63,789 bases of DNA. It comes from Verrucomicrobiota bacterium (GTDB taxonomy: Bacteria > Verrucomicrobiota > Verrucomicrobiia > Opitutales > UBA2995). The stretch lies in NCBI GenBank assembly GCA_027622555.1, contig JAQBYJ010000020.1, positions 1-63,789 on the forward strand, given 5' to 3'. Positions 1 through 63,789 of the stretch are shown here, piece after piece. Both the position numbers and the translations under genes were made by a program. A model generated the notes under the pieces. The model did not search any database and was not told the DNA's origin. It saw only the letters and a program-made list of their open reading frames with translations. Position 1 is the first letter of the stretch. Every line of letters starts with the position of its first letter.

Positions 1-1589
1 ATTTCGCTGACAAAATGCGCGGGCGAGTTCTGGTAGAACGGTCCCTTGAAATCGTCTCTCGGTCCCCAGAGGTGATCTTCAGGTATTTCCGATGTTTTCT
101 TTCCGCGTTCGAAGACCTTTTGGCTCACGTAGGGCGAGCTGGGCAGATAGGAGCGAAGCGGGTCCAGACGTCTCAACACTTCCGGCAGAATTTCACGGCT
201 TATGCGATCGTCGTTCGGATTGAGTTTGGAGTGAAGCGGGAACCAGTCGTGAGCCACGTCGTTTTCGTTGTTTCCGCTCCAGAGCGCCATGCAGGCGTGA
301 TGGCGCAAGCGCTTGACTACCACCTCTGCTTCCTCGCGCGCCTGTTCCAAGAAATCATCTGTCTGTGGGTAAAGGGCGCAGCCGAACATGAAGTCGTGCC
401 ACACCATGATACCCAGTTCGTCGCATCGATCGTAAAATGTATCCGTTTCGTAAACACCGCCACCCCAGATTCTGAGCATATTGCAGTTCAGGTCTGCGGT
501 CATTGAAAGCAGCGTGTCGAGATGGCGGTTATCTCTTCCGTGCAGCGCGTCTAGAGGGACATGGTTGGTTCCTTTTATGAATACCTTTTGGCCATTGACT
601 ACGAATACGAATTCACCGGGTTCTTCTTCCGTTGTAATTTCGGTTTGGACTAATTCGAGGGTACGGATGCCAATTGTTTGCACATGCTCAGCGGCAACAT
701 TCCCCTGGGGGTTAAGCAGTTCGATCCTTAGCGAGTACAGAGTGGGGTCGCCCAGCCCTCTTGGCCACCAAAAGTCGATGTCCTCCAGGCTCAGCATGAG
801 GTGACCGCTGCATGCAAATATGGATACCGTTTTGAGATCCTTGCGGTTTCTCTGGTCGTCATCGATTGAGAGGCGAAGTTTCCATCCGTTCAAGTTGATC
901 TGCGGTACGACGAACTCCCAGAAAACCGCGACCTCGGCGCTGCGATTTTCGAGGTCGATCGACAGCGTTTGGGCGAACACCTGCCGCCAGTGAACGGCCG
1001 GCACGGTTTGCAGATAAACGGGTCGCCACAATCCGGCGGAAACAATGCGTGGCAGTATATCCCAACCGTACATATGGGCGGCCTTTCGAATTGCAGCCCG
1101 CTCGGTGAATCCGTTGACAAATTCGCAGGGTTCCGCTTCACGCTCGCGGCCCGCTACGACGACCGGATCGATTCGCACGATCAACTCGTTTTCCTCGCCG
1201 TGTCGAACGCAGTTTCCGATTTCGAAGGAGTGAGGGATCAGCATGTTTCGGGTCTTGCCCAGCGACTCGCCATTAAGGAATACTTCGGCGATTGTGTCGA
1301 TGCCTTCGAAGACGAGGCATAGCTGTTCTGATGGATCAATCGCAGGCGCTTTGAATGATTTGCGAAAGAACCAACGATGTCCTTCGTAGTCCAATGTCTG
1401 ATACGCGCCTTCGCCCATCTCGAGCGGCGTGAGCAAACCTGCTTCGACTAGATCGTCTTCCACATTGCCGGGTACGTTCGCGGGGATTCTGATCGCAGTT
1501 CCCTTCTCGAGCTCGGCGGGGTGCTCCGGCATCGCCAGGTGTGGGCCGCCAATGAGCTCCCATTCTCCATCGAGCGAATGTCGACTCAT
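1..1589 (-). CDS. Glycoside hydrolase family 2, beta-mannosidase-like (3' end outside window)
   Basis: Hydrolyses terminal beta-mannosyl (or related beta-glycosyl) residues by a retaining mechanism; probably cytoplasmic, since no signal peptide is seen. The first 529 codons are present, beginning at an ATG preceded by a clear AGGAGG ribosome site. The order is sugar-binding jelly roll (about 1-200), Ig-like domain (200-320) and TIM barrel, with 'NMLRIWGGGVYE' near 370 and the acid/base motif 'WSGNNEN' with Glu442. The last readable codons are 'FVSE': Glu529 is the expected nucleophile of the 'SEFG/SEMG' type, so the window edge cuts exactly at the active site. Several plus-strand open frames lie antisense to this gene and are not genes. 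Family assignment is firm; the exact substrate is inferred. Confidence 0.9.
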   Translation of the reverse strand, partial: MSRHSLDGEWELIGGPHLAMPEHPAELEKGTAIRIPANVPGNVEDDLVEAGLLTPLEMGEGAYQTLDYEGHRWFFRKSFKAPAIDPSEQLCLVFEGIDTIAEVFLNGESLGKTRNMLIPHSFEIGNCVRHGEENELIVRIDPVVVAGREREAEPCEFVNGFTERAAIRKAAHMYGWDILPRIVSAGLWRPVYLQTVPAVHWRQVFAQTLSIDLENRSAEVAVFWEFVVPQINLNGWKLRLSIDDDQRNRKDLKTVSIFACSGHLMLSLEDIDFWWPRGLGDPTLYSLRIELLNPQGNVAAEHVQTIGIRTLELVQTEITTEEEPGEFVFVVNGQKVFIKGTNHVPLDALHGRDNRHLDTLLSMTADLNCNMLRIWGGGVYETDTFYDRCDELGIMVWHDFMFGCALYPQTDDFLEQAREEAEVVVKRLRHHACMALWSGNNENDVAHDWFPLHSKLNPNDDRISREILPEVLRRLDPLRSYLPSSPYVSQKVFERGKKTSEIPEDHLWGPRDDFKGPFYQNSPAHFVSE

Positions 1590-1710
1590 GCGAATCCTCC
1601 TGTAGTAATGATTTTACCTTCGAACGGGGAGAGACCTAAGAGTTCAGTGTTCATATTTCATGTTATATTTGTTAAGCCGCTTTTTGCTTCCTCTATTTTA
1701 TACTTGGGCG

Positions 1711-3189
1711 CTACTCGTAGGTTTTCTTAACGCCTTTATCACCCGGTAAGGGGGCTGTGAAAACAAGGTCATTGGGTACGCTTGTCGCCTCCATGATGCG
1801 TTTTTGGAGTTCAAGGTTCAGGGTTTCAATCACCCAGGCATAATCCGGGTCGTGGGCCAGGTTGACCATTTCCTCCGGGTCTTTCAGGCGATTGTAGAGC
1901 TCAAGGTTTTCCGGAGCTCCATCCATCCAGCGGGTGTAACGGAATTGTCGGGTGCGCAGAGTGTAGCCATTGGTGAGTTGGGTCAGTGCATTGACCCGCT
2001 GCTGATTCGATACGCCCTCCAGCACCGGGCGCTGGCTGACTCCTTTGACATAGGGGGGAGGGGGCGGCAGACCGGCCAGGTCGGTCAAGGTGCGGTAGAA
2101 GTCGATCATTTCGGCGAAAGCGTCGGTTTGTTTTCCCTTCCCCTTCATCCCAGGTGCGGAAATGATGAGGGGGACCCGGTCGGCGTTTTCAAAGAGTGTG
2201 ACTTTCCGGTAATGGCCGTGTTCACCCATGTGGTAGCCATGGTCGGAACTGAAGAGGATTATGGTATTGTCTCGGATTCCGAGCTCATCGACGGCTTCCA
2301 ACACGCGGCCGATCTGGGCATCGACAAAGGAGATCGCCGCGTAGTAGGCGCGGATGGCTTTGCGGGCGGTTTCCTCGGGAAGGTTTAAATCCTTCTTATG
2401 CGCCGTCACCGTTTTGCGGGCCGATTCAGGCAGGGTGTCCAGGTAACCTTCCGGAACTTTCGGAACCAGGACCTGTGACTCGTCATAGAGCTCAAAATAT
2501 TTCTTCGGAGAGACATAGGGGGTGTGTGGCTTGTAAAATCCCACCGCCAGGAAAAACGGCGTCTTGTTGGTCGAGTACTGCTTCAGGAGTTCGATCGATT
2601 CGGTGGCCACCATGCCGTCTGTTTGTTCCTCGTCTTTTCCATCGGCGGCCAGCCAACTGAGGGACGAGCCAAAGGAACCGGGTTTGAGGGAAAAGATTTT
2701 ATCCTCCTCATCCTTGTCGCGGCCTCTGGGATTGATCCGTGTATTCCAGGAAGCCGGGTCATCATGGCCGTCCGTGCCGATGCCCTTGGGGTTGTCATAA
2801 TGATAAATTTTGCCCACCCTCGCTGCGGTATAGCCGTGGTTCATGAAATGCTGGGGCAGGGTAATCACGTCGGGCACGTAGTCACGAAACAGGCGACGGG
2901 GGACCGTTACGCCATTTTGTTCCGGATACAGTCCCGTCATGAAACTGGCCCGGGAGGGTCCGCATTGGGGAAAGTTGCAGAAGGCGTTTTTAAACAGGAC
3001 CCCCTGTCTGGCCAGACGGTCGATGTGGGGTGTCTTGACCTGCGGATGGCCGTAAACGCCGAGGTCGCAGTTCAGGTCATCAGTCATGATGAAGAGGACG
3101 TTGGGCTTCTCCTGGGCCCAGCCCAGCGAGGTCAGGGCCAGCAGAGAGCCGATAAGTATTACAAACAATGAGGTAGGACGGTATTTCAT
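1711..3189 (-). CDS. Exported sulfatase, iduronate-2-sulfatase-like
   Basis: Formylglycine-dependent sulfatase predicted to cleave sulfate esters from polysaccharide or oligosaccharide in the periplasm. I start at the internal ATG that opens a signal peptide ('MKYRPTSLFVILIGSLLA', cleavage near 'GWAQ'), giving 492 aa; an upstream in-frame ATG at 3231 would add 14 residues that spoil the signal. The N-terminal metal site is 'IMTDDLN' (Asp37, Asp38) and the maturation motif is CGPSR with Cys76, which needs a formylglycine-generating enzyme not encoded in this window. 'DDLNCDLGVYGHPQVKTPHIDRL' style and the late 'SSDHGYHMGEHGHY' motif are typical of the iduronate-2-sulfatase group. It lies 51 bp after another sulfatase, probably as one operon. 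Confidence 0.93.
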   Translation of the reverse strand: MKYRPTSLFVILIGSLLALTSLGWAQEKPNVLFIMTDDLNCDLGVYGHPQVKTPHIDRLARQGVLFKNAFCNFPQCGPSRASFMTGLYPEQNGVTVPRRLFRDYVPDVITLPQHFMNHGYTAARVGKIYHYDNPKGIGTDGHDDPASWNTRINPRGRDKDEEDKIFSLKPGSFGSSLSWLAADGKDEEQTDGMVATESIELLKQYSTNKTPFFLAVGFYKPHTPYVSPKKYFELYDESQVLVPKVPEGYLDTLPESARKTVTAHKKDLNLPEETARKAIRAYYAAISFVDAQIGRVLEAVDELGIRDNTIILFSSDHGYHMGEHGHYRKVTLFENADRVPLIISAPGMKGKGKQTDAFAEMIDFYRTLTDLAGLPPPPPYVKGVSQRPVLEGVSNQQRVNALTQLTNGYTLRTRQFRYTRWMDGAPENLELYNRLKDPEEMVNLAHDPDYAWVIETLNLELQKRIMEATSVPNDLVFTAPLPGDKGVKKTYE

Positions 3190-3240
3190 TTCCAAATACG
3201 TTGGATCTCCACCAGCTTTGAAATCACTCACAAGCAGGTT

Positions 3241-4671
3241 TTATGCGTCGTCCGGTTTTTTGCGCTGGGGCATACTGGCAGCGGGGTTTGACGGCAGGGA
3301 CTTTGACAGCCGTTTGATAATAGCGGCGCTGCCGGGTTGGTTGGCGATATTGTTGAATTCGCGCGGATCGTTGAAATGGTCAAACAAGGCTTCTGCATTG
3401 TCCGACTTGAGATAGCGATAACGTCCATCGCGCACGGCATGGTAATGCTCATTATCGGAGGTCAGGATAGCCCGATTGAGGTCCGTTTCTGACTCAATAA
3501 TCGGGAGAAGGCTCTGACCGTCGTTCTCTTTGTTTGCGGGGAGTCCGGCCAGCTCAATCAGCGTGGGGTAAACATCCAACAAGCTCACTGCCGTATCGAC
3601 CTCTTGCTTGTTTGCCCCGGGCTTCAAGATAAGTAAGGGCACGCGGGTGGATTCCTCCCAGAGGGTGAATTTTGAAAAATGGTCCTTTTCACCCAAGTGC
3701 CAGCCGTGGTCTGACCAGATTACGACAATCGTGTTATCCGCGAGCGGTGAAGCTTCCAAGCCTCGCAGGAGCCGACCCAGCTCAAAATCAGCGTAGGTGA
3801 CGCAGGCCGCATAGCCACGACTGGGCCCCGGTTTGCCGACGTAGTCCTTATGTCGATCCCATCGATTGGCGAGAGACTCAGGGATGTTTTTCTTCCATCC
3901 GACTGGATTCGTTGCAGGCGTGATATTGACGTCCTCATAATGATCGTAAAATTCATCCGGAACAAACCAAGGCATATGCGGACGATAGATCCCGACGGCG
4001 AGAAAGAGCGGTTTATCCTGCGGAGTCTCGAGCTGATCGATGGCCCAGTTTACGACTTTGTGGTCCCCCATATCCTTGAGCGGTTTACCGGTTCCGCCCC
4101 AATTGAAATTTCCTTCACCGCGGTTGGGCTTGATATCTGGCATGCTCGGCACCGGCAGTTGCTCCTCGAAGGACGGAAAAAAATCTTTCCAGCCCCGGGG
4201 CGATATAAGTCCTTTGCGATTGAAATCACTACCCTGATTGGCGTGATAGATTTTTCCTCCTCCCAGCGTCGTGTAGCCATGTTGTTGAAAATACTCTGGG
4301 AGCAGAAGGATGTCATCGAATCGTTCATTAGCCAGCCAGTCATGTCCGTTGGCGTAAACACCGGTCGACGCGGGATGGAGTCCCGACATGATTGAAGTGC
4401 GAGACGGGTTGCATGACGGGGCATTGCAATGAGCATTGGTGAACAGAATACCCCGATCTGCCAGCGCGTCGAAGTTCGGGGTATCCACCTCGAACGGCGC
4501 ACCGTCCAACTGGGTGGGCCCCCAATCATTAAAATCATCAATGGCGACGAAGAGGATGTTTGGATTCGACAGGCTCACCACAGGTGGCTGGCCTGCGGCC
4601 GAAAGGCTGAAGGCTAAAGGATGAAGGAGTAGTAAGAAGCTTAATGCGGAAAGGAAGAATGTGGCCTTCAT
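3241..4671 (-). CDS. Exported sulfatase, iduronate-2-sulfatase-like
   Basis: A 476-aa sulfatase with an N-terminal signal peptide ('MKATFFLSALSFLLLLHPLA'). The metal-binding 'FVAIDDFNDW' and the Cys-type maturation site CNPSR (Cys87) are intact, as is 'SDHGWHLGEKDHFSKFTLWEE', the late metal/sulfate-binding region. It is the same subfamily as its downstream neighbour but clearly diverged, so the two may act on different sulfation positions of one glycan. Both follow the beta-mannosidase-like gene only in strand sense: that gene lies beyond their 3' end, so the transcript order is this gene, then the second sulfatase, then the glycosidase. Substrate is not determinable from sequence. Confidence 0.93.
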   Translation of the reverse strand: MKATFFLSALSFLLLLHPLAFSLSAAGQPPVVSLSNPNILFVAIDDFNDWGPTQLDGAPFEVDTPNFDALADRGILFTNAHCNAPSCNPSRTSIMSGLHPASTGVYANGHDWLANERFDDILLLPEYFQQHGYTTLGGGKIYHANQGSDFNRKGLISPRGWKDFFPSFEEQLPVPSMPDIKPNRGEGNFNWGGTGKPLKDMGDHKVVNWAIDQLETPQDKPLFLAVGIYRPHMPWFVPDEFYDHYEDVNITPATNPVGWKKNIPESLANRWDRHKDYVGKPGPSRGYAACVTYADFELGRLLRGLEASPLADNTIVVIWSDHGWHLGEKDHFSKFTLWEESTRVPLLILKPGANKQEVDTAVSLLDVYPTLIELAGLPANKENDGQSLLPIIESETDLNRAILTSDNEHYHAVRDGRYRYLKSDNAEALFDHFNDPREFNNIANQPGSAAIIKRLSKSLPSNPAASMPQRKKPDDA

Positions 4672-4983
4672 GAATTTTTGAATGGGTTATCTTGAGAAAT
4701 CGAAATCTGCCAGGTGGGAAACCATCGGTTTTATGAAGTGATTTTGATCATAGCATAGATTTGCAGAGACGTGCGACAGTTTCTTTGCCAAATGCGACAA
4801 TGACAAGGTCTGTCCATCTGAATGGATGTGCTGGTCCATCCTGCTCCTTCACTCAGAATGAGAATGATCCCTAATGTTTCAAACGCCATTGATAGAGTGG
4901 TAAATATTGCCCGGCAAATAAGTGCAAGTAAATGCAAACAAGTGAAACGTCCGAGGTAAATCCTGTTTAGAATTTGGGTCCGA
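4672..4983. other. Gene-free stretch at the left edge of the accessory island
   Basis: No convincing gene. Around 4913-4950 there is a short run in which TGCA or TGAA recurs every 10 bp (TGCAAGTAAA TGCAAACAAG TGAAAC). This matches the right-hand block of the R elements found further along. I read it as a degraded R copy marking the island's left boundary. Confidence 0.45.
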
Positions 4984-5283
4984 GCGCGGAAGTGCATTGC
5001 CTATGGCGAACGGTTCGTAAGATCAATAAAGTATGAATGCCTGAACCGAATCATTCCCCTGGGCGAAAGACATCTCGAGTTGACCATCAACCATTACTTC
5101 CAACACTACAACGGGGAAAGAAATCACCAAGGAATAGAAAATAAGCTGATAAAACCAGAGATTTTGAGTCGGGAAGGGGACCTTACCTCTAGAAGCGCCT
5201 AGGTGGCATGTTAACGTACTGTTATCGCCAAGCCGCTTGAATCCAATTATTCGTGAGTGTAGGCTGATTTTTTTGGCAGTACA
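4984..5283 (+). mobile_element. IS remnant A: integrase/transposase C-terminus and right terminal repeat
   Basis: Reading the frame that ends with TAG at 5200-5202 gives 'AYGERFVRSIKYECLNRI' followed by 'HYFQHYNGERNHQGIENKLI', the C-terminal part of a DDE (rve) integrase-core transposase of the IS3/IS481 type. The upstream part is missing, so only about 70 codons remain. At 5262-5283 lies the right terminal sequence ending in 'TTGGCAGTACA'. Its reverse complement matches the left ends of the other remnants at 6148, 7127 and 11170. The element is inactive. Confidence 0.75.
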
Positions 5284-5355
5284 GGCTAAAAGGTTCATTG
5301 CCCGAGTTTTTGACTCTTCGATTCAAAGTGGTCCTGGTGGTGCTTAAATAGCAGG

Positions 5356-5389
5356 TTGACACGACTTCTGTCATACATAATGTCATACA
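5356..5389 (+). promoter_or_regulatory. Promoter and likely antitoxin operator
   Basis: TTGACA at 5356-5361 is a good -35 box. Downstream, TGTCATACA occurs twice, at 5369-5377 and 5381-5389, 12 bp apart and directly abutting the antitoxin start codon. Ribbon-helix-helix antitoxins commonly autorepress by binding such short paired repeats. No ribosome-binding site is visible, so the operator copies occupy the place where one would be. Confidence 0.55.
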
Positions 5390-5390
5390 A

Positions 5391-5642
5391 ATGGTTTCTT
5401 TGCGATTAGATACAAAACTGGAACAGGAACTCGAAAGGACTGCAGCCTCTCTGGGTGTATCTAAATCTGAGTTCATACGGAAAGTTTTGGTCGAAAAACT
5501 AAAGGAAGAAAGAAATCTCCGGACACCTTGGGAGATGGGGAAAAGTGTTTTTGGGAAGTTTGGTAGTGGCTCTAGTAACCGGTCTACCGATAGAAAAAAA
5601 ATCCTGAAAAATAAGCTAAGTGCGAAAAAGAGCCGTCATTGA
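5391..5642 (+). CDS. Ribbon-helix-helix antitoxin
   Basis: An 83-aa protein whose first 45 residues ('MVSLRLDTKLEQELERTAAS', then 'LGVSKSEFIRKVLVEKLKEE') form a classic MetJ/Arc/CopG ribbon-helix-helix DNA-binding fold. The rest is a basic, low-complexity tail that probably binds and blocks the toxin. It overlaps the following PIN-domain gene by 23 bp, the usual antitoxin-then-toxin order. It should neutralise the PIN ribonuclease and autoregulate at the repeats just upstream. It sits between IS remnants A and B. Confidence 0.85.
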   Translation: MVSLRLDTKLEQELERTAASLGVSKSEFIRKVLVEKLKEERNLRTPWEMGKSVFGKFGSGSSNRSTDRKKILKNKLSAKKSRH

Positions 5643-6042
5643 TTCCGGGCCATTAATTGCTCTGTTCGACAGAGATGATGCTCATCATGAGAAAACTCTG
5701 GAGTTTCTGGGTAAATTCAACGGGACACTCTATTCTACAATAGCGGTGATCACGGAAGTATCCCACTTGTTAGATTTCAACGCCCAGGTGCAGTGGGACT
5801 TTTTAGATTGGGTAGCCGATGGTGGCATACATCTAATCGATCTGGATAAAGATGATATTAGGCAAATTGGTTTGCTCGCTAAAAAATACTCCGATGTTCC
5901 CATGGATTTTGCGGATGCTTCCCTTGTCGTTGTTGCTGAAAAGTTAAAACTCAACTACGTTGTTAGTATAGACAGCGATTTCCTTATCTACCGGACTTCC
6001 AAAAACAAATACCTGGAGAACTTGATCGATCTTCATCACTGA
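5620..6042 (+). CDS. PIN-domain toxin, VapC-like ribonuclease
   Basis: A 140-aa PIN-domain protein starting at GTG inside the 3' end of the antitoxin gene. The acidic residues that bind Mg2+ are all visible: Asp8 ('AVIDSGPLIALF'), Glu46 ('VITEVSHLL'), Asp96/Asp99 ('MDFADASL') and Asp118 ('SIDSDF'). PIN toxins of this sort cleave RNA, often tRNA or rRNA, when the labile antitoxin is degraded. The length is normal and nothing appears broken, so the pair is probably active. The GTG start and overlap imply translational coupling to the antitoxin. Confidence 0.88.
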   Translation: MRKRAVIDSGPLIALFDRDDAHHEKTLEFLGKFNGTLYSTIAVITEVSHLLDFNAQVQWDFLDWVADGGIHLIDLDKDDIRQIGLLAKKYSDVPMDFADASLVVVAEKLKLNYVVSIDSDFLIYRTSKNKYLENLIDLHH

Positions 6043-6147
6043 GGTCATAAGCCTGCATTTTTCAAAAAAGTTTTCATCGATTGGACCACACGTTCAGGAC
6101 GTTGGAGGTGGAGCCAGTGGTAGGTGTCGTCATAATACTCCATTACG

Positions 6148-6430
6148 TGTAGGGCCAAAAAAATCAGCCCAATTACTTACGTTGAACGTGTAAGAGTTAG
6201 AACCATGGTAGGCCTACCGTGAATCCCAATTTCATTTGAAGGTAAACCTCGTTGCGGTCTGGGTAAACCGACATCCACAGACAGTCATTGAGTACCTTAC
6301 AGAGGAAAGACAGATCTTAATCGAGCAGTTGGGTGGTAAGCCGAAGGCATATCAGTGGACGGCCGCGAGAGATTTATTGGGCATGTTCAACGTCAATACG
6401 CCGGTGAAAAGCGAACTCAAATCAAGTTAA
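6148..6430 (+). mobile_element. IS remnant B: left terminal repeat and transposase N-terminus
   Basis: The left terminal sequence (6148-6169, beginning TGTAGGGCC and running through a 7-A tract) is followed at 6236 by an open frame reading 'VWVNRHPQTVIEYLTEERQI' then 'LIEQLGGKPKAYQ'. This is the N-terminal helix region typical of this integrase-type transposase. After that the frame runs into unrelated sequence and stops at 6430. The right half is absent. A partial R element (about 6491-6530, 'CTCGATTTGCCAATTTAC') follows. Confidence 0.65.
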
Positions 6431-6532
6431 ACGTTACCGGCCAAACAACCGTTCATGACAAAAAGAGCGAAAAATCATGTTCCTCGATTTGCCAATTTAC
6501 TTTCATTTAGATGCAGGGAAACCCGAGAAACC

Positions 6533-6898
6533 TCACGCCTTCTCATTCCTACCGGTTAGGGCTTTTGATATAGTACCCAGTCTCTTATCATGAGTCCAAA
6601 GTGGAGTATCGCTTACAATGGAGGAACAAAGAATATGCGCATCTGCATAACCAATGCCTTTTCCATGCAATTTATGCTTCTCTATGAAAAACAGTACTTC
6701 TTCATGCGAACATTCTATTATTTTTGGCAAATTATCCAACAGGGATAAAAATTGCTTTCTCTTCGCAATGTTTCCAACGTGCAATTCCCCGACAACCAAA
6801 GGATGCGTGGCGACTTCAGCGTCACTTAGTATATCTTCTAGTAATTGGTTCCCCTGACGTAGGAAATCGATCCAAACTGATGTATCTACCAATACCAT
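6533..6898 (-). CDS. vapC: PIN-domain toxin, VapC
   Basis: A 121-aa VapC-type PIN ribonuclease. Catalytic acids: Asp5 ('MVLVDTSVWIDFLR'), Glu38 ('VVGELHVG'), Asp86 ('IGYADAHIL') and Asp104 ('WTHDKRL'). The start codon overlaps the stop of the upstream antitoxin by one base (TAATG), so the two are translationally coupled. 'VDTSVWIDFLR' and 'LWTHDKRL' are highly typical of VapC partners of the VapB PF09957 family. It appears intact. Confidence 0.92.
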   Translation of the reverse strand: MVLVDTSVWIDFLRQGNQLLEDILSDAEVATHPLVVGELHVGNIAKRKQFLSLLDNLPKIIECSHEEVLFFIEKHKLHGKGIGYADAHILCSSIVSDTPLWTHDKRLGTISKALTGRNEKA

Positions 6899-7080
6899 TA
6901 TCGCCTAGGAATAGATTTTATCTTTGGCGAACTTCCCCCAAGCTTAGCTAAGCGCATCGAACTCTCTTTTTCGATTAATGTCCGCAGCCCCTCGTGTAAC
7001 AACCGAGTCTTTTCTTTTATTCCTGTTAATTTCGATGCTTTTTCGAATATGGCATCATCTATGTTTAATGTTGTTCTCAT
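6898..7080 (-). CDS. vapB: VapB antitoxin
   Basis: A 60-aa antitoxin. I start at the ATG encoding 'MRTTLNIDDAIFEKASKLTG', the characteristic N-terminus of the VapB_antitoxin family; a longer in-frame version from 7146 would add 22 residues read through the operator. The N-terminal beta strand and helices form the DNA-binding half, and the basic C-terminus ('LGGSSPKIKSIPRR') should occupy the toxin's active site. It overlaps vapC by one base. Confidence 0.9.
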   Translation of the reverse strand: MRTTLNIDDAIFEKASKLTGIKEKTRLLHEGLRTLIEKESSMRLAKLGGSSPKIKSIPRR

Positions 7081-7110
7081 GCATAACAATATGCATATAA
7101 TGTATGTATT
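7081..7110 (-). promoter_or_regulatory. Likely vapBC operator
   Basis: Immediately upstream of vapB lies AT-rich DNA with a perfect 10-bp palindrome ATATGCATAT (7089-7098) flanked by further GCAT/ATGC steps. This is the usual position for VapBC autorepression. No other regulator is evident nearby. Confidence 0.45.
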
Positions 7111-7126
7111 CTCAAGAAAATAATTC

Positions 7127-7591
7127 TGTAGGGCCAAAAAAATCAACTCAACTAATTAGCAGGTTGAACGTGTAAGGGTTAGAACCATGGTAGGCCTCAC
7201 GTAAATCTTCCGTTTCATTTTATGGTAAACATCGTTGTGGGCTGGGTAAATCTACATCAACAGGCAGTCATTGATTACCTTATAGAGGAAAGATAGATCT
7301 TAATCGAGCAGCTGGGTGGTAGGCCGAAGGCTCATCAGGACACCAGGCTGAAACATTCTCGATTTGCCAATTTACCTTCATTTAAGTGCAATCAGATGAA
7401 CGGATCTTCACCAAAGTTTAAGGACAGTGATAGAATGGATCTCAAGGGTCTTTAACAAACACCCGCGGATTTGAGTCTGGAGGGGGAGGTAAAATGCAAA
7501 AAACGACTCGTTGGACTGTTGCATTACTATTTTAAGGAAGCTGCCTAAAACCAAACACTTATCGATTTTGGCTGATTTTTTTGGCAGTACA
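7127..7591 (+). mobile_element. IS remnant C: internally deleted copy with both terminal repeats (MITE-like)
   Basis: This 465-bp unit has a left terminal sequence (from 7127, TGTAGGGCC plus A-tract) and a right one (7570-7591, ending TTGGCAGTACA). From 7222 a frame reads 'MVNIVVGWVNLHQQAVIDYL' and hits an in-frame TAG where the other copies read CAG. The transposase body has been deleted. Inside, at about 7367-7400, is a partial R element ('CTCGATTTGCCAATTTACC'), joined to the IS sequence at the same point as in remnant D. The element could move only if a full transposase were supplied in trans. Confidence 0.65.
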
Positions 7592-7674
7592 CGATTATTT
7601 TAGGAGTTCAGGAGTATTCAAGCTTTTGGAAATGCTTGTGACCTATTCCGTGAATTAGTGTTGACTTGCTAGAT

Positions 7675-7691
7675 GTAAGATGTGGTCTTAC
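7675..7691 (+). promoter_or_regulatory. Inverted repeat, likely AbrB-type operator
   Basis: GTAAGA-tgtgg-TCTTAC is a perfect 6-bp inverted repeat with a 5-bp spacer. It lies just upstream of the AbrB-type antitoxin start and downstream of a TTGACT box at 7661-7666. The position suits autoregulation by the antitoxin. Confidence 0.4.
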
Positions 7692-7695
7692 TTTG

Positions 7696-7926
7696 ATGAA
7701 AACGATTGTATCCAGTAAGGGTCAAGTTGTGTTGCCGATTGAGATTCGAGAGCGTGACCACATTGTCGCGGGACAGAAATTTGATATTGAACGGCTGGAC
7801 GCTGGCGAATACTTGCTGAAACGCCGGGAGTACGGAAACAATGAGGGTCTGGTGGACTGGTTACTGGATTGTCCTGAGAACAACTGGTTTGAACCCATTG
7901 AATCTGAATCCACTGACACATTTTGA
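7696..7926 (+). CDS. AbrB/MazE-type antitoxin (VapB)
   Basis: A 76-aa swapped-hairpin (SpoVT/AbrB) DNA-binding antitoxin. I start at the ATG of 'MKTIVSSKGQVVLPIEIRER', the standard AbrB opening; the longer open frame from 7666 would run back through the operator. The C-terminal part ('WLLDCPENNWFEPI') should dock on the PIN toxin. Its stop overlaps the next start in the sequence TTGA. Here 'RERDHI' stands where most relatives have 'RKKLGI', so the loop is slightly unusual. Confidence 0.85.
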   Translation: MKTIVSSKGQVVLPIEIRERDHIVAGQKFDIERLDAGEYLLKRREYGNNEGLVDWLLDCPENNWFEPIESESTDTF

Positions 7927-8333
7927 AATACCTGGTTGATGCTAATGTTCTCAGCGAACCGACTAAGCCCAGTCCGTCTTCTCACGTCATCGATTGGCTT
8001 CGCAAAAACGAACGGGACTTGGCCGTAAATCCAATCATTCTGGGCGAACTGGAATCCGGCATCCTACTGCTCCCTGTCGGACGACGTCGCAAGCGTTTGG
8101 AAGAATGGTTCTCTGCAGGTGTTCAGAGGCTCCGCATCCTGGATTTTGATGCCTCAACTGCCTCCCATTGGGCGCGGCTTCTGGCGCGCCTCAAAAAGGA
8201 AGGCTTTGTCATGCCGGTAAAGGACAGCATAATTGCTGCTACGGCCGCTGCTCATGGCCTATCGGTGGTAACCCGCAACACGGATGATTTCAGCAATGCC
8301 GGAATAAAACTAGTAAACCCTTTTATATCCTAG
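7923..8333 (+). CDS. PIN-domain toxin (VapC/FitB-like)
   Basis: A 136-aa PIN ribonuclease starting at TTG, overlapping the AbrB antitoxin by 4 bp. Acidic residues: Asp6 ('YLVDANVLSEPTKP'), Glu42 ('ILGELESGILLLP'), Asp101 ('PVKDSIIAATA') and Asp121 ('TRNTDDF'). 'VDANVLSE' and 'TRNTDDF' are hallmarks of the FitB-like branch, which pairs with AbrB or RHH antitoxins. Intact and probably active against RNA. Confidence 0.9.
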   Translation: MKYLVDANVLSEPTKPSPSSHVIDWLRKNERDLAVNPIILGELESGILLLPVGRRRKRLEEWFSAGVQRLRILDFDASTASHWARLLARLKKEGFVMPVKDSIIAATAAAHGLSVVTRNTDDFSNAGIKLVNPFIS

Positions 8334-8585
8334 CGGCTCGTTGGAAAAAAGGAAATGGGAACAAAAAGCTAGATGGAAAAGTAGCCGGTAAGGATTGGGA
8401 ATTCGTCATTGCTTTTGCGGGAGGATGTAACTGGTTTTTATAAACAGGGTACAGGTTGTTAATTTACAGAATCATTTGCGTGGACTCAAAAGGAAATTGG
8501 AGTAACTAAGCCATAGGATCATTCAAATTTGAAATAGTTTTTCACTCCTGAACTCCAAGCAACAACGACACAAAATATTGCCCTC
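8334..8585. other. Gene-free spacer
   Basis: About 250 bp with no supported gene, promoter or terminator between the AbrB/PIN pair and R element R3. Confidence 0.5.
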
Positions 8586-8660
8586 CTCGATTTGCCAATT
8601 ATTTGCCAATTTTCCTGCATTTAGGTGCATCAGTCTGCATTTATCTGCATCCCGCTAAAC
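8586..8660 (+). repeat. R element, copy R3 (left block)
   Basis: Begins with two copies of TTTGCCAATT, then TGCATTTAGG TGCATCAGTC TGCATTTATC TGCATCCCGC: four TGCA steps exactly 10 bp apart. After 'CGCTAAA' it departs from the other copies and runs into the small-protein/nucleotidyltransferase cassette. The right-hand block is missing. See R4, R5 and R6. Confidence 0.7.
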
Positions 8661-8709
8661 TCTCAGCCAGATTCTTGACCTGTAACCCAAAAACAGTACT
8701 GTATGAACA

Positions 8710-8919
8710 ATGGCAACATGCTCTCCAGTCAAAGACATCGATCAAGATTTCGCACGTAAACGGGCTCTTTCCCGCCGTGATGATGCTAGAACTCTGTCCA
8801 CGGGTAAGGCGACTCCTGCCGAACTCCAACGCCGTAACTCCATTCTTCCCGAGGATTTTTGGGAAAAGTCTGAAATTGATTGGGACGCCCTCGCCGTTGG
8901 AAAAAAACCGCACAGTTAA
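8710..8919 (+). CDS. Small protein preceding a nucleotidyltransferase (putative antitoxin)
   Basis: A 69-aa soluble, charged protein ('MATCSPVKDIDQDFARKRAL...ILPEDFWEKSEIDWDALAVG'). I do not recognise a named family. A second copy at 11683-11892 keeps the full open frame with 57 of 69 identical residues. It overlaps the probable TTG start of the nucleotidyltransferase gene, so the two are translationally coupled and look like a toxin-antitoxin pair. 'DFWEKSEIDWD' near the C-terminus is a plausible partner-binding helix. Function is inferred from context only. Confidence 0.6.
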   Translation: MATCSPVKDIDQDFARKRALSRRDDARTLSTGKATPAELQRRNSILPEDFWEKSEIDWDALAVGKKPHS

Positions 8920-9613
8920 GGATTACTTCGATTTGCTAATTGGAGACACTGGGCTGATTTTGGTCGGCGGTCAGGCCGTAAATCTCTGGGCAGAGAAATA
9001 CCAGACGCAGGATGCCAACATTTTGGCATTTCAACCTTTCACCAGCAGAGATGCTGATTTCTACCGTAGATTGCCCAAACTTCATCTCCCTGGAAACTGG
9101 GAGAGTTTACCAAATCCAAGTAAAGGACGAATGCGCCTCGTGTCCCATGTTCTCACGGGACCGGAAGGCCAAACCGCCGAAATCATTCGCAGTGTAAACG
9201 GACTGAAACCAAAGGACATTGAGAACGGAGCTATTTCAATTCACTATGCGGGCAAGCCCATGTGGTTTCTTTGCCCGGTTGCCTTGTTCCAGGCCAAGTT
9301 GGCAAATGTCAACTCGCTTACCCAGGAAGAACGACAGGATATTCGGCATCTCAAATTACTCGTACCAGTCACGCGTTGCTTCTTTAAAGAGGTTCTTGAG
9401 AGCTACCAAAAAACCGAACGGCCGATCGCTCTCCTGAGGTGGCTTCGTCAGCACGTTGAGAATCTGCGGCTTGCCGTGAGCCAAGGGCATATCCCTCAGC
9501 TTGAATGGAGCGATTGCTTGCCAATTGAGCATATGGCAACCCACTCAAATCAATCAGTTGTCAATTTTCAAAAGCGCTTGAAGGTAACTCCACCTTTATC
9601 AGATTTGGGTTAG
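8897..9613 (+). CDS. Nucleotidyltransferase-fold protein (putative AbiEii-like toxin)
   Basis: A 238-aa protein if it starts at TTG 8897. The open frame extends back to 8603, but that part is R-element DNA and the antitoxin gene read out of frame. 'LILVGGQAVNLWAEKYQ' gives the helix/Gly-Gly motif and 'TSRDADFYRR' the Asp-x-Asp metal motif of a minimal nucleotidyltransferase fold. Such proteins in two-gene cassettes often transfer nucleotides to tRNA or proteins as toxins. 'RHLKLLVPVTRCFFKEVL' and the helical C-terminus resemble a helper domain. The duplicate at about 11875-12004 is broken. Toxin role is inference. Confidence 0.65.
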   Translation: MEKNRTVKDYFDLLIGDTGLILVGGQAVNLWAEKYQTQDANILAFQPFTSRDADFYRRLPKLHLPGNWESLPNPSKGRMRLVSHVLTGPEGQTAEIIRSVNGLKPKDIENGAISIHYAGKPMWFLCPVALFQAKLANVNSLTQEERQDIRHLKLLVPVTRCFFKEVLESYQKTERPIALLRWLRQHVENLRLAVSQGHIPQLEWSDCLPIEHMATHSNQSVVNFQKRLKVTPPLSDLG

Positions 9614-9814
9614 GGCCTTCCGGTATTCATTTTCCTTTTGAGCCGAGAAGTAGGGGTAGGGAACAATCTTTCTTTTCTGTTAGGGATAAGAAGCTTAATC
9701 AGAGAAATTCTTGTTGCAAAAGTGCAAAGATGAGAATCAACCGAGAGCCAAAAGCGCGAGCATTCATAATTTTTTGACCCAAATTCATTCAAAAAAAGTG
9801 AAATATAACGTAGC

Positions 9815-9960
9815 TAGATTTGCCAATAATTTGCCAATTATCCCGCATTTTGGTGCATCAGTCTGCATTTATCTGCATCCCGCTAAATTCTTAACGTGCT
9901 GATAAATAACGATAAGTGAAAATGAATGCAGATAGATGCAAATAGGTGAACTATCTTTAC
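9815..9960 (+). repeat. R element, copy R4 (complete)
   Basis: Left block: TTTGCCAAT twice, then TGCA-type steps ending TGCATTTATC TGCATCCCGC. Next comes a central spacer of about 47 bp containing 'TTCTTAACGTGCTGATAAAT'. The right block is TGAAAATGAA TGCAGATAGA TGCAAATAGG TGAAC, again with a 10-bp period. The TGCAGATA units of the right block are the reverse complement of those on the left, so the blocks face each other. The element ends directly at a tRNA 3' fragment. Confidence 0.75.
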
Positions 9961-9987
9961 CGGTTCGACTCCCGCCACCTCCACCAT
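9961..9987 (+). repeat. tRNA 3'-end fragment (att-like core), copy 1
   Basis: CGGTTCGACTCCCGCCACCT followed by CCACCAT. It holds the T-loop (GGTTCGACTCC), the 3' acceptor strand CACCTCC and the encoded CCA of a tRNA; the implied acceptor GGAGGTG suits bacterial tRNA-Ser. The rest of the tRNA is absent. An identical 27-bp copy lies at 13926-13952, also right after an R element. Tyrosine-recombinase islands leave exactly such 3' fragments. Confidence 0.75.
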
Positions 9988-10559
9988 GCTTCGCTCTGCG
10001 AGCTACGCATGGCGCAGCCATGGGGAGCGACACAGATGGAAGCATGCCTCGCCGTAGTTTTTAAATGAAGGCGGGCTCCACACCCTCCTTCAAATCTCCA
10101 AATTTCAAGCAATGTAGGGAGGAAGCGTAATCTCCTGAAAGCAGTACCGATGGCAGGAAATTGGCAGAAATCATTAACTTCTCCTCTGATAGCCCCCCAC
10201 ATTTGGGAGCCTAGCTGGCGGGATCATAGACCGTTCAGGGGCCGTTTCAACAATGACACAAGTCCCTGCATTGAGGGTAGGGGATTCGCCCTTGTACAGG
10301 ACTTTTTATGATTGGATGGCTGGAAGGATCGTCTGGTCTTGGTGTATCAGGGCGCTATTACACCGAACGTCTCGACAGAGATCTCACGTAATCATTTATA
10401 TCGAAATACCAAAATTTCGCCTATCGTTTAACACCCTCAGGCTTCGCTAAAGCTACTCCCGACTAGCGCAGCACCTAGCCCTCCTCACTTCTCATCTAAA
10501 GCTGTGGATACAGTTTTTAATAATCTTGGTAAAACGAGAAATTATGCTACTTTAATATC
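9988..10559. other. Gene-free stretch
   Basis: No gene I can support; the open frames here have no recognisable protein. Near 9988-10030 is a GC-rich patch with several short palindromic words (GCGAGCTACGC, CATGGCGCAGCCATG) of the REP type. The last 60 bp are AT-rich and should hold the promoter of the DUF433 gene. Confidence 0.5.
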
Positions 10560-10778
10560 ATGAATAAAGGATTGTCAGGAGTTATTAATAGAAATCCCGA
10601 TATTGTTGGTGGGTTGTTGGTATTTTCTGATACCCGTGTCCTTGTTAAGAGCTTGTTTGATGCGCTGGAAGCAGGTGATACCATCGATGACTTTCTTGAG
10701 GGATTCCCTACCGTTAAGCGAGAGCAGGTTATTGCGGTGCTCGAGCAGTCCAAAAAAGATATATTGGCAATAGCATAA
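10560..10778 (+). CDS. DUF433-family antitoxin
   Basis: A 72-aa protein of the DUF433 (VapB-like, winged/homeodomain-like helix) family: 'INRNPDIVGGLLVFSDTRVL' then 'LFDALEAGDTIDDFLEGFPT'. These small DNA-binding proteins pair with DUF5615 PIN-like toxins. Its stop overlaps the start of the next gene by one base (TAATG). Intact. Confidence 0.9.
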   Translation: MNKGLSGVINRNPDIVGGLLVFSDTRVLVKSLFDALEAGDTIDDFLEGFPTVKREQVIAVLEQSKKDILAIA

Positions 10779-11101
10779 TGCGGATATTGCTTGATGAAAA
10801 CCTTGATTGGAGGTTATGCAGGGAACTGAGCGGGAATGAGGTTACCTCAGTCTCTAAAACAGATTTGGCTGGATTGAATAATGGAGCATTATTAGCCAAA
10901 GCTGAAGAAGGATTTGATGTGTTTGTGACCATAGACGCTGGCTTGCCGTATCAACAAAACATTCAAAGTAAAAAGATAGCAGTCGTTGTTCTCAAAGCAA
11001 AAACCAATCGCCTGGAAGACACCATCCCACTCATGCCTAAATTACTCGAATTGCTGCCTACACTTGCTCCTGGTAAGCTCGAAATGATAACTCTGTCATA
11101 A
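10778..11101 (+). CDS. DUF5615 PIN-like toxin
   Basis: A 107-aa PIN-like protein. It opens 'MRILLDENLDWRLCRELSGN' (the DEN motif of DUF5615) and has 'VFVTIDAGLPYQQN' in the position of the second acidic motif. This family is a divergent PIN-fold nuclease used as the toxin with DUF433 antitoxins. Translationally coupled to the upstream gene. No defects are visible. Confidence 0.88.
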   Translation: MRILLDENLDWRLCRELSGNEVTSVSKTDLAGLNNGALLAKAEEGFDVFVTIDAGLPYQQNIQSKKIAVVVLKAKTNRLEDTIPLMPKLLELLPTLAPGKLEMITLS

Positions 11102-11169
11102 ACTTACTCACAACCTACAGGCCAACCATAGCTCACGCAACGCCAGTTTTAAAATAAACGCAGTAAACC

Positions 11170-11396
11170 TGTAGGGCCAATCAGCCCATTTAATTAACAC
11201 GTTGAGCGTGTAAGAGTTAGAATCATGGTTTGGGTTACATGAATCTACGGTTTCATTTGATGGAAAACATCGTTGCGGGCTGGGTAAACCGACATCAACA
11301 AGCAGTCATTGAGTACCTTAAAGAGGAAAGACAGATCTTGATCGAGCAGCTGGGTGGTAAGCCGAAGGCCCATCAGGAGACCAGGCCGAAATATTC
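11170..11396 (+). mobile_element. IS remnant D: left terminal repeat and transposase N-terminus
   Basis: The left terminal sequence starts at 11170 (TGTAGGGCCAATCAGCCC, with five A's fewer than copy B). From 11260 the frame reads 'MENIVAGWVNRHQQAVIEYL' then 'KEERQILIEQLGGKPKAHQE', the best-preserved transposase N-terminus in the window. At about 11396 it is replaced by R element R5 with the same junction as in remnant C ('CATCAGGAGACCAGGCCGAA' here), which shows that C and D descend from one IS-R fusion. Confidence 0.65.
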
Positions 11397-11530
11397 TCGA
11401 TTTGCCAATTATTTGCCAATTTACCTGCATTTAGGTGCATCCATGTGCATTTACCTGCTTCGCGCTAAATTCTTAAAGTACTGATAGATAATGATAAGTG
11501 CAAATGGATGCAGATAATTGCAACTAAACA
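11397..11530 (+). repeat. R element, copy R5 (complete)
   Basis: Contains TTTGCCAATT twice, TGCATTTAGG TGCATCCATG TGCATTTACC TGC..., a central spacer with 'AAAGTACTGATAGATAATGA', then the right block TGCAAATGGA TGCAGATAAT TGCAAC, all with a 10-bp period. It differs from R4 and R6 in lacking the tRNA 3' fragment. About 100 bp of unrelated DNA separates it from the second nucleotidyltransferase cassette. Confidence 0.72.
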
Positions 11531-11682
11531 AAACTTCTGGTTCCACACCAAACTTCTTAGGCAGTTTCCTGGATCTACGCCAAAGTTTTGAGGACTGGGT
11601 ACGCATTTTCTCTGAGTTTGAACTTTTAGATTCTGCTGAGCCAGATTCTTGACCGTTAACCTAAAAACGTAGTGTACGAACA

Positions 11683-11892
11683 ATGGCAACATACTCTCCA
11701 GTCAAGGACATCGATCAAAATTTCGCACGTAAACGGGTTCTTTCCCGCCGTGATGATTCAAGAGCTCTGTCCACGGGTAAGGCGACTCCTGCCAAACTCC
11801 AGTGCCGTAACTCCATTCTTCCCGAGGATTTTTGGGACAAGTCTGAAATTGATTGGGATACCATCGCCGTTGGAAGAAAATCGCACAGTTAA
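11683..11892 (+). CDS. Second copy of the small putative antitoxin
   Basis: A 69-aa duplicate of the gene at 8710-8919, with 12 substitutions and no frame damage ('MATYSPVKDIDQNFARKRVL'). The DNA upstream is also duplicated from about 11638 ('GCCAGATTCTTGACC'), so the whole cassette including its promoter was copied. Its partner nucleotidyltransferase is destroyed, leaving a possible orphan antitoxin that could still neutralise the intact toxin at 8897. Confidence 0.55.
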   Translation: MATYSPVKDIDQNFARKRVLSRRDDSRALSTGKATPAKLQCRNSILPEDFWDKSEIDWDTIAVGRKSHS

Positions 11893-12004
11893 GGATTACA
11901 TCGATCTGCTGGATGCAGACACCGGGCTGTTTTGTTTGCCGCATTGCTTTTGCGAGTTTCGCAGTTGAGGTATATCGGCGGTCAGGGTGGATATCTCTGG
12001 ACAG
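11870..12004 (+). pseudogene. Remnant of the duplicated nucleotidyltransferase toxin
   Basis: Reads 'LEENRTVKDYIDLLDADTGL' from TTG near 11870, matching the start of the intact copy. Then about 40 bp of foreign sequence ('TTTGTTTGCCGCATTGCTTT') interrupts it, followed by 'CGGCGGTCAGGGTGGATATC', the counterpart of the Gly-Gly motif. It then ends where a minus-strand PIN gene begins. Not functional. Confidence 0.65.
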
Positions 12005-12015
12005 GTGGCTCAAGC

Positions 12016-12456
12016 CTATTCTAGTGGATTCCAAATCTTGTCAAAACCCAGATCTTCGAAGTCTTTTATATTGGCGGTGGCGAAGTCCTTGACGCCAAAG
12101 GCCAGAAGAGTGAGTGCGGTGCGGGCGTCGAAAATGCGGCGGCGCGCGAAATTCGGTTTTGAGGCCATTGTCCAAAGCTCGTTGTGAATAGGGCGGCTTT
12201 TTGCGGGAAATCCGACTATTTTCCAGGCTGGGTGACTACGGTAGATCTGAATCACTTCCGAGGCATCCCCGGGAGATAATGGTTTCTTCAAAATCGCGGG
12301 ATTACAAAGCAAAACGTAGAACTCGCAGAGGACAAACTCGCTGAGGGCGATGTCTTCCCGCTTGGTCAAGCCTTTCAAATAATCTTCCGCCGCCCGTTGC
12401 TGCGGGCAGTCCGCGTTGAACGCGTAAAAAAGAATATTGGCGTCGAGCGAGAGCAT
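12016..12456 (-). CDS. PIN-domain toxin, VapC-like
   Basis: A 146-aa PIN protein ('MLSLDANILFYAFNADCPQQ') with Asp5, Glu40/Glu45 ('LSEFVLCEFYVLL'), Asp110 ('RRIFDARTALTLL') and the final 'TANIKDFEDLGF'. It follows the RHH antitoxin with no gap (TAA immediately before ATG). 'LSLDANILFYAFN' and 'TANIKDF' define a widespread VapC branch. Its 3' end abuts the broken nucleotidyltransferase remnant. Intact. Confidence 0.9.
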   Translation of the reverse strand: MLSLDANILFYAFNADCPQQRAAEDYLKGLTKREDIALSEFVLCEFYVLLCNPAILKKPLSPGDASEVIQIYRSHPAWKIVGFPAKSRPIHNELWTMASKPNFARRRIFDARTALTLLAFGVKDFATANIKDFEDLGFDKIWNPLE

Positions 12457-12708
12457 TTAGGGAAGACGGGGCTCCATGTCGTCGAAGGCCAAACGATGCA
12501 TTTGCTCTGCACTTAAATTTTTCCAGCCGACATGCCGCGGAGACGGTGGAGTCCAGTCTTGTGGCTTCATTGTCAGGTCCGGATAAATGTCGAGCATGTG
12601 TTCGCCGCCACGACGCAGGGTCTCTGCCAAGGACCATTCTTTGCGCTTCGCCAGATGCTTGAGTTCGCGATAAAGGTCATCAGGGATCTGAATTTGTGTT
12701 TTAATCAT
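12457..12708 (-). CDS. Ribbon-helix-helix antitoxin
   Basis: An 83-aa protein starting 'MIKTQIQIPDDLYRELKHLA', the ribbon strand and first helix of an RHH/CopG fold, followed by 'EWSLAETLRRGGEHML' and a proline-rich toxin-binding tail ('WTPPSPRHVGWKNL'). Directly upstream of and coupled to the VapC-like gene. The tail motif 'PRHVGWKNLS' resembles antitoxins of this VapC branch. Confidence 0.88.
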   Translation of the reverse strand: MIKTQIQIPDDLYRELKHLAKRKEWSLAETLRRGGEHMLDIYPDLTMKPQDWTPPSPRHVGWKNLSAEQMHRLAFDDMEPRLP

Positions 12709-12731
12709 CCATGAAATTTACTTATCCACTA

Positions 12732-12745
12732 AATTGATGTCAATT
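12732..12745 (-). promoter_or_regulatory. Inverted repeat upstream of RHH/PIN operon
   Basis: AATTGA-tg-TCAATT, a perfect 6-bp inverted repeat 24 bp upstream of the antitoxin start. A position typical for autorepression by the RHH antitoxin. Confidence 0.45.
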
Positions 12746-12863
12746 GAAGAATTATTCGAGGACTTGCGATTACAGATTTTTTAGAGAGTGATATTTCTCC
12801 GCAAAATCCCAGATAGGAAAGTAATCATGAACGCAAGGCGTTATCTTTTAAAAATCAAAGTGC

Positions 12864-13715
12864 TTGAAATTGAGCCTGAAATTTGGAGACTACGGCGGTG
12901 GTGCATATGATTGCGAGGATCATGTTAGTGAGCTTCTGGACGAGGTGCTGACACAGTTGAATTCCAAAAAGATTGGCCCAGAATTTCGACGTGAAATTCT
13001 TGAACGTGTCCTGCCCTTTATCGAAAGCGGCAATGCAGGCATGGATGATTTGCTCTATGAAGTCGCTTATGCCACCTGCTATGATGATACCGACTGGCGC
13101 AGGCTGGCGGTGGCTTTTGAAGCCATGCAGGGTGATTGGAAATTGGACCATGCCCGGCGAATATACCGTCGGCTCATGGACGAATGGACGAACTGCGAGG
13201 GTTTGTCGCTGAGCGGGCTGAAGCGGCAGGCGACCGTGAAAAGTATCTCCAGATTCAATTCGATCAGGCCACAGACCGCCTGACACTCGAAAAATATAAG
13301 GCATTCAAGAAAAAATGCAAAACTGCTGAATGGGCACGATTCGAGTCTCAAGTGGTTGCGCGCATTGAAGCAGTTTGGGAGACAGAACAGCTTAAAGTGC
13401 GCATGTATCGCAAAGAGTACGACGAGGCGGTGAATGTTTGGTCGAGTTGGTGTACCCGTCGATAGATTGGAGTGGTGGGGATGAAATTCAGACCGCAAAA
13501 AAGCTCGAAAAACGCTACCCTGAAAAGATTCTCAAATACTACGTTTCCGGGCTCGGCAATTTAACGATAAACGCTACGCGAAAGGAGTATGCTCGCAAGG
13601 CCAAGGTAATGTCGAAGGTGCACCGTTTGCTTGTCGAGGTCCTTGGTGACGAAGCGCGCTGGAAAAAGTTTGCGACCAAGGTGAAGCAAGCGAATATTCA
13701 GTGTCCGGCATCATT
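12864..13715 (+). pseudogene. Broken SWIM-zinc-finger-associated protein (C-terminal part)
   Basis: Three consecutive frames join into one protein resembling the C-terminal half of bacterial SWIM zinc-finger/DUF6880-like proteins. Frame 1 reads 'LLYEVAYATCYDDTDWRRLA' to about 13180. Frame 2 reads 'AAGDREKYLQIQFDQATDRL' and 'MYRKEYDEAV' to about 13435. Frame 3 reads 'AKKLEKRYPEKILKYYVSGL' and 'KVMSKVHRLLVEVLGDEARW' to about 13710. At least two frameshifts, no SWIM cysteines at the start and a missing last segment show a dead gene. The family is only loosely characterised. Confidence 0.65.
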
Positions 13716-13781
13716 GGGAATAATGGAATGTTTCTATTCCTGCCAAATACCTGTCAAAAACAGTGAAATATCATGTTTTAG

Positions 13782-13925
13782 GATTTGGCAATTATTTGCC
13801 AATTCTCCTTCATTTTGGTGTATCAGTCTGCATGTACCTGCATCCCTCTGAAATTATAACGTGCTGATAGATAACGATAAATGTAAATAGATGCAGATAA
13901 GTGAAAATAAGTGAACGATTCAAAT
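13782..13925 (+). repeat. R element, copy R6 (complete)
   Basis: TTTGGCAATT, TTTGCCAATT, then a TGCA-type left block (TGTATCAGTC TGCATGTACC TGCATCCC), a central 'TATAACGTGCTGATAGATAA' spacer and a right block TGTAAATAGA TGCAGATAAG TGAAAATAAG TGAAC with exact 10-bp steps. As with R4 it is followed at once by the tRNA 3' fragment. Confidence 0.72.
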
Positions 13926-13952
13926 CGGTTCGACTCCCGCCACCTCCACCAT
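13926..13952 (+). repeat. tRNA 3'-end fragment (att-like core), copy 2; probable right end of island
   Basis: Identical over 27 bp to copy 1 at 9961-9987. Downstream (13988-14030) are further TGCCAA repeats ('CCTGCCAAATTCCTGCCAAA') but no more toxin-antitoxin genes. I take this as the right boundary of the island. The 3.97 kb between the two copies would be one excisable unit. Confidence 0.7.
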
Positions 13953-14065
13953 TATAATCGATGACTTAGGTAATAAATAGATCATTCCTGCCAAATTCCT
14001 GCCAAAATTGTTCTGCCAATTGCCAGTTGATTTGCGAGTAAACCATATCAACATGGGCACCGATA

Positions 14066-15361
14066 ATGGATAGATCGGACAGATGTTTATTTGGTGAGTT
14101 GATTTCGGCTGCCTTACTTGCTCTGCTTGTAGCTGGGTGTAAGCCGACTCCGGAGGTTGTGGTACCTATTCTCAAGCAGAAGGTAGCGGTGGAGGAGCAG
14201 CTCAACCTATTTAATCACGAGGCAATTGGCAGAGCCGTTAAGGGAAATCCCTGGGTGGCCCATATCGATGCGGTTGATCTGGATCAGGATGGTCTGCTCG
14301 ATGTCGTTGGCTGTGAGGCTCGCGAAGGTGAGGTATTTTGGCTGCACCAGACATTTGCGGGAAAGTTCGAGGAAATTACCTTGGCTACTGAAATGAAGGG
14401 TCCGGTACATGTGGAAGCGGTGGATATGGATCGCGATGGTGATCTCGATCTGCTGATTGCCAGTATGAGCGTGATTTTCCCTAACAACGATCACATCGGA
14501 TTTGTTTATATTCTGGAGAACAATGGAAGCCAGGGATTTTTCCGACGAACGATTCTTGAGAATGTAATGAGAGTTTCAGACGTTCGGGCAGGAGATTTTA
14601 ATGGCGACGGCCAAATGGATTTGATCGTTGGACATTTTGGATACGACCAAGGTGAAATTCAATGGCTTGAACGCACCGGCAAGTGGAGTTTTGAAGGCCA
14701 CAATCTTCTAAGTTTGTCTGGAACGATACATGTCTGTGTTGCGGATTACGATGGCGATGGTGATGAAGACGTAGCAGCGCAGGTATCCCAGCAATGGGAA
14801 GAGATTCACCTATTTCTCAATGACGGCCTGGGCAACTTTTCGAGCAAGGTAATTTTCGGTTCTACAAACGAGGATTTTGCCTCCAGCGGGATGACTTTGG
14901 GAGACCTTAATCAGGATGGCAGACCGGATTTGTTGTTCGCGAATGGGGATGGCTTCGGCCCAACTCCGGTACCGGGTGCGCGTCCTTGGCACGGAGTACA
15001 TTGGTTGGAAAATAAAGGGGAAGGGAAATTTGATTATCGGCGCATTGGTGATCTTCCGGGAGCCTACAGTCCTATCCAGTGCGATCTGGATCAGGATGGA
15101 AATATGGATGTGGTAGCAGCGAGTTGTTTCAACGATTGGTTCAGCCCCAAACATGAATCGCTGGTTTGGTTTCGCAACGAGGGAGACTTCACGTTTTCAA
15201 AACGAATCCTGGCTTACCAACCCACCCATCTTTTAACGCTCGGTGTAGCCGATTTCTCTGGGTCTGGTGAACCTTGGATTGTGTCCGGGGCTTTTCACGC
15301 CTGGCCACCCTATGAAAAAATGACGCGTGTTCTCATATGGAAACCGAAGGAGGCGTTATGA
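14066..15361 (+). CDS. FG-GAP/VCBS-repeat lipoprotein
   Basis: A 431-aa exported protein. The signal ends in a lipobox ('LLALLVAGC'), so it should be membrane-anchored. The body is a seven-bladed-type FG-GAP propeller with repeated calcium-binding loops: 'DLDQDGLLDVV', 'DMDRDGDLDLL', 'DFNGDGQMDLI', 'DYDGDGDEDVA', 'DLNQDGRPDLL', 'DLDQDGNMDVV'. Such proteins bind surfaces or polysaccharides; the precise role is unknown. Its stop overlaps the start of the TPR lipoprotein gene (ATGA), so both are made together. The start is the first ATG in frame; a start inside the signal is possible. Confidence 0.85.
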   Translation: MDRSDRCLFGELISAALLALLVAGCKPTPEVVVPILKQKVAVEEQLNLFNHEAIGRAVKGNPWVAHIDAVDLDQDGLLDVVGCEAREGEVFWLHQTFAGKFEEITLATEMKGPVHVEAVDMDRDGDLDLLIASMSVIFPNNDHIGFVYILENNGSQGFFRRTILENVMRVSDVRAGDFNGDGQMDLIVGHFGYDQGEIQWLERTGKWSFEGHNLLSLSGTIHVCVADYDGDGDEDVAAQVSQQWEEIHLFLNDGLGNFSSKVIFGSTNEDFASSGMTLGDLNQDGRPDLLFANGDGFGPTPVPGARPWHGVHWLENKGEGKFDYRRIGDLPGAYSPIQCDLDQDGNMDVVAASCFNDWFSPKHESLVWFRNEGDFTFSKRILAYQPTHLLTLGVADFSGSGEPWIVSGAFHAWPPYEKMTRVLIWKPKEAL

Positions 15362-16782
15362 AGGTGAGGGTTGCTGGTCTCCTTAATTTGTTGGTCGGAT
15401 ATCTCATAGTTTTGGTGTTGGCCGGTTGCGGTTTCTCGGAGCGAGAATTTGTGTTGAACACCATTCCCCAGCGACCGGATTTGTCTGGCTGGCCGGATCG
15501 GCTTCATCAGCGAATTGAAAACGCTGAACTCCAAGCTCTGAGCGGAAAAAGCCCGGTCGACTCTCTAGTGGATCTGAGTCGGCTTTATCACGCAAATGGA
15601 TTCTACGAAGAGGCAGGATTGTGTTACCAGGGACTCATGGCGCTGGAGCCGAACAATCCAAAGTGGCCTCACTTGTTGGCGGAACTATTAAGTAGTTATG
15701 GTCAGTTGGATGAATCTCTACCATTCAGGCAAAAGGCGATGGAGTTGGCCCCTGATTATTTGCCGGCCCTGGTTCGTTTGGGCGACGGGTTGTTCAAAAA
15801 AAACCACTTTGAAGACGCTGAGCTTGCTTACGCTTCAGCCCTTAACATAGATGCCAATAATGCCTATGCACTCGTAGGCTTGGCCAGGGTGGATATGGTA
15901 AGGGGCGATTTGGCGATGGCTCAGCAAAAGTTGGAACTGGCTGCAGCCAAAAGTGACTTCAGGATTGGGGCCGATTTATTGGCAACGGTTTTTCAAAATC
16001 GAGGAAATGAACAAAAAGCCTCGGCTCTTCGCGGGATAAGAAAGAGCTCCGGATCGTTTAGTGATATTCCCGATCCCTGGCTATTGGATCTGATTTCGGA
16101 AAGTTTTGATACTTACCAATTAGCGTTAGCCGCGGGAATGACGGACCGCGGTGGAGATACGATCGCTGGAATTCGATTGCTAAAACGTGCGATTCAAATG
16201 GCACCACGAGACGGGGCTCTACATTTTCAGTTGGGTCTCATGTACTTAAGTACGGGAGAACAGCTTCTTGCTCGCAACAGCTTTTCAGATTGTACTGCGG
16301 TGGAACCTGCCTTCTCGGATGGATGGTTTCAGTTGGCAAAATTATTAGAAAGCACAGGCGATCCCGAGGGGCAGACTCGCACTTTGGCTGAAGGACTCTT
16401 TCACAATCCGGATTCTCCCGGATTGCATTTGGCCAACGGAGATCGCCTTAAGAAATTGAGAGATTACGGCGGTGCAATCAAGGAAATCGAATTGGCCATT
16501 TCTCTGCGGCCTGAGGAGGCTGATCCTTATGTTGAGTTGGCGTCATTGTATATGCTTCAGTCGGAGGTCGAAAGGGGAGTTGCTTTGCTGCAACGAGCGC
16601 TTGAACTGGAATCTCTTCACCCGCTGGCATTATCAACCTTAACATTTTATTCCATTTCTGAGGGACTCGAGGGCGATGCTCGGAGCTATTTCCAAAAAGC
16701 TCGCCAACAACCTCGCCTTTCTGAAAAAGAAATCCTGAATCTGGAAATAGAGTTCGAAAAGAAGTTCGGATCGAAACCGTAA
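15358..16782 (+). CDS. TPR-repeat lipoprotein
   Basis: A 474-aa protein starting at the ATG that follows AAGGAGG by 7 bp and overlaps the upstream stop. The signal 'LVGYLIVLVLAGC' has a lipobox. The rest is tetratricopeptide repeats (for example 'NPKWPHLLAELLSSYGQLDE', 'AEEADPYVELASLY'-type helices), a protein-protein interaction scaffold. Co-translation with the FG-GAP lipoprotein suggests a two-protein complex on the outside of the inner membrane or on the outer membrane. Pairs of FG-GAP and TPR proteins recur in Planctomycetota/Verrucomicrobiota genomes; the function is not established. Confidence 0.87.
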   Translation: MKVRVAGLLNLLVGYLIVLVLAGCGFSEREFVLNTIPQRPDLSGWPDRLHQRIENAELQALSGKSPVDSLVDLSRLYHANGFYEEAGLCYQGLMALEPNNPKWPHLLAELLSSYGQLDESLPFRQKAMELAPDYLPALVRLGDGLFKKNHFEDAELAYASALNIDANNAYALVGLARVDMVRGDLAMAQQKLELAAAKSDFRIGADLLATVFQNRGNEQKASALRGIRKSSGSFSDIPDPWLLDLISESFDTYQLALAAGMTDRGGDTIAGIRLLKRAIQMAPRDGALHFQLGLMYLSTGEQLLARNSFSDCTAVEPAFSDGWFQLAKLLESTGDPEGQTRTLAEGLFHNPDSPGLHLANGDRLKKLRDYGGAIKEIELAISLRPEEADPYVELASLYMLQSEVERGVALLQRALELESLHPLALSTLTFYSISEGLEGDARSYFQKARQQPRLSEKEILNLEIEFEKKFGSKP

Positions 16783-16818
16783 GGTTGGAATACGATTATT
16801 TCCTGGGACGGTGTGGAT

Positions 16819-17985
16819 CTATTTATCGATTCTGAATTTTTGCCGGTATTGATTTAAAGTCATGCCGATATTCTTTTTGAAAACCACCGACATATATTCC
16901 GGGTGATCAAACCCTGTAAGGCTCGCGATGTGGGCCAATGTATAAGTTGTCTCGAGCAGGAGTTGCTTTATTTTCTGAATCTGCACATTGCGAATTTCTA
17001 CCTGGGGTGTTTTCCCAAGGTATTTTCTGAATCTCCGCTCCAATCCGCTTCGGGATATGTGGGTTTTCTTAACGATCCAATCCACCGTGATTCCCTCGCA
17101 AGCTTTGTTTTTAATCAGGTGCAACGCAGAGGTAACAAAAGGATCATCGATACAAAATGCGTCGGTTGAACGACGGTTAATGATTTCCCCCGGTTCAATG
17201 AAGGTTTCCTTCTCACCGGGTATGTAGCCTTCCATCATTTTATCGATGAGCTTGGCTGCCGTTTGTCCGTAATACTCCGAATTGAGAGAAATGCTGCTAA
17301 GTTGCGGATTGCAGAGCTCGCATCTAATCGTGTCGTTGTTTACTCCCAGAATGGACACTTCTTCTGGCACCTGGATTTCAAGAAGACTACAGGCCTCAAT
17401 GATCTGAATTCCTCGCATGTCATTCGCTGCTAACACGGCCAACGGTTTTGGAATCTTGTCCAACCACTCCATGATATGCTGAACACTGGATTTATCCCAC
17501 TGAGCCTCTGCACGCTCTGGGAGTTCAACATCAAAGATGGTTGATTTTTGGCCTACCAGGCCAAGTGCTTCGATGAAGCCTTCCTTTCGTTCTTCAGACC
17601 ATGCCAACCCCTCAAACCCGCAAAACGCGAAATTCCGATAGCCTTTTTCAACAAAAAATTCACCTGCCATATGACCGATCGCTTTGTTGTCAGGCCGAAT
17701 TTTGGGAATACCTGCGGTGACTGTTGGGTGATCGCTTAAATCGATACAGGGAATTTTTCTTTCAATGCATTGCTGAAAAAGTTCAGGCGCATGTTCCTTA
17801 CATATGACTCCGTCCCATTGTCCGGAGAGTACATAATTCGGAGTATTCTTAGAAAACGCCTGATCGTCTACGAAGCCAGTCCAGCGATTATTCAACCCAT
17901 TGTAAGTGGAAATAGCATGAAGAACCTGTGCGTCCTGATCCAGGTAACAGGCGAAAACCAGGGCAACTTTGGGGTGGCGGATCAT
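16819..17985 (-). CDS. XylR-type transcription regulator (periplasmic-binding domain + AraC HTH)
   Basis: A 388-aa regulator. Residues 1-270 are a LacI/periplasmic-binding sensor ('KVALVFACYLDQDAQVLHAI', 'GVNNDTIRCELCNPQLSSI') without the usual LacI N-terminal HTH. Residues 285-388 are a double AraC HTH ('ITVDWIVKKTHISRSGLERR', 'LAHIASLTGFDHPEYMSVVF'). This is the architecture of E. coli XylR, which senses a sugar and activates sugar genes. It lies between the two FG-GAP gene sets and points away from the next one, which it may control. The ligand is not predictable. Confidence 0.93.
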   Translation of the reverse strand: MIRHPKVALVFACYLDQDAQVLHAISTYNGLNNRWTGFVDDQAFSKNTPNYVLSGQWDGVICKEHAPELFQQCIERKIPCIDLSDHPTVTAGIPKIRPDNKAIGHMAGEFFVEKGYRNFAFCGFEGLAWSEERKEGFIEALGLVGQKSTIFDVELPERAEAQWDKSSVQHIMEWLDKIPKPLAVLAANDMRGIQIIEACSLLEIQVPEEVSILGVNNDTIRCELCNPQLSSISLNSEYYGQTAAKLIDKMMEGYIPGEKETFIEPGEIINRRSTDAFCIDDPFVTSALHLIKNKACEGITVDWIVKKTHISRSGLERRFRKYLGKTPQVEIRNVQIQKIKQLLLETTYTLAHIASLTGFDHPEYMSVVFKKNIGMTLNQYRQKFRIDK

Positions 17986-18390
17986 TTGTAGAAATTAGAT
18001 CTGAAGAGGTAAAAGAGCTCTTACAAGCCTATTGGAAATATGCGCATAGAGCCTGGTCTACATCAAATGGGCCTCAAGAAAGCAGATTTTGTGCGAAATT
18101 ATTAGTTTTACGACGGGCGATCTCATTGATGACTCGCTTTTGCGTAGGCATACTAGGGAAGACTGAAACAATATTTGTAGTAGTGTATTTCCCCCGCTAC
18201 GTTCAGGTAGCGGGGGAGATAGATGTATCCGGTGTTTGCAATAGCTTAATTCAAAGTTCCATCCCTTTCGTGCTTATCTTAGTTCGCATAATAACCGTTT
18301 ATTTCCGTCTGTCGGGTTTGAGGATAAGTTTCCCCCACCGAACATACTGTATAGACTCTTTGGAAGAGAATGGTTCAAACTGTGTATAAA
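17986..18390. other. Intergenic region with a strong hairpin
   Basis: No gene supported; the 153-codon open frame across it is antisense to the regulator and has no recognisable features. It should hold the promoter of the downstream exported FG-GAP gene. The only structural signal is the hairpin at 18191-18216. Confidence 0.55.
18191..18216 (+). promoter_or_regulatory. Perfect 10-bp hairpin in the leader of the FG-GAP operon
   Basis: CCCCCGCTAC-gttcag-GTAGCGGGGG. The stem is GC-rich and perfect and the loop is 6 nt. There is no T-run on either side, so it does not look like an intrinsic terminator. It lies 175 bp upstream of the exported protein start. It could be an operator, an RNA leader structure or a REP unit. 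Confidence 0.5.
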
Positions 18391-20655
18391 ATGAGAACTG
18401 CAGTTTCATTCCTGTTTCTTTTGAACGTTTGCGGGAGCCTGTTTGGCGCCTCCAACTTAAATCTCCTGTACCAGGAACGGGAACAGCTTAACCAGTCGGT
18501 TTGGAACAACGAAGTTAAAGCTCAGGAGCATGAGCGTTATTTCATTGGTTTGTGGGATGATTTGCGAAATTCAGCGGATGCTTATGCAGTCCTGAAAACG
18601 TTTCCCTTTGGTAAACTATCCGTGGCCGAGGTTCAATCTACGGAGACTCACGAGTACGGCATACAAATAAGTACGACCGGAATCAATGTTCGATCTTTGT
18701 CCCCTGGTGAATGGGCGAGCTGGTTGGATACGATGAAAGCCTCCGGGTTCAAACTTTCTATGAGCGAATGGCATCATGACGCTTTTTCCCAGGAGTTTGG
18801 TAAGCTGGCCGAATCGGTGGTTTCCACAAAACTCTATATAGAAAATGCTTCGACCGACTTGCGCGCGATAGTTTCGGGTAAACTAAAGGTGCAATGGGTG
18901 CTGAAGCCAGCTGAGAACGGGATGTATATCCCCTCGAATATCGATGCGACTGAACTGACCATAACGACCCGAAACGGTGAACCCTTTTTTAAGGAACTCT
19001 ACTCTCTCGATATTCCGCCCAAAAAAGGCGGCGCGTTGTTAACCTATGATTTGGATCGCGACGGATTGCCGGAAATCTTGCTTCCTGAAATTAACACCAT
19101 TCTTTGGAACCTGGGGAACAATGAGTTTGGTGGGAATCCACTGCATCCGGTTGGTGTTGTTAATGCGAACACTGCCATACTTGGAGACTTTAGCGGCGAC
19201 GGCTATGTGGATCTGGTGACGATTGGGTTGAGCCGTTCGCAAAAAGGTGCTGCTCCGAAGAAAGGAATATTTCTTTATCGAGGGGGTGCATCGGGCAAAT
19301 TTGAAGATCCCATAATCACTATCAGCACTTCCACGCCTGTTACGCTCGAAGGAGCACCTACGATGACCTCTGGCGACATTGACGGAGACGGTGACCTGGA
19401 TTTGTGGATCGCCCAATATAAGGAGCTGTATCTCGAAGGTGCCATGCCCACCCCTTATTACGATGCGCTTGATGGTTACCCGGCCTATCTCCTGTTAAAC
19501 GATGGGGACGGTACCAGCTTCACCGAAAAAACGGAAGCTTCCGGTATTGTCGAGAAACGTAAGCGAAGAACATTTTCCAGTTCCCTGTTCGACTACGATT
19601 CCGATCAGGATCTTGATCTGTTGGTCGTAAGCGACTTCGCGGGTGTGGACCTTTATCGTAATGACGGGAAAGGTAACTTTACCGATGTCACGGATGAGAG
19701 TTTTTATAACCGGCATCTCTTCGGCATGGCACATACGATTGAGGATTTCAACAATGACGGGCTGCTGGACCTGTATGCGATTGGCATGAGCTCCACTACC
19801 GCTCGGCGGCTTGATGAAATGAATGCTGGGCCAGAGAATTTTCCCGGGCACAACAACATGCGTTCGTCAATGGGGTATGGGAACCGGCTTTATCTTGGTA
19901 AACCAGGCGGTGGGTTCTCTGAGGCTGAAAATGCAGATGAGCTTGCAAGGTCCGGCTGGTCCTGGGGTGTGGGTTCCTTGGATTTCGATAACGATGGCGA
20001 TAAAGAAATCTACATCGCCAACGGTCACTTCAGCAATAAGAGTGCAGCGGATTATTGCACGCACTTTTGGACGGACGACATCTATCGCGGCAACTCACAA
20101 TCCGACCCAGGTTTAAACGAGTATTTTGCCAAAGAGATGATGAGTCTAATGGACGGCGGCATGTCCTGGAATGGGTTTGAGAAGAACGTATTTTTTATGC
20201 CGATGGATGACGGTAGCGTTCGTAATGTTTCCTTCCTCTTTGGATTGGCTGAAGAATTGGATAGTCGGCAAGTAACTGCGCAGGACCTCGATGGTGATGG
20301 CAGGGTGGATTTGATCTTTTCTTGTCATGTGAAGAACGAGGATAAGGAAAAGAATTCGACCGTGGTAAAGATTGTCAGAAACCAGATACCCAATCCTGGA
20401 AACTGGATCGGTGTCAGATTTGTTCGCCAACCTGGACGTCCACTATCGGAAGGTGCCAACATTTACCTTGAGGCCGGTGGAGAGAAACGTGTGACGACGA
20501 TTGTAACTGGCGACTCACATCAAGCTCAACATGCACCGATCAAGCATTTTGGATTGGGGGATTCTACGAAGGTCGATGCACTCGAAGTGGTGTGGGCGAA
20601 TGGGAAACGTACACGCCTCGAAAATCCTTCTGTGAACGTGTATCATGACTTTTAA
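18391..20655 (+). CDS. Exported FG-GAP/ASPIC-UnbV (CRTAC1-like) protein
   Basis: A 754-aa secreted protein. I start at the ATG of 'MRTAVSFLFLLNVCGSLFGA', a clean signal peptide; seven residues upstream is another in-frame ATG. An N-terminal unique domain (20-200) precedes FG-GAP repeats with calcium loops ('DLDRDGLPEIL', 'DFSGDGYVDLV', 'DIDGDGDLDLW', 'DFNNDGLLDLY', 'DFDNDGDKEIY') and a C-terminal ASPIC/UnbV domain ('GRPLSEGANIYLEAGGEKRV', 'HFGLGDSTKVDALEVVWANG'). The next gene overlaps it by 11 bp. Members of this family are abundant in marine polysaccharide degraders; their ligands are mostly unknown. Confidence 0.88.
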   Translation: MRTAVSFLFLLNVCGSLFGASNLNLLYQEREQLNQSVWNNEVKAQEHERYFIGLWDDLRNSADAYAVLKTFPFGKLSVAEVQSTETHEYGIQISTTGINVRSLSPGEWASWLDTMKASGFKLSMSEWHHDAFSQEFGKLAESVVSTKLYIENASTDLRAIVSGKLKVQWVLKPAENGMYIPSNIDATELTITTRNGEPFFKELYSLDIPPKKGGALLTYDLDRDGLPEILLPEINTILWNLGNNEFGGNPLHPVGVVNANTAILGDFSGDGYVDLVTIGLSRSQKGAAPKKGIFLYRGGASGKFEDPIITISTSTPVTLEGAPTMTSGDIDGDGDLDLWIAQYKELYLEGAMPTPYYDALDGYPAYLLLNDGDGTSFTEKTEASGIVEKRKRRTFSSSLFDYDSDQDLDLLVVSDFAGVDLYRNDGKGNFTDVTDESFYNRHLFGMAHTIEDFNNDGLLDLYAIGMSSTTARRLDEMNAGPENFPGHNNMRSSMGYGNRLYLGKPGGGFSEAENADELARSGWSWGVGSLDFDNDGDKEIYIANGHFSNKSAADYCTHFWTDDIYRGNSQSDPGLNEYFAKEMMSLMDGGMSWNGFEKNVFFMPMDDGSVRNVSFLFGLAEELDSRQVTAQDLDGDGRVDLIFSCHVKNEDKEKNSTVVKIVRNQIPNPGNWIGVRFVRQPGRPLSEGANIYLEAGGEKRVTTIVTGDSHQAQHAPIKHFGLGDSTKVDALEVVWANGKRTRLENPSVNVYHDF

Positions 20656-22672
20656 GCCAAGGAGAGGGCTCAGATCAGTCGAATTTTTACCTCGGTCGAT
20701 TATAGGGATTGCTGCATTGTTTGGTTGGTCTTTGTCAATGGTAGGTGCACCCGGAGGATTTACCGAAACGACCATTCCCGCCGGTATTTCTTATCAACAA
20801 TATAGAGACGACTATGTTACCCCCGAGGAAGTTAACATTCTTACCGGTGGAGCAGCTGCCGGTGATTTTGATAACGATGGATGGGTAGACTTGTTTGTTA
20901 CCCGCGTTGACGATACCGATATCCTATACCGGAACCGAGGAGGATTTCGAGCGCCCGATGCCCCGTGGTTTGAAGATGTGACCGCGACTGCGAACATTCT
21001 AATTAATGATAGTACCAACGGCGCAGCCTGGGGCGATATCGACAATGATGGAGATCTGGATTTGATCGTTACCACCATTCAGTCGCCTCGCTTTTATTTA
21101 TATTTGAATCAGGGTAATGGCACCTTTGTTGAAGAAGGAATTGAGCGTGGTGTCGCTTTGATTGGCGAAACGGATCATAACGGATTCAGTATTGCATTCG
21201 GCGACTACGATCGCGACGGCTGGCTCGACGTTCATATTTGCGAATGGGGAATTCTTCGTTCTGCCCCGGGGGTGGAGAATCACACGGTCCTTCTCCGAAA
21301 CCGTGGTCCTTCCTTTCCCGGTTTTTTTGAAAATGCTACCGAAGCTGCCGGTGTGGTAATGGGAACGGGTGACCAGGAAAAACTCTTTGCCTTTGCCTCC
21401 AGCTTTGCCGATTTCGATGGCGATGGGTGGCCAGACTTGGCAGTGGCGTCGGATTTTAGAACTTCTCAGATATTTTGGAACAATGGCGACGGTACTTTCT
21501 TAGAAGGAACAGATGCCGCAGGTATAAATAAAGGAAGCAGCGAAATGGGATCCGCCATTGGTGACTTCAACCTGGATGGCTTATTGGATTGGTTCATTAC
21601 CTGTATCGAAGACAACCGGTTTTATCGAAATCTCGGCGACCGTGTATTTGCAGAAGAGGCTGGGATGATGGGCTTGCAAAATGCAGGATGGGGATGGGGT
21701 ACCCAGATGTTGGATATGGAGAACGATGGGGATCTCGATCTTATTATGACGAACGGTTATCATGCCCACGAAACGACCAAAGAAATTTATTATGCTTCCA
21801 ATAATAGAGACCTCATGCATTTGTGGAGAAATGATGACGCTTCATATACGGATGTGAGTGCTGGTTTTGGAATTCGCGATGATGGTGAAGGTAAAGGGCT
21901 TCTATTATTTGATTACGACCGTGATGGTGATCAGGATGTGTTTGTAACAAACACAGGAGAAGCTTCCACCCTTTATAGAAACGATATTCATAATGGTAAT
22001 GCCTGGCTACGGCTCGAATTAAAGGGAACAGCCTCTAACTCCCAGGGGATAGGTTCCAGGGTGAAGGTCACTGCAACAGATGCTGCCGAACCCAGGTATT
22101 ACGAACTGATCGGTGCAAACAATTTTTTGAGCCAAAGCGAAGCGGCAGTGCATATCGGTCTTGGCTCATTAGTGGAACCGGTTCACCAGGTGGAAATATC
22201 CTGGCCAAGTGGTAAGATTCAAATTCTAAGGGATGTTGCCATCAACCAACACTTGTCTGTTGAAGAGCCTCCCTTCTTTTTTTATTCCGATTGGGTCGTT
22301 CAAAAGTTTCCTGTGGAAGATCAAAGTGATTCTGAAGTCGTGGCCCAATTGGCTGATAAGGATAAAGACGGTGTCAATAATCTCTGGGAATATGTATTTG
22401 GTCTTCATCCCTTGATTGCCAATGTGCATCCTTTATTCCAACTTCAATCGGTAGAGGATGAGGTGAACGCTTATTGCCTTAACTTTTCCCGAGGCATTGA
22501 AGGTGACGATATTCATCTTTCGTTTGAGTGCTCCACTGACCTGGACTCTTGGTCAGAATTAACCGACTATGTAGAAACGGTTGTTCCGGGGAATGATCGT
22601 AATGAAGTTCAATTGAAGTTCTCAAAGGCTGGTCCATTCTTCTTTCAGATTCGGGCTCTGGTGGAGTGGTAG
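20645..22672 (+). CDS. Exported FG-GAP/ASPIC-UnbV (CRTAC1-like) protein
   Basis: A 675-aa protein with a basic N-terminus and a signal/anchor segment ('SIIGIAALFGWSLSMVGAPG'). Calcium loops 'DFDNDGWVDLF', 'DIDNDGDLDLI', 'DYDRDGWLDVH', 'DFDGDGWPDLA', 'DFNLDGLLDWF', 'DYDRDGDQDVF', then an ASPIC/UnbV domain ('NSQGIGSRVKVTATDA', 'HIGLGSLVEPVHQVEISWPS') and about 130 residues ending in a PEP-anchor-like 'KDGVNNLWEYVFGL' motif. Starts inside the 3' end of the previous gene, so the pair is co-translated. It ends before a terminator. Confidence 0.88.
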   Translation: MTFKPRRGLRSVEFLPRSIIGIAALFGWSLSMVGAPGGFTETTIPAGISYQQYRDDYVTPEEVNILTGGAAAGDFDNDGWVDLFVTRVDDTDILYRNRGGFRAPDAPWFEDVTATANILINDSTNGAAWGDIDNDGDLDLIVTTIQSPRFYLYLNQGNGTFVEEGIERGVALIGETDHNGFSIAFGDYDRDGWLDVHICEWGILRSAPGVENHTVLLRNRGPSFPGFFENATEAAGVVMGTGDQEKLFAFASSFADFDGDGWPDLAVASDFRTSQIFWNNGDGTFLEGTDAAGINKGSSEMGSAIGDFNLDGLLDWFITCIEDNRFYRNLGDRVFAEEAGMMGLQNAGWGWGTQMLDMENDGDLDLIMTNGYHAHETTKEIYYASNNRDLMHLWRNDDASYTDVSAGFGIRDDGEGKGLLLFDYDRDGDQDVFVTNTGEASTLYRNDIHNGNAWLRLELKGTASNSQGIGSRVKVTATDAAEPRYYELIGANNFLSQSEAAVHIGLGSLVEPVHQVEISWPSGKIQILRDVAINQHLSVEEPPFFFYSDWVVQKFPVEDQSDSEVVAQLADKDKDGVNNLWEYVFGLHPLIANVHPLFQLQSVEDEVNAYCLNFSRGIEGDDIHLSFECSTDLDSWSELTDYVETVVPGNDRNEVQLKFSKAGPFFFQIRALVEW

Positions 22673-22786
22673 TCTTAGTGGAAGATGTTTGGAGGTCACC
22701 ATTCGGCAGGAAGCCGATCCCCGATCTTATGCACTTAGTTTCAATAGGCTATCCATGAATTTGATGATTCAATTATCTGTACACAA

Positions 22787-22819
22787 AAAAGCGCCTCCAG
22801 AACTCCGGAGGCGCTTTAA
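22787..22819 (-). terminator. Strong intrinsic terminator (bidirectional stem)
   Basis: Stem AAAGCGCCTCC / GGAGGCGCTTT with an 8-nt loop. Read on the minus strand it ends in TTTTTT and lies just after the TonB receptor stop. On the plus strand the tail is only TTTA, so it is best suited to the receptor transcript but may also stop the FG-GAP operon. Confidence 0.85.
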
Positions 22820-22833
22820 TGGGTCAATTCAGG

Positions 22834-25800
22834 TTAGAAACTAAATGTATTTGTAAGCTCCCATGTTTGAGAAGGACTGATCCGCCAGGCTGCAGGAGTT
22901 CCATCAGGTTGGGTATTGAGCGGAATCAGCTCGTTACCTACGCCAATGTTCCGTAAATTCAACTGGATACGCCAGTCGATTTTGTCGGTTAGTTTGCTAC
23001 TGTATCCTATCCAGGCGTCGTAATTTTCTTCAGTCGGACCTTTGTAAGGGTTATTCAAATCGAATGTGGTGTTTCCATCACTGTCAGATTTTAACGGATA
23101 ACCGATGATGTTTGAGTCTTGGTATCGGAAACCTCCACCTACATTTAGGCCGGCGAGGCGACCCTCTTTGAAGTCATAGTTGGTTATCAAATTAAACCGC
23201 CATTTGCGCAGTTCGGGAACAGATGATCCTTGTTGCAGGATCATCAATTTGTAGGGGCCGATGAAGTTGTCTTGCATGATTGAACGGAAGGTAGGAGCAC
23301 TGTTGCTACCGCTCCATATACGGACATCCCCTGCAGGTCCTTCTGCAACCGCAATACGTGATTCGATGTATTTCGCCACTGCTCCGCCAACATTGTCGCT
23401 AATGGCATCTGTTTTGGCTGCATTTATCGCAATCCGCCAATTAGGAGTTGGCTGAGCTACAAACTCAAACTCGGTTCCTTTGGAAACGGTGTCGCTGGTG
23501 GCGGCCAGACCATTCGGTTGTTGTGCAGTTTGAAGACCGTCGATCCTGGTTTGTAATGCGGTATCCACATTCCATGCATCCCAAAACGCTTGCGGTGGTA
23601 AATTCGCAAAATAGTCAGTGTAAGCAGCTTGCTCGAATGCACTGGCGGCGGCCTGATCGGGCAGGTTTACCCCACCTGAGTTAATGGCTATTCCAGGTCC
23701 GTATTCATCTTTCCAATCGTCGTGCATGTTTTCAGAGAAAATGGTTGCCCAGTTGTAGGCCCAGTTTTCTACAGTTCCTACTGACCACAAGATACTTGCC
23801 ATCGTACTGTTCGTGGCATTGGCGACCTTTGTTTCGTACCAATTAACTTTCAGGGAATATTTATTGTCATGGGTCGAGAGTGTGAAACCGTAATCTTCCG
23901 TTTCGCCACTGGGTGGTGCAATTGCTTGCCCCAGGATATCAACCCGGTTGGCCGCAGGCTGGAAGTTGCTTGACTCGTTGTAAAACACACTGACTCCAAA
24001 ACCTGGGTCAATTAAGCGATCCAAGTGAGCTACCACACTTTTGCTGCGGGTTATTCCTGAAACAATAGTGGGGTCGTCGTCTGTCCCAAATCCATTCAGA
24101 TTTGGCACTCCATTGGTCAAAGGAGCTTGGTCGCTCCATGCCGTTGCGGTATCTTCCCGGTAGCCATACATGCCAACGATTGCATCATCCCAGAAGTGGC
24201 CTTGCCAGACTCCCGCCTTGGATTCGATTTCGTTTTTTGTCCAACGAGCCTCGTTCAGGAGGTTCGGGTTGGAACCATCCCGATTGTCGATGACTTGAAA
24301 AGGAGCATTATTCCAACCTACGTAGTTGGCCGGGTTTTCAGACTGAGTGCTTTCTCCTCCAGTGGCGTTAATCCATAGGGCTGCTGGATCGACTTCTCCA
24401 CCGTTCCAGTGTGAATCAAAAAAGCGTACGCTGCCAGAGCCGGGCATTTGTATTGCCGATACCGGTGGAATATTTGCGCCCGAAGCAGAGGCACGATTTA
24501 CCAGCGAGTCTCCCAAGTAAGACGAGTGGTTCAACTGGCGTCGATTGTCTCCTTGATTGGGAACTCCAATTATCTGTCCATAGGAATCTGGAGTGCCATA
24601 TTGGCGGAAACCGAAGCGTTCCGTCTGTACTTTATCCCGCACGTAGAGTCCTGTTAGGGTGTGGCGGCCCAAGATACGGTAGATAGTGTTGTCATCATCC
24701 ATATCCCGGAAATCGTGCCGAAAGAATCCCGTTCCGCGAATGTTCTCACGACCGATGGTGCTGTGGTTGTTTCCAAACTCATAAGAATCCGAAATGAAAG
24801 GCCGGCCGGCATTAGGATTTGGTGTGCCATCAATATAATGTGAATTGGTGTCGATATTCAGACCTTGCCTGAATCCATTCAGGAAAGTGAGTTGGCCATC
24901 ACGGTAGTCTTGTTTGTCGTAGACGGCTTCATAACCCAGGTTTCCATTGAAAAAGGTTTGATCCCAAGTCACACTGAAATTATCGAAATCGGCCCACTCC
25001 TTTTTGTTAGAACCATCCAGTAGATAGTTGTAAAAATCAAAGATGGTTGGGTCGGTCAGGTGGCGATCCTTGTATTGACCAAATGTGTTGAAAGGAAGCC
25101 CCGTCGCCACAATAGGGTTGTAATCTGGATCGTAGATCTGGCTAGGGTCTTGCAGGATCCGAACGTTTCTGGCGTAGCTTGAATAGGTGGCAACGCCGGT
25201 GTGTCTGGCAAACGGATTCCCCAGAGTGCCGTCGATTGCTCCATCTGGCCCTATTCCGAAACCGCTATTGAATTCTGAAACGAAGTAGTTACCTGTATGG
25301 CTGCCCTTGGCTTCGTCTCCGAAGAAAACGATCGGGCCACCAAATACTTGAGCGTAGTTACCCAGCCAAGGTTCATGGTAGGGATTGTAATTAAGATTTG
25401 GGTGGTCCGTTCGCGCTTGGCCTGTATTGGGGTTCCCAGATTGATTTTGAACAGTAATCGGGTTAAAAACGGTTCTGCGCAGTCCGTCTTGTCGGTTGGG
25501 TCCACCAAAGAATGGAGTGATGTTATCGTTGGGGGTAACCGAACGTGGGCGGTTGCGGTCGATTTTTCCGTCTTCGTAGTTCAGCTTCAGAGAGGAGCTG
25601 ATCCCATCGCCATTCAACACTTCCGGTTCGTAGCGGATGGTGGCAAAAATACGGTCATCGTCGTCAAAGGCTGGGTGTTGCTGGTACTTCTGATCTTTAT
25701 TCAAGTAGGCAATACGGATTCCCAATTGGTCTTCAATCAGCACGCGATTGATGTCCAGGGTCATCCGAGTGCTGTCATTGTCTCCTATGCGAACTTCAAG

Positions 25801-26373
25801 CTCATGTTCGTTTTCGAAGTGGGCCGTTATGGTGCTGGTGTTGATAACGCCGGCTGGACTCCCGAGGCCAAACAGGATGGCGTTGGGTCCACGTTGCATA
25901 TCTACACGATCTACATTGTAGCCATCCCATGGGACTTCAGTTAGAAAGAAATTACGTGTATTGTCTGCTGCAGCCAAACCGCGCACACGAGTGCTTTGGT
26001 GCGGTCGCAGAAAAGTTCCAGACTCATCTACTGTGTTGCCGCCGGAGATGTTAGTGAAATTTCCACCAATTCCGCTGACTTCGGTGTTAGTGGTGTATTG
26101 CAGCAGGGTTTCACTGTTAGTCGCTCCTGTATCACGCATGAATTCTTCCGTGATAACGGAAATGGCCGAACCAATATCTCTTAATTGAGTATTAATCCGG
26201 GTTCCCGCCATAGTAGTAGTGGCAGAGTATCCGGATACTTCGTCGGCTGATATCTCAAAAGGATCGAGGATTACCAAGTCTTCGTCGTCCTCTTGAGCTG
26301 ATAGCGGAAGGATGATCCCGCATGAAATTAACAGCAGCAAGGCTATAGTTTTCCAGTTTGTTTTTTTGTTCAT
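22834..26373 (-). CDS. TonB-dependent outer-membrane receptor
   Basis: An 1179-aa receptor with a signal peptide ('WKTIALLLLISCGIILPLSA'). The plug domain begins 'LVILDPFEISADEVSGYSAT' and 'MAGTRINTQLRDIGSAISVI', a style typical of Opitutales. A 22-strand barrel follows, ending 'ETWELTNTFSF'-like with a terminal Phe for outer-membrane insertion. No SusD partner lies next to it, as is usual in this phylum. It would import a glycan fragment or other large ligand with TonB energy. It stands alone between the FG-GAP operon and a small lipoprotein gene; the ligand is unknown. Confidence 0.95.
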   Translation of the reverse strand: MNKKTNWKTIALLLLISCGIILPLSAQEDDEDLVILDPFEISADEVSGYSATTTMAGTRINTQLRDIGSAISVITEEFMRDTGATNSETLLQYTTNTEVSGIGGNFTNISGGNTVDESGTFLRPHQSTRVRGLAAADNTRNFFLTEVPWDGYNVDRVDMQRGPNAILFGLGSPAGVINTSTITAHFENEHELEVRIGDNDSTRMTLDINRVLIEDQLGIRIAYLNKDQKYQQHPAFDDDDRIFATIRYEPEVLNGDGISSSLKLNYEDGKIDRNRPRSVTPNDNITPFFGGPNRQDGLRRTVFNPITVQNQSGNPNTGQARTDHPNLNYNPYHEPWLGNYAQVFGGPIVFFGDEAKGSHTGNYFVSEFNSGFGIGPDGAIDGTLGNPFARHTGVATYSSYARNVRILQDPSQIYDPDYNPIVATGLPFNTFGQYKDRHLTDPTIFDFYNYLLDGSNKKEWADFDNFSVTWDQTFFNGNLGYEAVYDKQDYRDGQLTFLNGFRQGLNIDTNSHYIDGTPNPNAGRPFISDSYEFGNNHSTIGRENIRGTGFFRHDFRDMDDDNTIYRILGRHTLTGLYVRDKVQTERFGFRQYGTPDSYGQIIGVPNQGDNRRQLNHSSYLGDSLVNRASASGANIPPVSAIQMPGSGSVRFFDSHWNGGEVDPAALWINATGGESTQSENPANYVGWNNAPFQVIDNRDGSNPNLLNEARWTKNEIESKAGVWQGHFWDDAIVGMYGYREDTATAWSDQAPLTNGVPNLNGFGTDDDPTIVSGITRSKSVVAHLDRLIDPGFGVSVFYNESSNFQPAANRVDILGQAIAPPSGETEDYGFTLSTHDNKYSLKVNWYETKVANATNSTMASILWSVGTVENWAYNWATIFSENMHDDWKDEYGPGIAINSGGVNLPDQAAASAFEQAAYTDYFANLPPQAFWDAWNVDTALQTRIDGLQTAQQPNGLAATSDTVSKGTEFEFVAQPTPNWRIAINAAKTDAISDNVGGAVAKYIESRIAVAEGPAGDVRIWSGSNSAPTFRSIMQDNFIGPYKLMILQQGSSVPELRKWRFNLITNYDFKEGRLAGLNVGGGFRYQDSNIIGYPLKSDSDGNTTFDLNNPYKGPTEENYDAWIGYSSKLTDKIDWRIQLNLRNIGVGNELIPLNTQPDGTPAAWRISPSQTWELTNTFSF

Positions 26374-26787
26374 CAGAGTTCTATGGGTTTGTTAATGAGT
26401 GTGTAAAAGAAATTCACGATGTGCGATAACTGAGTGATTGTATATTAATCCGGCTCAAATTACATTGAGATGTAGTGATGGAATTCTGAGATCCTTTGCA
26501 CCCATAAATGGAGATTTAAAGTGAAATTCCACATGAAATATGAGCTTTGCGATCTTCCACCGGTTAAAAATGATTTATTGAAGTAGGAGTGAATGTGTCC
26601 CAATCCCCCTGGTTATTGAGAAAATCATCTGTTTTTAGGTACATTTCCCAAAGAATGTTTGGTGGTTTTTTATTGAAAGAAAGGCTCGTAAAAATCCAAA
26701 AATAGTGGAGTTTGATACGAAAATTTCTTGGATTGTGTATTTCCAGAAACTTGAAGGGCTAAGGATCTTTGCGGTATTATTCTTCTC
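26374..26787. other. Intergenic region between divergent genes
   Basis: About 410 bp, AT-rich, with no gene. It should hold the promoters of the TonB receptor (minus) and the small lipoprotein (plus). I see no clear palindromic operator. Confidence 0.5.
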
Positions 26788-27252
26788 ATGTTTGCCAAAT
26801 ATCTCTCTACCTGCTTCATCGCCGTTTTCTGCGGATTATTCATGGTCGCCTGCGAGACGACTGAGCCTGTTTTCAAGTCCTCCGCCGAGGGAGTGCCACC
26901 TGTGCAGTCTGCCTTTGTTAAGAATTACCTGACATTGGAAAAAGGTATGTCATCGGAAACCGTGGAAGCATTGTTTGGAAAGCCCGAATCAATAAAGGCC
27001 TTGTTGGTGGATAACGTGGAGTCATCAGTATGGCGTTATTCAGAATTATTGGAATCCAACGTCAGGATGACGACCCAAGGGATGGCCGAGGAACAATACT
27101 GGGACATTTTTGAAAATCAGATGAAGACCCGTGAGGTTGCGATTGAAGGAACGGAGCGCCTGGAGGTGAAGGCTGAATTGGAACTTTTAATGTTCCAGGG
27201 GAAGCTCGTTAGCTGGAAGGATGAGGTAACTCGCAAACGGCTGGAGTATTGA
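26788..27252 (+). CDS. Small lipoprotein, SmpA/OmlA-like fold
   Basis: A 154-aa lipoprotein: signal 'YLSTCFIAVFCGLFMVAC' with a lipobox cysteine, then 'TLEKGMSSETVEALFGKPES' and 'VWRYSE', the helix-strand pattern of the SmpA/OmlA (BamE-like) family. These bind outer-membrane assembly factors or peptidoglycan; here the role is unknown. Single gene, convergent with the GH1 gene. Confidence 0.78.
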   Translation: MFAKYLSTCFIAVFCGLFMVACETTEPVFKSSAEGVPPVQSAFVKNYLTLEKGMSSETVEALFGKPESIKALLVDNVESSVWRYSELLESNVRMTTQGMAEEQYWDIFENQMKTREVAIEGTERLEVKAELELLMFQGKLVSWKDEVTRKRLEY

Positions 27253-27264
27253 AACAAGACGGAG

Positions 27265-27288
27265 TTAGCAAAAGGAATCCTTTGCTAA
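27265..27288. terminator. Possible bidirectional terminator hairpin
   Basis: TTAGCAAAAGGAATCCTTTGCTAA forms a stem of about 10 bp with one bulge between convergent genes and overlaps the GH1 stop codon. There is no strong T-run, so it may only be a 3' end-protecting structure. Confidence 0.4.
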
Positions 27289-28661
27289 GACAAATTATTG
27301 TCTGAACCAACAACTTGGTTCTTAAGAATATAGTCTTTATAGAATTGAGCACTCAATTTCGGAATGCGCTTCTGGCTTTCAAAATCTACAAAGTACAAAC
27401 CGAAGCGTTTTTCATAGCCTTCGGTCCACTCAAAGTTATCCATCAGGCTCCAGGCGAAATAGCCTTTTAAAGGATAACCTTCCTGGATGGCGCGTTCCGC
27501 TGCTTTCAAATGTTCTTGCAAGTAACGCACACGATCATGGTCCAATACTTCACCCAGTTCGTTCGGCATCAAGGAATCGTAACATCCGTTTTCAGAAATC
27601 ACTATTTCTTTAACTCCCCAAATTTCGTTCAGCCAGCGGGGACCCCAGTAAATGACTTCAGGGCCCATCTGGTGCCAGGGAGAGTTGGCCGCCGGTTTGC
27701 CATCCTGATCGGAAATACTTTCCCAGCCAGGCTCCGAACCGATGGCTTTAATACGGACGGGACTGTAGCTGTTTATACCAACAAAATCTAAGGGCGAGCT
27801 TATCGTTTCCATGTCCCCATTCTCGATGGTCGGCGCATCGGGTTGCTCCAGGTATTTGTTACGGTACTTGCCTTCCAGAATTACCCGAATAAAGAAACTG
27901 TATTTGTCCAGGTAAGCTTTTTTTGCAGCCTGGATATATTCATTCGTCTCCGACACCGGAATGGTGGTAGATATGTTTTCTGCGAGCCCGACTTTGCATT
28001 CGCTTGGGCATGCATCCCGGAGAGCCAACACGCCTTTGCCGTGAGCAAGCATAGCGTTGTGACGTACCTGATTAACTGTCCTCAAATCGCATTTCAATCC
28101 TGGCGCAAACTGACCGGTTTTATAGCCTAGATCTGTGAAGCATAGAAACTCGTTGATCGTGAAAAAGTGCTTAACCCTATCTCCCAATGCGCTGCCTATC
28201 GTGCTGGCATACTCAGCAAAGTAGTCCGCTATTTCACGGGACCGCCAACCTCCAATATGATCTTCCAGCCATTGGGGTAAATCCCAGTGAAACAACGTAG
28301 CATACGGTTGAATATCGTTGGCCAATAACTCATCAACTAGCCTTCCATAAAAGTCGAGTCCGGCTTGGTTAGGCTTGCTCCCCAGTTCAGGAAATATTCG
28401 ATTCCAGGAAATGGAAAACCGGTAGGCGTTGAGTCCCGTTTCTTTCATCAAAGCTACATCTTCTTTGTAGCGATGGAAGTGATCGCAAGCTCGATCACCT
28501 GAACTTCCATCTGCAATGTTTCCTGGTTGATTGCAAAACCTATCCCACACCGATGGCGTTCTTCCTGCAGCATCTATGGCCCCTTCAACCTGGTAGCTTG
28601 ATGAAGCAGTGCCCCACGCAAAATCGGGAGGGAATTGAAATGCCTGTTGTTCGGTCTTCAT
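27285..28661 (-). CDS. Glycoside hydrolase family 1 beta-glucosidase
   Basis: A 458-aa cytoplasmic retaining beta-glycosidase. I start at the ATG of 'MKTEQQAFQFPPDFAWGTAS', the normal GH1 N-terminus; the frame open to 28778 adds 39 atypical residues. Acid/base Glu171 is in 'FTINEFLCF' (usually TxNEP, here Phe instead of Pro) and nucleophile Glu357 in 'IVISENGCYD'. 'WSLMDNFEWTEGYEKRFGLY' is the usual aglycone/C-terminal motif. Divergent from a sugar symporter gene, so the pair probably takes up and cleaves beta-glucosides. Confidence 0.95.
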   Translation of the reverse strand: MKTEQQAFQFPPDFAWGTASSSYQVEGAIDAAGRTPSVWDRFCNQPGNIADGSSGDRACDHFHRYKEDVALMKETGLNAYRFSISWNRIFPELGSKPNQAGLDFYGRLVDELLANDIQPYATLFHWDLPQWLEDHIGGWRSREIADYFAEYASTIGSALGDRVKHFFTINEFLCFTDLGYKTGQFAPGLKCDLRTVNQVRHNAMLAHGKGVLALRDACPSECKVGLAENISTTIPVSETNEYIQAAKKAYLDKYSFFIRVILEGKYRNKYLEQPDAPTIENGDMETISSPLDFVGINSYSPVRIKAIGSEPGWESISDQDGKPAANSPWHQMGPEVIYWGPRWLNEIWGVKEIVISENGCYDSLMPNELGEVLDHDRVRYLQEHLKAAERAIQEGYPLKGYFAWSLMDNFEWTEGYEKRFGLYFVDFESQKRIPKLSAQFYKDYILKNQVVGSDNNLS

Positions 28662-29117
28662 GTCGATTACGTTTATCCAAAAAAGCAATACATCACGGAT
28701 TTTCACAAACTGCGCAGCCGAGATTCCAGGTTTCAAGCTGATTCCGGTTTTTTGGCCAAAGTAGCCGAAGGATCTCAAATCGGAGAAAACAATTCTCAGA
28801 AATCCATTGAATTACAGATGGATTTGATGCGGCTTGCGTAACCTTTATTTGTGCTTGTTTGAGGGACTGTAGTAGAGCCGGAGGTCGGGGTTGAAATGTT
28901 TTTTGTGCGGATACTGCGGTATCGATGTTGAGGTTGGATAGTTCCCGGTCGGGTTCGTTTCTAAAAAGAGGCTTACAACCTGTGCCTAGTCTGATGGATC
29001 ACTATTGCTCTTCAAACTATTATTCGTTTTGTTGTTTCTTGGAATCAGGCGGAAGATTCGAATGTGGAATTCGAAAATTCAGGATCGCCCCTACTGATTT
29101 CAAACGAACTAACTACT
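28662..29117. promoter_or_regulatory. Divergent promoter region of GH1 and sugar symporter genes
   Basis: 455 bp with no gene. It contains the inverted repeat GATAC-tgcg-GTATC at 28910-28923, near the middle, which could bind a regulator controlling both directions. No regulator gene is adjacent. Confidence 0.4.
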
Positions 29118-30518
29118 ATGACAGATTCTCAACGTGTAGGCATCCGGGAGAAAATCTCCTATGGCTTTGGTGACCTCGCATCCGTGCTGTATTGGCAGAC
29201 GATCAGCGTACATCTGTTTTTCTTTTACACGGAATCGTTTGGACTCACTGCGACAGCGTTCAGTCTAATGATCCTTTTCAGCCGAAACTTCGATGCCATT
29301 AGTGATCCACTGATGGGAATGATTGCGGATCGTACTGAAACAAAGTGGGGAAGGTATCGCCCATATCTGTTGTGGTTTTGTGTGCCTTTGGCCATCATGG
29401 GAGTACTCATGTTTACGACTCCTGATTTCGGAGACACAGGTAAGGTAGTCTGGGCATGGATAACCTTTAACGGGTTTATGATTCTCTATACCTTGATCAA
29501 CATTCCCTATACCTCAATGCTTGGTGTGATTTCCTCCGATGCGAAGGTAAGAACTTCGGTGTCCTCGGTAAAGTTTACCTTCAGCTATATTGCTGCTCTA
29601 GTGGTTACCGCCGGAATGCTGCCTTTTGTTCGGATGATCGGGGGAGATCCCAGGAGTCAGTTTGGGTGGCAGGTCATGTTCATTATTATTGGGGTGGCTT
29701 CCATACTATTTTTTGTGATCTGTTTTTTGGGAACCAGGGAACGGATAAATCCTCCAAAAACAAATGCCAGGTTTTCAGATGATCTCCGGGATTTAGTGAG
29801 AAATGGACCTTGGTTAATTCTTCTCCCTCTTACCTTCACCTTCATTCTCTTTGTGGCCACAAGGTTGATAGTGATTAATCATTATTTTCTCTATTATGTG
29901 GATGATCGGGAGGTAGTGCTTCCCTTCCTGGGCACGAAGTTTTATGCCTTTGATACCCTGGTTTCTGCATTTAACTTTGTAGGGATGGTGGCCGCGATTT
30001 TTGGTGCTCTTTTCGTAGGTTGGTTTGCTCAAATTACAGGCAAAAAGAGCGCTTTTACTATCTTGATGACAGTGGCGATCCTCTCCATAGCAGCGTTCTT
30101 CTTTCTGCAACCGCATCAACTTGGGTGGATGTTATTTTTTCAGGTTCTTGGTTCATTTACGAGCGCACCTTTGAGTGCAATACTTTGGGCCATGTATTCG
30201 GATACTGCTGATTACGGAGAATGGAAATTCGGCCGTCGCTCAACCGGCTTGGTTTTTTCGGCTTCCACGATGTCCCAAAAATTTGGATGGGCCTTTGGAA
30301 TTGGAATTACCAGTTGGGTTCTCGCTCGTGCCGGCTACGTTCAAGGTATGGATTCGACCGTCGAGGTCCGAAACGTCCTGGTTTTATTCATGAGCCTAGT
30401 CCCAGCTGTAATCGGCCTTATTCCTTTAGGTATTATGTATTTTTACCCCTTGAACGACAAGCGAGTTGCTGAAATTGAAACAGAGCTGAGTGCCCGCAAA
30501 GCCATAACTGAGGTGTAA
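29118..30518 (+). CDS. GPH-family (MelB-like) sugar:cation symporter
   Basis: A 466-aa membrane protein with about 12 transmembrane helices. I start at ATG for 'MTDSQRVGIREKISYGFGDL'; the frame open from 29064 lacks a reason for a longer start. 'RNFDAISDPLMGMIADRTET' and 'WGRYRPYLLW' are the cytoplasmic loop signature of the glycoside-pentoside-hexuronide symporters. It probably imports the substrate of the divergent beta-glucosidase, driven by Na+ or H+. Confidence 0.93.
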   Translation: MTDSQRVGIREKISYGFGDLASVLYWQTISVHLFFFYTESFGLTATAFSLMILFSRNFDAISDPLMGMIADRTETKWGRYRPYLLWFCVPLAIMGVLMFTTPDFGDTGKVVWAWITFNGFMILYTLINIPYTSMLGVISSDAKVRTSVSSVKFTFSYIAALVVTAGMLPFVRMIGGDPRSQFGWQVMFIIIGVASILFFVICFLGTRERINPPKTNARFSDDLRDLVRNGPWLILLPLTFTFILFVATRLIVINHYFLYYVDDREVVLPFLGTKFYAFDTLVSAFNFVGMVAAIFGALFVGWFAQITGKKSAFTILMTVAILSIAAFFFLQPHQLGWMLFFQVLGSFTSAPLSAILWAMYSDTADYGEWKFGRRSTGLVFSASTMSQKFGWAFGIGITSWVLARAGYVQGMDSTVEVRNVLVLFMSLVPAVIGLIPLGIMYFYPLNDKRVAEIETELSARKAITEV

Positions 30519-30771
30519 AATCGATGTGGCATTGAAAGCGACTTTCTTTTCTTGGTCTTTATCGTGACGATTTTTCAATCTATCGGGTGGAACTCATTAA
30601 AGCCTACCAGTCTGGAGTCGATCTGTTCTTCCTCGATGAAGGGTTACTAAATAGGGGTTGCTTCGACTACTGATGACTACCCGGGGGTTCAATTTAATCT
30701 GAATTCTTCCAGATTGATCTTTCCACTGAAAGTGATTCCGAAATAGTGGAGTGTTTTAACCGCTAAATCTT
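30519..30771. other. Intergenic spacer
   Basis: About 250 bp with no supported gene. A TATAAT at 30781-30786, just inside the annotated start of the next gene, could be a -10 box. In that case translation of the next gene would begin at the ATG at 30802 rather than 30772. Confidence 0.35.
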
Positions 30772-33420
30772 ATGTCTGGCTATAATTCGGAACATACTTT
30801 CATGACTCCCCTTGAACAAAATGTGCGGATTATTATCCAGGAACTGGGGCCATTGGGGGCGTTTGAAAAACTCATTGCGGATAATGATGCATTGATTCTG
30901 TGCGATCGCTTGGACATCGGCAGGAAAATCGTCTCTGAAAGAACGGCCATCTACATCGAGTTGACGCGCCATTGGGCTGAGCAGCAGCATGCACTATTGG
31001 CTTACGATAAACCGTTTGCAGTCGTTGCGCTGGGAGGGACAGGTCGGGGGGAGATGACCCCTTATTCAGATACGGATTTTGCGTTTCTTTTTGATGGCGC
31101 TCTGGAAGGGAATTCCTTCTTGCTGAAACTGCAAAAACAGATTCTTCACTCAGACGCTTTTCAAAAGAAGTTCGGTTTTGCTTGTGAGGCGCTGCCGTTT
31201 TCATTGGACGACATTCCTTCGCTTGAGGGGAAGCAGCTGAATTCGTTTCTCGATATGCGGCCGGTTTACGATCCCGATGGCTTGACTCAAGTCTTTCTGG
31301 AACGTATTCGGGCTTCGTATAACCCCTTCGATCACTTCCTGCATGTGCGTGAATTTTGGCAAGGGCAGTGGAAAGGTGCCTCCCAGAGAAGTGAGGATTT
31401 TGATCACTTCGATATCAAGAATGATGGTCTTCGGGTATTTTTAGCAGGTATCTGGACCTTGGCGGGCAAAGAGTTTGTCCATAGCCATACGATTTATAAG
31501 GAGCTAAAAGATTGGCGGGATCTTGATGCTTACGAATTTTTGTTACGTATTCGTGCCTTTTTGCATTCCAGACGCAGTGGGCAACGAAGACCGGGTGCTG
31601 GTGGAAATCATCCGGAGGACATCATGACTTTTGATGACTTCGTATCCTTTGGCAGCCTGTTGGGTAAGGATGCCATTTTGGCGGCGCAATTTGAATTCGG
31701 AAACAAGGTTAGGGCTATGCTCTTTGCTGCCAGAAGAAGAATCGCCATTTTTTCTCAAAGTGTGATTCGACATGAACTTAAGAGCCAGAGGGAGGTTAGT
31801 AAGATTAGCCCTATTGTGTACGGCTTGGGTGGGCTGTGTATGAATGTGGATTTAACTACTGGTGAGCCTGCTGAAAAAAGTCGCCACGCGCTCTCTCTGC
31901 TTTTGGCTTCCCAGCGTTACAATACATCTATTGATCCGGTCGAATTGCAGAATGCGTTTTGGGATGCAGGAGACTGGCTCCAGTTGACTCCGGAGTTGGC
32001 TGGAATCTTTTATGAAGAAAAGGGAAGTCTTGCCTCGACCTTTGAATTTCTCTCGCAAGTGGTGGGAGCGGAGGAGCGTCTATTCCCTGGCTACGGGAAG
32101 TTCGAATCCTCGTTGGATGGACGAATTATGGTGGAGCGCCGATCCCTACGTGGCAAACTCCAGCGAGAGAAAATTCGAGCCTTGGAAGGGTTCATCGAAA
32201 CCGGACGAGCATTGCTTGAAAAGGCGACATCGAGTAGCCAACTCCTCAGTTTTAATGAAGACGTCAATATCCCGGTTGAAGCAGCTTTGCTCGACTCGGA
32301 TTTCATAGCAGCGATCAAATTGGCGCTAAAAACGAAACGGCTGCCTTTGACGGAGCAGGACCATTTGAAGCTTTATGATGAATCGTACCCATTACACGAA
32401 CGATTCGCTTCCGGGTTTTCTGGAATCTCCTTGGATGACTACTACCAACCCTTTTCAGCTGATGGCGGTTTTTCTGAACATACTATCAGGATTGTAAAGT
32501 TCCTCATCGCCAACCGGAGTGCATTAATGCGTTTCACGCTTTCTGGGTTGAATGACGCAAAAAAAGTTAATGAATTCTCATCCCTTTGCGGCGATGAGGA
32601 TCATTTGCGCGCCCTCTTTGTTTTCACCTGTGCGGATCGGGTGGAATGGGAATCTGAATCCTCTCAGCCTACTCGTTGGTTTAACATAAAAGAATTATAC
32701 TCCAAGGCATTGAAGGGTTTTAGGCCTGGAGTTGATCCTTCTCGGGAATTGACTGCTGCCGGATATGCGGAAGATGAGTTGGCTGTTCTGAAAGACTTCG
32801 GACAGGACTTTTTCGGGGGGATGTATCGTCGGTATGCCAACCGTTTTGGTCCGCACCTGCTTCGATTAGCTCAGGATACCCAATTCAATGATTGTAAATC
32901 GACTTTATTGCGAGCGGGTGCTTCCACCATCCTCGGTATCGCAGCACGGGACGTTCGGGGACTTGCCGCGACGATTACAGGGCTTTTGTGGCAGAACGGT
33001 GTTAGGCTTACACAGGCCCACCTGTTTTCTTCCTCTAATCACAATTTAGCCATTGATTTTTTCCATATTGAACCGATGGGAAAATCCTTTCCTGAAAATA
33101 TGGCCCGGATTATTGAGAAGCGTGTGAACGAAGGACTGGTGGTTGAGGAAGCAGTTGGAGTATCACCGCCAAAGCTGAAAGGTGGTGTTTCTTTGGTCGA
33201 GTGGCGCCCTGGTCAATACAGTTTAAAGTACGAGGGGAACGAAGATAGGGATGGCCTGATTTTTTCTCTTACTTTTGGCATCTTCAAATATTTAAATGCG
33301 AATATCTTCGGGCTTACTGCTTACAAAACGAGAAGAGGCGTGTTTGCTTCGGTCTATTTAAACCTGCCGGAAACTATATCTTTTGAAGAAGCCAGGCAAC
33401 TTGTAGAAAATCACTTTTAA
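30772..33420 (+). CDS. GlnD-like nucleotidyltransferase with ACT domains, HD motif lost
   Basis: An 882-aa protein built like GlnD (PII uridylyltransferase/uridylyl-removing enzyme). The nucleotidyltransferase motif is intact: 'LGGTGRGEMTPYSDTDFAFL' (residues 87-106; Asp100, Asp102 as metal ligands). A helical domain follows. Two ACT-like segments close the protein ('GIAARDVRGLAATITGLLWQ' and 'DRDGLIFSLTFGIFKYLNAN'). The central HD phosphohydrolase signature (H...HD...D, normally 'LLHDIGKG') is not present, although 'FSEHTIRIVKFL' and 'FVFTCADRVEW' mark where it would be. It can thus add but probably not remove nucleotide. The target (PII or other) is unknown; no glnB lies near. No ribosome site decides between ATG 30772 and 30802. 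Confidence 0.8.
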   Translation: MSGYNSEHTFMTPLEQNVRIIIQELGPLGAFEKLIADNDALILCDRLDIGRKIVSERTAIYIELTRHWAEQQHALLAYDKPFAVVALGGTGRGEMTPYSDTDFAFLFDGALEGNSFLLKLQKQILHSDAFQKKFGFACEALPFSLDDIPSLEGKQLNSFLDMRPVYDPDGLTQVFLERIRASYNPFDHFLHVREFWQGQWKGASQRSEDFDHFDIKNDGLRVFLAGIWTLAGKEFVHSHTIYKELKDWRDLDAYEFLLRIRAFLHSRRSGQRRPGAGGNHPEDIMTFDDFVSFGSLLGKDAILAAQFEFGNKVRAMLFAARRRIAIFSQSVIRHELKSQREVSKISPIVYGLGGLCMNVDLTTGEPAEKSRHALSLLLASQRYNTSIDPVELQNAFWDAGDWLQLTPELAGIFYEEKGSLASTFEFLSQVVGAEERLFPGYGKFESSLDGRIMVERRSLRGKLQREKIRALEGFIETGRALLEKATSSSQLLSFNEDVNIPVEAALLDSDFIAAIKLALKTKRLPLTEQDHLKLYDESYPLHERFASGFSGISLDDYYQPFSADGGFSEHTIRIVKFLIANRSALMRFTLSGLNDAKKVNEFSSLCGDEDHLRALFVFTCADRVEWESESSQPTRWFNIKELYSKALKGFRPGVDPSRELTAAGYAEDELAVLKDFGQDFFGGMYRRYANRFGPHLLRLAQDTQFNDCKSTLLRAGASTILGIAARDVRGLAATITGLLWQNGVRLTQAHLFSSSNHNLAIDFFHIEPMGKSFPENMARIIEKRVNEGLVVEEAVGVSPPKLKGGVSLVEWRPGQYSLKYEGNEDRDGLIFSLTFGIFKYLNANIFGLTAYKTRRGVFASVYLNLPETISFEEARQLVENHF

Positions 33421-33477
33421 GGGTTCAGCTCGAAGGCTGGACTTGAAAAACTGCGGGATGGAAGCAACAACCAATGG

Positions 33478-34257
33478 ATGTCATTATTTTCATTGGAAAA
33501 CCGTATAGCTATTGTAACAGGAGCGGGTCGTGGAATCGGGCGAGCCATTGCAGAAGGACTCGCCGCGCAAGGCGCAAAAGTTGTCTGTGCCGCAAGGACT
33601 CGTTCACAACTGGATGAGGTGGTTACTAGCATCCAGGATGCTGGTGGTACTGCCTTGGCCTTTGAGATGGATATGAAAGATCTGAGCTCGACGCAGGGTG
33701 GGGTGGATGCCGCGGTCGAAGCCTACGGGCAACTCGATATCCTTGTGAACAACGCAGGTACGAACATTCGCGAATGGTTCATTGATGTGACTGAGGACCA
33801 CTACGACGAGATTGTAGCAGTTAACCAAAAGGGACTGTATTTCTTAACTCAGGCGGCTGTTAAACGAATGATTCCGCGTAAGCAGGGTAAGATTATCCAT
33901 GTTGGATCATTGACCACAGGTTTTGCCTTGTCTCAGGTATCTGTATACACGGGCACAAAAGGCGCTGTTGGTCAGCTTGCCAAAGCTCAAGCAGTCGAGC
34001 TTGGGAAACACAATATCCAAGTGAACTCCATTTGTCCTGGGTTTATTGAAACTCCATTGACCGCGAAATTGTGGGCTGATCCGGGATTAAGGGAATGGGG
34101 CGAAAAACGAGTGGCAATGAAACGATTGGGAACACCCGAAGATCTTGTAGGGACTGCCGTATTTTTAGCATCGAGCGCTTCGGACTATGTCACCGGTCAG
34201 AATATATACGTCGACGGTGGATTTATGGCAGGCGAGGCCTGGGCTATACCCGAATAA
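33478..34257 (+). CDS. SDR-family dehydrogenase (gluconate 5-dehydrogenase-like)
   Basis: A 259-aa classical short-chain dehydrogenase. NAD(P) motif 'TGAGRGIG' (14-21), 'NNAG' (91-94), catalytic Ser144, Tyr157 and Lys161 ('VYTGTKGAV'), and the C-terminal 'YVTGQNIYVDGGF'. Closest style is gluconate 5-dehydrogenase/3-oxoacyl reductase. It probably interconverts a sugar acid or polyol and its keto form. It lies 57 bp after the GlnD-like gene and may be co-transcribed, but a functional link is not obvious. Confidence 0.88.
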   Translation: MSLFSLENRIAIVTGAGRGIGRAIAEGLAAQGAKVVCAARTRSQLDEVVTSIQDAGGTALAFEMDMKDLSSTQGGVDAAVEAYGQLDILVNNAGTNIREWFIDVTEDHYDEIVAVNQKGLYFLTQAAVKRMIPRKQGKIIHVGSLTTGFALSQVSVYTGTKGAVGQLAKAQAVELGKHNIQVNSICPGFIETPLTAKLWADPGLREWGEKRVAMKRLGTPEDLVGTAVFLASSASDYVTGQNIYVDGGFMAGEAWAIPE

Positions 34258-34283
34258 ATTATGTTGGGAAACGGTCTGCGGTT

Positions 34284-35129
34284 TCAGAGCTTTTCGCCGC
34301 ACATCTTGCAATGTAGGGCTTTTCGATCGTGCCCTTCATGTCCGCATCCGTTGCAGTTTCGCGTATCCAGCTTTACGTCTTTGAGTTCGCGATTCAATTC
34401 TGCTGTGACAATTCCCGTCGGTACGGCGATGATGGCGAAACCGGTTATCATTATTACAGATGCGAGCATTTTACCCGCAATCGAAACAGGTGTTATGTCA
34501 CCGTAACCAACCGTGGTGATTGTTACAATCGCCCAATAGATGGACTGTGGGATGCTCGTAAATTGAGAGTCTTCCATTCCGCCCTCTATGATATACATTA
34601 TCGTTCCTTGAATACACACGATTGAGAATAGACCAAAAATAAAAACCGCAATTTTGGGGCGACTGGTCTTTAAAGCATTTATCAGGATATAAGCGTCTCC
34701 CACATGCTGAGCCATTTTCAGTACTCTAAACATCCTTAGGAGCCTTAAAATGCGGATGATTATGAAGTGACCCGAACCTGCTACAAACAATTCCAAGTAA
34801 GTTGGGATTATCGAAAGGAGATCAACGATCCCAAAGAAACTCAGTGCATAGCGGCGTTTCTTTCTGACTACCATTAGGCGTACTATATATTCAATAGTGA
34901 ACAAAATGGTGAATGCCCACTCGAGGACCTTTAACAGCTTGCTATAATTTGCCTGTATCCCAGCAACGCTTTCCAGCATTACAATCATTACGCTTCCAGC
35001 GATAACAATCAGCAGGACTACATCAAAGGCTTTTGCCATCCCGGACTCGGTCTGGAAAATAATCCTCCAGATGCGTTCTCTTAGTGAATCGGGTTGAAAC
35101 TTATCTTGCGGCGTTAATGACTCTTTCAC
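34284..35129 (-). CDS. Voltage-gated-type potassium channel with C-terminal zinc ribbon
   Basis: A 281-aa inner-membrane channel: S1-S4 voltage sensor with regularly spaced arginines in S4 ('RILRLLRMFRVLKMAQ', Arg126, 129, 132, 135), pore helix and selectivity filter 'TVGYGD' (206-211), S6 ('MLASVIMITGFAIIAVPTGI'). The cytosolic tail ends in a four-cysteine knuckle: Cys259-x2-Cys262 and Cys274-x2-Cys277 ('NCNGCGHEGHD', 'HCKMCG'), likely zinc-binding. Four subunits form the channel. Single gene, convergent with the SDR gene. Confidence 0.93.
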   Translation of the reverse strand: MKESLTPQDKFQPDSLRERIWRIIFQTESGMAKAFDVVLLIVIAGSVMIVMLESVAGIQANYSKLLKVLEWAFTILFTIEYIVRLMVVRKKRRYALSFFGIVDLLSIIPTYLELFVAGSGHFIIIRILRLLRMFRVLKMAQHVGDAYILINALKTSRPKIAVFIFGLFSIVCIQGTIMYIIEGGMEDSQFTSIPQSIYWAIVTITTVGYGDITPVSIAGKMLASVIMITGFAIIAVPTGIVTAELNRELKDVKLDTRNCNGCGHEGHDRKALHCKMCGEKL

Positions 35130-35355
35130 TCAATGGATTCTTATAAGTTTTTGGAAGGCTTGGCTCCTTAATTTCGGTAAATGGTACAGGGTGGATTCAC
35201 AACGAAATTGATCCTTCAGGTAAAGGATTCGTACCCCAAAATTTAGAATTTCTGCTAAAATGCTGTATAAATAATGACTTTTCCTCCCGAAGATAGCATT
35301 TGCTAAAATTTTATATGAGCTAATTTGAGTTACATCTTATCTAAAAATCAAAGTT

Positions 35356-36015
35356 ATGACTTTTCATAATACAACCTCTTGTCAAAAGTGTTCTCGAGTT
35401 CTCCATGTAGCTTTATTCACTTTGGTGCTACTTTTGGCAGCTTGTGGTAAGGAGGAAAAGCAGCCGGCCAGGCCTTTGTCAGAATCTGCTCAACTATTGA
35501 TTAATCCCCCTGCCGATAGCACTGATGCTGTTTTACTACACACAATTGACTCTGCTACTGAATTTCCAGCGGCGTTAAACAGCCTCGATCCGAATATCGT
35601 CGAACCTGAGGTGAGAGTTGTTCAAGAAACTAAAACACTCGGTAACGGAAAAATTGAGCAAGTTGTTAACGTTGTTGCCCCTGTGACGGCTTCAGTTCCG
35701 CTCAAGGAAGATTGGGGTGGTGTTATTCTTGTTCCTGATATGAATAAAATGTCACGAGGTTTTACCTCTCGCGTAACTCTCACCCGGATTGAAGCTCACC
35801 CGTTGTTAGATGATCACTTTCGTGTGTGGGTTAGAATTCGAAACGACTCGCAAAGGGATATTACCGCAGACGTGGCTTGTAACTTCCGGGCTATCGAAGA
35901 TAGGTTTAAGGAATCACAATTTATTCCTGTTAGCATACCCGCTGGAGGCTCCGCAAACGCTTACTTTATTTCACCTATGCCACATGTGGCATTTTATACA
36001 ATATTGGTGCGTTAG
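35356..36015 (+). CDS. Uncharacterised lipoprotein
   Basis: A 219-aa exported protein with a lipobox ('LFTLVLLLAACG'). The C-terminal 100 residues ('HFRVWVRIRNDSQRDITADV', 'VSIPAGGSANAYFIS') look like an immunoglobulin-like/FxLYD beta-sandwich. No catalytic motif. I do not recognise the family. It stands alone between divergent and convergent neighbours. Confidence 0.7.
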   Translation: MTFHNTTSCQKCSRVLHVALFTLVLLLAACGKEEKQPARPLSESAQLLINPPADSTDAVLLHTIDSATEFPAALNSLDPNIVEPEVRVVQETKTLGNGKIEQVVNVVAPVTASVPLKEDWGGVILVPDMNKMSRGFTSRVTLTRIEAHPLLDDHFRVWVRIRNDSQRDITADVACNFRAIEDRFKESQFIPVSIPAGGSANAYFISPMPHVAFYTILVR

Positions 36016-36027
36016 TTTTTTGCGGCT

Positions 36028-36055
36028 ATAGGCCCAAGCTCAATAGATGGCCTAT
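36028..36055. terminator. Possible terminator hairpin between convergent genes
   Basis: ATAGGCC ... GGCCTAT, a 7-bp stem with a 14-nt loop between the lipoprotein and the minus-strand gene. The T-run (TTTTTT, 36016-36021) lies before the stem on the plus strand, so it suits the wrong side; weak evidence. Confidence 0.3.
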
Positions 36056-36735
36056 TCTCCGAGTTTCTCGTCACCGATAAGTTTCATAATATCTTCATCG
36101 CCGTCTCGGATTCTCTGAAACAACGACTTGGCCCTTCTCGGAGTACCGGAAAGAATATCGGCGTCCAGTTGTTCATAAAATGCTTTGGAAAAAATTTCAG
36201 TGGCCGAGACTACGTTGATCAACATGGCGTTTTGATAAACATCTTTGCCGGCAAATCCCATATTCGAAATATTCCATACAGACCGATAATTGGATTTTAT
36301 TTGCCCCTCTCTATATACATAAACCTTCTCAACAAGATCCAGGTCATAGGTGTAGGCTAAATTCACGCTACCTTTGTCCCATACTCCGCGTATTCGAAAT
36401 AAAAGAAGATGACCATTTTCCGTATCAATTGGCACAGCATTTTCTTTGAGAGCGGAGATCATTTTTTGCTCAATTGTTTGCGCGTCAAAGTTTCCCTCTA
36501 GATCTTTGGCTATCTCTAGCATGGGCTTTACTCCTTTTATTCCCCAAAGGATTTCATTTTGTCGTTCAATAGGGTTAGATCGATAGAGACTATGACCCAG
36601 ATACATCGATACTCTTTGATAGGAAGTAAGCTCCTCACTAATATCTTTGTCTGTTTTTGCCGGGGTTGCCGCTTGGACAATCAAGTTTCCGATATGCGCA
36701 AGGGACATAATCGCGAAGAAAAGTCTGAATTTCAT
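36052..36735 (-). CDS. Uncharacterised exported protein
   Basis: 227 aa when started at the ATG of 'MKFRLFFAIMSLAHIGNLIV', a signal peptide ending 'VQAA'; the open frame to 36795 adds 20 residues before it. The mature part is mixed alpha/beta without motifs that I recognise ('YQRVSMYLGHSLYRSNPIER', 'FSKAFYEQLDADILSGTPRR'). Probably periplasmic. Confidence 0.65.
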   Translation of the reverse strand: MKFRLFFAIMSLAHIGNLIVQAATPAKTDKDISEELTSYQRVSMYLGHSLYRSNPIERQNEILWGIKGVKPMLEIAKDLEGNFDAQTIEQKMISALKENAVPIDTENGHLLLFRIRGVWDKGSVNLAYTYDLDLVEKVYVYREGQIKSNYRSVWNISNMGFAGKDVYQNAMLINVVSATEIFSKAFYEQLDADILSGTPRRAKSLFQRIRDGDEDIMKLIGDEKLGE

Positions 36736-36891
36736 GATTTTCTGGTAGTACGATCCCGAAGTTGTGGCAATCTCAAAGGCTGACTCTCTTCTCAAGTAAA
36801 CAAATTATTTCATTAGGGAAGTAATTTTAGTTTGCCGAATCTGTATAGGTTCCTCCGTTTTTATTCGCTTGTCCTTTTTTCTGGACAGGAA

Positions 36892-36905
36892 CTAACACGT
36901 GTTAG
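36892..36905 (+). promoter_or_regulatory. Palindromic operator of the hexuronate operon
   Basis: CTAACACGTGTTAG is a perfect 14-bp palindrome centred on CG, 17 bp upstream of the first gene's start. LacI-family repressors favour such CG-centred sites. No matching regulator is encoded in the window other than the AraC hybrid at 16.8-18.0 kb. Confidence 0.6.
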
Positions 36906-36922
36906 ACTAATCGTCGTTTACC

Positions 36923-37897
36923 ATGATTCGAATCCTATTAACCACCACTTCTTTTCAGGATATACCAGGTCCACACCATGATCTATTGGAGCAATCCGGT
37001 TTTGAAATCATTCGTGAACGCGGGCCTCTTACCGAAGCGCGCATGCTTGAGCTCGTGGGAGAAATTGATGGAATGATCTGTGGCGATGACGCCATCACTG
37101 CCGCCGTTATCGACAAGGCGCTGCCAAGACTCAAAGTCATTTCCAAATACGGAATCGGCCTCGACAAAATCGATGTTGCCCATACTGAGAAAGTAGGACT
37201 TCCACTCACCTTTTGTCCGGGAGTGAATCACACAACGGTAGCCGAACATACCTTCGGGCTGATGTTGGGGCTCTTCCGCAATCTCGTCGAAGAGGTCAAC
37301 CATACCAGGGCTGGTAACTGGAAACGACTGACTGGTAATGAGATCATGGGCAAAACCATTGGCATTGTCGGGCTGGGCCGTATAGGTCGTGAGGTGGCCA
37401 TTCGTGCCAAAGCCTTTGGCATGTCGGTGATCGGGTACGATATTTATTGGCCGGAAGCCTTTGCCGAAGAGCAGGGGATTACTCGTTTAGAAAGCATCGC
37501 CGAAGTATTCCGTGCTGCTGATATTCTTTCTCTTCATACCAACCTTACCGATGAAACTCATTCCATGGTCAATGCCGAAAGCATCGCTACCATGAAAGAC
37601 GGGGTCGTGTTGCTCAATTGCGCGCGTGGAGAGTTGGTTGAACCGCAAGCCATGGCTAATGCCCTCAATGCAGGTAAGGTAGGCGGTTATGGCACCGATG
37701 TATTGGACGTCGAGCCGCCACCGGCTGACCATGTATTACTTTCTGCCAAAAACTGTCTGGTTACTCCGCATATCGGTTCTCGTACGCACGAGTCCGTTCA
37801 ACGGCAGGCAGGAATGGCCACAAGGAACTTGTTAAACTTCTTTGCCGGAAAACCCGCCGAAGCGCAGGCGAATAAGGCACCTTGGCCCACGGAATAA
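36923..37897 (+). CDS. D-2-hydroxyacid dehydrogenase (phosphoglycerate dehydrogenase-like)
   Basis: A 324-aa NAD-dependent dehydrogenase. Nucleotide-binding 'GIVGLGRIGREVAIRAKAFG' (Gly150-x-Gly152-x2-Gly155) and catalytic Arg235 ('NCARGELVE'), Glu264 ('LDVEPP') and His283 ('TPHIGSRT') are present. There is no C-terminal ACT regulatory domain, so it is not serine-pathway SerA. At the head of the uronate operon it probably reduces or oxidises a 2-keto or 2-hydroxy sugar acid intermediate. First gene after the palindromic operator. Confidence 0.9.
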   Translation: MIRILLTTTSFQDIPGPHHDLLEQSGFEIIRERGPLTEARMLELVGEIDGMICGDDAITAAVIDKALPRLKVISKYGIGLDKIDVAHTEKVGLPLTFCPGVNHTTVAEHTFGLMLGLFRNLVEEVNHTRAGNWKRLTGNEIMGKTIGIVGLGRIGREVAIRAKAFGMSVIGYDIYWPEAFAEEQGITRLESIAEVFRAADILSLHTNLTDETHSMVNAESIATMKDGVVLLNCARGELVEPQAMANALNAGKVGGYGTDVLDVEPPPADHVLLSAKNCLVTPHIGSRTHESVQRQAGMATRNLLNFFAGKPAEAQANKAPWPTE

Positions 37898-37918
37898 TTT
37901 CCTTTATTAATTTCAGTT

Positions 37919-39016
37919 ATGAGCAGCGAAACGTTTTATGTAGTCCCTTCGTTCCTTCACGGCGACCTTGTTGAAAAAGCCTACCAGCATCGTGGGTTTT
38001 CGAAAGATGAGTCGGCAGCCGCAGCTCGATTCTCTTCCTATGCATCCTGGCACGGGATCAGAACTCACAACGCGATCAAAGCACTTCACTTGGATCATCT
38101 TTTTGGCTCCATGGCCGATGGTTGTGTGCCTGACGCCACCATTGAGAAGCTACCTTCAAAGTTTGCTGCCTCGGAGATCTGGAATGCGAATCGCAAACTG
38201 GGGCAAGCAACCGCTTATGCAGCCTTGGATCGATGCATCGAACTAGCAGACGAGTTTGGAATCGGGCAGGTCAGCGTGGACAACGCATTTCATTATTTGT
38301 GGGGTGGAGGGTATGTAATGGAAGCTGCGAAACGCGGATATATCGCCTACACCAATTGCACAGCCGCACTCGCGGAAGTCGTACCTTTCATGGGAAAGTT
38401 TCCCACTTTGGGAACCAATCCACATAGTTGGGGCTTTCCAACCACCGAAGCTATCGGATATCCCATTGTCATTGACTGGGCCACATCGGTTGTTGCCATG
38501 GGGCGGGTTCAACAGCTCAAACGCGAAGGCGCACCTTTGCCTCCCAACGCAGCTGTTGACAAGGATGGAAATCCGACCACCGACGCCAATGCAGCTGAGG
38601 CATTGATTCCTTTTGGCGCTCACAAGGGTTATGGTCTGAGTCTTATCAACGAGTTGGTAGGGGGGTTGATCGGGGGTTCGCTTCCGACTCTACGTAGTCG
38701 CCCTTTACCTGATCCGGAAGAAAAGCGCACACCCTGTTTCTATTTTCAGGTTATTCATCCAGATGCCATGAGTGGTGGTGCCTTCGCCAAAGGTCGCAGT
38801 CAGGCCGAAAACGTAAAGGCCGTGATTGAAGACATTCTTGGCCATGGAAATGAAAACTGTTTGCTTCCAGGCCAGATCGAAGCCGGTGCCGCAGCCCGGT
38901 CGGAAAAAAATAATGGGCTGCTGTTTTCGGAAGCGGAGCTCGATGCCTTTGACGAGATTGCCGAAGAGTGTGGTGCTGAAAAATGGGATCGCACTGCCTT
39001 CCCCGTTGCCCAATAA
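37919..39016 (+). CDS. Malate/L-lactate dehydrogenase family (Ldh2) oxidoreductase
   Basis: A 365-aa NAD(P)-dependent oxidoreductase of the Ldh_2 fold, which includes ureidoglycolate and 2,3-diketogulonate reductases as well as malate/lactate dehydrogenases. Seen: 'ASWHGIRTHNAIKALHLDHL' with the conserved His, 'GTNPHSWGFPT', 'DWATSVVAMGRVQQLKREG' and 'PFGAHKGYGLSLINELVGGL'. Operon position suggests reduction of a keto sugar acid. 21 bp after the previous gene. Confidence 0.9.
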   Translation: MSSETFYVVPSFLHGDLVEKAYQHRGFSKDESAAAARFSSYASWHGIRTHNAIKALHLDHLFGSMADGCVPDATIEKLPSKFAASEIWNANRKLGQATAYAALDRCIELADEFGIGQVSVDNAFHYLWGGGYVMEAAKRGYIAYTNCTAALAEVVPFMGKFPTLGTNPHSWGFPTTEAIGYPIVIDWATSVVAMGRVQQLKREGAPLPPNAAVDKDGNPTTDANAAEALIPFGAHKGYGLSLINELVGGLIGGSLPTLRSRPLPDPEEKRTPCFYFQVIHPDAMSGGAFAKGRSQAENVKAVIEDILGHGNENCLLPGQIEAGAAARSEKNNGLLFSEAELDAFDEIAEECGAEKWDRTAFPVAQ

Positions 39017-39039
39017 TTTTTTTAAATATCGGACAAATT

Positions 39040-40137
39040 ATGAGTATTGAAATAAAATCAGCAGAGTCCTGTAAATATGACATCGTTTCATTAGGCGAAA
39101 TTATGCTTCGCCTCGATCCAGGCGAAGGCCGCATACGCACGGCCCGAAGTTTCCAAGCCTGGGAAGGCGGCGGAGAATACAATGTGGCTCGCGGTGGTCG
39201 CAAATGTTTTGGCCTGCGTGCCGGAGTCGTTACGGCCTTTGCCGACAATGAAGTGGGACATTTGATTGAAGACTTTATTATGCAAGGTGGAGTCGACACA
39301 TCCTGGATCAAGTGGGTGCCTTACGATGGTCTCGGTCGTGAAGTGCGCAATGGCTTGAATTTCACGGAGCGTGGTTTCGGGATTCGTGGCGCCGTGGGAG
39401 TCCCTGATCGTGGGTTAACCGCCGCAAGTCAGCTGAAGCCCGGTGACATTGATTGGGAAGAGCTTTTTGGAAATCAGGGAGTTCGTTGGTTCCACACCGG
39501 AGGAATCTATGCGGCTCTGTCTTCTACGACTCCCGATGTGGTAATCGAAGCGGTTAAAGTGGCCAAGAAACATGGAACGATTGTGTCCTATGATTTGAAT
39601 TACCGGCCCTCGCTTTGGAAGAGTATTGGCGGTCATGAGAAGGCACAAAGCGTGAATCGTGAAATTGCCCAATACGTCGATGTGATGATTGGGAATGAAG
39701 AAGATTTTACCGCCTGTCTTGGATTCGAAGTTGAAGGGGTGGACGAAAATATTTCCCACATCGAAATCGACAGCTTCAAGAAAATGATCGAAACAGCTGT
39801 GTCCGAGTTTCCAAATTTCAAAGCTACCGCTACCACCTTGCGCGCAGTGAAAACAGCGACCGTGAATGACTGGGGTGCCATCTGCTGGCATGATGGAAAA
39901 TTTTATGAATCGAATGCCTACCCGGCACTTGAGATCATGGACCGCGTTGGCGGAGGCGACAGCTTCGCTTCCGGACTTATTTACGGATTCATGAAGACGG
40001 GTGATCCCGCGAAGGCGGTTAATTATGGCGCAGCTCACGGAGCCTTGGCCATGACGACTCCAGGAGATACTTCAATGGCTACCGTTGCCGAAGTTGAAAA
40101 GGTCATGGGCGGTGGCGGTGCACGTGTAGTTAGATAA
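39040..40137 (+). CDS. PfkB-family sugar kinase (2-keto-3-deoxygluconate kinase-like)
   Basis: A 365-aa ribokinase-fold kinase. I use the ATG of 'MSIEIKSAESCKYDIVSLGE' (39040), 23 bp after the previous stop; the open frame from 38983 overlaps that gene. N-terminal 'GEIMLRLDPGEGRIRTARSF' and 'EGGGEYNVARG' bind sugar; 'DRVGGGDSFASGLIYG' is the ATP/anion-hole motif with Asp307 as base (GGGD instead of GAGD). In a uronate operon it most likely phosphorylates 2-keto-3-deoxygluconate to KDPG. No KDPG aldolase gene is in the window. Confidence 0.9.
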   Translation: MSIEIKSAESCKYDIVSLGEIMLRLDPGEGRIRTARSFQAWEGGGEYNVARGGRKCFGLRAGVVTAFADNEVGHLIEDFIMQGGVDTSWIKWVPYDGLGREVRNGLNFTERGFGIRGAVGVPDRGLTAASQLKPGDIDWEELFGNQGVRWFHTGGIYAALSSTTPDVVIEAVKVAKKHGTIVSYDLNYRPSLWKSIGGHEKAQSVNREIAQYVDVMIGNEEDFTACLGFEVEGVDENISHIEIDSFKKMIETAVSEFPNFKATATTLRAVKTATVNDWGAICWHDGKFYESNAYPALEIMDRVGGGDSFASGLIYGFMKTGDPAKAVNYGAAHGALAMTTPGDTSMATVAEVEKVMGGGGARVVR

Positions 40138-40149
40138 AGAATACCCATT

Positions 40150-40932
40150 ATGAGCGATTATTTAAAAACTCTTTTTGGCCTGGATGGCAAAGTGGCCGTG
40201 GTTATCGGCGGCACAGGTGAACTCTGCGGTACGATGGCCGAAGGGCTTGCGCGTGCCGGTGCTGAAGTGGTTCTTATTGGCCGAAGCCAGGAAAAGGCCG
40301 ATGCGCGTTTGGCAGCTGTTGCCGAGCACGGAGGTAAAGGATACTTCATCCCTGGGAATCTTTCAACCAAGGCAGGTATTCAACAAATTCTGGACGCTGT
40401 CCTGGAGCGTTCAGGGAAAGTCGATATTCTTGTGAACGGTGCTGGCACGAATGCAGCGACTCCTTTCCTTGAGGTACCCGAAGATGAGTATGATCGCATT
40501 TTCGATATCAACATGAAGGCGGTTTTTCTGAGCTGCCAGGTGTTCGGAAAGTATTTGGTAGACCGTGGTGAAGGTGGAAGTATTATTAATGTCGGGTCCA
40601 TGTCGGGTCTTATTCCGCTTTCCCGCGTGTTCACGTATTCCGCCACAAAAGCGGCAGTGCATAACCTATCGAAAAACTTGGCTCGTGAGTGGGCGCCTAA
40701 GAATATTCGAGTGAATACATTGGTTCCCGGGTTTTTCCCGGCTGAGCAAAATCGAAAGATTCTCTCTCCAGACCGCGTCGAAGCTATTATGGGTCACACC
40801 CCAATGAAACGTTTTGGAAATTCCGATGAGTTAGTCGGAGTAACACTTCTTCTAGCCTCTGACAAAGCAGGATCCTTCATCACCGGAACAGAAATGGTGG
40901 TTGATGGTGGTTATGCTGCCATGACCATTTAG
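40150..40932 (+). CDS. SDR-family oxidoreductase (probable fructuronate/mannonate reductase)
   Basis: A 260-aa SDR. NAD(P) motif in the variant form 'IGGTGELCG' (19-27), 'NGAG' (96-99), Ser150, Tyr163 and Lys167 ('[10 protein letters not shown]'), 'DGGYAAMTI' at the end. SDRs placed next to uxaC often replace UxuB and reduce D-fructuronate to D-mannonate; I infer that role from the next gene. Gaps of 12 bp on both sides show one operon. Confidence 0.88.
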
Positions 40933-40944
40933 CATTTCGAAATT

Positions 40945-42348
40945 ATGAGCTTTATTAACGACGATTTTCTCCTTCAAAGCAAATCCGCCAAAGCGCTCTA
41001 CAACGAGTATGCCAAGGCCGAGCCGATCTGTGATTATCACTGTCACTTGCCTCCTCAGGATGTAGCCAACAATCGTCGTTTTGAAAATCTGTTTGAGATC
41101 TGGCTGGAGGGGGACCATTACAAATGGCGCGCCATGCGCAGCAACGGAGTAGGCGAAGCCTATTGCACCGGAGAGGCCGATCCCTATGACAAGTTTCTCG
41201 CCTGGTGCAAAACAGTTCCGAACACCCTGAGAAATCCGCTTTATCATTGGAGTCACCTGGAGCTGAAACGTTACTTCGGAATCGATCTGTTGATCAATGA
41301 AAACACCGCTCCTGAAATCTGGCAGGAAGCGAATATCAAGTTGAAATCGGATGATCTTTGCGCCCATGGCATTCTGAAGAACTTTGATGTAAAAGTGGTG
41401 GGCACAACGGATGATCCTACCGATTCATTAGAGCATCACAAAACGATCGCAGGGTTGGGTCTCGATACGCGTGTGGTTCCTACTTTTCGTCCGGATAAAG
41501 GTCTCAATGTTGATCAGCCCGGGGCCTGGAATAGCTGGGTTGAGAGTCTGGCCGCCGTGTCAGGTATGGGTGTTGATTCGCTCGATGATTTTCTAGCCGC
41601 GTTACAATCACGTCACGACTTCTTTGCCGAGATGGGCGGTCGATTGTCTGACCATGGGCTTGAACGCTGCTTTTTTGCGGTCACCACGCATGAACAGGTG
41701 GCTTCGATTTATCAAAGCGCCAGAGCTGGCCAGTCGGCTTCACCTCAGGAGAAGGAGCAGTTTGCTTTTTATCTGATGCGGGAAGTTGGACGTTGGAACG
41801 CTGAGAAAGGGTTTACCATGCAGTTTCACCTTGGGGCTATGCGGAGCAATAACACGCGTATGTTTAAAAAAATAGGTCCGGATACCGGATTTGATTCTAC
41901 TGGAGATTATCCGCAGGCGGCAGCTATGAGCCGTTTTCTTGATAGCCTTGATCAGACTGGGCAGTGCCCGAAAGTCATTATTTATAATCTCAATAATGCC
42001 GACAACTACGTCATGGCTTCGATGCTTGGAAATTTCCAGGATGGATCCACCGCAGGTAAGATTCAGCTCGGCTCAGGTTGGTGGCACCTTGATCAAAAGG
42101 AGGGAATGATTGATCAAATGAATGCACTTTCTGCCATGGGCCTGATATCGCACTTTGTCGGAATGCTCACCGACTCGCGGTCATTTCTTTCCTATCCGCG
42201 GCACGAATACTTTCGCAGAATCCTTTGTAATTTATTCGGAGACGATATTGAGAGTGGGGAAATACCCCATGACCTCTCCTTGGTCGGTCCGATGGTTCGC
42301 AACATCTGTTACGGAAATGCTGCCCGGTTTTTTGGATTCGAGGAGTAA
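40945..42348 (+). CDS. uxaC: Glucuronate isomerase
   Basis: A 467-aa uronate isomerase that converts D-glucuronate to D-fructuronate (and galacturonate to tagaturonate). An amidohydrolase-like barrel with metal-binding 'CDYHCHLPPQ' (His32, His34), 'VVGTTDDPTDSLEHH', 'MQFHLGAMRSNN' and 'GMLTDSRSFLSYPRHEYFRR', all family signatures. Length is normal. Last gene of the operon; the mannonate dehydratase (UxuA) expected next is absent from the window. Confidence 0.97.
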   Translation: MSFINDDFLLQSKSAKALYNEYAKAEPICDYHCHLPPQDVANNRRFENLFEIWLEGDHYKWRAMRSNGVGEAYCTGEADPYDKFLAWCKTVPNTLRNPLYHWSHLELKRYFGIDLLINENTAPEIWQEANIKLKSDDLCAHGILKNFDVKVVGTTDDPTDSLEHHKTIAGLGLDTRVVPTFRPDKGLNVDQPGAWNSWVESLAAVSGMGVDSLDDFLAALQSRHDFFAEMGGRLSDHGLERCFFAVTTHEQVASIYQSARAGQSASPQEKEQFAFYLMREVGRWNAEKGFTMQFHLGAMRSNNTRMFKKIGPDTGFDSTGDYPQAAAMSRFLDSLDQTGQCPKVIIYNLNNADNYVMASMLGNFQDGSTAGKIQLGSGWWHLDQKEGMIDQMNALSAMGLISHFVGMLTDSRSFLSYPRHEYFRRILCNLFGDDIESGEIPHDLSLVGPMVRNICYGNAARFFGFEE

Positions 42349-42353
42349 GAAGC

Positions 42354-42449
42354 TCAATCCCAAGTGGCCAACACGATGGCGACGACAAGAATCCCTCCAA
42401 CTGTTAATCCACCAAAGCTTTTAAGGAGCTTTCTTCTACTTAAGTTCAC
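42354..42449 (-). CDS. Possible 31-residue membrane peptide downstream of the FAH gene
   Basis: GTG at 42449 opens a short frame in the same reading frame as the FAH gene, 15 nt after its stop: 'LSRRKLLKSFGGLTVGGILV' then 'VAIVLATWD'. It has two positive charges before a single hydrophobic helix, as small membrane proteins do, and 'CAGGGAG' overlaps the start as a poor ribosome site. Without homologues it may be chance. Confidence 0.3.
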   Translation of the reverse strand: MNLSRRKLLKSFGGLTVGGILVVAIVLATWD

Positions 42450-42464
42450 TCCCTGGGTTTCTGC

Positions 42465-43298
42465 TTAGTTTCGTATCACGGGATTTACCAGTGTCCCGAT
42501 GGGTTCGATGGTAATGGTGACCTCGTCACCCGGTTCCAGGGTAAAGTCGTTTCCGGGCACGATGCCTGTCCCAGTCATCACAAACGCACCGTTGGGAAAT
42601 TTCAGTTCCCTTGTCAGGTAACTTCTCAGTTCCTCGGGCGTCCGTTTCATATCGCTCAATTTACAACTCCCGTCGAAAGCAACTTCCCCGTTTCTGTGGA
42701 TGGTTAGTTCGATGTCTGTTTCTGGAGCAAGCGGCGTAGGCGATACGAGGATACATGGACCTAACCCGGCGCACTGTTCGTAGGTCTTTGCCTGTGGAAG
42801 GTAGAGTGGATTCTCTCCTTCAATGCTTCGTGAGCTCATATCGTTCCCGATCGTATATCCAACAATGTCTCCGAAGGAGGAGAGCACCAAAGTCAACTCG
42901 GGTTCTGGAACATCCCAAGTCGAGTCCTTGCGAATTCGAACCGGCTGCCCTGGGCCGGATACTCGAGACGCAGTTGCTTTAAAAAATATTTCAGGACGTT
43001 CCGCTGAGTAAACGCGTGCATAAAAATCACCGCCACCCGCATCCTTGGATTCTTCCATTCTAGCCAAGCGACTGGAGTGGTAAGTTACTCCGCAAGCCCA
43101 AACCTCCTGGCCTTCGATAGGTGCCAGGCAATCCTCTAAGTTGACTTCCCCGGAGGTCAATTCAGCCGAGCCTAAAAAGCCATACAAATCTTTTTCTCGA
43201 AAAAGATCATCCCATCCGGAGTTGAGATAACCACTTTGGTCGTCGCGTTCAAGGTAGGGTCCATTGGGAAGACGGAAGAGTTTGTAGGGATTTGGCAT
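42465..43298 (-). CDS. Fumarylacetoacetate hydrolase-family protein (2-keto-3-deoxy sugar-acid dehydratase-like)
   Basis: A 277-aa cytosolic FAH-fold enzyme. '[20 protein letters not shown]', '[13 protein letters not shown]' (metal-binding Glu pair), '[20 protein letters not shown]' and '[20 protein letters not shown]' match the group containing 2-dehydro-3-deoxy-D-arabinonate dehydratase. It would dehydrate or cleave a 2-keto-3-deoxy sugar acid. It follows a sulfatase and an SSS symporter on the minus strand and converges on the uxaC operon. Exact substrate not determinable. Confidence 0.87.
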
Positions 43299-43382
43299 GT
43301 TTTAATTAACGGTTTTCTTTTGAAGTACGAGCTATTGTGGAGGGTGCTTGTTCCAAACTCCAGTAATTCTTTTAGTTGATTT

Positions 43383-44945
43383 TTAAGCCGGTCCGGTTCT
43401 GGGCATCGGGATAGGCTCTATGCCTAACTCCGCATCCAGCAATTTGCGGATGAGTTCTGCTTTTAAGGCGACCGCCTCTGGATCGTCCCAAAGATTGTTA
43501 ATTTCCCCCGGGTCTTCTTGAAGATCAAATAGTTCACCATAGTTACGCTTCCAATACACACTTAGCTTGTAACGTTCGTTGATGTAAGTTTTGAGGTGTA
43601 TAGTGTGTGGTTGATGACGGTTCTCAACCAGGACGTGATCCCGAACCGAGCCCACATCTCCCAACCAGCTTGGTAATTGGTTTTCTCCGGTCATGCTGCG
43701 CGGAACATCCAGTCCGCAGGCATTTAGAAAAGTGGGGGCCAAATCTACCAGACTTTGCAGAGATGCGTTTTCAGCATTGGCTGGAATCCTATTCGGCCAG
43801 CTTGCAATAAAAGGAACCTTTACCACGTCTTCGTAGTGAAAAGGACCCTTTGCGTTTAGTCCATGATGACCGTAAAAATGTCCGTGATCAGAGGTGAATA
43901 CAATCAGGGTGTTTTCCGTCAAACCGAGCTCATCCAATTTATCTAGAATCTGACCTATGTATTTATCCATACAACTGATCATTCCGTAATAGATGGCGAT
44001 ATCTTTGGCCAACGATTCTTTATCTTGCAGATGAGAGCAACAGCCATGCATCTCAGCTCCCTCCTCTTCCTTCCAATCTGAAAAATCGGGATTCTCTTCC
44101 TGTGTTTTTCGAAAGTGCTCCGGGTTTTTGTCATGCTCACCGGGTGTAACCTGTGGCACGGTTACATCTGCCGGATTGTACATCTTATCCCAAGGTTCCG
44201 GGATAAGGTAGGGCGGATGTGGATCAAAGAAGCTGGACCAGAGAAAGAAGGGTTCGTCGGCTGCTGCATATTCTTCAAGTAATGCATTCGATCGTTCGGC
44301 AATCCAGGTGTTATAATGATACTCCTCAGGAATAGTCCAGGTGTGTTTCTGTGGCTGTGTTTTTTCGCCCGGATCATTAAAATCAAAATAGGGATTTCCA
44401 TCCTTACCGCCCCAATTATTCTGGAAATGTTTTTTCCAATCCTTGAGTCCTTTATCTTCCATCCAGAGCGCGTAGTGCTGCCCAGCGTGGCACTCGTCCG
44501 CGTGATTACGAGCAAGCTCCACATGGTCGAATCCGTAAAACGGGCCATCATCCTTTTTCCAATACTCTAGATCACGAAGTAACGGGTACGACTCTTTGGA
44601 TGGGTATTCTTCAGTCGTAACCAATTGCTGAAAGTGAGCTTTGCCAACCAGGGCGGTCTTGTACCCATTCTTTGAATAAACTTCACCGACGGTTGTGTGG
44701 TGTTCGGGGAGTTTGGTTCCAAGAGAATACGCTCCGTGCTGACTCGGATACATTCCGGTTATCATGGACGACCGTGTCGGTGTGCAGGTCGGGTTCGGGC
44801 AATAGGCGCGATTGAACAGGGTTCCCCGTTTGGCCAGTCGATCCAGATTGGGTGTTTTTACCTCCGGATTCTGCAGGCCGATAGTGAACCAGTGTTGTTG
44901 ATCAGATGTTATCCAAAGTACGTTCGGGCGTTTCTCTTCGCTCAT
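43383..44945 (-). CDS. Sulfatase without signal peptide (cytosolic), CTPTR motif
   Basis: A 520-aa type I sulfatase starting 'MSEEKRPNVLWITSDQQHWF'; no signal peptide, so it should act in the cytoplasm on imported sulfated sugars. The maturation motif is CTPTR (Cys54), with Thr in place of the usual Ser of CxPSR. 'FTSDHGHFYGHHGLNAKGPF' supplies late metal/sulfate ligands. The neighbouring SSS symporter would import the substrate and the FAH enzyme act later. Length is normal. Confidence 0.9.
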   Translation of the reverse strand: MSEEKRPNVLWITSDQQHWFTIGLQNPEVKTPNLDRLAKRGTLFNRAYCPNPTCTPTRSSMITGMYPSQHGAYSLGTKLPEHHTTVGEVYSKNGYKTALVGKAHFQQLVTTEEYPSKESYPLLRDLEYWKKDDGPFYGFDHVELARNHADECHAGQHYALWMEDKGLKDWKKHFQNNWGGKDGNPYFDFNDPGEKTQPQKHTWTIPEEYHYNTWIAERSNALLEEYAAADEPFFLWSSFFDPHPPYLIPEPWDKMYNPADVTVPQVTPGEHDKNPEHFRKTQEENPDFSDWKEEEGAEMHGCCSHLQDKESLAKDIAIYYGMISCMDKYIGQILDKLDELGLTENTLIVFTSDHGHFYGHHGLNAKGPFHYEDVVKVPFIASWPNRIPANAENASLQSLVDLAPTFLNACGLDVPRSMTGENQLPSWLGDVGSVRDHVLVENRHQPHTIHLKTYINERYKLSVYWKRNYGELFDLQEDPGEINNLWDDPEAVALKAELIRKLLDAELGIEPIPMPRTGPA

Positions 44946-45017
44946 TACTCAGGAGCATGGAAAGAGGGCAGGGGAGGTCAATTACGGAAGAATACGAGGA
45001 CGAAAAATAGGGAAACT

Positions 45018-45042
45018 GTAGGAGCGGCTTTATGCCGCGATT
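45018..45042 (+). repeat. REP-like palindrome, single unit
   Basis: GTAGGAGCGGCTTTATGCCG followed by CGATT, 25 bp identical to 47985-48009. The core AGCGGCTTTATGCCGC folds into a short hairpin. Lies between the sulfatase and the symporter genes. No REP-associated transposase (RAYT) is in the window. Confidence 0.65.
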
Positions 45043-45119
45043 TTTCCTGTATGAGATTGGGAATTGGGGTAAAAAGCAGCTCCCACAATATTAGTCAGAA
45101 GGAACTGTCCGCTCTTGAT

Positions 45120-46718
45120 TTAAAATAACCAATACAATCCGACGAAACCGCAGAGGTAAACGAGAGACCAGAACTTGAAAGAGCCGAGCAATCCAACCCG
45201 TTCCAACGTAGCTGCTTGGTCGTCTTTCTCTTCCTGGGTGGTCTTCATGAATGCCAACTCTTCAGTCTTAGGTGCAGGCCGGAATCGACTGCTAACCAGC
45301 AGAATCGTGATGTAGCTTAGCACCAGAAAGAAATTAACGTGGTAGAAATGGTTGTTCAGAATGATATCAGGACAGTATGGCTTGAGCGAAGGCAGCGTGG
45401 AAATTAAAAGGATTACCGTTCCAATCGTGAAACCTAGTCCCAATGTGACGATAGCGCCGAAGCCATTCACGCGTTTGCTGAATCGACCAATTACATAACA
45501 AACGCCTATGCTCGGCAGGAGGTAACTCGACACTTTGTGCATTAACAGATAAACAAGTCCCAAGTGCTGGATAACCGGAGCTGTGATGATTCCCCAGACC
45601 AAAATGCTTATGGCCGCAATGCGTCCGACCTTCAAGGCTCTTTCTTCGGTGACCTCCTTTTTAAACAGAGGATAGATGTCGATGGCAAAAATGGAGCTTA
45701 ACGACATGATGGATGAGTCCAAGGTCGACATGAGTGCTGCTAGAAAACCTGCCAGCACAATCCCGGAGATTCCGATCGGTAAGATCTGTTGAATCAGTGC
45801 CGGGTAAGCCCGGTCCGGATTGATGCCGGGAATCAGCTTGAAAGCAAGAATGCCGGGGAACACCAAAACGAAAATGGCGATCAGCTTTAGAAAACCTCCT
45901 AACAGCATTCCTAGTTGAGCATTGCGCGTATCTTTGGCCCCCAGTGTTCTTTGAAGTAACTCCTGATTACTGACCGCCCAAAAAAGGCTGATAAAAAATA
46001 CGCCGGTCATGACCCCCGTAAAAGGCATTTGAGGATGGTCCGATGGAAGCATCAATTCAAAGTGATCGGCCGGGACCGTTTCGAGTAAACCACTGACCCC
46101 TCCCACCGCATTCAGGCCAAGAAAAAGAACCAGGAATCCGCCGATAAGAAGCACGATTGATTGAACCAGGTCGGTATAAACCACGGAAGAGAGTCCACCT
46201 ACAATGGCATAGACTCCTACCGCGATTCCCAGGACCAGCGCGCAAAGAAAGATCTTGCTTTCGTCAAATCCAAACAACTGGAGGATGACCAAGCTGCCTG
46301 TGTATAAAATGATCGAGGTCATGAACAATCCGAAGACTGTCATTGTGATGCAATAAATCAGCTTCGAGGACTTGTTATACCGTGTCTCGAGAAATCCCGG
46401 AATGGTAAATATCTTTGTCCGCAAGTAAATGGGTATAAAGAATACCGCCGAGAGCATCAGGCAGATGCCTCCGATCAGCTGTGGATTGGCCGCAGCGATC
46501 CCTATTTCATAAGCCAGTCCCGACTGACCGACAAATTGCACACTGGAAATATTAGTCGCGAACAAAGAGGTCCCGATCAGCATCCAGGAGAAACTCCTTC
46601 CTCCCAGAAAAAATCCCTCGCGGTCTTCATTCGCCCGACGCCCGATCCAAATACCAAATACGAGCACTCCCACCATATAGAAGATGACAATGATTATATC
46701 TATTAATTGTAACGACAT
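45120..46718 (-). CDS. Sodium:solute symporter (SSS/SLC5 family)
   Basis: A 532-aa inner-membrane transporter with about 13 helices. 'GRRANEDREGFFLGGRSFSW', 'LFATNISSVQFVGQSGLAYE' (Na+-site region), 'YNKSSKLIYCI' and 'FLAALMSTLDSSIMSLSSIF' are SSS signatures, of the sugar-transporting (SglT-like) branch. It probably carries the sulfated sugar acid handled by the adjoining sulfatase. Upstream is a degenerate sulfatase gene of the same strand. Confidence 0.93.
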   Translation of the reverse strand: MSLQLIDIIIVIFYMVGVLVFGIWIGRRANEDREGFFLGGRSFSWMLIGTSLFATNISSVQFVGQSGLAYEIGIAAANPQLIGGICLMLSAVFFIPIYLRTKIFTIPGFLETRYNKSSKLIYCITMTVFGLFMTSIILYTGSLVILQLFGFDESKIFLCALVLGIAVGVYAIVGGLSSVVYTDLVQSIVLLIGGFLVLFLGLNAVGGVSGLLETVPADHFELMLPSDHPQMPFTGVMTGVFFISLFWAVSNQELLQRTLGAKDTRNAQLGMLLGGFLKLIAIFVLVFPGILAFKLIPGINPDRAYPALIQQILPIGISGIVLAGFLAALMSTLDSSIMSLSSIFAIDIYPLFKKEVTEERALKVGRIAAISILVWGIITAPVIQHLGLVYLLMHKVSSYLLPSIGVCYVIGRFSKRVNGFGAIVTLGLGFTIGTVILLISTLPSLKPYCPDIILNNHFYHVNFFLVLSYITILLVSSRFRPAPKTEELAFMKTTQEEKDDQAATLERVGLLGSFKFWSLVYLCGFVGLYWLF

Positions 46719-46753
46719 GGGGTAAGTGTTTCTATCAGATAACTTGTTTTGCT

Positions 46754-46828
46754 GTAGGAGACATAAGCGGGTTTATCCCGCGATTGCTCGGGAGTCATGG
46801 AAGGATCGCGGGATAAACCCGCTCCTAC
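46754..46828. repeat. REP-like inverted pair
   Basis: Two REP units face each other: the arms starting GTAGGAG...AGCGGGTTTATCCCGCGAT and ATCGCGGGATAAACCCGCTC...CTAC are reverse complements except for a 5-nt insert (ACATA). The stretch folds into one long stem, possibly acting as a transcript end or nuclease barrier between two convergent-side genes. Confidence 0.7.
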
Positions 46829-46860
46829 AATTTTATTTTCAATATTATTATCCTTCCCAC

Positions 46861-47909
46861 TCAATCCAACGGTCCATCTTCATAATCACTATCGTTCACC
46901 CAAAAGGTCGGCATGCGTTCGCCTTGCATGTAACGCTCATAGAAATTGGCTACCTCAGGGTTCGCACACGGAAATTTTTCAAACATATTCCCATTGCCGA
47001 ACATCCGTGGATCTCCCTGCTCAGTCAGCTCGGCAAAGAGTTGATCGCGCATGGCTTCTTTGCGCGCACGATATCCCGGATCATTGGCCAGGTTGGTGAT
47101 GCAGGCAGGATCGCCGATGTAATGATACATCTGCTCGAATGGGCGCTTACCAAATGCCCAGTCCCAGAAGTGGCGTGTATCGGGGTTCCCGCGACACTTG
47201 AGGATCTCCGTCTTTGTGGGACTGCCATCGCAGTTCAAATAACCGGTTTCGGGATTTCCGGCGGGCCAACGAGCAGGCTCAAAATTTCTCAAATAAAGAA
47301 AATCATCCTTGATGATGCCCCGAATAGGATAACCCTGGTCTTGCGGTCTACCAATGTCGTGACGTTCCTTACCCATTAGGTGGTGGTCGCGATCCGGATT
47401 AATCGTTCCTTCGGCATCGGTATTAAAAAATTCGGTCAAGCTTCTTCCCGTTATCGCCTGCATTCCATGAAAAACGATTTGAAATTGGCGGTGTAGTCGT
47501 TGCTTGATGTACAGCTTGTTGGCGATTTGCAGATGTGCTCGTTGTAGGGCGTGCCGCACAGATTTCGTGGCTTTCCGTCAACCATGCCCGGATCTCCCGG
47601 TGCCCAACCCTTATTGGTTACACCCACGTGGTATCCATGCTCCCCCAGGGTTTCCGCAAAAGTCCTAAACTTGGCCGGGAAATAGGGCATGTGATTACAC
47701 GCTTCCTCCAACTGTTAGGAATTTCGTCCGGTTAAAATGCAGGCCCGCGATGGCGCGCACTTCGCGTTTGGCGTAAACGTATTCTGAAACAAAATACCGT
47801 TTTTTGCTACCCGATCAAATGAAGGGGTATCCACCCAGGGACAGCCGTAGGCACCAAAGTGCATGCCAGCATCATCGGCTATACAAAACAAAATATTAGG
47901 TTGTGGCAT
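46861..47909 (-). pseudogene. Sulfatase pseudogene (heparan N-sulfatase-like)
   Basis: The start is intact ('[20 protein letters not shown]', CAPSR motif with Cys51), but an in-frame TAA after 'LTGRNS' (47715) interrupts it. The same frame goes on ('QLEEACNHMPYFPAKFRTFA', 'GYHVGVTNKGWAPGDPG') to 'DYTANFKS' near 47480, where an internal deletion and frame change join it to the C-terminal part ('[20 protein letters not shown]', '[20 protein letters not shown]'). The catalytic middle (sulfate-binding and barrel part) is lost. No function expected. The style is that of N-sulfoglucosamine sulfohydrolase-like enzymes. Confidence 0.85.
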
Positions 47910-47984
47910 TGGGGTTTAAAAGAAACGGAAGCGGACCAGATTTTTCTTCCTCGGCCAACTGTTTTCTTTGAAGTCTCGAAGATT

Positions 47985-48009
47985 GTAGGAGCGGCTTTAT
48001 GCCGCGATT
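47985..48009 (+). repeat. REP-like palindrome interrupting a nucleotidyltransferase gene
   Basis: Same 25-bp sequence as 45018-45042. Here it directly supplies the last codons and stop of a truncated nucleotidyltransferase frame, so it lies at the break point of that gene. Confidence 0.6.
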
Positions 48010-48107
48010 CGTCTCAATTTCGGTAGTGCATAACCACCAACGAGGATGTACCTAACCTTTTGCTTTTCGAGTAATTCGATGAATTCTAGGAAATGCCTGT
48101 TCAGCAT
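47997..48107 (-). pseudogene. Truncated nucleotidyltransferase (DUF6036-like) gene
   Basis: The frame reads 'MLNRHFLEFIELLEKQKVRY' then 'ILVGGYAL' and ends at once in REP sequence. This is the N-terminus of a minimal nucleotidyltransferase (helix, then Gly-Gly motif); the Asp-x-Asp metal site and all the rest are absent. It overlaps the small gene before it by 56 bp. Confidence 0.7.
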
Positions 48108-48231
48108 ACTTTGGCTCCTCTAATTTGTTGATTACTTGAACTGCCTTTAGGCGTTCTTGAGGACTGGCATTTGCCCAGTATTCGCGGTCATTCCGGTCCT
48201 CATGCAACCCGCGTTTTCGGACGGTAATCAT
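48052..48231 (-). CDS. Small partner of a nucleotidyltransferase (putative antitoxin), 59 aa
   Basis: ATG at 48231 gives 'MITVRKRGLHEDRNDREYWA' followed by 'NASPQERLKAVQVINKLEEP' and 'RIHRITRKAKG'. Proteins of this shape ('NDREYWA...PEERL') commonly precede DUF6036-type nucleotidyltransferases and are thought to be their antitoxin-like partners. The gene is intact while its partner is cut off, so it may be an orphan. Too short for many gene callers. Confidence 0.65.
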   Translation of the reverse strand: MITVRKRGLHEDRNDREYWANASPQERLKAVQVINKLEEPKYAEQAFPRIHRITRKAKG

Positions 48232-48394
48232 CCTGAAATCTTCATCCAGACTGGAGATTCTGGCAATCTAAATCCTGTCGGCTCCTTTCTTTTAAGATCA
48301 CCAATTAAGGACATTATTTCTTTCGATTGTTGCCTTTAGTGCAGGGAAGACTGCCAATGCCTTGGATGAAATCAAACATCCGTTTAGCTAATTC

Positions 48395-49010
48395 ATGACT
48401 TGGCTGTATCTGGCCATATGTTCCGGTCTGTTGCTGTGTGTCTACGATTTGCTTTAAAAGCAGTCGGTTAATGGAAACGCTGTCTTACCTGTACTCTTGT
48501 TTTCCAATCTGGCTGCTGCCCTGGTTTGGGTTCCCTTGCTGGTTTTAGGTCGGCTGAACCCCGAGATGCTTCCGCATCCCCAATTGCTGGTGGGGCCGAT
48601 CACCGCGATGGAGCACGGCCTGCTGTTTCTCAAATCTTGTCTGGTTGGTTCCTCCTGGCTGTTCGCCTATTTTGCAGTGAAGCATCTACCTATCAGCATA
48701 GCGGGTAGCGTGCGGTCCACAGGTCCGGTATTCACTATTGTAGGTGCTCTGATGCTTTTCTCATTCCCAGTTCCATTGGCGGTGGAGCATACCAGCCATC
48801 GGCCTGGCCCTTTTAGTGGCCGACTTTTTCTATTTCAAAGCCATGGCCGACCCGGATGCCATGGTGTCAGTCATTGCCTGCCTTCGGCGGGGAGCCGTTC
48901 TGGTAACCTTTTTTGCCGGGACCTTCCTCTTCAAAGAAAAACTCTTTTTCCGAAAGCTTCCTTGTGTGTTAGGAATCCTAGCCGGCATCCTGATAATTCT
49001 TACGAGCTAG
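48395..49010 (+). pseudogene. EamA/DMT-family transporter pseudogene
   Basis: From ATG 48395 the frame reads 'MTWLYLAICSGLLLCVYDLL' and then TAA (48455). The same frame continues 'NAVLPVLLFSNLAAALVWVP' and 'HLPISIAGSVRSTGPVFTIV'. Near 48775 a deletion and frameshift remove the middle helices, and the end is read in another frame ('VADFFYFKAMADPDAMVSVI', 'LFKEKLFFRKLPCVLGILAG'). About 205 of an expected 290 residues remain. Inactive. Confidence 0.8.
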
Positions 49011-49016
49011 GCGGAC

Positions 49017-49480
49017 CTAAAACCTGAAGGTATTCGACAAAAAGAACTGCTGCTCGTTGGGGATCCGGATCAACGCCACCCGTCCATCAGGATTGATGGT
49101 CACGGGAATATCGTCATTGCCATTCTTTCGGTACAGGTTCCGGGCGTTTAACTGAATACTCCAACCTTCAAACAAGGCGTACTCTTCAGTGCTCAGGCCA
49201 ACTTCCGTTTCAATGATGCCAGCCTGGATGAATACGAGTATCCATTCAGCCTTTACGGCTCCGGTTTCAATTTGTTCCATTTGGCACACTCAGGAAACGA
49301 TTTAGGGCCTCTTGACCGCCGGGACTACGTTGGGAGGATTGCGCACGATCTCAACAGTTTCATAGTTGCCCCGAAAGCGGGTAGGTCCCAGAAAGGAAGA
49401 TTGCTCGTTCTTCAAAAGGACTGAATCCTGGATGGCCAGCCGGTCTTTGATGAGTGTTTGGTTTTAATGAAAACTCTCGG
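49017..49480 (-). pseudogene. Remnant of a TonB-dependent receptor
   Basis: Two islands of similarity survive. One, read on the minus strand near 49310-49470, is plug-domain ('IKDRLAIQDSVLLKNEQSSF', 'LGPTRFRGNYETVEIVRNPP'). The other, 49017-49170, is the end of the barrel ('GWSIQLNARNLYRKNGNDDI', 'IPNEQQFFLSNTFRF') with the terminal Phe. Nearly the whole barrel has been deleted. The same receptor style as the intact gene at 22.8-26.4 kb. Confidence 0.8.
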
Positions 49481-49568
49481 CGGCTCCCAGGTCCTCGAAA
49501 AACTGTCGGCAATGCTGGATTTATTGCAAAAATAGCGAGTTATTTGAGATAAGGTTTTCGATATAACC

Positions 49569-49603
49569 ATTGAATATTCGGTTTGACGAACCGAATATTC
49601 AAT
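49569..49603 (+). promoter_or_regulatory. Perfect 15-bp inverted repeat in front of the DUF4143 ATPase gene
   Basis: ATTGAATATTCGGTT-tgacg-AACCGAATATTCAAT. The arms match perfectly and end 13 bp before the ATG, covering the usual ribosome-binding region and promoter. Either an operator (an AT-rich, long dyad) or an RNA hairpin controlling translation start. Confidence 0.65.
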
Positions 49604-49616
49604 GTAAATTATCACC

Positions 49617-50774
49617 ATGATCATTCGAGAAAAGGCACTGAATTCACTGAGTGGTTTGTTGGAAAGGCACCGAATTGTGGGTTTAATTGGTGCGCGGCAG
49701 GTGGGGAAGACAACGCTGGCAAGAGACTATGTTTCGACTCAATCAAGTCCTGTCCATTTCTTTGATCTGGAGAATCCGGAAGATGAAGCCCGCTTGTCGG
49801 ACCCCATGCTCGCGCTCAAAAACCTGGAAGGACTTGTGGTAATTGATGAGGTGCAGCGGATTCCGAATATTTTCCCCGTACTGCGTGTTCTGGCAGACCG
49901 GAAGCCTAACCCGGCTAAGTTTTTAATTTTGGGCAGCGCATCGCCTGCACTGTTAAAGCAGAGTTCCGAGTCTCTGGCGGGCAGGATCTTTTATAACGAA
50001 CTTGGAGGATTCAGCTTGGATGAAATTGGTTCCAGCAATGGTGAAAAACTATGGTTAAGAGGCGGTATGCCCGAGTCTTTTCTGGCTTCCTCAGAACGAC
50101 AAAGTTTTGAATACCGGTTGGGTTATACGCGCACATTCCTTGAGCAGGATCTTCCCCAACTGGGTATTTCTGTAAGCTCTACAACCATGAGAAGATTCTG
50201 GACCATGTTGGCCCATTATCACGGCCAAACATGGAATGCATCCGAACTTGGCCGGTCATTTGGTGTTGCAGATACCACCGTCCGAACCTATCTGGATCAT
50301 TTAACGTCTGCACTGGTGGTTAGGCAACTGCAGCCTTGGCACGAAAATATCTCCAAACGGCAGGTGAAAGCACCCAAGGTGTATATCGAGGATAGCGGAG
50401 TCTTGCATGCACTTTTGAATCTACCTGAACTGAAGGATTTGGAGTCTCACCCAAAATTGGGCGCATCCTGGGAAGGCTTTGTCCTGAATCAAATCATTCA
50501 TCAGCTGGATGTTCGTTCCGACGAGTGCTACTTCTGGGCTACCTACAGTGGAGCCGAGCTAGACCTGCTTGTAGTTCGTGGCAGCCAACGGCTTGGATTT
50601 GAAATTAAACGCACAAGTGCTCCCAAAATAACGTTATCGATGAGAAGCGCCCTTCAGGATCTAAAATTGACACAGCTCTCCATTATCCATGCAGGCGAGC
50701 ATTCTTTTGATTTGGATGAGAACATTCGAGCTATTGCTTTGGAGAGGTTGCTCAGTGATCTTCAGCCCATTTAA
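49617..50774 (+). CDS. AAA-type ATPase with DUF4143 domain
   Basis: A 385-aa ATPase. Walker A 'GARQVGKT' (25-32), Walker B 'LVVIDEVQ' (Asp77, Glu78), arginine-finger region 'ILGSASPALLKQSSESLAGR', and a C-terminal DUF4143 part with a winged helix ('TWNASELGRSFGVADTTVRT') and a nuclease-like 'AELDLLVVRGSQRLGFEIKR' motif (D...E-x-K). Such proteins are widely distributed, often carried in accessory DNA, and are suspected to act in defence or addiction modules. Single gene after a large dyad. Confidence 0.92.
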   Translation: MIIREKALNSLSGLLERHRIVGLIGARQVGKTTLARDYVSTQSSPVHFFDLENPEDEARLSDPMLALKNLEGLVVIDEVQRIPNIFPVLRVLADRKPNPAKFLILGSASPALLKQSSESLAGRIFYNELGGFSLDEIGSSNGEKLWLRGGMPESFLASSERQSFEYRLGYTRTFLEQDLPQLGISVSSTTMRRFWTMLAHYHGQTWNASELGRSFGVADTTVRTYLDHLTSALVVRQLQPWHENISKRQVKAPKVYIEDSGVLHALLNLPELKDLESHPKLGASWEGFVLNQIIHQLDVRSDECYFWATYSGAELDLLVVRGSQRLGFEIKRTSAPKITLSMRSALQDLKLTQLSIIHAGEHSFDLDENIRAIALERLLSDLQPI

Positions 50775-51362
50775 GTTTATAGTTCCCCGATGCTTGCCTC
50801 GGCCAGTTTCACTAAATCTTAGAAAATTCTCTCACGGAGGTAAAGAGAGTACAAAGTGAATAGTAGGCTTGTTATCTAATAGGTAGGGCCATCGCGCATG
50901 CATCGCTGTAATGTATGAAGACGAGTCGCCGACTACCCCGAACAGAATACCTTATTGCCGCTAAAGAACTCATAATCCTGCTTCTTCGTGCTCCTTGCGA
51001 TCTCTTGCGGCTCAGATGTCTCGCAGATATCCACTGGTGGTCACATTGTTGAGCCTGAGTGAAAGGTGCTTTTTTCAAACCCTGCTTTTCATGTATGCTG
51101 ATGGAAACAAGGGAATCCAGTTTGTGGGTGTTTATTCGCTTTGTGATTCTGGGCCTGATGTTTGCTTGCGCTAATTTATGGGAAGCTAGACTTCCGGCAT
51201 AAAAACCCAGACCAGGTTCTCTGACTTACTGGAGTGCAACTTACATGGCCAAAGAACCGTGATCGGCGTCCCAACAGCCCAGGCATAGAAGATGATGAGA
51301 TCGACGGGTTTTTGGATTCTTTGATTCCACGATACCAGATGTCGACTGGCTCAATTATGATG
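50775..51362. other. Gene-free stretch
   Basis: No gene supported. At 50882-50896 is GGTAGGGCCATCGCG, a 15-mer repeated at 60271-60285 and so part of a dispersed repeat. A 33-codon frame at 51101-51202 ('ILGLMFACANLWEARLPA') resembles a signal peptide left from a decayed exported protein; not called. Confidence 0.45.
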
Positions 51363-51803
51363 TCAATTGGCTCGGAGGCTTTTCAGCAGAGCATGTGTTC
51401 TGTCGAACAGGGCTTTCAAGGCAATTGCAGGTTCTACAAACTCCACATCCTCTACATCCCAGAACGTTATTTTTTCAAGGAATAGTGGAATCCTTTCCTG
51501 GGCCATTGACTGATGTTCCACCAGGCTGGTGGCGATGATCAGGTCTGCTGCATTGAGGAGAGTTTCTGTGACTTGCTTCGGATCCCGATTGTGATTGGTG
51601 GAGTGGACGCGGTATTCCTTGAATGCATCCAGTGCGTAATGAGAAATGGATCCGGGATTTTCATGACGTGTTTCCGGAACTCTTAGCCCTGCCGAATCAG
51701 CACGCCAATTCAGTCCGTGTTTTTGAGCATGGTGATTGAAAACCTCTTCAGCAAATCGACTGCGGTAGTAGTTGCCTGTGCAAATAAAGAGGACCGTTTT
51801 CAT
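51363..51803 (-). CDS. Low-molecular-weight protein tyrosine phosphatase family
   Basis: A 146-aa protein with the LMW-PTP P-loop 'FICTGNYYRSRFAEEVFN' (Cys8-x5-Arg14). The general acid Asp expected late in the protein is probably in 'FWDVEDVEFVEP'. 'DSAGLR' fits the usual second motif. It could act on phosphotyrosine or arginine phosphate, or as an arsenate reductase. 20 bp after the sirtuin gene, in one operon. Confidence 0.83.
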   Translation of the reverse strand: MKTVLFICTGNYYRSRFAEEVFNHHAQKHGLNWRADSAGLRVPETRHENPGSISHYALDAFKEYRVHSTNHNRDPKQVTETLLNAADLIIATSLVEHQSMAQERIPLFLEKITFWDVEDVEFVEPAIALKALFDRTHALLKSLRAN

Positions 51804-51823
51804 AGTAGTGGTTCTTTAAGCGA

Positions 51824-52507
51824 TTATCGCATCCACTTGTCAACGATCCGCGGAACGTGTTCGGTTGCTTTGCCCTGATAGAATTGAAACCCAGCGGGAA
51901 CATAATCTATCTCGAGAGCCACCAGAGCTTTCTCGGAAGAATCCTGACAATAGTCTACCAGCCCGGCTGCGGGATAAACCGAAAGGGACGTGCCGATAAC
52001 GAGGACCTTGTCTGCCTGTCCCACGATGTCCGCCGCTTCCTCCATATGTTGAATCGATTCCCCGAACCAGACGATATGCGGCCGCAGTTGGCTCCCCATT
52101 GCACAGGTATCACCGATGTTTAGGTCATCGAATCCAATATCGGAAATCAGGCTGGGATCAACGGAGCTTCGTGCCTTGGAAATTTCTCCATGCACATGGA
52201 CGACGTTCGATGACCCGGCTCGCTCGTGCAGATTATCCACGTTCTGCGTGACGATGGTGACGTCAAACTGTTCTTCCAGTTTGGCGAGAGCGAAGTGCGC
52301 TGCGTTGGGTTGCGCTTTTGCAACTTTTTTGCGGCGTTGATTATAGAACTCAAGAACCAACTCGGGGTTGGCTGCAAAACCTTCGGGGGTGGCTACGTCG
52401 TATACCGAGTACGTTTCCCACAAACCTCCGCTGTCGCGAAAAGTGGACAATCCGCTTTCGGCGCTGATACCTGCGCCGGTCAGAACGACTATCTTTTCTC
52501 TGTTCAA
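51824..52507 (-). CDS. cobB: NAD-dependent protein deacylase (sirtuin, CobB type)
   Basis: A 227-aa SIR2-family enzyme that removes acyl groups from lysines using NAD. 'LTGAGISAESGLSTFRDSGG' (NAD binding), 'TQNVDNLHERAG' and catalytic His106 ('HVHGEI') are present. 'EFYNQRRK' gives Tyr55-x2-Arg58, the pair that favours succinyl/malonyl substrates (class III). The zinc-binding cysteines seen in most sirtuins are missing between residues 110 and 140. Upstream of the phosphatase gene. Confidence 0.93.
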   Translation of the reverse strand: MNREKIVVLTGAGISAESGLSTFRDSGGLWETYSVYDVATPEGFAANPELVLEFYNQRRKKVAKAQPNAAHFALAKLEEQFDVTIVTQNVDNLHERAGSSNVVHVHGEISKARSSVDPSLISDIGFDDLNIGDTCAMGSQLRPHIVWFGESIQHMEEAADIVGQADKVLVIGTSLSVYPAAGLVDYCQDSSEKALVALEIDYVPAGFQFYQGKATEHVPRIVDKWMR

Positions 52508-52552
52508 CTAAGATTGTTATTGCTGGTTTTAAATGGGTGATTGCGAAATATT

Positions 52553-52625
52553 TGTAGGAGCGGAGCTTGCTCCCGATCAGGAAAAACTTAGGCGCATCGA
52601 ATCAGGAGCAAGCTCCACTCCTACA
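52553..52625. repeat. REP-like inverted pair
   Basis: TGTAGGAGCGGAGCTTGCTC ... GGAGCAAGCTCCACTCCTAC: arms nearly perfect over 21 bp around a 31-nt loop. A variant of the REP family at 45.0, 46.8 and 48.0 kb, sharing GTAGGAGCGG. Located between the sirtuin gene and the PQQ propeller gene. Confidence 0.65.
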
Positions 52626-52657
52626 GTCGAACAACCGTGTTTCCATAGCCGTTACCG

Positions 52658-53887
52658 TTAAGCACGTTCCAACACAATCAACACCCCGTGTTCATTTCGA
52701 ACAAAAATTCTGCCACCCACATAGGTCGGATTTGTCCAACAAATGGCGTCGAGCAGTTTCTTGCGTGAAATTTCTTTAAACTCACGAGCGTTTACGGGTG
52801 CCGTTACCAGTTCACCGTCTTCAGTAAGGATGACCAGGGTATCTCCTACCGCGATCATGGAGGCGAAACCGAAATTGGGTTCGGACCAAATTTCCTCACC
52901 GGTATCGATATTGCGAGCGAAGAGACTGGTTCCATTGTTCTTATGGGTACCGTTCAGTCCATAGAGGGTGCCATCAATAAGTAGAGACCCCGATAAGGAG
53001 CCTTTCAATTTCTTGTCCTCCCATTCTGAGGTCAAACTTTTTCCGTCGAACTTAAGCACTTCAGTCGTCATGTCGGTAAAGATGTAGATGTCTTTCCCGT
53101 TGTTAAATACCGCAGGAGTGGTGGCCACCATGGTGTATTTGGATCGGACTTCGTGCCGCGCAACTTCCTTACCATTGGAAGCATCCAGGATGGAAAGCCC
53201 ACTGGAATCCATACTGGCAATAAAGCTGTTTCCATCGTTCTCGAAAACCACCGGGGATCCATAGCCAGGCCTGTAAGCCGTGTCGGAGACCCAGCTTGGG
53301 CGACCCGAGGATTTGTCCAAAGCTACTGTTTTTCCAGCACTGATAATCAGGTCACCCTGGTATTCAACGGGCGAGCTGCCAAATCCCCACTTAGGAACTT
53401 CCATGTCCAATAATCCAGTTAATTGGGTACTCCAGAGGACAGCTCCAGATGTAGCATTCAGGCAAAGAACCCGGCCATCTTTGCTCACGGTGTAGACAAC
53501 ATCACCACTCACTGTCACCGATGCGTTGGGACCTCCCACATGCATGGCAGGAATCAATTGTCCGGAATAGGTATGGTCCCAAATCTTTTCACCCGTTGCC
53601 GCATTGAAACAGATGATGGTTTCGCTCGATTTTCCATCGTGCCCCATGGTGTAGGCTTTTCCGTTTGCGCTCGTTACGGTCGAGTAGCCAAGGCCCACAT
53701 CTGTCTGCCAGGCGATTTTCCAATTCTTTAGATCCGGATCGAAGTTGTCGGCGGCTTCCACGATGTTGTCTCCGTTCGGCCCAAGCCAATGGGGCCAGTC
53801 TTCAGCATTTAGGTACGAACCTGATATGAACAGGGCAGTTAGTAATCCGGCAAGTTGTGTTTTATGGGAATTCATTTTGTGTTTCAT
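52658..53887 (-). CDS. Exported PQQ-like beta-propeller protein
   Basis: A 409-aa periplasmic protein. The signal 'KTQLAGLLTALFISGSYLNA' is followed by 'DWPHWLGPNGDNIV', the usual start of the WP-x-x-RGP outer-membrane PQQ-like family, and then seven blades of 'GxVLCLNATSGAVLW' and 'GEEIW' type (e.g. 'CFNAATGEKIWDHTYSG'). No catalytic PQQ dehydrogenase residues are evident; such proteins probably bind partners or ligands. Divergent from a sulfatase operon, with 66 bp (130 to the real sulfatase start) between. Confidence 0.88.
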   Translation of the reverse strand: MKHKMNSHKTQLAGLLTALFISGSYLNAEDWPHWLGPNGDNIVEAADNFDPDLKNWKIAWQTDVGLGYSTVTSANGKAYTMGHDGKSSETIICFNAATGEKIWDHTYSGQLIPAMHVGGPNASVTVSGDVVYTVSKDGRVLCLNATSGAVLWSTQLTGLLDMEVPKWGFGSSPVEYQGDLIISAGKTVALDKSSGRPSWVSDTAYRPGYGSPVVFENDGNSFIASMDSSGLSILDASNGKEVARHEVRSKYTMVATTPAVFNNGKDIYIFTDMTTEVLKFDGKSLTSEWEDKKLKGSLSGSLLIDGTLYGLNGTHKNNGTSLFARNIDTGEEIWSEPNFGFASMIAVGDTLVILTEDGELVTAPVNAREFKEISRKKLLDAICWTNPTYVGGRIFVRNEHGVLIVLERA

Positions 53888-54016
53888 GACTTAGGGAAAT
53901 GGAGCTTACTTTAATGGGTATATTCCCGAAGAACTTTGGAGGATCAATAGGAATTGTCCTTCAACTCCTGCTTCGGGCTTGCTCAGTGCCTCAAGGATTT
54001 GAAAAGCTGTAGCCTA

Positions 54017-55462
54017 ATGAGTTCCCCGAAGTTTCTTCTTCTTCTTTTTTCGGCTACCGTATCATTTTTTTGCACAGCCGCATTTTCAACCCCGAATGTG
54101 ATCTATATTCTAGCGGACGACCTTGGTTACGGCGACCTGTCCTGCTATGGTCAGCAGACACTACAAACTCCCCATCTGGACAGACTTGCAGAGAATGGAA
54201 TGCGGTTTACCAGTCACTATGCCGGTGCAACGGTTTGCGCGCCTTCCCGTTATGTTTTGATGACAGGTAAGCATAGTGGGCGAGGTTCGATCCGTGACAA
54301 CGGATACAGCTCCTTACCAGCGGATGAATTTACTTTGGCCAAGCTATTTAAAGGTGCCGGCTATCAGACCGCGTGCATAGGTAAGTGGGGAGTGGGCCGC
54401 CCACCCGATAATGATGACCCTGCGCGTGCAGGATTCGATGAGTTCTACGGTTATCTCAATATGTTTCATGCCCACAATTATTACCCCGAATTCATGATTC
54501 ATAATGGTAAACGCGAACCATTAAGAAATGAGGTGCCAGACTTTTTCAAAGACGACCGCTTCGACATGGAGGGTCGTGGAGTGGCTACCAAAAAAATTGA
54601 TTATGCGCCGCAGTTGATTCACGACAATGCACTCAATTTCATTCGATCAAATAAGGACAATTCCTTTTTCCTGTATTACGCTCTAAACATCCCGCACGCG
54701 AATAATGAAGGGACCTACGATTGGTCGGAATCAGGCGAACGTATTATTAACCCAAACGCCAACGGCATGGCCGTCCACGATCTTGGAGTATTTTCGGATG
54801 AGGCGTGGCCGATCCAGGAAAAAGGATTTGCCCGCATGATTCAGTACATCGACGACTGGGTCGGAGAAATTGTCGCTCTGGTAGCCGAGCTCGGATTGAG
54901 TGAAGACACGGTGATTATGTTTTCAAGTGACAATGGGCCACACCACGAGGGAAATCACGACCACGCTTTTTTCGATTCCAATGGAAATTTCCAGGGCTAT
55001 AAAAGAGATTTATACGATGGTGGGACGAGGGTTCCTTTCATTGCTTCGTGGCCAGGAAAAATTCCTCCAAAGACCGAGAGTGCTCTTATGTCCGGATTCT
55101 GGGATATGATGCCAACTATGGCAGAAATATTGGGTATGGATATGCCGGATACTGATGGAATTTCTATACTTCCTGAATTGACTGGTAACAGCCATCAGCA
55201 AAACCATCACGAGTTTCTTTATTGGGAGTTTCCGGAACGCCGAGGAAAGCAGGCGGTGCTTTATTTAAATCAATGGAAGGCCATTCGGGTTGGATTGATG
55301 GACAACAAGAGTGCCCCCGTTGAATTGTATGATATTACTTGGGATATCGCCGAGCAACACGATCAAGCGACTGTACTTCCTGGATTGGCCGCTCAACTGC
55401 ACAAGCTGATGATGGACCAGCATACTCCATTCAACGAAAACTGGGACCTGACCCAGAACTGA
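54017..55462 (+). CDS. Exported arylsulfatase A-like sulfatase
   Basis: A 481-aa sulfatase. I start at the ATG of 'MSSPKFLLLLFSATVSFFCT' (signal peptide); the longer frame from 53954 adds 21 residues that do not belong to a signal. Metal site 'ILADDLGYGDLSCYG', maturation motif CAPSR (Cys74), 'TGKHSGRGSIRDN', 'FSSDNGPHHEGNHDHAFFDS'. First gene of a four-gene operon (sulfatase, ThuA, sulfatase, DUF1080) with 4-bp, overlapping and 18-bp junctions. Confidence 0.94.
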   Translation: MSSPKFLLLLFSATVSFFCTAAFSTPNVIYILADDLGYGDLSCYGQQTLQTPHLDRLAENGMRFTSHYAGATVCAPSRYVLMTGKHSGRGSIRDNGYSSLPADEFTLAKLFKGAGYQTACIGKWGVGRPPDNDDPARAGFDEFYGYLNMFHAHNYYPEFMIHNGKREPLRNEVPDFFKDDRFDMEGRGVATKKIDYAPQLIHDNALNFIRSNKDNSFFLYYALNIPHANNEGTYDWSESGERIINPNANGMAVHDLGVFSDEAWPIQEKGFARMIQYIDDWVGEIVALVAELGLSEDTVIMFSSDNGPHHEGNHDHAFFDSNGNFQGYKRDLYDGGTRVPFIASWPGKIPPKTESALMSGFWDMMPTMAEILGMDMPDTDGISILPELTGNSHQQNHHEFLYWEFPERRGKQAVLYLNQWKAIRVGLMDNKSAPVELYDITWDIAEQHDQATVLPGLAAQLHKLMMDQHTPFNENWDLTQN

Positions 55463-55466
55463 ATTT

Positions 55467-56141
55467 ATGGAGGATCTTAAAATTGCGGTCATCACGGGAG
55501 GCCATCCTTTTGACCTTCCTGTGTTTCATGGTCTCTTTCGTGAAATGGAGGGAGTGGATGCCTACATACAGCATATTGACGATTTCGGCACATCACCTGA
55601 TGAGATCCGAGACGCCTACGATGCAGTCGTTTTTTACACCATGCAAATCGAAGTGCCCATGGTGGAAGACACTTGGTTCAAACGAGATCCCCGTCCAGCG
55701 ATCGAAAGACTCTTCGAGCGCGGTCAGGGTGTGGTGGCATTACATCACTCATTCTTTGCCTTTCCGGAGTGGCCATTCTGGGACGGCGTAATCGGAATTA
55801 ATAATAGAACCTCAAACCCGGACGAAGGATTCAGTTTCCATTTCGATACCGAGCAGCGAGTCGAGGTGAGAGATGTATCACATCCCATATTGCAAGGAGT
55901 GGAATCGTTTCAAACGGTTGACGAAGGCTATCACATGCCGAGTGAGGAAGTTGATGGACAGCTTCTGCTGACAGTGGACCATCCGGATACTATGAAGTCT
56001 ACCGCTTGGACTCGCGAGGTTGGAGCGAGCCGCATTTTTTGTTTCCAACTGGGGCACGATGCAGTGGGGTGGGGCCATCCGTCCTTTCGCCAGATTTTGC
56101 GCCAGGGTATATCCTGGGTAGTTCGGAATGATGATATTTAA
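55467..56141 (+). CDS. ThuA-like domain protein
   Basis: A 224-aa ThuA/trehalose-utilisation domain protein (class I glutamine amidotransferase-like fold) without signal peptide: 'KIAVITGGHPFDLPVFHGLF', 'YDAVVFYTMQ', 'GVVALHHSFFAFPEWPFWDG', 'FQLGHDAVGWGHPSFRQILR'. Linked in marine degraders to glycan and 3-ketosugar metabolism. It starts 4 bp after the sulfatase stop and overlaps the next gene by 14 bp. Confidence 0.88.
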   Translation: MEDLKIAVITGGHPFDLPVFHGLFREMEGVDAYIQHIDDFGTSPDEIRDAYDAVVFYTMQIEVPMVEDTWFKRDPRPAIERLFERGQGVVALHHSFFAFPEWPFWDGVIGINNRTSNPDEGFSFHFDTEQRVEVRDVSHPILQGVESFQTVDEGYHMPSEEVDGQLLLTVDHPDTMKSTAWTREVGASRIFCFQLGHDAVGWGHPSFRQILRQGISWVVRNDDI

Positions 56142-57531
56142 ATATTCGTTCCTCGTTTTGTGTCTGGCCGTACTTACTGGTTGTTCAAAGTCTTCGGAAA
56201 TCTCCGACTCCAGACTTCCTGAAACGAGGCCGAATATTGTGGTCATCTTTGCTGATGATATTGGGGTCGAAACGATAGGTGTCTATGGCGGCCAATACTC
56301 CACTCCAAGGATTGATTCTTTAGCTCAACATGGTGTCCGTTTTGATTCCGGGCATGCTACACCCGTTTGCACGACCTCGCGAACTCGGTTGATGACGGGA
56401 ACATACAACTTCAAGCACTATGAGGCATTCGCTCATTTAAATCCTGAGCACTATACGTTTTCCAAATTTCTCAAAGACGAAGGTTACAGTACCGCGGTTG
56501 CCGGAAAGTGGCAGTTGGCCGGAAATCATTTTGATGGCCGTCGTGGAAGCCACCCTGCCGATGTTGGTTTCGATGAGCACATCGTCTGGCAGTTGGAATG
56601 GTTTTTGAAAGGCAAGCGTTACTGGCAACCCACACTCACCGTCAATGGTGAGGCCAGGACCTATTGCAAAGATGATTTCGGCCCGAAAGTTTTGAACGAC
56701 TACGTGTTGGATTTTATCGATCGAAAGAAAGAGGAGCCGTTCTGTTTATATTATACGCCCTTGCTCGCGCATGATCCATGGACGACGACCCCGGATTCCT
56801 TGGAGGCCACAACCAAGGAAGAAAAGTTTAGCGGGATAATGGCTTACCTGGATAAGATGGTCGGTCGGGTATTGGACAAATTGGAGGAGCATAAACTGAC
56901 CGAAAACACCTTGATCTTTTTTATTGGCGACAATGGAACGCATCCACAAATCACCTCCCTGCGAAACGGCCAGCCAGTTGCGGGTGGGAAGTGGTACACG
57001 CGAGATTCCGGCACGCATGTGCCTTATATCATTCAATGGAAGGGAACCTTGCCCCAGGGCGAAGTCCGACATGGCTTGGTGGATATCATGGATGTGTTTC
57101 CAACGATAGCAGCGGCTGTAAAACCAAATCAGATTACCGCAGAGAAACTTAAAGAACTGGATGGAATTAATTTCCTGCCTTACGCAAAGAACCCGGACCT
57201 AGCACCACGTGACTGGATTTTCATGCACTACGATCCCCAGTGGGGCAGTGATTATTTCCAAACACCCATGCCGGCTGCCCGGTTTGTATTCAATCAGAAG
57301 TATAAATTGTACGGTGATGGAAGGTTCATTGATATGCAGCTAGATCCTTTGGAAGAACATCCGCTGGAAGCGTCAGCATTAAAAGAGCCCGTTAAGGAAA
57401 ACTATAAGCTGTTACACAATGTTCTCATCACGATTGGCGATGGTCCACTCGCTGAACCATTTATGAATCCGAAAGCTCAAGGCGTGAGCATTCCGCTTCC
57501 TCATCCCGATTGTGGAGAACTTCGCCAATAA
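56128..57531 (+). CDS. Sulfatase lipoprotein, CTTSR motif
   Basis: A 467-aa sulfatase with a lipobox ('LVLCLAVLTGCS', Cys19), so anchored in a membrane. Metal site 'VVIFADDIGVETIGVYGGQY'; the maturation motif is CTTSR (Cys81), with Thr in place of the Pro of CxPSR. 'FIGDNGTHPQI' holds late ligands and 'MHYDPQWG' the C-terminal region. Whether formylglycine is made at this variant site is open. Operon member. Confidence 0.9.
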   Translation: MMIFKYSFLVLCLAVLTGCSKSSEISDSRLPETRPNIVVIFADDIGVETIGVYGGQYSTPRIDSLAQHGVRFDSGHATPVCTTSRTRLMTGTYNFKHYEAFAHLNPEHYTFSKFLKDEGYSTAVAGKWQLAGNHFDGRRGSHPADVGFDEHIVWQLEWFLKGKRYWQPTLTVNGEARTYCKDDFGPKVLNDYVLDFIDRKKEEPFCLYYTPLLAHDPWTTTPDSLEATTKEEKFSGIMAYLDKMVGRVLDKLEEHKLTENTLIFFIGDNGTHPQITSLRNGQPVAGGKWYTRDSGTHVPYIIQWKGTLPQGEVRHGLVDIMDVFPTIAAAVKPNQITAEKLKELDGINFLPYAKNPDLAPRDWIFMHYDPQWGSDYFQTPMPAARFVFNQKYKLYGDGRFIDMQLDPLEEHPLEASALKEPVKENYKLLHNVLITIGDGPLAEPFMNPKAQGVSIPLPHPDCGELRQ

Positions 57532-57549
57532 TATTGTTAATCAGCGCTT

Positions 57550-58299
57550 ATGAACCGATCCCCCGAAAACGAACATCTTGGTTACAGTGATATGCCGGTG
57601 TTGCCAGATAGTGGATACGCAGTACACGATGGAACCCGCCCACAGCCGCCCATCGTTTCTCCCGGATCTGGAAATAGGGCCCCGAGTGATGCGCTGGTTC
57701 TTTTTGATGGTTCAAATCTGGAGGCGTGGGAGTCTGTTAAGGAAGGAGGGTCCGCCTCATGGAAGTTACTTGACGATGGCTCCATGGAAGTAGTTCCGGG
57801 TACGGGTAATATCCGCACGCGCGAATCGTTCGGAAACATTCAGCTGCATCTGGAGTTTAGCTGTCCTACGGAGATAAATGGCGAAGGGCAGGGTCGTGGG
57901 AACAGCGGTGTGTTTCTTATGGGGCTCTATGAAATTCAGGTGCTGGATAATCATAACAATCCTACCTATGCGGATGGTACGGTGGGAGCCATGTACGGGC
58001 AGACCCCGCCCCTCGTGAATGCCATACGTGAGCCGGGCCAATGGAATGTTTACGATATTGTTTGGGAAACCCCGGTTTTTGAAAATGCAGAACGCAAAAA
58101 GCCTGCTCGTATAACCGCTATTCTAAATGGGGTGGTTGTACAGCATGGTACAGAATTACTGGGACCTACCACGCACAAAGCCTTGCCTCCTGAGGACTCA
58201 CAAGAGTCAATCGGTCCGCTCATGCTTCAGGATCACGGGGACTTGGTTCGATTCCGAAACATCTGGATTCGACCTTTAAGGAATTGTGAGCGGTTTTAA
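57550..58299 (+). CDS. DUF1080 (3-keto-disaccharide hydrolase-like) protein
   Basis: A 249-aa jelly-roll protein of the DUF1080 family (concanavalin-like fold) with no signal peptide: 'ALVLFDGSNLEAWESVKEGG', 'FGNIQLHLEFSCPTEINGEG', 'GRGNSGVFLMGLYEIQVLDN', 'GPLMLQDHGDLVRFRNIWIR'. Family members hydrolyse 3-keto-glycosides. Most are exported; this one starts with an unusual soluble 45-residue N-terminus. Last gene of the operon, beside ThuA, with which DUF1080 often occurs. Confidence 0.9.
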   Translation: MNRSPENEHLGYSDMPVLPDSGYAVHDGTRPQPPIVSPGSGNRAPSDALVLFDGSNLEAWESVKEGGSASWKLLDDGSMEVVPGTGNIRTRESFGNIQLHLEFSCPTEINGEGQGRGNSGVFLMGLYEIQVLDNHNNPTYADGTVGAMYGQTPPLVNAIREPGQWNVYDIVWETPVFENAERKKPARITAILNGVVVQHGTELLGPTTHKALPPEDSQESIGPLMLQDHGDLVRFRNIWIRPLRNCERF

Positions 58300-58416
58300 C
58301 CGCGATTATTCTAAGACTTCTTTATACTGCAACTTATCGCCTTTGTCTGTGTAAAGGTATCTACTGTCTGAGTTGTCTCATAAACTACCAGTGGAAAACC
58401 TTCAATTCAATGCACG

Positions 58417-60142
58417 ATGTCCAACCATTTCTCTCACCAAATAACTTCAAGTAAACCTCTTCGACTTTGGCCTGGAGTGCTCATCGTCACGCTTCAATGG
58501 CTACTAAGATTTGTTGTGCCGATTTTAATTCCCAGCGCCATGGTGGTGGGTGTAATGGGGGCTTTGGCCGCAGGGCCTTTGTTTGTGATCTGGTGGTTGT
58601 TCTTTAGCCGGGCTTCTTGGTCGGAGCGCATAGGGGGTGTTGTGTTGATGGGAGTAGTGCTTTTTGTAGTAAAAAATTTCCTACACGTTTCCATTGCGAC
58701 CAATGGCATGGGAATGACTTACTTCGTTTATGCCATTCCCGCTTTGTGTCTTGCATTCCTGTTGTGGGCCTTGACCTGTACGTCATGCCGATGGACCTAG
58801 ATGGTTCTCCATGGCCGGGGCCGTTGTGCTTGCCTGCGGTATGTGGACCTTGGTGCGGTCCGGAGGTTTTACCAGCGATTTCGATCAGGACTTCGCATGG
58901 CGCTGGTCCAAAACAGCAGAAGATCGACTGGTTGAACAGAACACTGAGTCAGCTGGTTTTTCTTCTGTTTCAATCTCCGACGATTCCAAGGTTTTGTGGT
59001 CAGGATTCCGTGGTGCCAATCGTGATGGAATCATTCACGGGATTCGTATCGATACCGATTGGTCGTCCTCTCCGCCGACTGAAATCTGGCGTCGTCCCAT
59101 TGGACCGAGTTGGTCCTCTTTTGCGGTGTTGGGAGAACTCTTTTTCACCCAGGAACAACGAGGTGATGATGAAGTCGTTTCCTGCTACCACCTAACCACG
59201 GGTGAGCTCGTTTGGAGGCATAGTGATAATGTCCGCTTCTGGGAAGCGAATGCCGGTGCTGGTCCGCGTGGGACACCAACGTTGAGCAACGGACGTTTAT
59301 TCACCTGTGGTGCTACCGGAATCCTCAACGCTCTGAATGCTTTGGATGGGTCGGTCATTTGGTCTAAAAATGCGGGGGAAGATACGGGCACAAACATTCC
59401 ACTCTGGGGGTTCTCAAGTTCACCTTTGGTAGTCGGTAAGGTTGTTGTGATTGCCGTCGTCGGGACGCTGGTTGCCTATGATAAAGATTCCGGTGATTTA
59501 CGATGGATAGGCCCAAAAGGGGGTGATGGATACAGCTCACCCCATCATGCAAACATCGATGGCGTCGATCAAGTCTTACTCCCAAGCAAGAGTGGAGTAG
59601 TCAGCCTTGATCCGAAAAACGGAACTGTTCTATGGAACCATAGATGGGAGTCCGGATCTCGCATCGTGCAACCTGCTTTTATTTCTGATCACGATCTTTT
59701 GATTAGCGCTGGTGAGTCCTCTGGTGTCGGGCGAGTCATCGTTTCCAGTGGGCCTGATGGATGGACGACTGAAGAGCTTTGGCGGACGAATCGATTCAAG
59801 CCCTATTTCAGCGATTTGGTCATTCACAAAGACCATGCGTATGGCATCGATGGAAATAATCTTGTTTGTATAAACACCGAGGATGGGAACCGAAACTGGA
59901 AGGGCAGACGCTATGGTAGTGGTCAACTATTTCTGTTAGCCGACCAGGATGTATTACTTATTTTATCCGAAGAAGGTGAGCTGGCGTTAGTGGAGGCGAA
60001 GCCTGACAAGTTTACCGAGCTCGCATCCATTCCAGCGATTGAAGGAAAGACCTGGAATCACCCTGTCCTGGTTGGAGATGTCTTACTTGTTCGGAATGCG
60101 GAGGAGATGGTAGCGTTTCGGTTGGCGCTTGTGGATGGGTGA
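58417..60142 (+). pseudogene. Membrane-anchored PQQ-propeller protein split by a frameshift
   Basis: The first frame (58417-58800) encodes four transmembrane helices ('LRLWPGVLIVTLQWLLRFVV', 'IATNGMGMTYFVYAIPALCL'). It then reads out as 'LTCTSCRWT' and stops. From about 58780 another frame carries on the natural sequence ('RHADGPRWFSMAGAVVLACG') and a fifth helix, then 'DFAWRWSKTAEDRL', 'WSGFRGANRDGII' and a full propeller ('YHLTTGELVWRHSD', 'LDPKNGTVLWNH') to 60142. One base gained or lost near 58771-58782 would restore a single protein of about 575 aa. Either a recent pseudogene, a phase switch or a sequencing error; otherwise nothing is damaged. Confidence 0.85.
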
Positions 60143-60167
60143 GTGATTCCATGAGGCGGCACTGCGG

Positions 60168-60275
60168 GGACGCAGTTGCCCTACCTCTCAGCAAAACGTT
60201 GGTAGTCGACTGGGCCGACCCATTCCCCGGGCCAAGCGGACGCAGTTGCCCTACCTCTCAGCAAAACGTTGGTAG
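60168..60275 (+). repeat. 38-bp direct repeat pair
   Basis: GGACGCAGTTGCCCTACCTC followed by TCAGCAAAACGTTGGTAG occurs at 60168-60205 and again at 60238-60275, exact, 70 bp apart. The second copy runs into GGTAGGGCCATCGCG (60271-60285), also found at 50882. Probably a small intergenic repeat family. Confidence 0.75.
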
Positions 60276-60415
60276 GGCCATCGCGTCCTCGCGATGCCGT
60301 TGAAATTTGTTTGGAACAATATCCACCATTTGGATATGCGTTAGACAATTTCCGCAACGCACCACTTCTTGAAGTCGCTTCCGCTCCCAGTTGGCAGCAA
60401 CTATAGAGGAACCAA

Positions 60416-60565
60416 ATGATGGCTCGGCACCAAGCCAACCACATCCAGGTCGCTTACGCTAACAGTGTTGAAGAGGCCGATCTTTGCATGGAAACCAAAG
60501 CTGCTCTTGCTTCAAAGTTAGGAATGAAAGTTACCTTGTGCGGGACGAAAAAGGAGGATCTTTAA
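60416..60565 (+). pseudogene. C-terminal remnant of a sugar isomerase (L-fucose/arabinose isomerase-like)
   Basis: 49 codons, '[20 protein letters not shown]' then '[20 protein letters not shown]' and 'LCGTKK', resemble the last helix and strand of L-fucose/arabinose isomerase-like proteins ('NHIQVAYA...KAAMxxELGIxVxLCG'). The 110 bp upstream still read in a related frame ('FGYALDNFRN') before a TAG. The body of the gene is gone. It overlaps the 3' end of the phosphatase gene by 4 bp. Confidence 0.45.
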
Positions 60566-62085
60566 TCTACACTTACCCGGACATCTTCATTATACACTTC
60601 CCCCATCACGCCGTGATGAGTGAAGGTAGCCGTTGGCACTCCCTTGACGCGATCCACGGTTACCGACAAAAATCCTCCGACATCTGGTTTGTAATATAGA
60701 TGCCTGGATTTGTCTGGATTGTCTATGGGAAGTGAATGTTTATCGGTCGAAGCACCGGCTGCATATTCGATCATTCCCGTTTCAGGATGTTTGGAAATGT
60801 ACTGCCAGTGGCGGTCGCCACAGATGTAATACATGTTCTTCTGTTTTCCAATATACTCGCGCAACATGTTCCCTTCGGTAGCCCAACCTTCATCTACGTG
60901 ATTGTCGTTCTTCTCTCCCTTCCATAGGTGATCGGGGCCGACTATCGGTGTGGGGCTGATCAGGAGTTTGAAAGTCGCGTCCGAGGCTTCTACCGTTTCT
61001 TTGAACCACTTCATCTGTTCCGCGCCCCACAACGATTTGTCGGGACCGTCCGGATAAAAGTTTGGAGTACGAAAGTCTCTGACCTCCATCAACCATATCT
61101 GAAGGTCTTTACCCCAACGAAAGGTCCGGTAGTGCTTTTTGTCACTCATGGGAACTTGTTCGTCATATACGGTCCGACCATCTTCATAGGTGAACGCTCC
61201 CATTTCCGGCGTCATGGTTGGCCAGCAATCGTTGTCCCAGGAATCATGATCGTCCTTCATGAAGTAGGAGGGCACTTCATTCAGGAAAGCACGTGTATTG
61301 GGAAATCCGAACATACGGTTCCATTTGTGACGCGCCAGGTCGATGTGCGTCACATAGGGTTCCATTTGATCGTAGTAAATAATGTCTCCGGCATGCACAA
61401 AGAAGTCGGGATTCATCTTTAACATGGAGGCGTAAATGTGATGACCATTGTCGCCAGCATCTCTCGATAGGTATCCCGTGCACGTTGTCACGGCCAAGGT
61501 CACTTTTTGCGATTTATCTTTTTCTTGTGCGGTGGTGAACGTGCTGTTTACCACGTAAGGTGTCCGGCTTGATTTGTTCTTACGCGCCTCCACGGTAATG
61601 CTGTATTCCGTAGCTGGCTTCAAGCCATCCATGGGAAAGTGTTTTGTGTAATCACGGTTGGGATCCACCGCTTGCCACCCGGTTGTTTTCCTGGAGCTTT
61701 GCTTTCCCGATTCGAAGTACGTAAGCCGAACCTCGCCCGAGCTTCCCGGAACAGCATGCACAACTTGATCTAACGAAAGGCCTTCCGGTAACTGAAGTCC
61801 GTAGCGTCCTTCGGGTCCCAACTCCTCATCGGTCAATCCACCCAGTTTACTAGACAGTTTTCTGTCCTTAATGAGGAATTCAGAACCTTGGTTAAACGGC
61901 TCGGCTAAGCTTGTGGTTCGCGCCCAGATTATTGCCGTCGTGTCGGATACTTCTCCGATCTTGATGCCGTTGCCCAGATAGACTGTCTCATCCTCGTCCA
62001 TCACTTGGCTGCAACCCATGCAGACCATCAGTAAGGCAATTGAAAATAGGGGTAGGAAATTTTTGGGGCTATCGAAGTTGAACAT
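60562..62085 (-). CDS. PhoD-type alkaline phosphatase lipoprotein
   Basis: A 507-aa exported metallophosphatase with a lipobox ('[12 protein letters not shown]'). A fibronectin-like N-terminal domain (40-190, '[20 protein letters not shown]') is followed by the PhoD catalytic domain: '[14 protein letters not shown]', '[14 protein letters not shown]', '[12 protein letters not shown]', '[14 protein letters not shown]', the Asp/His metal ligands. It releases phosphate from di- or monoesters. Single gene. Confidence 0.9.
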
Positions 62086-62357
62086 GGGGATAGCCTATCT
62101 GAAGAACTGGGCCAGTAAAGGACTTAATCCTGCGCGAAAAAAGCTGTTGCCTCAAAATTAGCCGGAGTGCCCTAATCCCTCCGCGATAAGAAAACTATAA
62201 ACACCTCGATGTGGCTTTCGGCAATCTCTTCAAGGCTGAGCGGCGACTTGAACTTTACCAGTAGAATAATAGACGGATTTTTACGGGCATTGTTGATTGA
62301 AGATTATTGGTCGGAATGATAGGCAACCTATCCCTTTGTACAGTTCGAGCGTGAGAT
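62086..62357. other. Intergenic spacer
   Basis: 270 bp with no gene, clear hairpin or promoter that I can support. Confidence 0.4.
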
Positions 62358-63311
62358 TTAGTAGGAGGCGGTCAGCGTCGCGATCAGGTAATCCGTTGGA
62401 TTCTCGAACTTCACATTGGGAGCGCCAGGATAGACGAAGTCGCATTTGACGCCGACATCCCGGCAGTGCTCTTGCAGTTTTACGCCGAAGTTGGCCGTGT
62501 GGGTAGGATCCTTTTGTTCCTTACCTATGGCCGGCGGAGCACCAAACGAGCAAAATACCGGGGGATCGTCTGGAGTTACCAGGGCATAAGGGGAGTACTC
62601 GGCAATCCAGGGCAGGATGCTATCACGCTCTGCCAGAAACTGGGAAAAGTTCTTTTTCCCAAAAGCGTGTCCGCCATAGCGACTGTTGGGTGTCCACTCT
62701 ATCATCTGTTTTGGATCGAGAGTGGTCTGAGGTCCGTTAACCGCGGCACACCAGAGGCGGGTGGATTCACGGGCGACCGGGTCCTTGCTGTCGGGATCGG
62801 CCAGATCGTCGTGATAGGCCAGCCAGAGGCTGGAACAGGCTCCTGCCGAACCACCGGCGGCACCGATACGGGTTTTATTAATATTCCACTCTTTGGCCTT
62901 GCTCCGGACAAACTGCAAGGCACGGGCGGCATCATGCAAAGGCGCTTTCACCGGAGGCACAACATCTTCCGAATGTTTCATCAAGCGGTAGTTGATTGCC
63001 ACGACGGAAATACCTGCTTTCAACAGTACTTCCGTGTCCGCAAAACGATCGAGACGCTCCTTGCTTCCGCCTGTCCATCCACCACCGTGAATGACAATAA
63101 CCACTGGTGTGGGCGTGCTGGACGGAGCTTTCCAGAAATCAAGAACGTGTCGTTCATGGTCTCCATAACGAACTTCAGCCAAAGTGGGTTTGGGCACGGA
63201 TTCGGCATAGTGCGGCTCGGGTTCTGCTTTTTCCGTTTTTTGCGCCTGAAGGTTGATCGCGAAGGCCGCCAAACAGAGGAAAACGGAGTAGGGAAGTTGA
63301 TTGGATTTCAT
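62358..63311 (-). CDS. Exported alpha/beta-hydrolase (BD-FAE/carboxylesterase-like)
   Basis: A 317-aa exported esterase starting at the ATG of 'MKSNQLPYSVFLCLAAFAIN' (signal ending 'LQAQ'). Oxyanion motif 'VIVIHGGGWTGG', nucleophile elbow 'GAAGGSAGACSSLW' (GGSAG), acid region 'PPVFCSFGAPPA'. The catalytic His expected after 'FVYPGAPNVKF' is not there (typical esterases have 'PGxGH'), so activity is doubtful or another His is used. Homologues remove acyl groups from polysaccharides. Confidence 0.85.
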   Translation of the reverse strand: MKSNQLPYSVFLCLAAFAINLQAQKTEKAEPEPHYAESVPKPTLAEVRYGDHERHVLDFWKAPSSTPTPVVIVIHGGGWTGGSKERLDRFADTEVLLKAGISVVAINYRLMKHSEDVVPPVKAPLHDAARALQFVRSKAKEWNINKTRIGAAGGSAGACSSLWLAYHDDLADPDSKDPVARESTRLWCAAVNGPQTTLDPKQMIEWTPNSRYGGHAFGKKNFSQFLAERDSILPWIAEYSPYALVTPDDPPVFCSFGAPPAIGKEQKDPTHTANFGVKLQEHCRDVGVKCDFVYPGAPNVKFENPTDYLIATLTASY

Positions 63312-63789
63312 TTCAGTTTCTTTCTTAAACATCCAATAAATTGAGAGATGTGAAGCGAAGCAATTCCGATATCTATTGTTAGGTAGAAAAGTATAAGTGG
63401 AAGGATAATCATGAAGGCTATGGCGGGACCCATACCTGATCCGGGACCATAAACACCAGGAATGGAAATGCTTATACTACGAAAAGCTCTGAATTACGCG
63501 AAAAACTGAAAGCAGTCTCTCTTTGAAAATAAACAATTAACCACGAATTATTTTGTCTTTTTTCATCAGTGAAAATCAGTGTCATCAGCCGTGCCGTGGC
63601 GTAGCCTTGGCGGAGACTGGTGGTTAAATCCTGTATCTTTTTTCCGTTTAGAAAAATGCTTTGAACAGGAGGCAACTGAGGAAACAGAGTTGTATGGATT
63701 TTTTCCTCCGTTATCTCCATTGCCTTGTAGGTCTCCTCATTATGAATTTACCGGATTTTGAGCACTTCCGAGAATGGGTCCAAACCACT
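63312..63789. other. Gene-free right end with dispersed repeats
   Basis: No gene supported. It contains 'CAGTGAAAATCAGTGTCATC' (63567-63586), 'GCCGTGGCGTAGCCTTGGCG' (63593-63612) and 'GAACAGGAGGCAACTGAGGA' (63663-63682). These words recur between genes in many Planctomycetota/Verrucomicrobiota genomes and are intergenic repeat units. Confidence 0.5.

Follow-up and report, generated by a model that had tools for sequence, protein, structure and literature searches.

A GlnD-related gene in the window

The window, that is, the whole 63,789-nucleotide stretch of verrucomicrobial DNA analysed here, contains a gene for a protein (P0001) that the first-pass annotation had described as GlnD-like, with the nucleotidyltransferase (NT) and ACT parts kept and the HD removal site lost (Table 1). 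The relationship to GlnD is borne out over the whole length of the protein. In a profile–profile comparison, the family of HD-less proteins (alignment A4, 30 rows) matched canonical GlnD (alignment A5, 26 rows) across 782 columns, with a probability of 99.6 and an E-value of 2.9e-24. A4 omits L082, whose reading frame is broken, and includes 11 rows without a verified start codon (L056, L061, L063, L064, L065, L069, L078, L079, L080, L081 and L083). A5 consists of the GlnD encoded in the same genome as P0001 (P0002) and the GlnDs of 25 of the 30 named carriers of an HD-less gene; the GlnDs left out of it (L111, L113, L114, L116 and L117) were scored separately for their NT and HD sites.

Table 1. 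Features of the HD-less GlnD paralog in the window
Feature	Position	Strand	Basis
HD-less GlnD paralog, 882 aa, intact	30772..33420	+	ORF call, ATG start; profile match
NT domain and helical part, ~aa 13-337	30808..31782	+	model vs GlnE N-terminal domain
NT active-site motif GGTGRGEMTPYSDTD, aa 88-102	31033..31077	+	intact in 29/29 rows spanning it
D161, probable third carboxylate	31252..31254	+	D in 30/30 family rows
DIKNDGLR, aa 214-221, counterpart of GlnD P-[DNH]-x-K-x3-GGLRD	31411..31434	+	alignment
HD-like helical domain, metal ligands lost, ~aa 366-652	31867..32727	+	alignment, model
R582, replaces invariant HD-domain His (H575 of P0002)	32515..32517	+	R in 27/30
D622, last HD-site Asp (D616 of P0002)	32635..32637	+	D in 30/30
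First ACT domain, ~aa 709-800	32896..33171	+	model, fold match
Second ACT domain, ~aa 801-882, least conserved region	33172..33417	+	model, fold match

None of the curated models exceeded its cut-off on P0001. The score against TIGR01693 (UTase_glnD) was 46.7 bits, compared with a curated cut-off of 519.4, and the Pfam models DUF294, NTP_transf_2, ACT and GlnE all stayed below their thresholds. DUF294 (PF03445) came close, at 19.6 bits against a gathering cut-off of 21, and matched all ten family members scanned at E-values up to 1, the best being 3e-06. A sequence-based search of solved structures returned nothing relevant to P0001 (best E-value 0.3).

The AlphaFold model of the protein (mean pLDDT 88.6, pTM 0.85) was compared with solved structures. 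Its NT domain resembles the N-terminal domain of E. coli GlnE (1v4a, Z 21.6 over 295 residues) and 3k7d_B (Z 19.7). At the C-terminal end, two β-α-β units are modeled, and the region spanning residues 652–882 resembles the ACT pair of aspartate kinase (Z 9.8) as well as that of threonine deaminase (Z 7.5–7.8). Both ACT domains thus appear to be kept at the level of fold. In genome G794, locus L236:1531-5223 has a frame of 1231 residues that is GlnE-like by eye; between its two halves lies a stretch with a weak match to the C-terminal portion of the curated GlnD model.

Conservation of the nucleotidyltransferase site

The transferase motif, noted as intact in the first-pass annotation, is indeed whole in P0001. 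Gly 88, Gly 89, Gly 91, Arg 92, Ser 99, Asp 100 and Asp 102 are conserved in every one of the 29 rows spanning them (L079 starts past the motif, so that 29 rather than 30 rows can be scored). Lys 216, within the counterpart of the second GlnD motif, is found in all 30 family rows. At the position corresponding to Asp 161, canonical GlnDs have Glu in 21 and Asp in 5 of 26 sequences.

Loss of the HD metal ligands and retention of the fold

In the joint alignment, five His residues at the HD site are invariant in all 26 canonical GlnDs; in P0002 they are His 483, His 490, His 532, His 543 and His 575. The absence of the HD signature is evident throughout the family: 25 of the 30 rows, P0001 included, retain none of the five, and each of the remaining five rows retains a single one, at differing columns. 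The Asp of the HD pair aligns with Asp in 23 of 30 rows (Asp 536 in P0001), in a part where the alignment is loose. We also looked for a substitute set of ligands. Between residues 441 and 650, no His is shared by all 30 rows; the best column has His in 20/30 rows (residue 542, His in P0001) and the second best in 19/30 (residue 511, Phe in P0001). An HD-type metal site in some other arrangement is therefore unlikely, and none can be assembled from conserved residues. As judged from the aligned sequences, the HD metal site of this family is lost, not merely moved.

The domain itself has been retained. The AlphaFold model shows a helical fold in this region, in agreement with the earlier observation that the flanking helices can still be traced, and the last HD-site Asp is universal in the family. 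Among solved structures, the helical middle resembles tRNA-processing enzymes (3wfq_F, Z 17.1, residues 186–652) and, with middling scores, HD-superfamily phosphodiesterases (Z 5.8–6.4). The former HD region contains 25 invariant residues, among them Glu 445, Ser 447, Asp 449, Arg 451, Arg 460, Lys 467, Leu 517–Leu 519 and Lys 522–Pro 525, and the mean pairwise identity of the HD-like part within the family is 49%. A dead HD domain kept at this level of identity probably still has a structural or relay role.

Distribution and evolution of the family

In the phylogenetic tree, the 30 HD-less proteins form one branch with top support, separate from canonical GlnD, and the stem of the family is long (2.19 + 1.28 changes per column around the midpoint root). 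Together with the low TIGR01693 score, this speaks against the proviso, raised at the outset, that P0001 might belong to a well-known clade of normal bifunctional GlnDs. Instead, it is a member of an old family of GlnD paralogs with a patchy distribution, produced by loss or transfer.

The patchiness is apparent at every level sampled. Within the order, close relatives occur in two more genomes of 177, both of the same genus and 67% and 62% identical to P0001, the former ending at the end of its contig. A full-length match is present in 8 of 384 genomes of the class, counting the genome of the window, and in a sample of the phylum only the latter, out of 387, matches at E ≤ 1e-20. Since the class and phylum scans scored at most two candidates per genome, they may have overlooked a few members, and some genomes counted below as non-carriers may carry the HD-less gene. 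Scanning GTDB genomes with P0001 alone as the query gave no loci; the alignment plus two peptide patterns retrieved at least 30 loci, 28 of the 30 being titled as Verrucomicrobiota or its subgroups. The other two, labelled Planctomycetaceae (L070) and Kuenenia (L079), pair up inside the family tree, and we suspect that they are misnamed MAGs. Plasmids yielded no match to the family. On the GlnD tree, in a sample rich in carriers, the presence of the HD-less gene requires 20 changes.

Conservation is highest where the transferase chemistry would reside. Mean pairwise identity is 61% in the NT core, 59% in the middle, 58% in the rest of the NT domain, 49% in ACT1 and 39% in ACT2. Because dS values involving P0001 are saturated, dN/dS was estimated from other family pairs only: it is 0.14 for the closest pair, L075/L076 (dS 0.86), and 0.29–0.49 for the seven other pairs listed, whose dS of 0.88–1.0 is near saturation.

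These data bear on two alternative explanations. The protein could be a catalytically idle regulator, for instance one that binds PII or GlnD as a decoy or partner subunit; paralogs of this kind are often pseudo-enzymes, and one of its active sites is dead already. We regard this as improbable, as the GGxGR..SDxD residues are kept in every row spanning them and no part of the protein is better conserved than the NT core. It is harder still to credit that the gene is decaying into a pseudogene or stems from a MAG artefact: no internal stop interrupts the window gene or 29 of the 30 named loci (three of the frames reach a contig end), and mean column identity across the family alignment is 57%. 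What could be cited for decay is that the same genome retains a small 3′ remnant of another copy, together with the broken frame of one family member (L082:7890-10850), which is either an assembly error or a pseudogene.

Genomic neighborhoods

Across 30 loci, eight of which lie on less than 10 kb and offer little flank, no conserved neighbor ties the HD-less gene to nitrogen genes. Only two clusters of neighboring families recur, each at 3 of 31 loci. In genomes G796 and G797, the distance between the HD-less gene and a PII gene is about 8 kb; as both genomes belong to one genus, we gave this no weight. Upstream of the paralog in the window (positions 27285-30518), beta-glucosidase-like and sugar-transporter-like genes could be recognized by eye, and no nitrogen gene was recognized beside the paralog.

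The remnant mentioned above (L033:7385-7729; contig C16:28384-28722 of the same genome) preserves the 3′ part of another HD-less gene. It shares 51% identity with P0001 and, judged by eye, is more similar to the copy of genome G089. The 5′ part of that gene has no match in the genome. Two nearby ORFs resemble, also by eye, a tyrosine-recombinase integrase (L033:1976-3247) and a primase (4489-6888).

Canonical GlnD and PII in carrier genomes

A one-way enzyme had been predicted to need a separate remover. A search of the genome for a second, complete glnD found one on contig C7, with both sites present and the HD motif reading HDIGK. The search for PII genes found two, on contigs C22 and C87, each adjoining amtB in an amtB-glnK operon, and both PII T-loops read RGSEYTVDF. 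The same partners are typical of carriers: TIGR01693 matches at E ≤ 0.001 in all 30 named carriers (over the cut-off in 26), and PII is present in 28 of them. Among 20 PII genes fetched from carriers, 19 have the T-loop RG[SA]EYTVDF, and the 20th (L246) resembles a divergent PII-like protein. GlnD is in any case widespread in the class (E ≤ 1e-60 in 117 of 141 genomes), so its co-occurrence with the paralog is uninformative beyond indicating addition rather than replacement.

Complementary loss in canonical GlnD

In four of 34 carriers, the canonical GlnD has a broken transferase site and intact HD ligands. Three sites were broken by substitution: SGIE replaces SDxD in L104, and the motif reads GAYGR..TAVR in L113 and GSYGR..SNLD in L114. 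The fourth GlnD, L117, is without the entire NT domain; its 562-residue ORF, on a 55-kb contig, begins 66 bp past a gene that is mnmG-like by eye. All four HD-less partners (L059, L080, L085 and L063, respectively) have intact NT motifs. The carriers counted are the 30 named ones, the genome of the window, and G226, G282 and G806; L147, which shares its genome with a carrier, is not counted.

Among 120 non-carriers (113 of the class sample and 7 of the family of genome G290), a single GlnD is broken. The difference from carriers is significant if genomes are treated as independent (Fisher p 0.0086). It is not significant in independent pairs on the tree, where the direction is as predicted in 1–3 of 14 pairs and opposite in none (median sign-test p 0.5). 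The class GlnD sample lies within the genomes scanned for the HD-less paralog. As the first control, 30 top-scoring class loci, was biased toward good scores, the other 86 were added, and 115 of all 116 class GlnDs have an intact transferase site; eight further genomes from the family of G290 and the genome of the window joined the class count. The five broken GlnDs, including that of G290, need four changes on the GlnD tree, and transferase loss has therefore arisen more than once.

The one broken non-carrier deserves a closer look. The GlnD of G290 (L229) has the degenerate transferase motif GGYGCRDLSSASDIE, and no HD-less paralog was found in this genome. G290 is a congener of a broken carrier, and the GlnDs of the two are 89% identical over the HD-ACT part. 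Either the HD-less gene was lost or missed in this 94%-complete MAG, or its GlnD decayed first for some other reason. In the same family, genome G808 encodes a canonical-type GlnD (L281) with an intact NT site and HD ligands reading HLHHDAQD instead of HHHHDHHD; it may represent another one-way GlnD of independent origin. G808, a MAG with 8% contamination, yielded no HD-less paralog, which implies that parts of GlnD can decay without an HD-less partner.

In the remaining 30 of the 34 carriers, the genome of the window included, GlnD has kept its transferase site intact, and its HD ligands as well, except that a run of N hides one in L116. A second writer is therefore not needed for catalysis as such. 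At the same time, it is suggestive that GlnD can afford to lose its transferase when the paralog is present, which fits a substrate shared by the two proteins. The case of L117 is instructive in this respect. A Sinorhizobium meliloti GlnD without its N-terminal domain is described as unable to modify PII (PMC3596328), and a GlnD that lacks the NT domain and keeps all HD ligands therefore makes most sense if another writer is present.

A one-way nucleotidylyltransferase acting on some other target seems to us rather unlikely. That target could be glutamine synthetase, a second PII-like protein or something unrelated to either, and the dead HD domain would have come to bind the substrate or a ligand. 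Several observations would suit this reading: the long stem of the family, the invariant residues peculiar to the former HD region, the intact GlnD transferase in most carriers and the absence of nitrogen genes among neighbors. In addition, S. meliloti GlnD is reported to act also without PII (PMC3596328), which would fit a non-PII target. However, the loss of the GlnD transferase with the HD site kept in four carriers is best explained by a shared substrate. Of the two options offered in the first-pass annotation, a one-way enzyme served by a separate remover is thus favored over one that tags something else, although this falls short of proof.

A putative writer of the PII modification

Taken together, the site losses in the paralog and in the GlnDs of a few carriers suggest that writing and erasing have been split over two proteins. 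P0001 is probably best understood as a writer-only PII nucleotidylyltransferase that works beside GlnD as the eraser. More broadly, Verrucomicrobiota may well possess a natural split between a dedicated writer and, in some lineages, an eraser-only GlnD, the two being separately controllable. We infer the catalytic activity itself, the nucleotide, PII as the target and glutamine as the signal.

According to this model, an old duplication of GlnD would have given rise to the paralog, which then lost the uridylyl-removing HD site. The fold of the HD domain would have stayed, probably to serve as a relay that connects the two C-terminal ACT domains with the transferase. The ACT domains would sense a low glutamine level and thereby turn the writer on, and the writer would place UMP (or AMP) on the T-loop Tyr of GlnK/PII, from which ordinary GlnD would take the tag off again. 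AMP is the PII nucleotide in actinobacteria. Writing and erasing could then be controlled separately, like RelA and SpoT in the case of ppGpp.

A conserved one-way paralog, coupled with a matching loss of the opposite site in the GlnD of some carriers, makes it testable why a single chain usually houses both activities and what advantage their separation brings. In addition, "PII uridylyltransferase" would be a misleading name for GlnDs that are unable to write.

Comparison with known systems

A review ascribes both GlnD activities to one enzyme and names PII as the sole substrate known for it (PMC4285133). The window protein has the same order of parts as GlnD (TIGR01693), namely NT, helical, HD-fold and ACT-ACT, and shares the NT and D-x-K...GLR motifs, but its family is without the HD metal ligands, scores far below the GlnD cut-off and occupies a separate branch. 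It is thus a GlnD-derived protein that fails a defining feature of GlnD, and the evolutionary pattern points to a division of labor. Among the papers listed in literature searches, none showed an HD-less GlnD in its title or the start of its abstract, although absence there is not the same as absence from print.

GlnE, the glutamine synthetase adenylyltransferase, provides the closest solved fold for the NT domain. However, it has two NT domains in tandem, whereas the window protein has one, followed by the HD-like and ACT parts, and scores below the Pfam GlnE cut-off.

The engineered GlnD-sm2 of S. meliloti, from which the N-terminal UTase domain was deleted, has the same kind of truncation as the natural L117, but it is laboratory-made, and its description (PMC3596328) features no partner writer.

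RelA/SpoT of beta- and gammaproteobacteria offers an analogy, for which we claim no homology: there, too, a two-way enzyme was duplicated and one copy, RelA, keeps an inactive HD domain. RelA is described as standing beside a SpoT able to hydrolyse, and some SpoTs as hydrolases only (PMC3153485); the SpoT of Acinetobacter baumannii is reported to be one such hydrolase (PMC9974481). These hydrolase-only SpoTs resemble the carrier GlnDs without a transferase site. The systems differ in that ppGpp is a small molecule and not a protein tag, and the synthesis domain is unrelated. If our interpretation is true, the writer/eraser split would be the protein-tag counterpart of RelA/SpoT.
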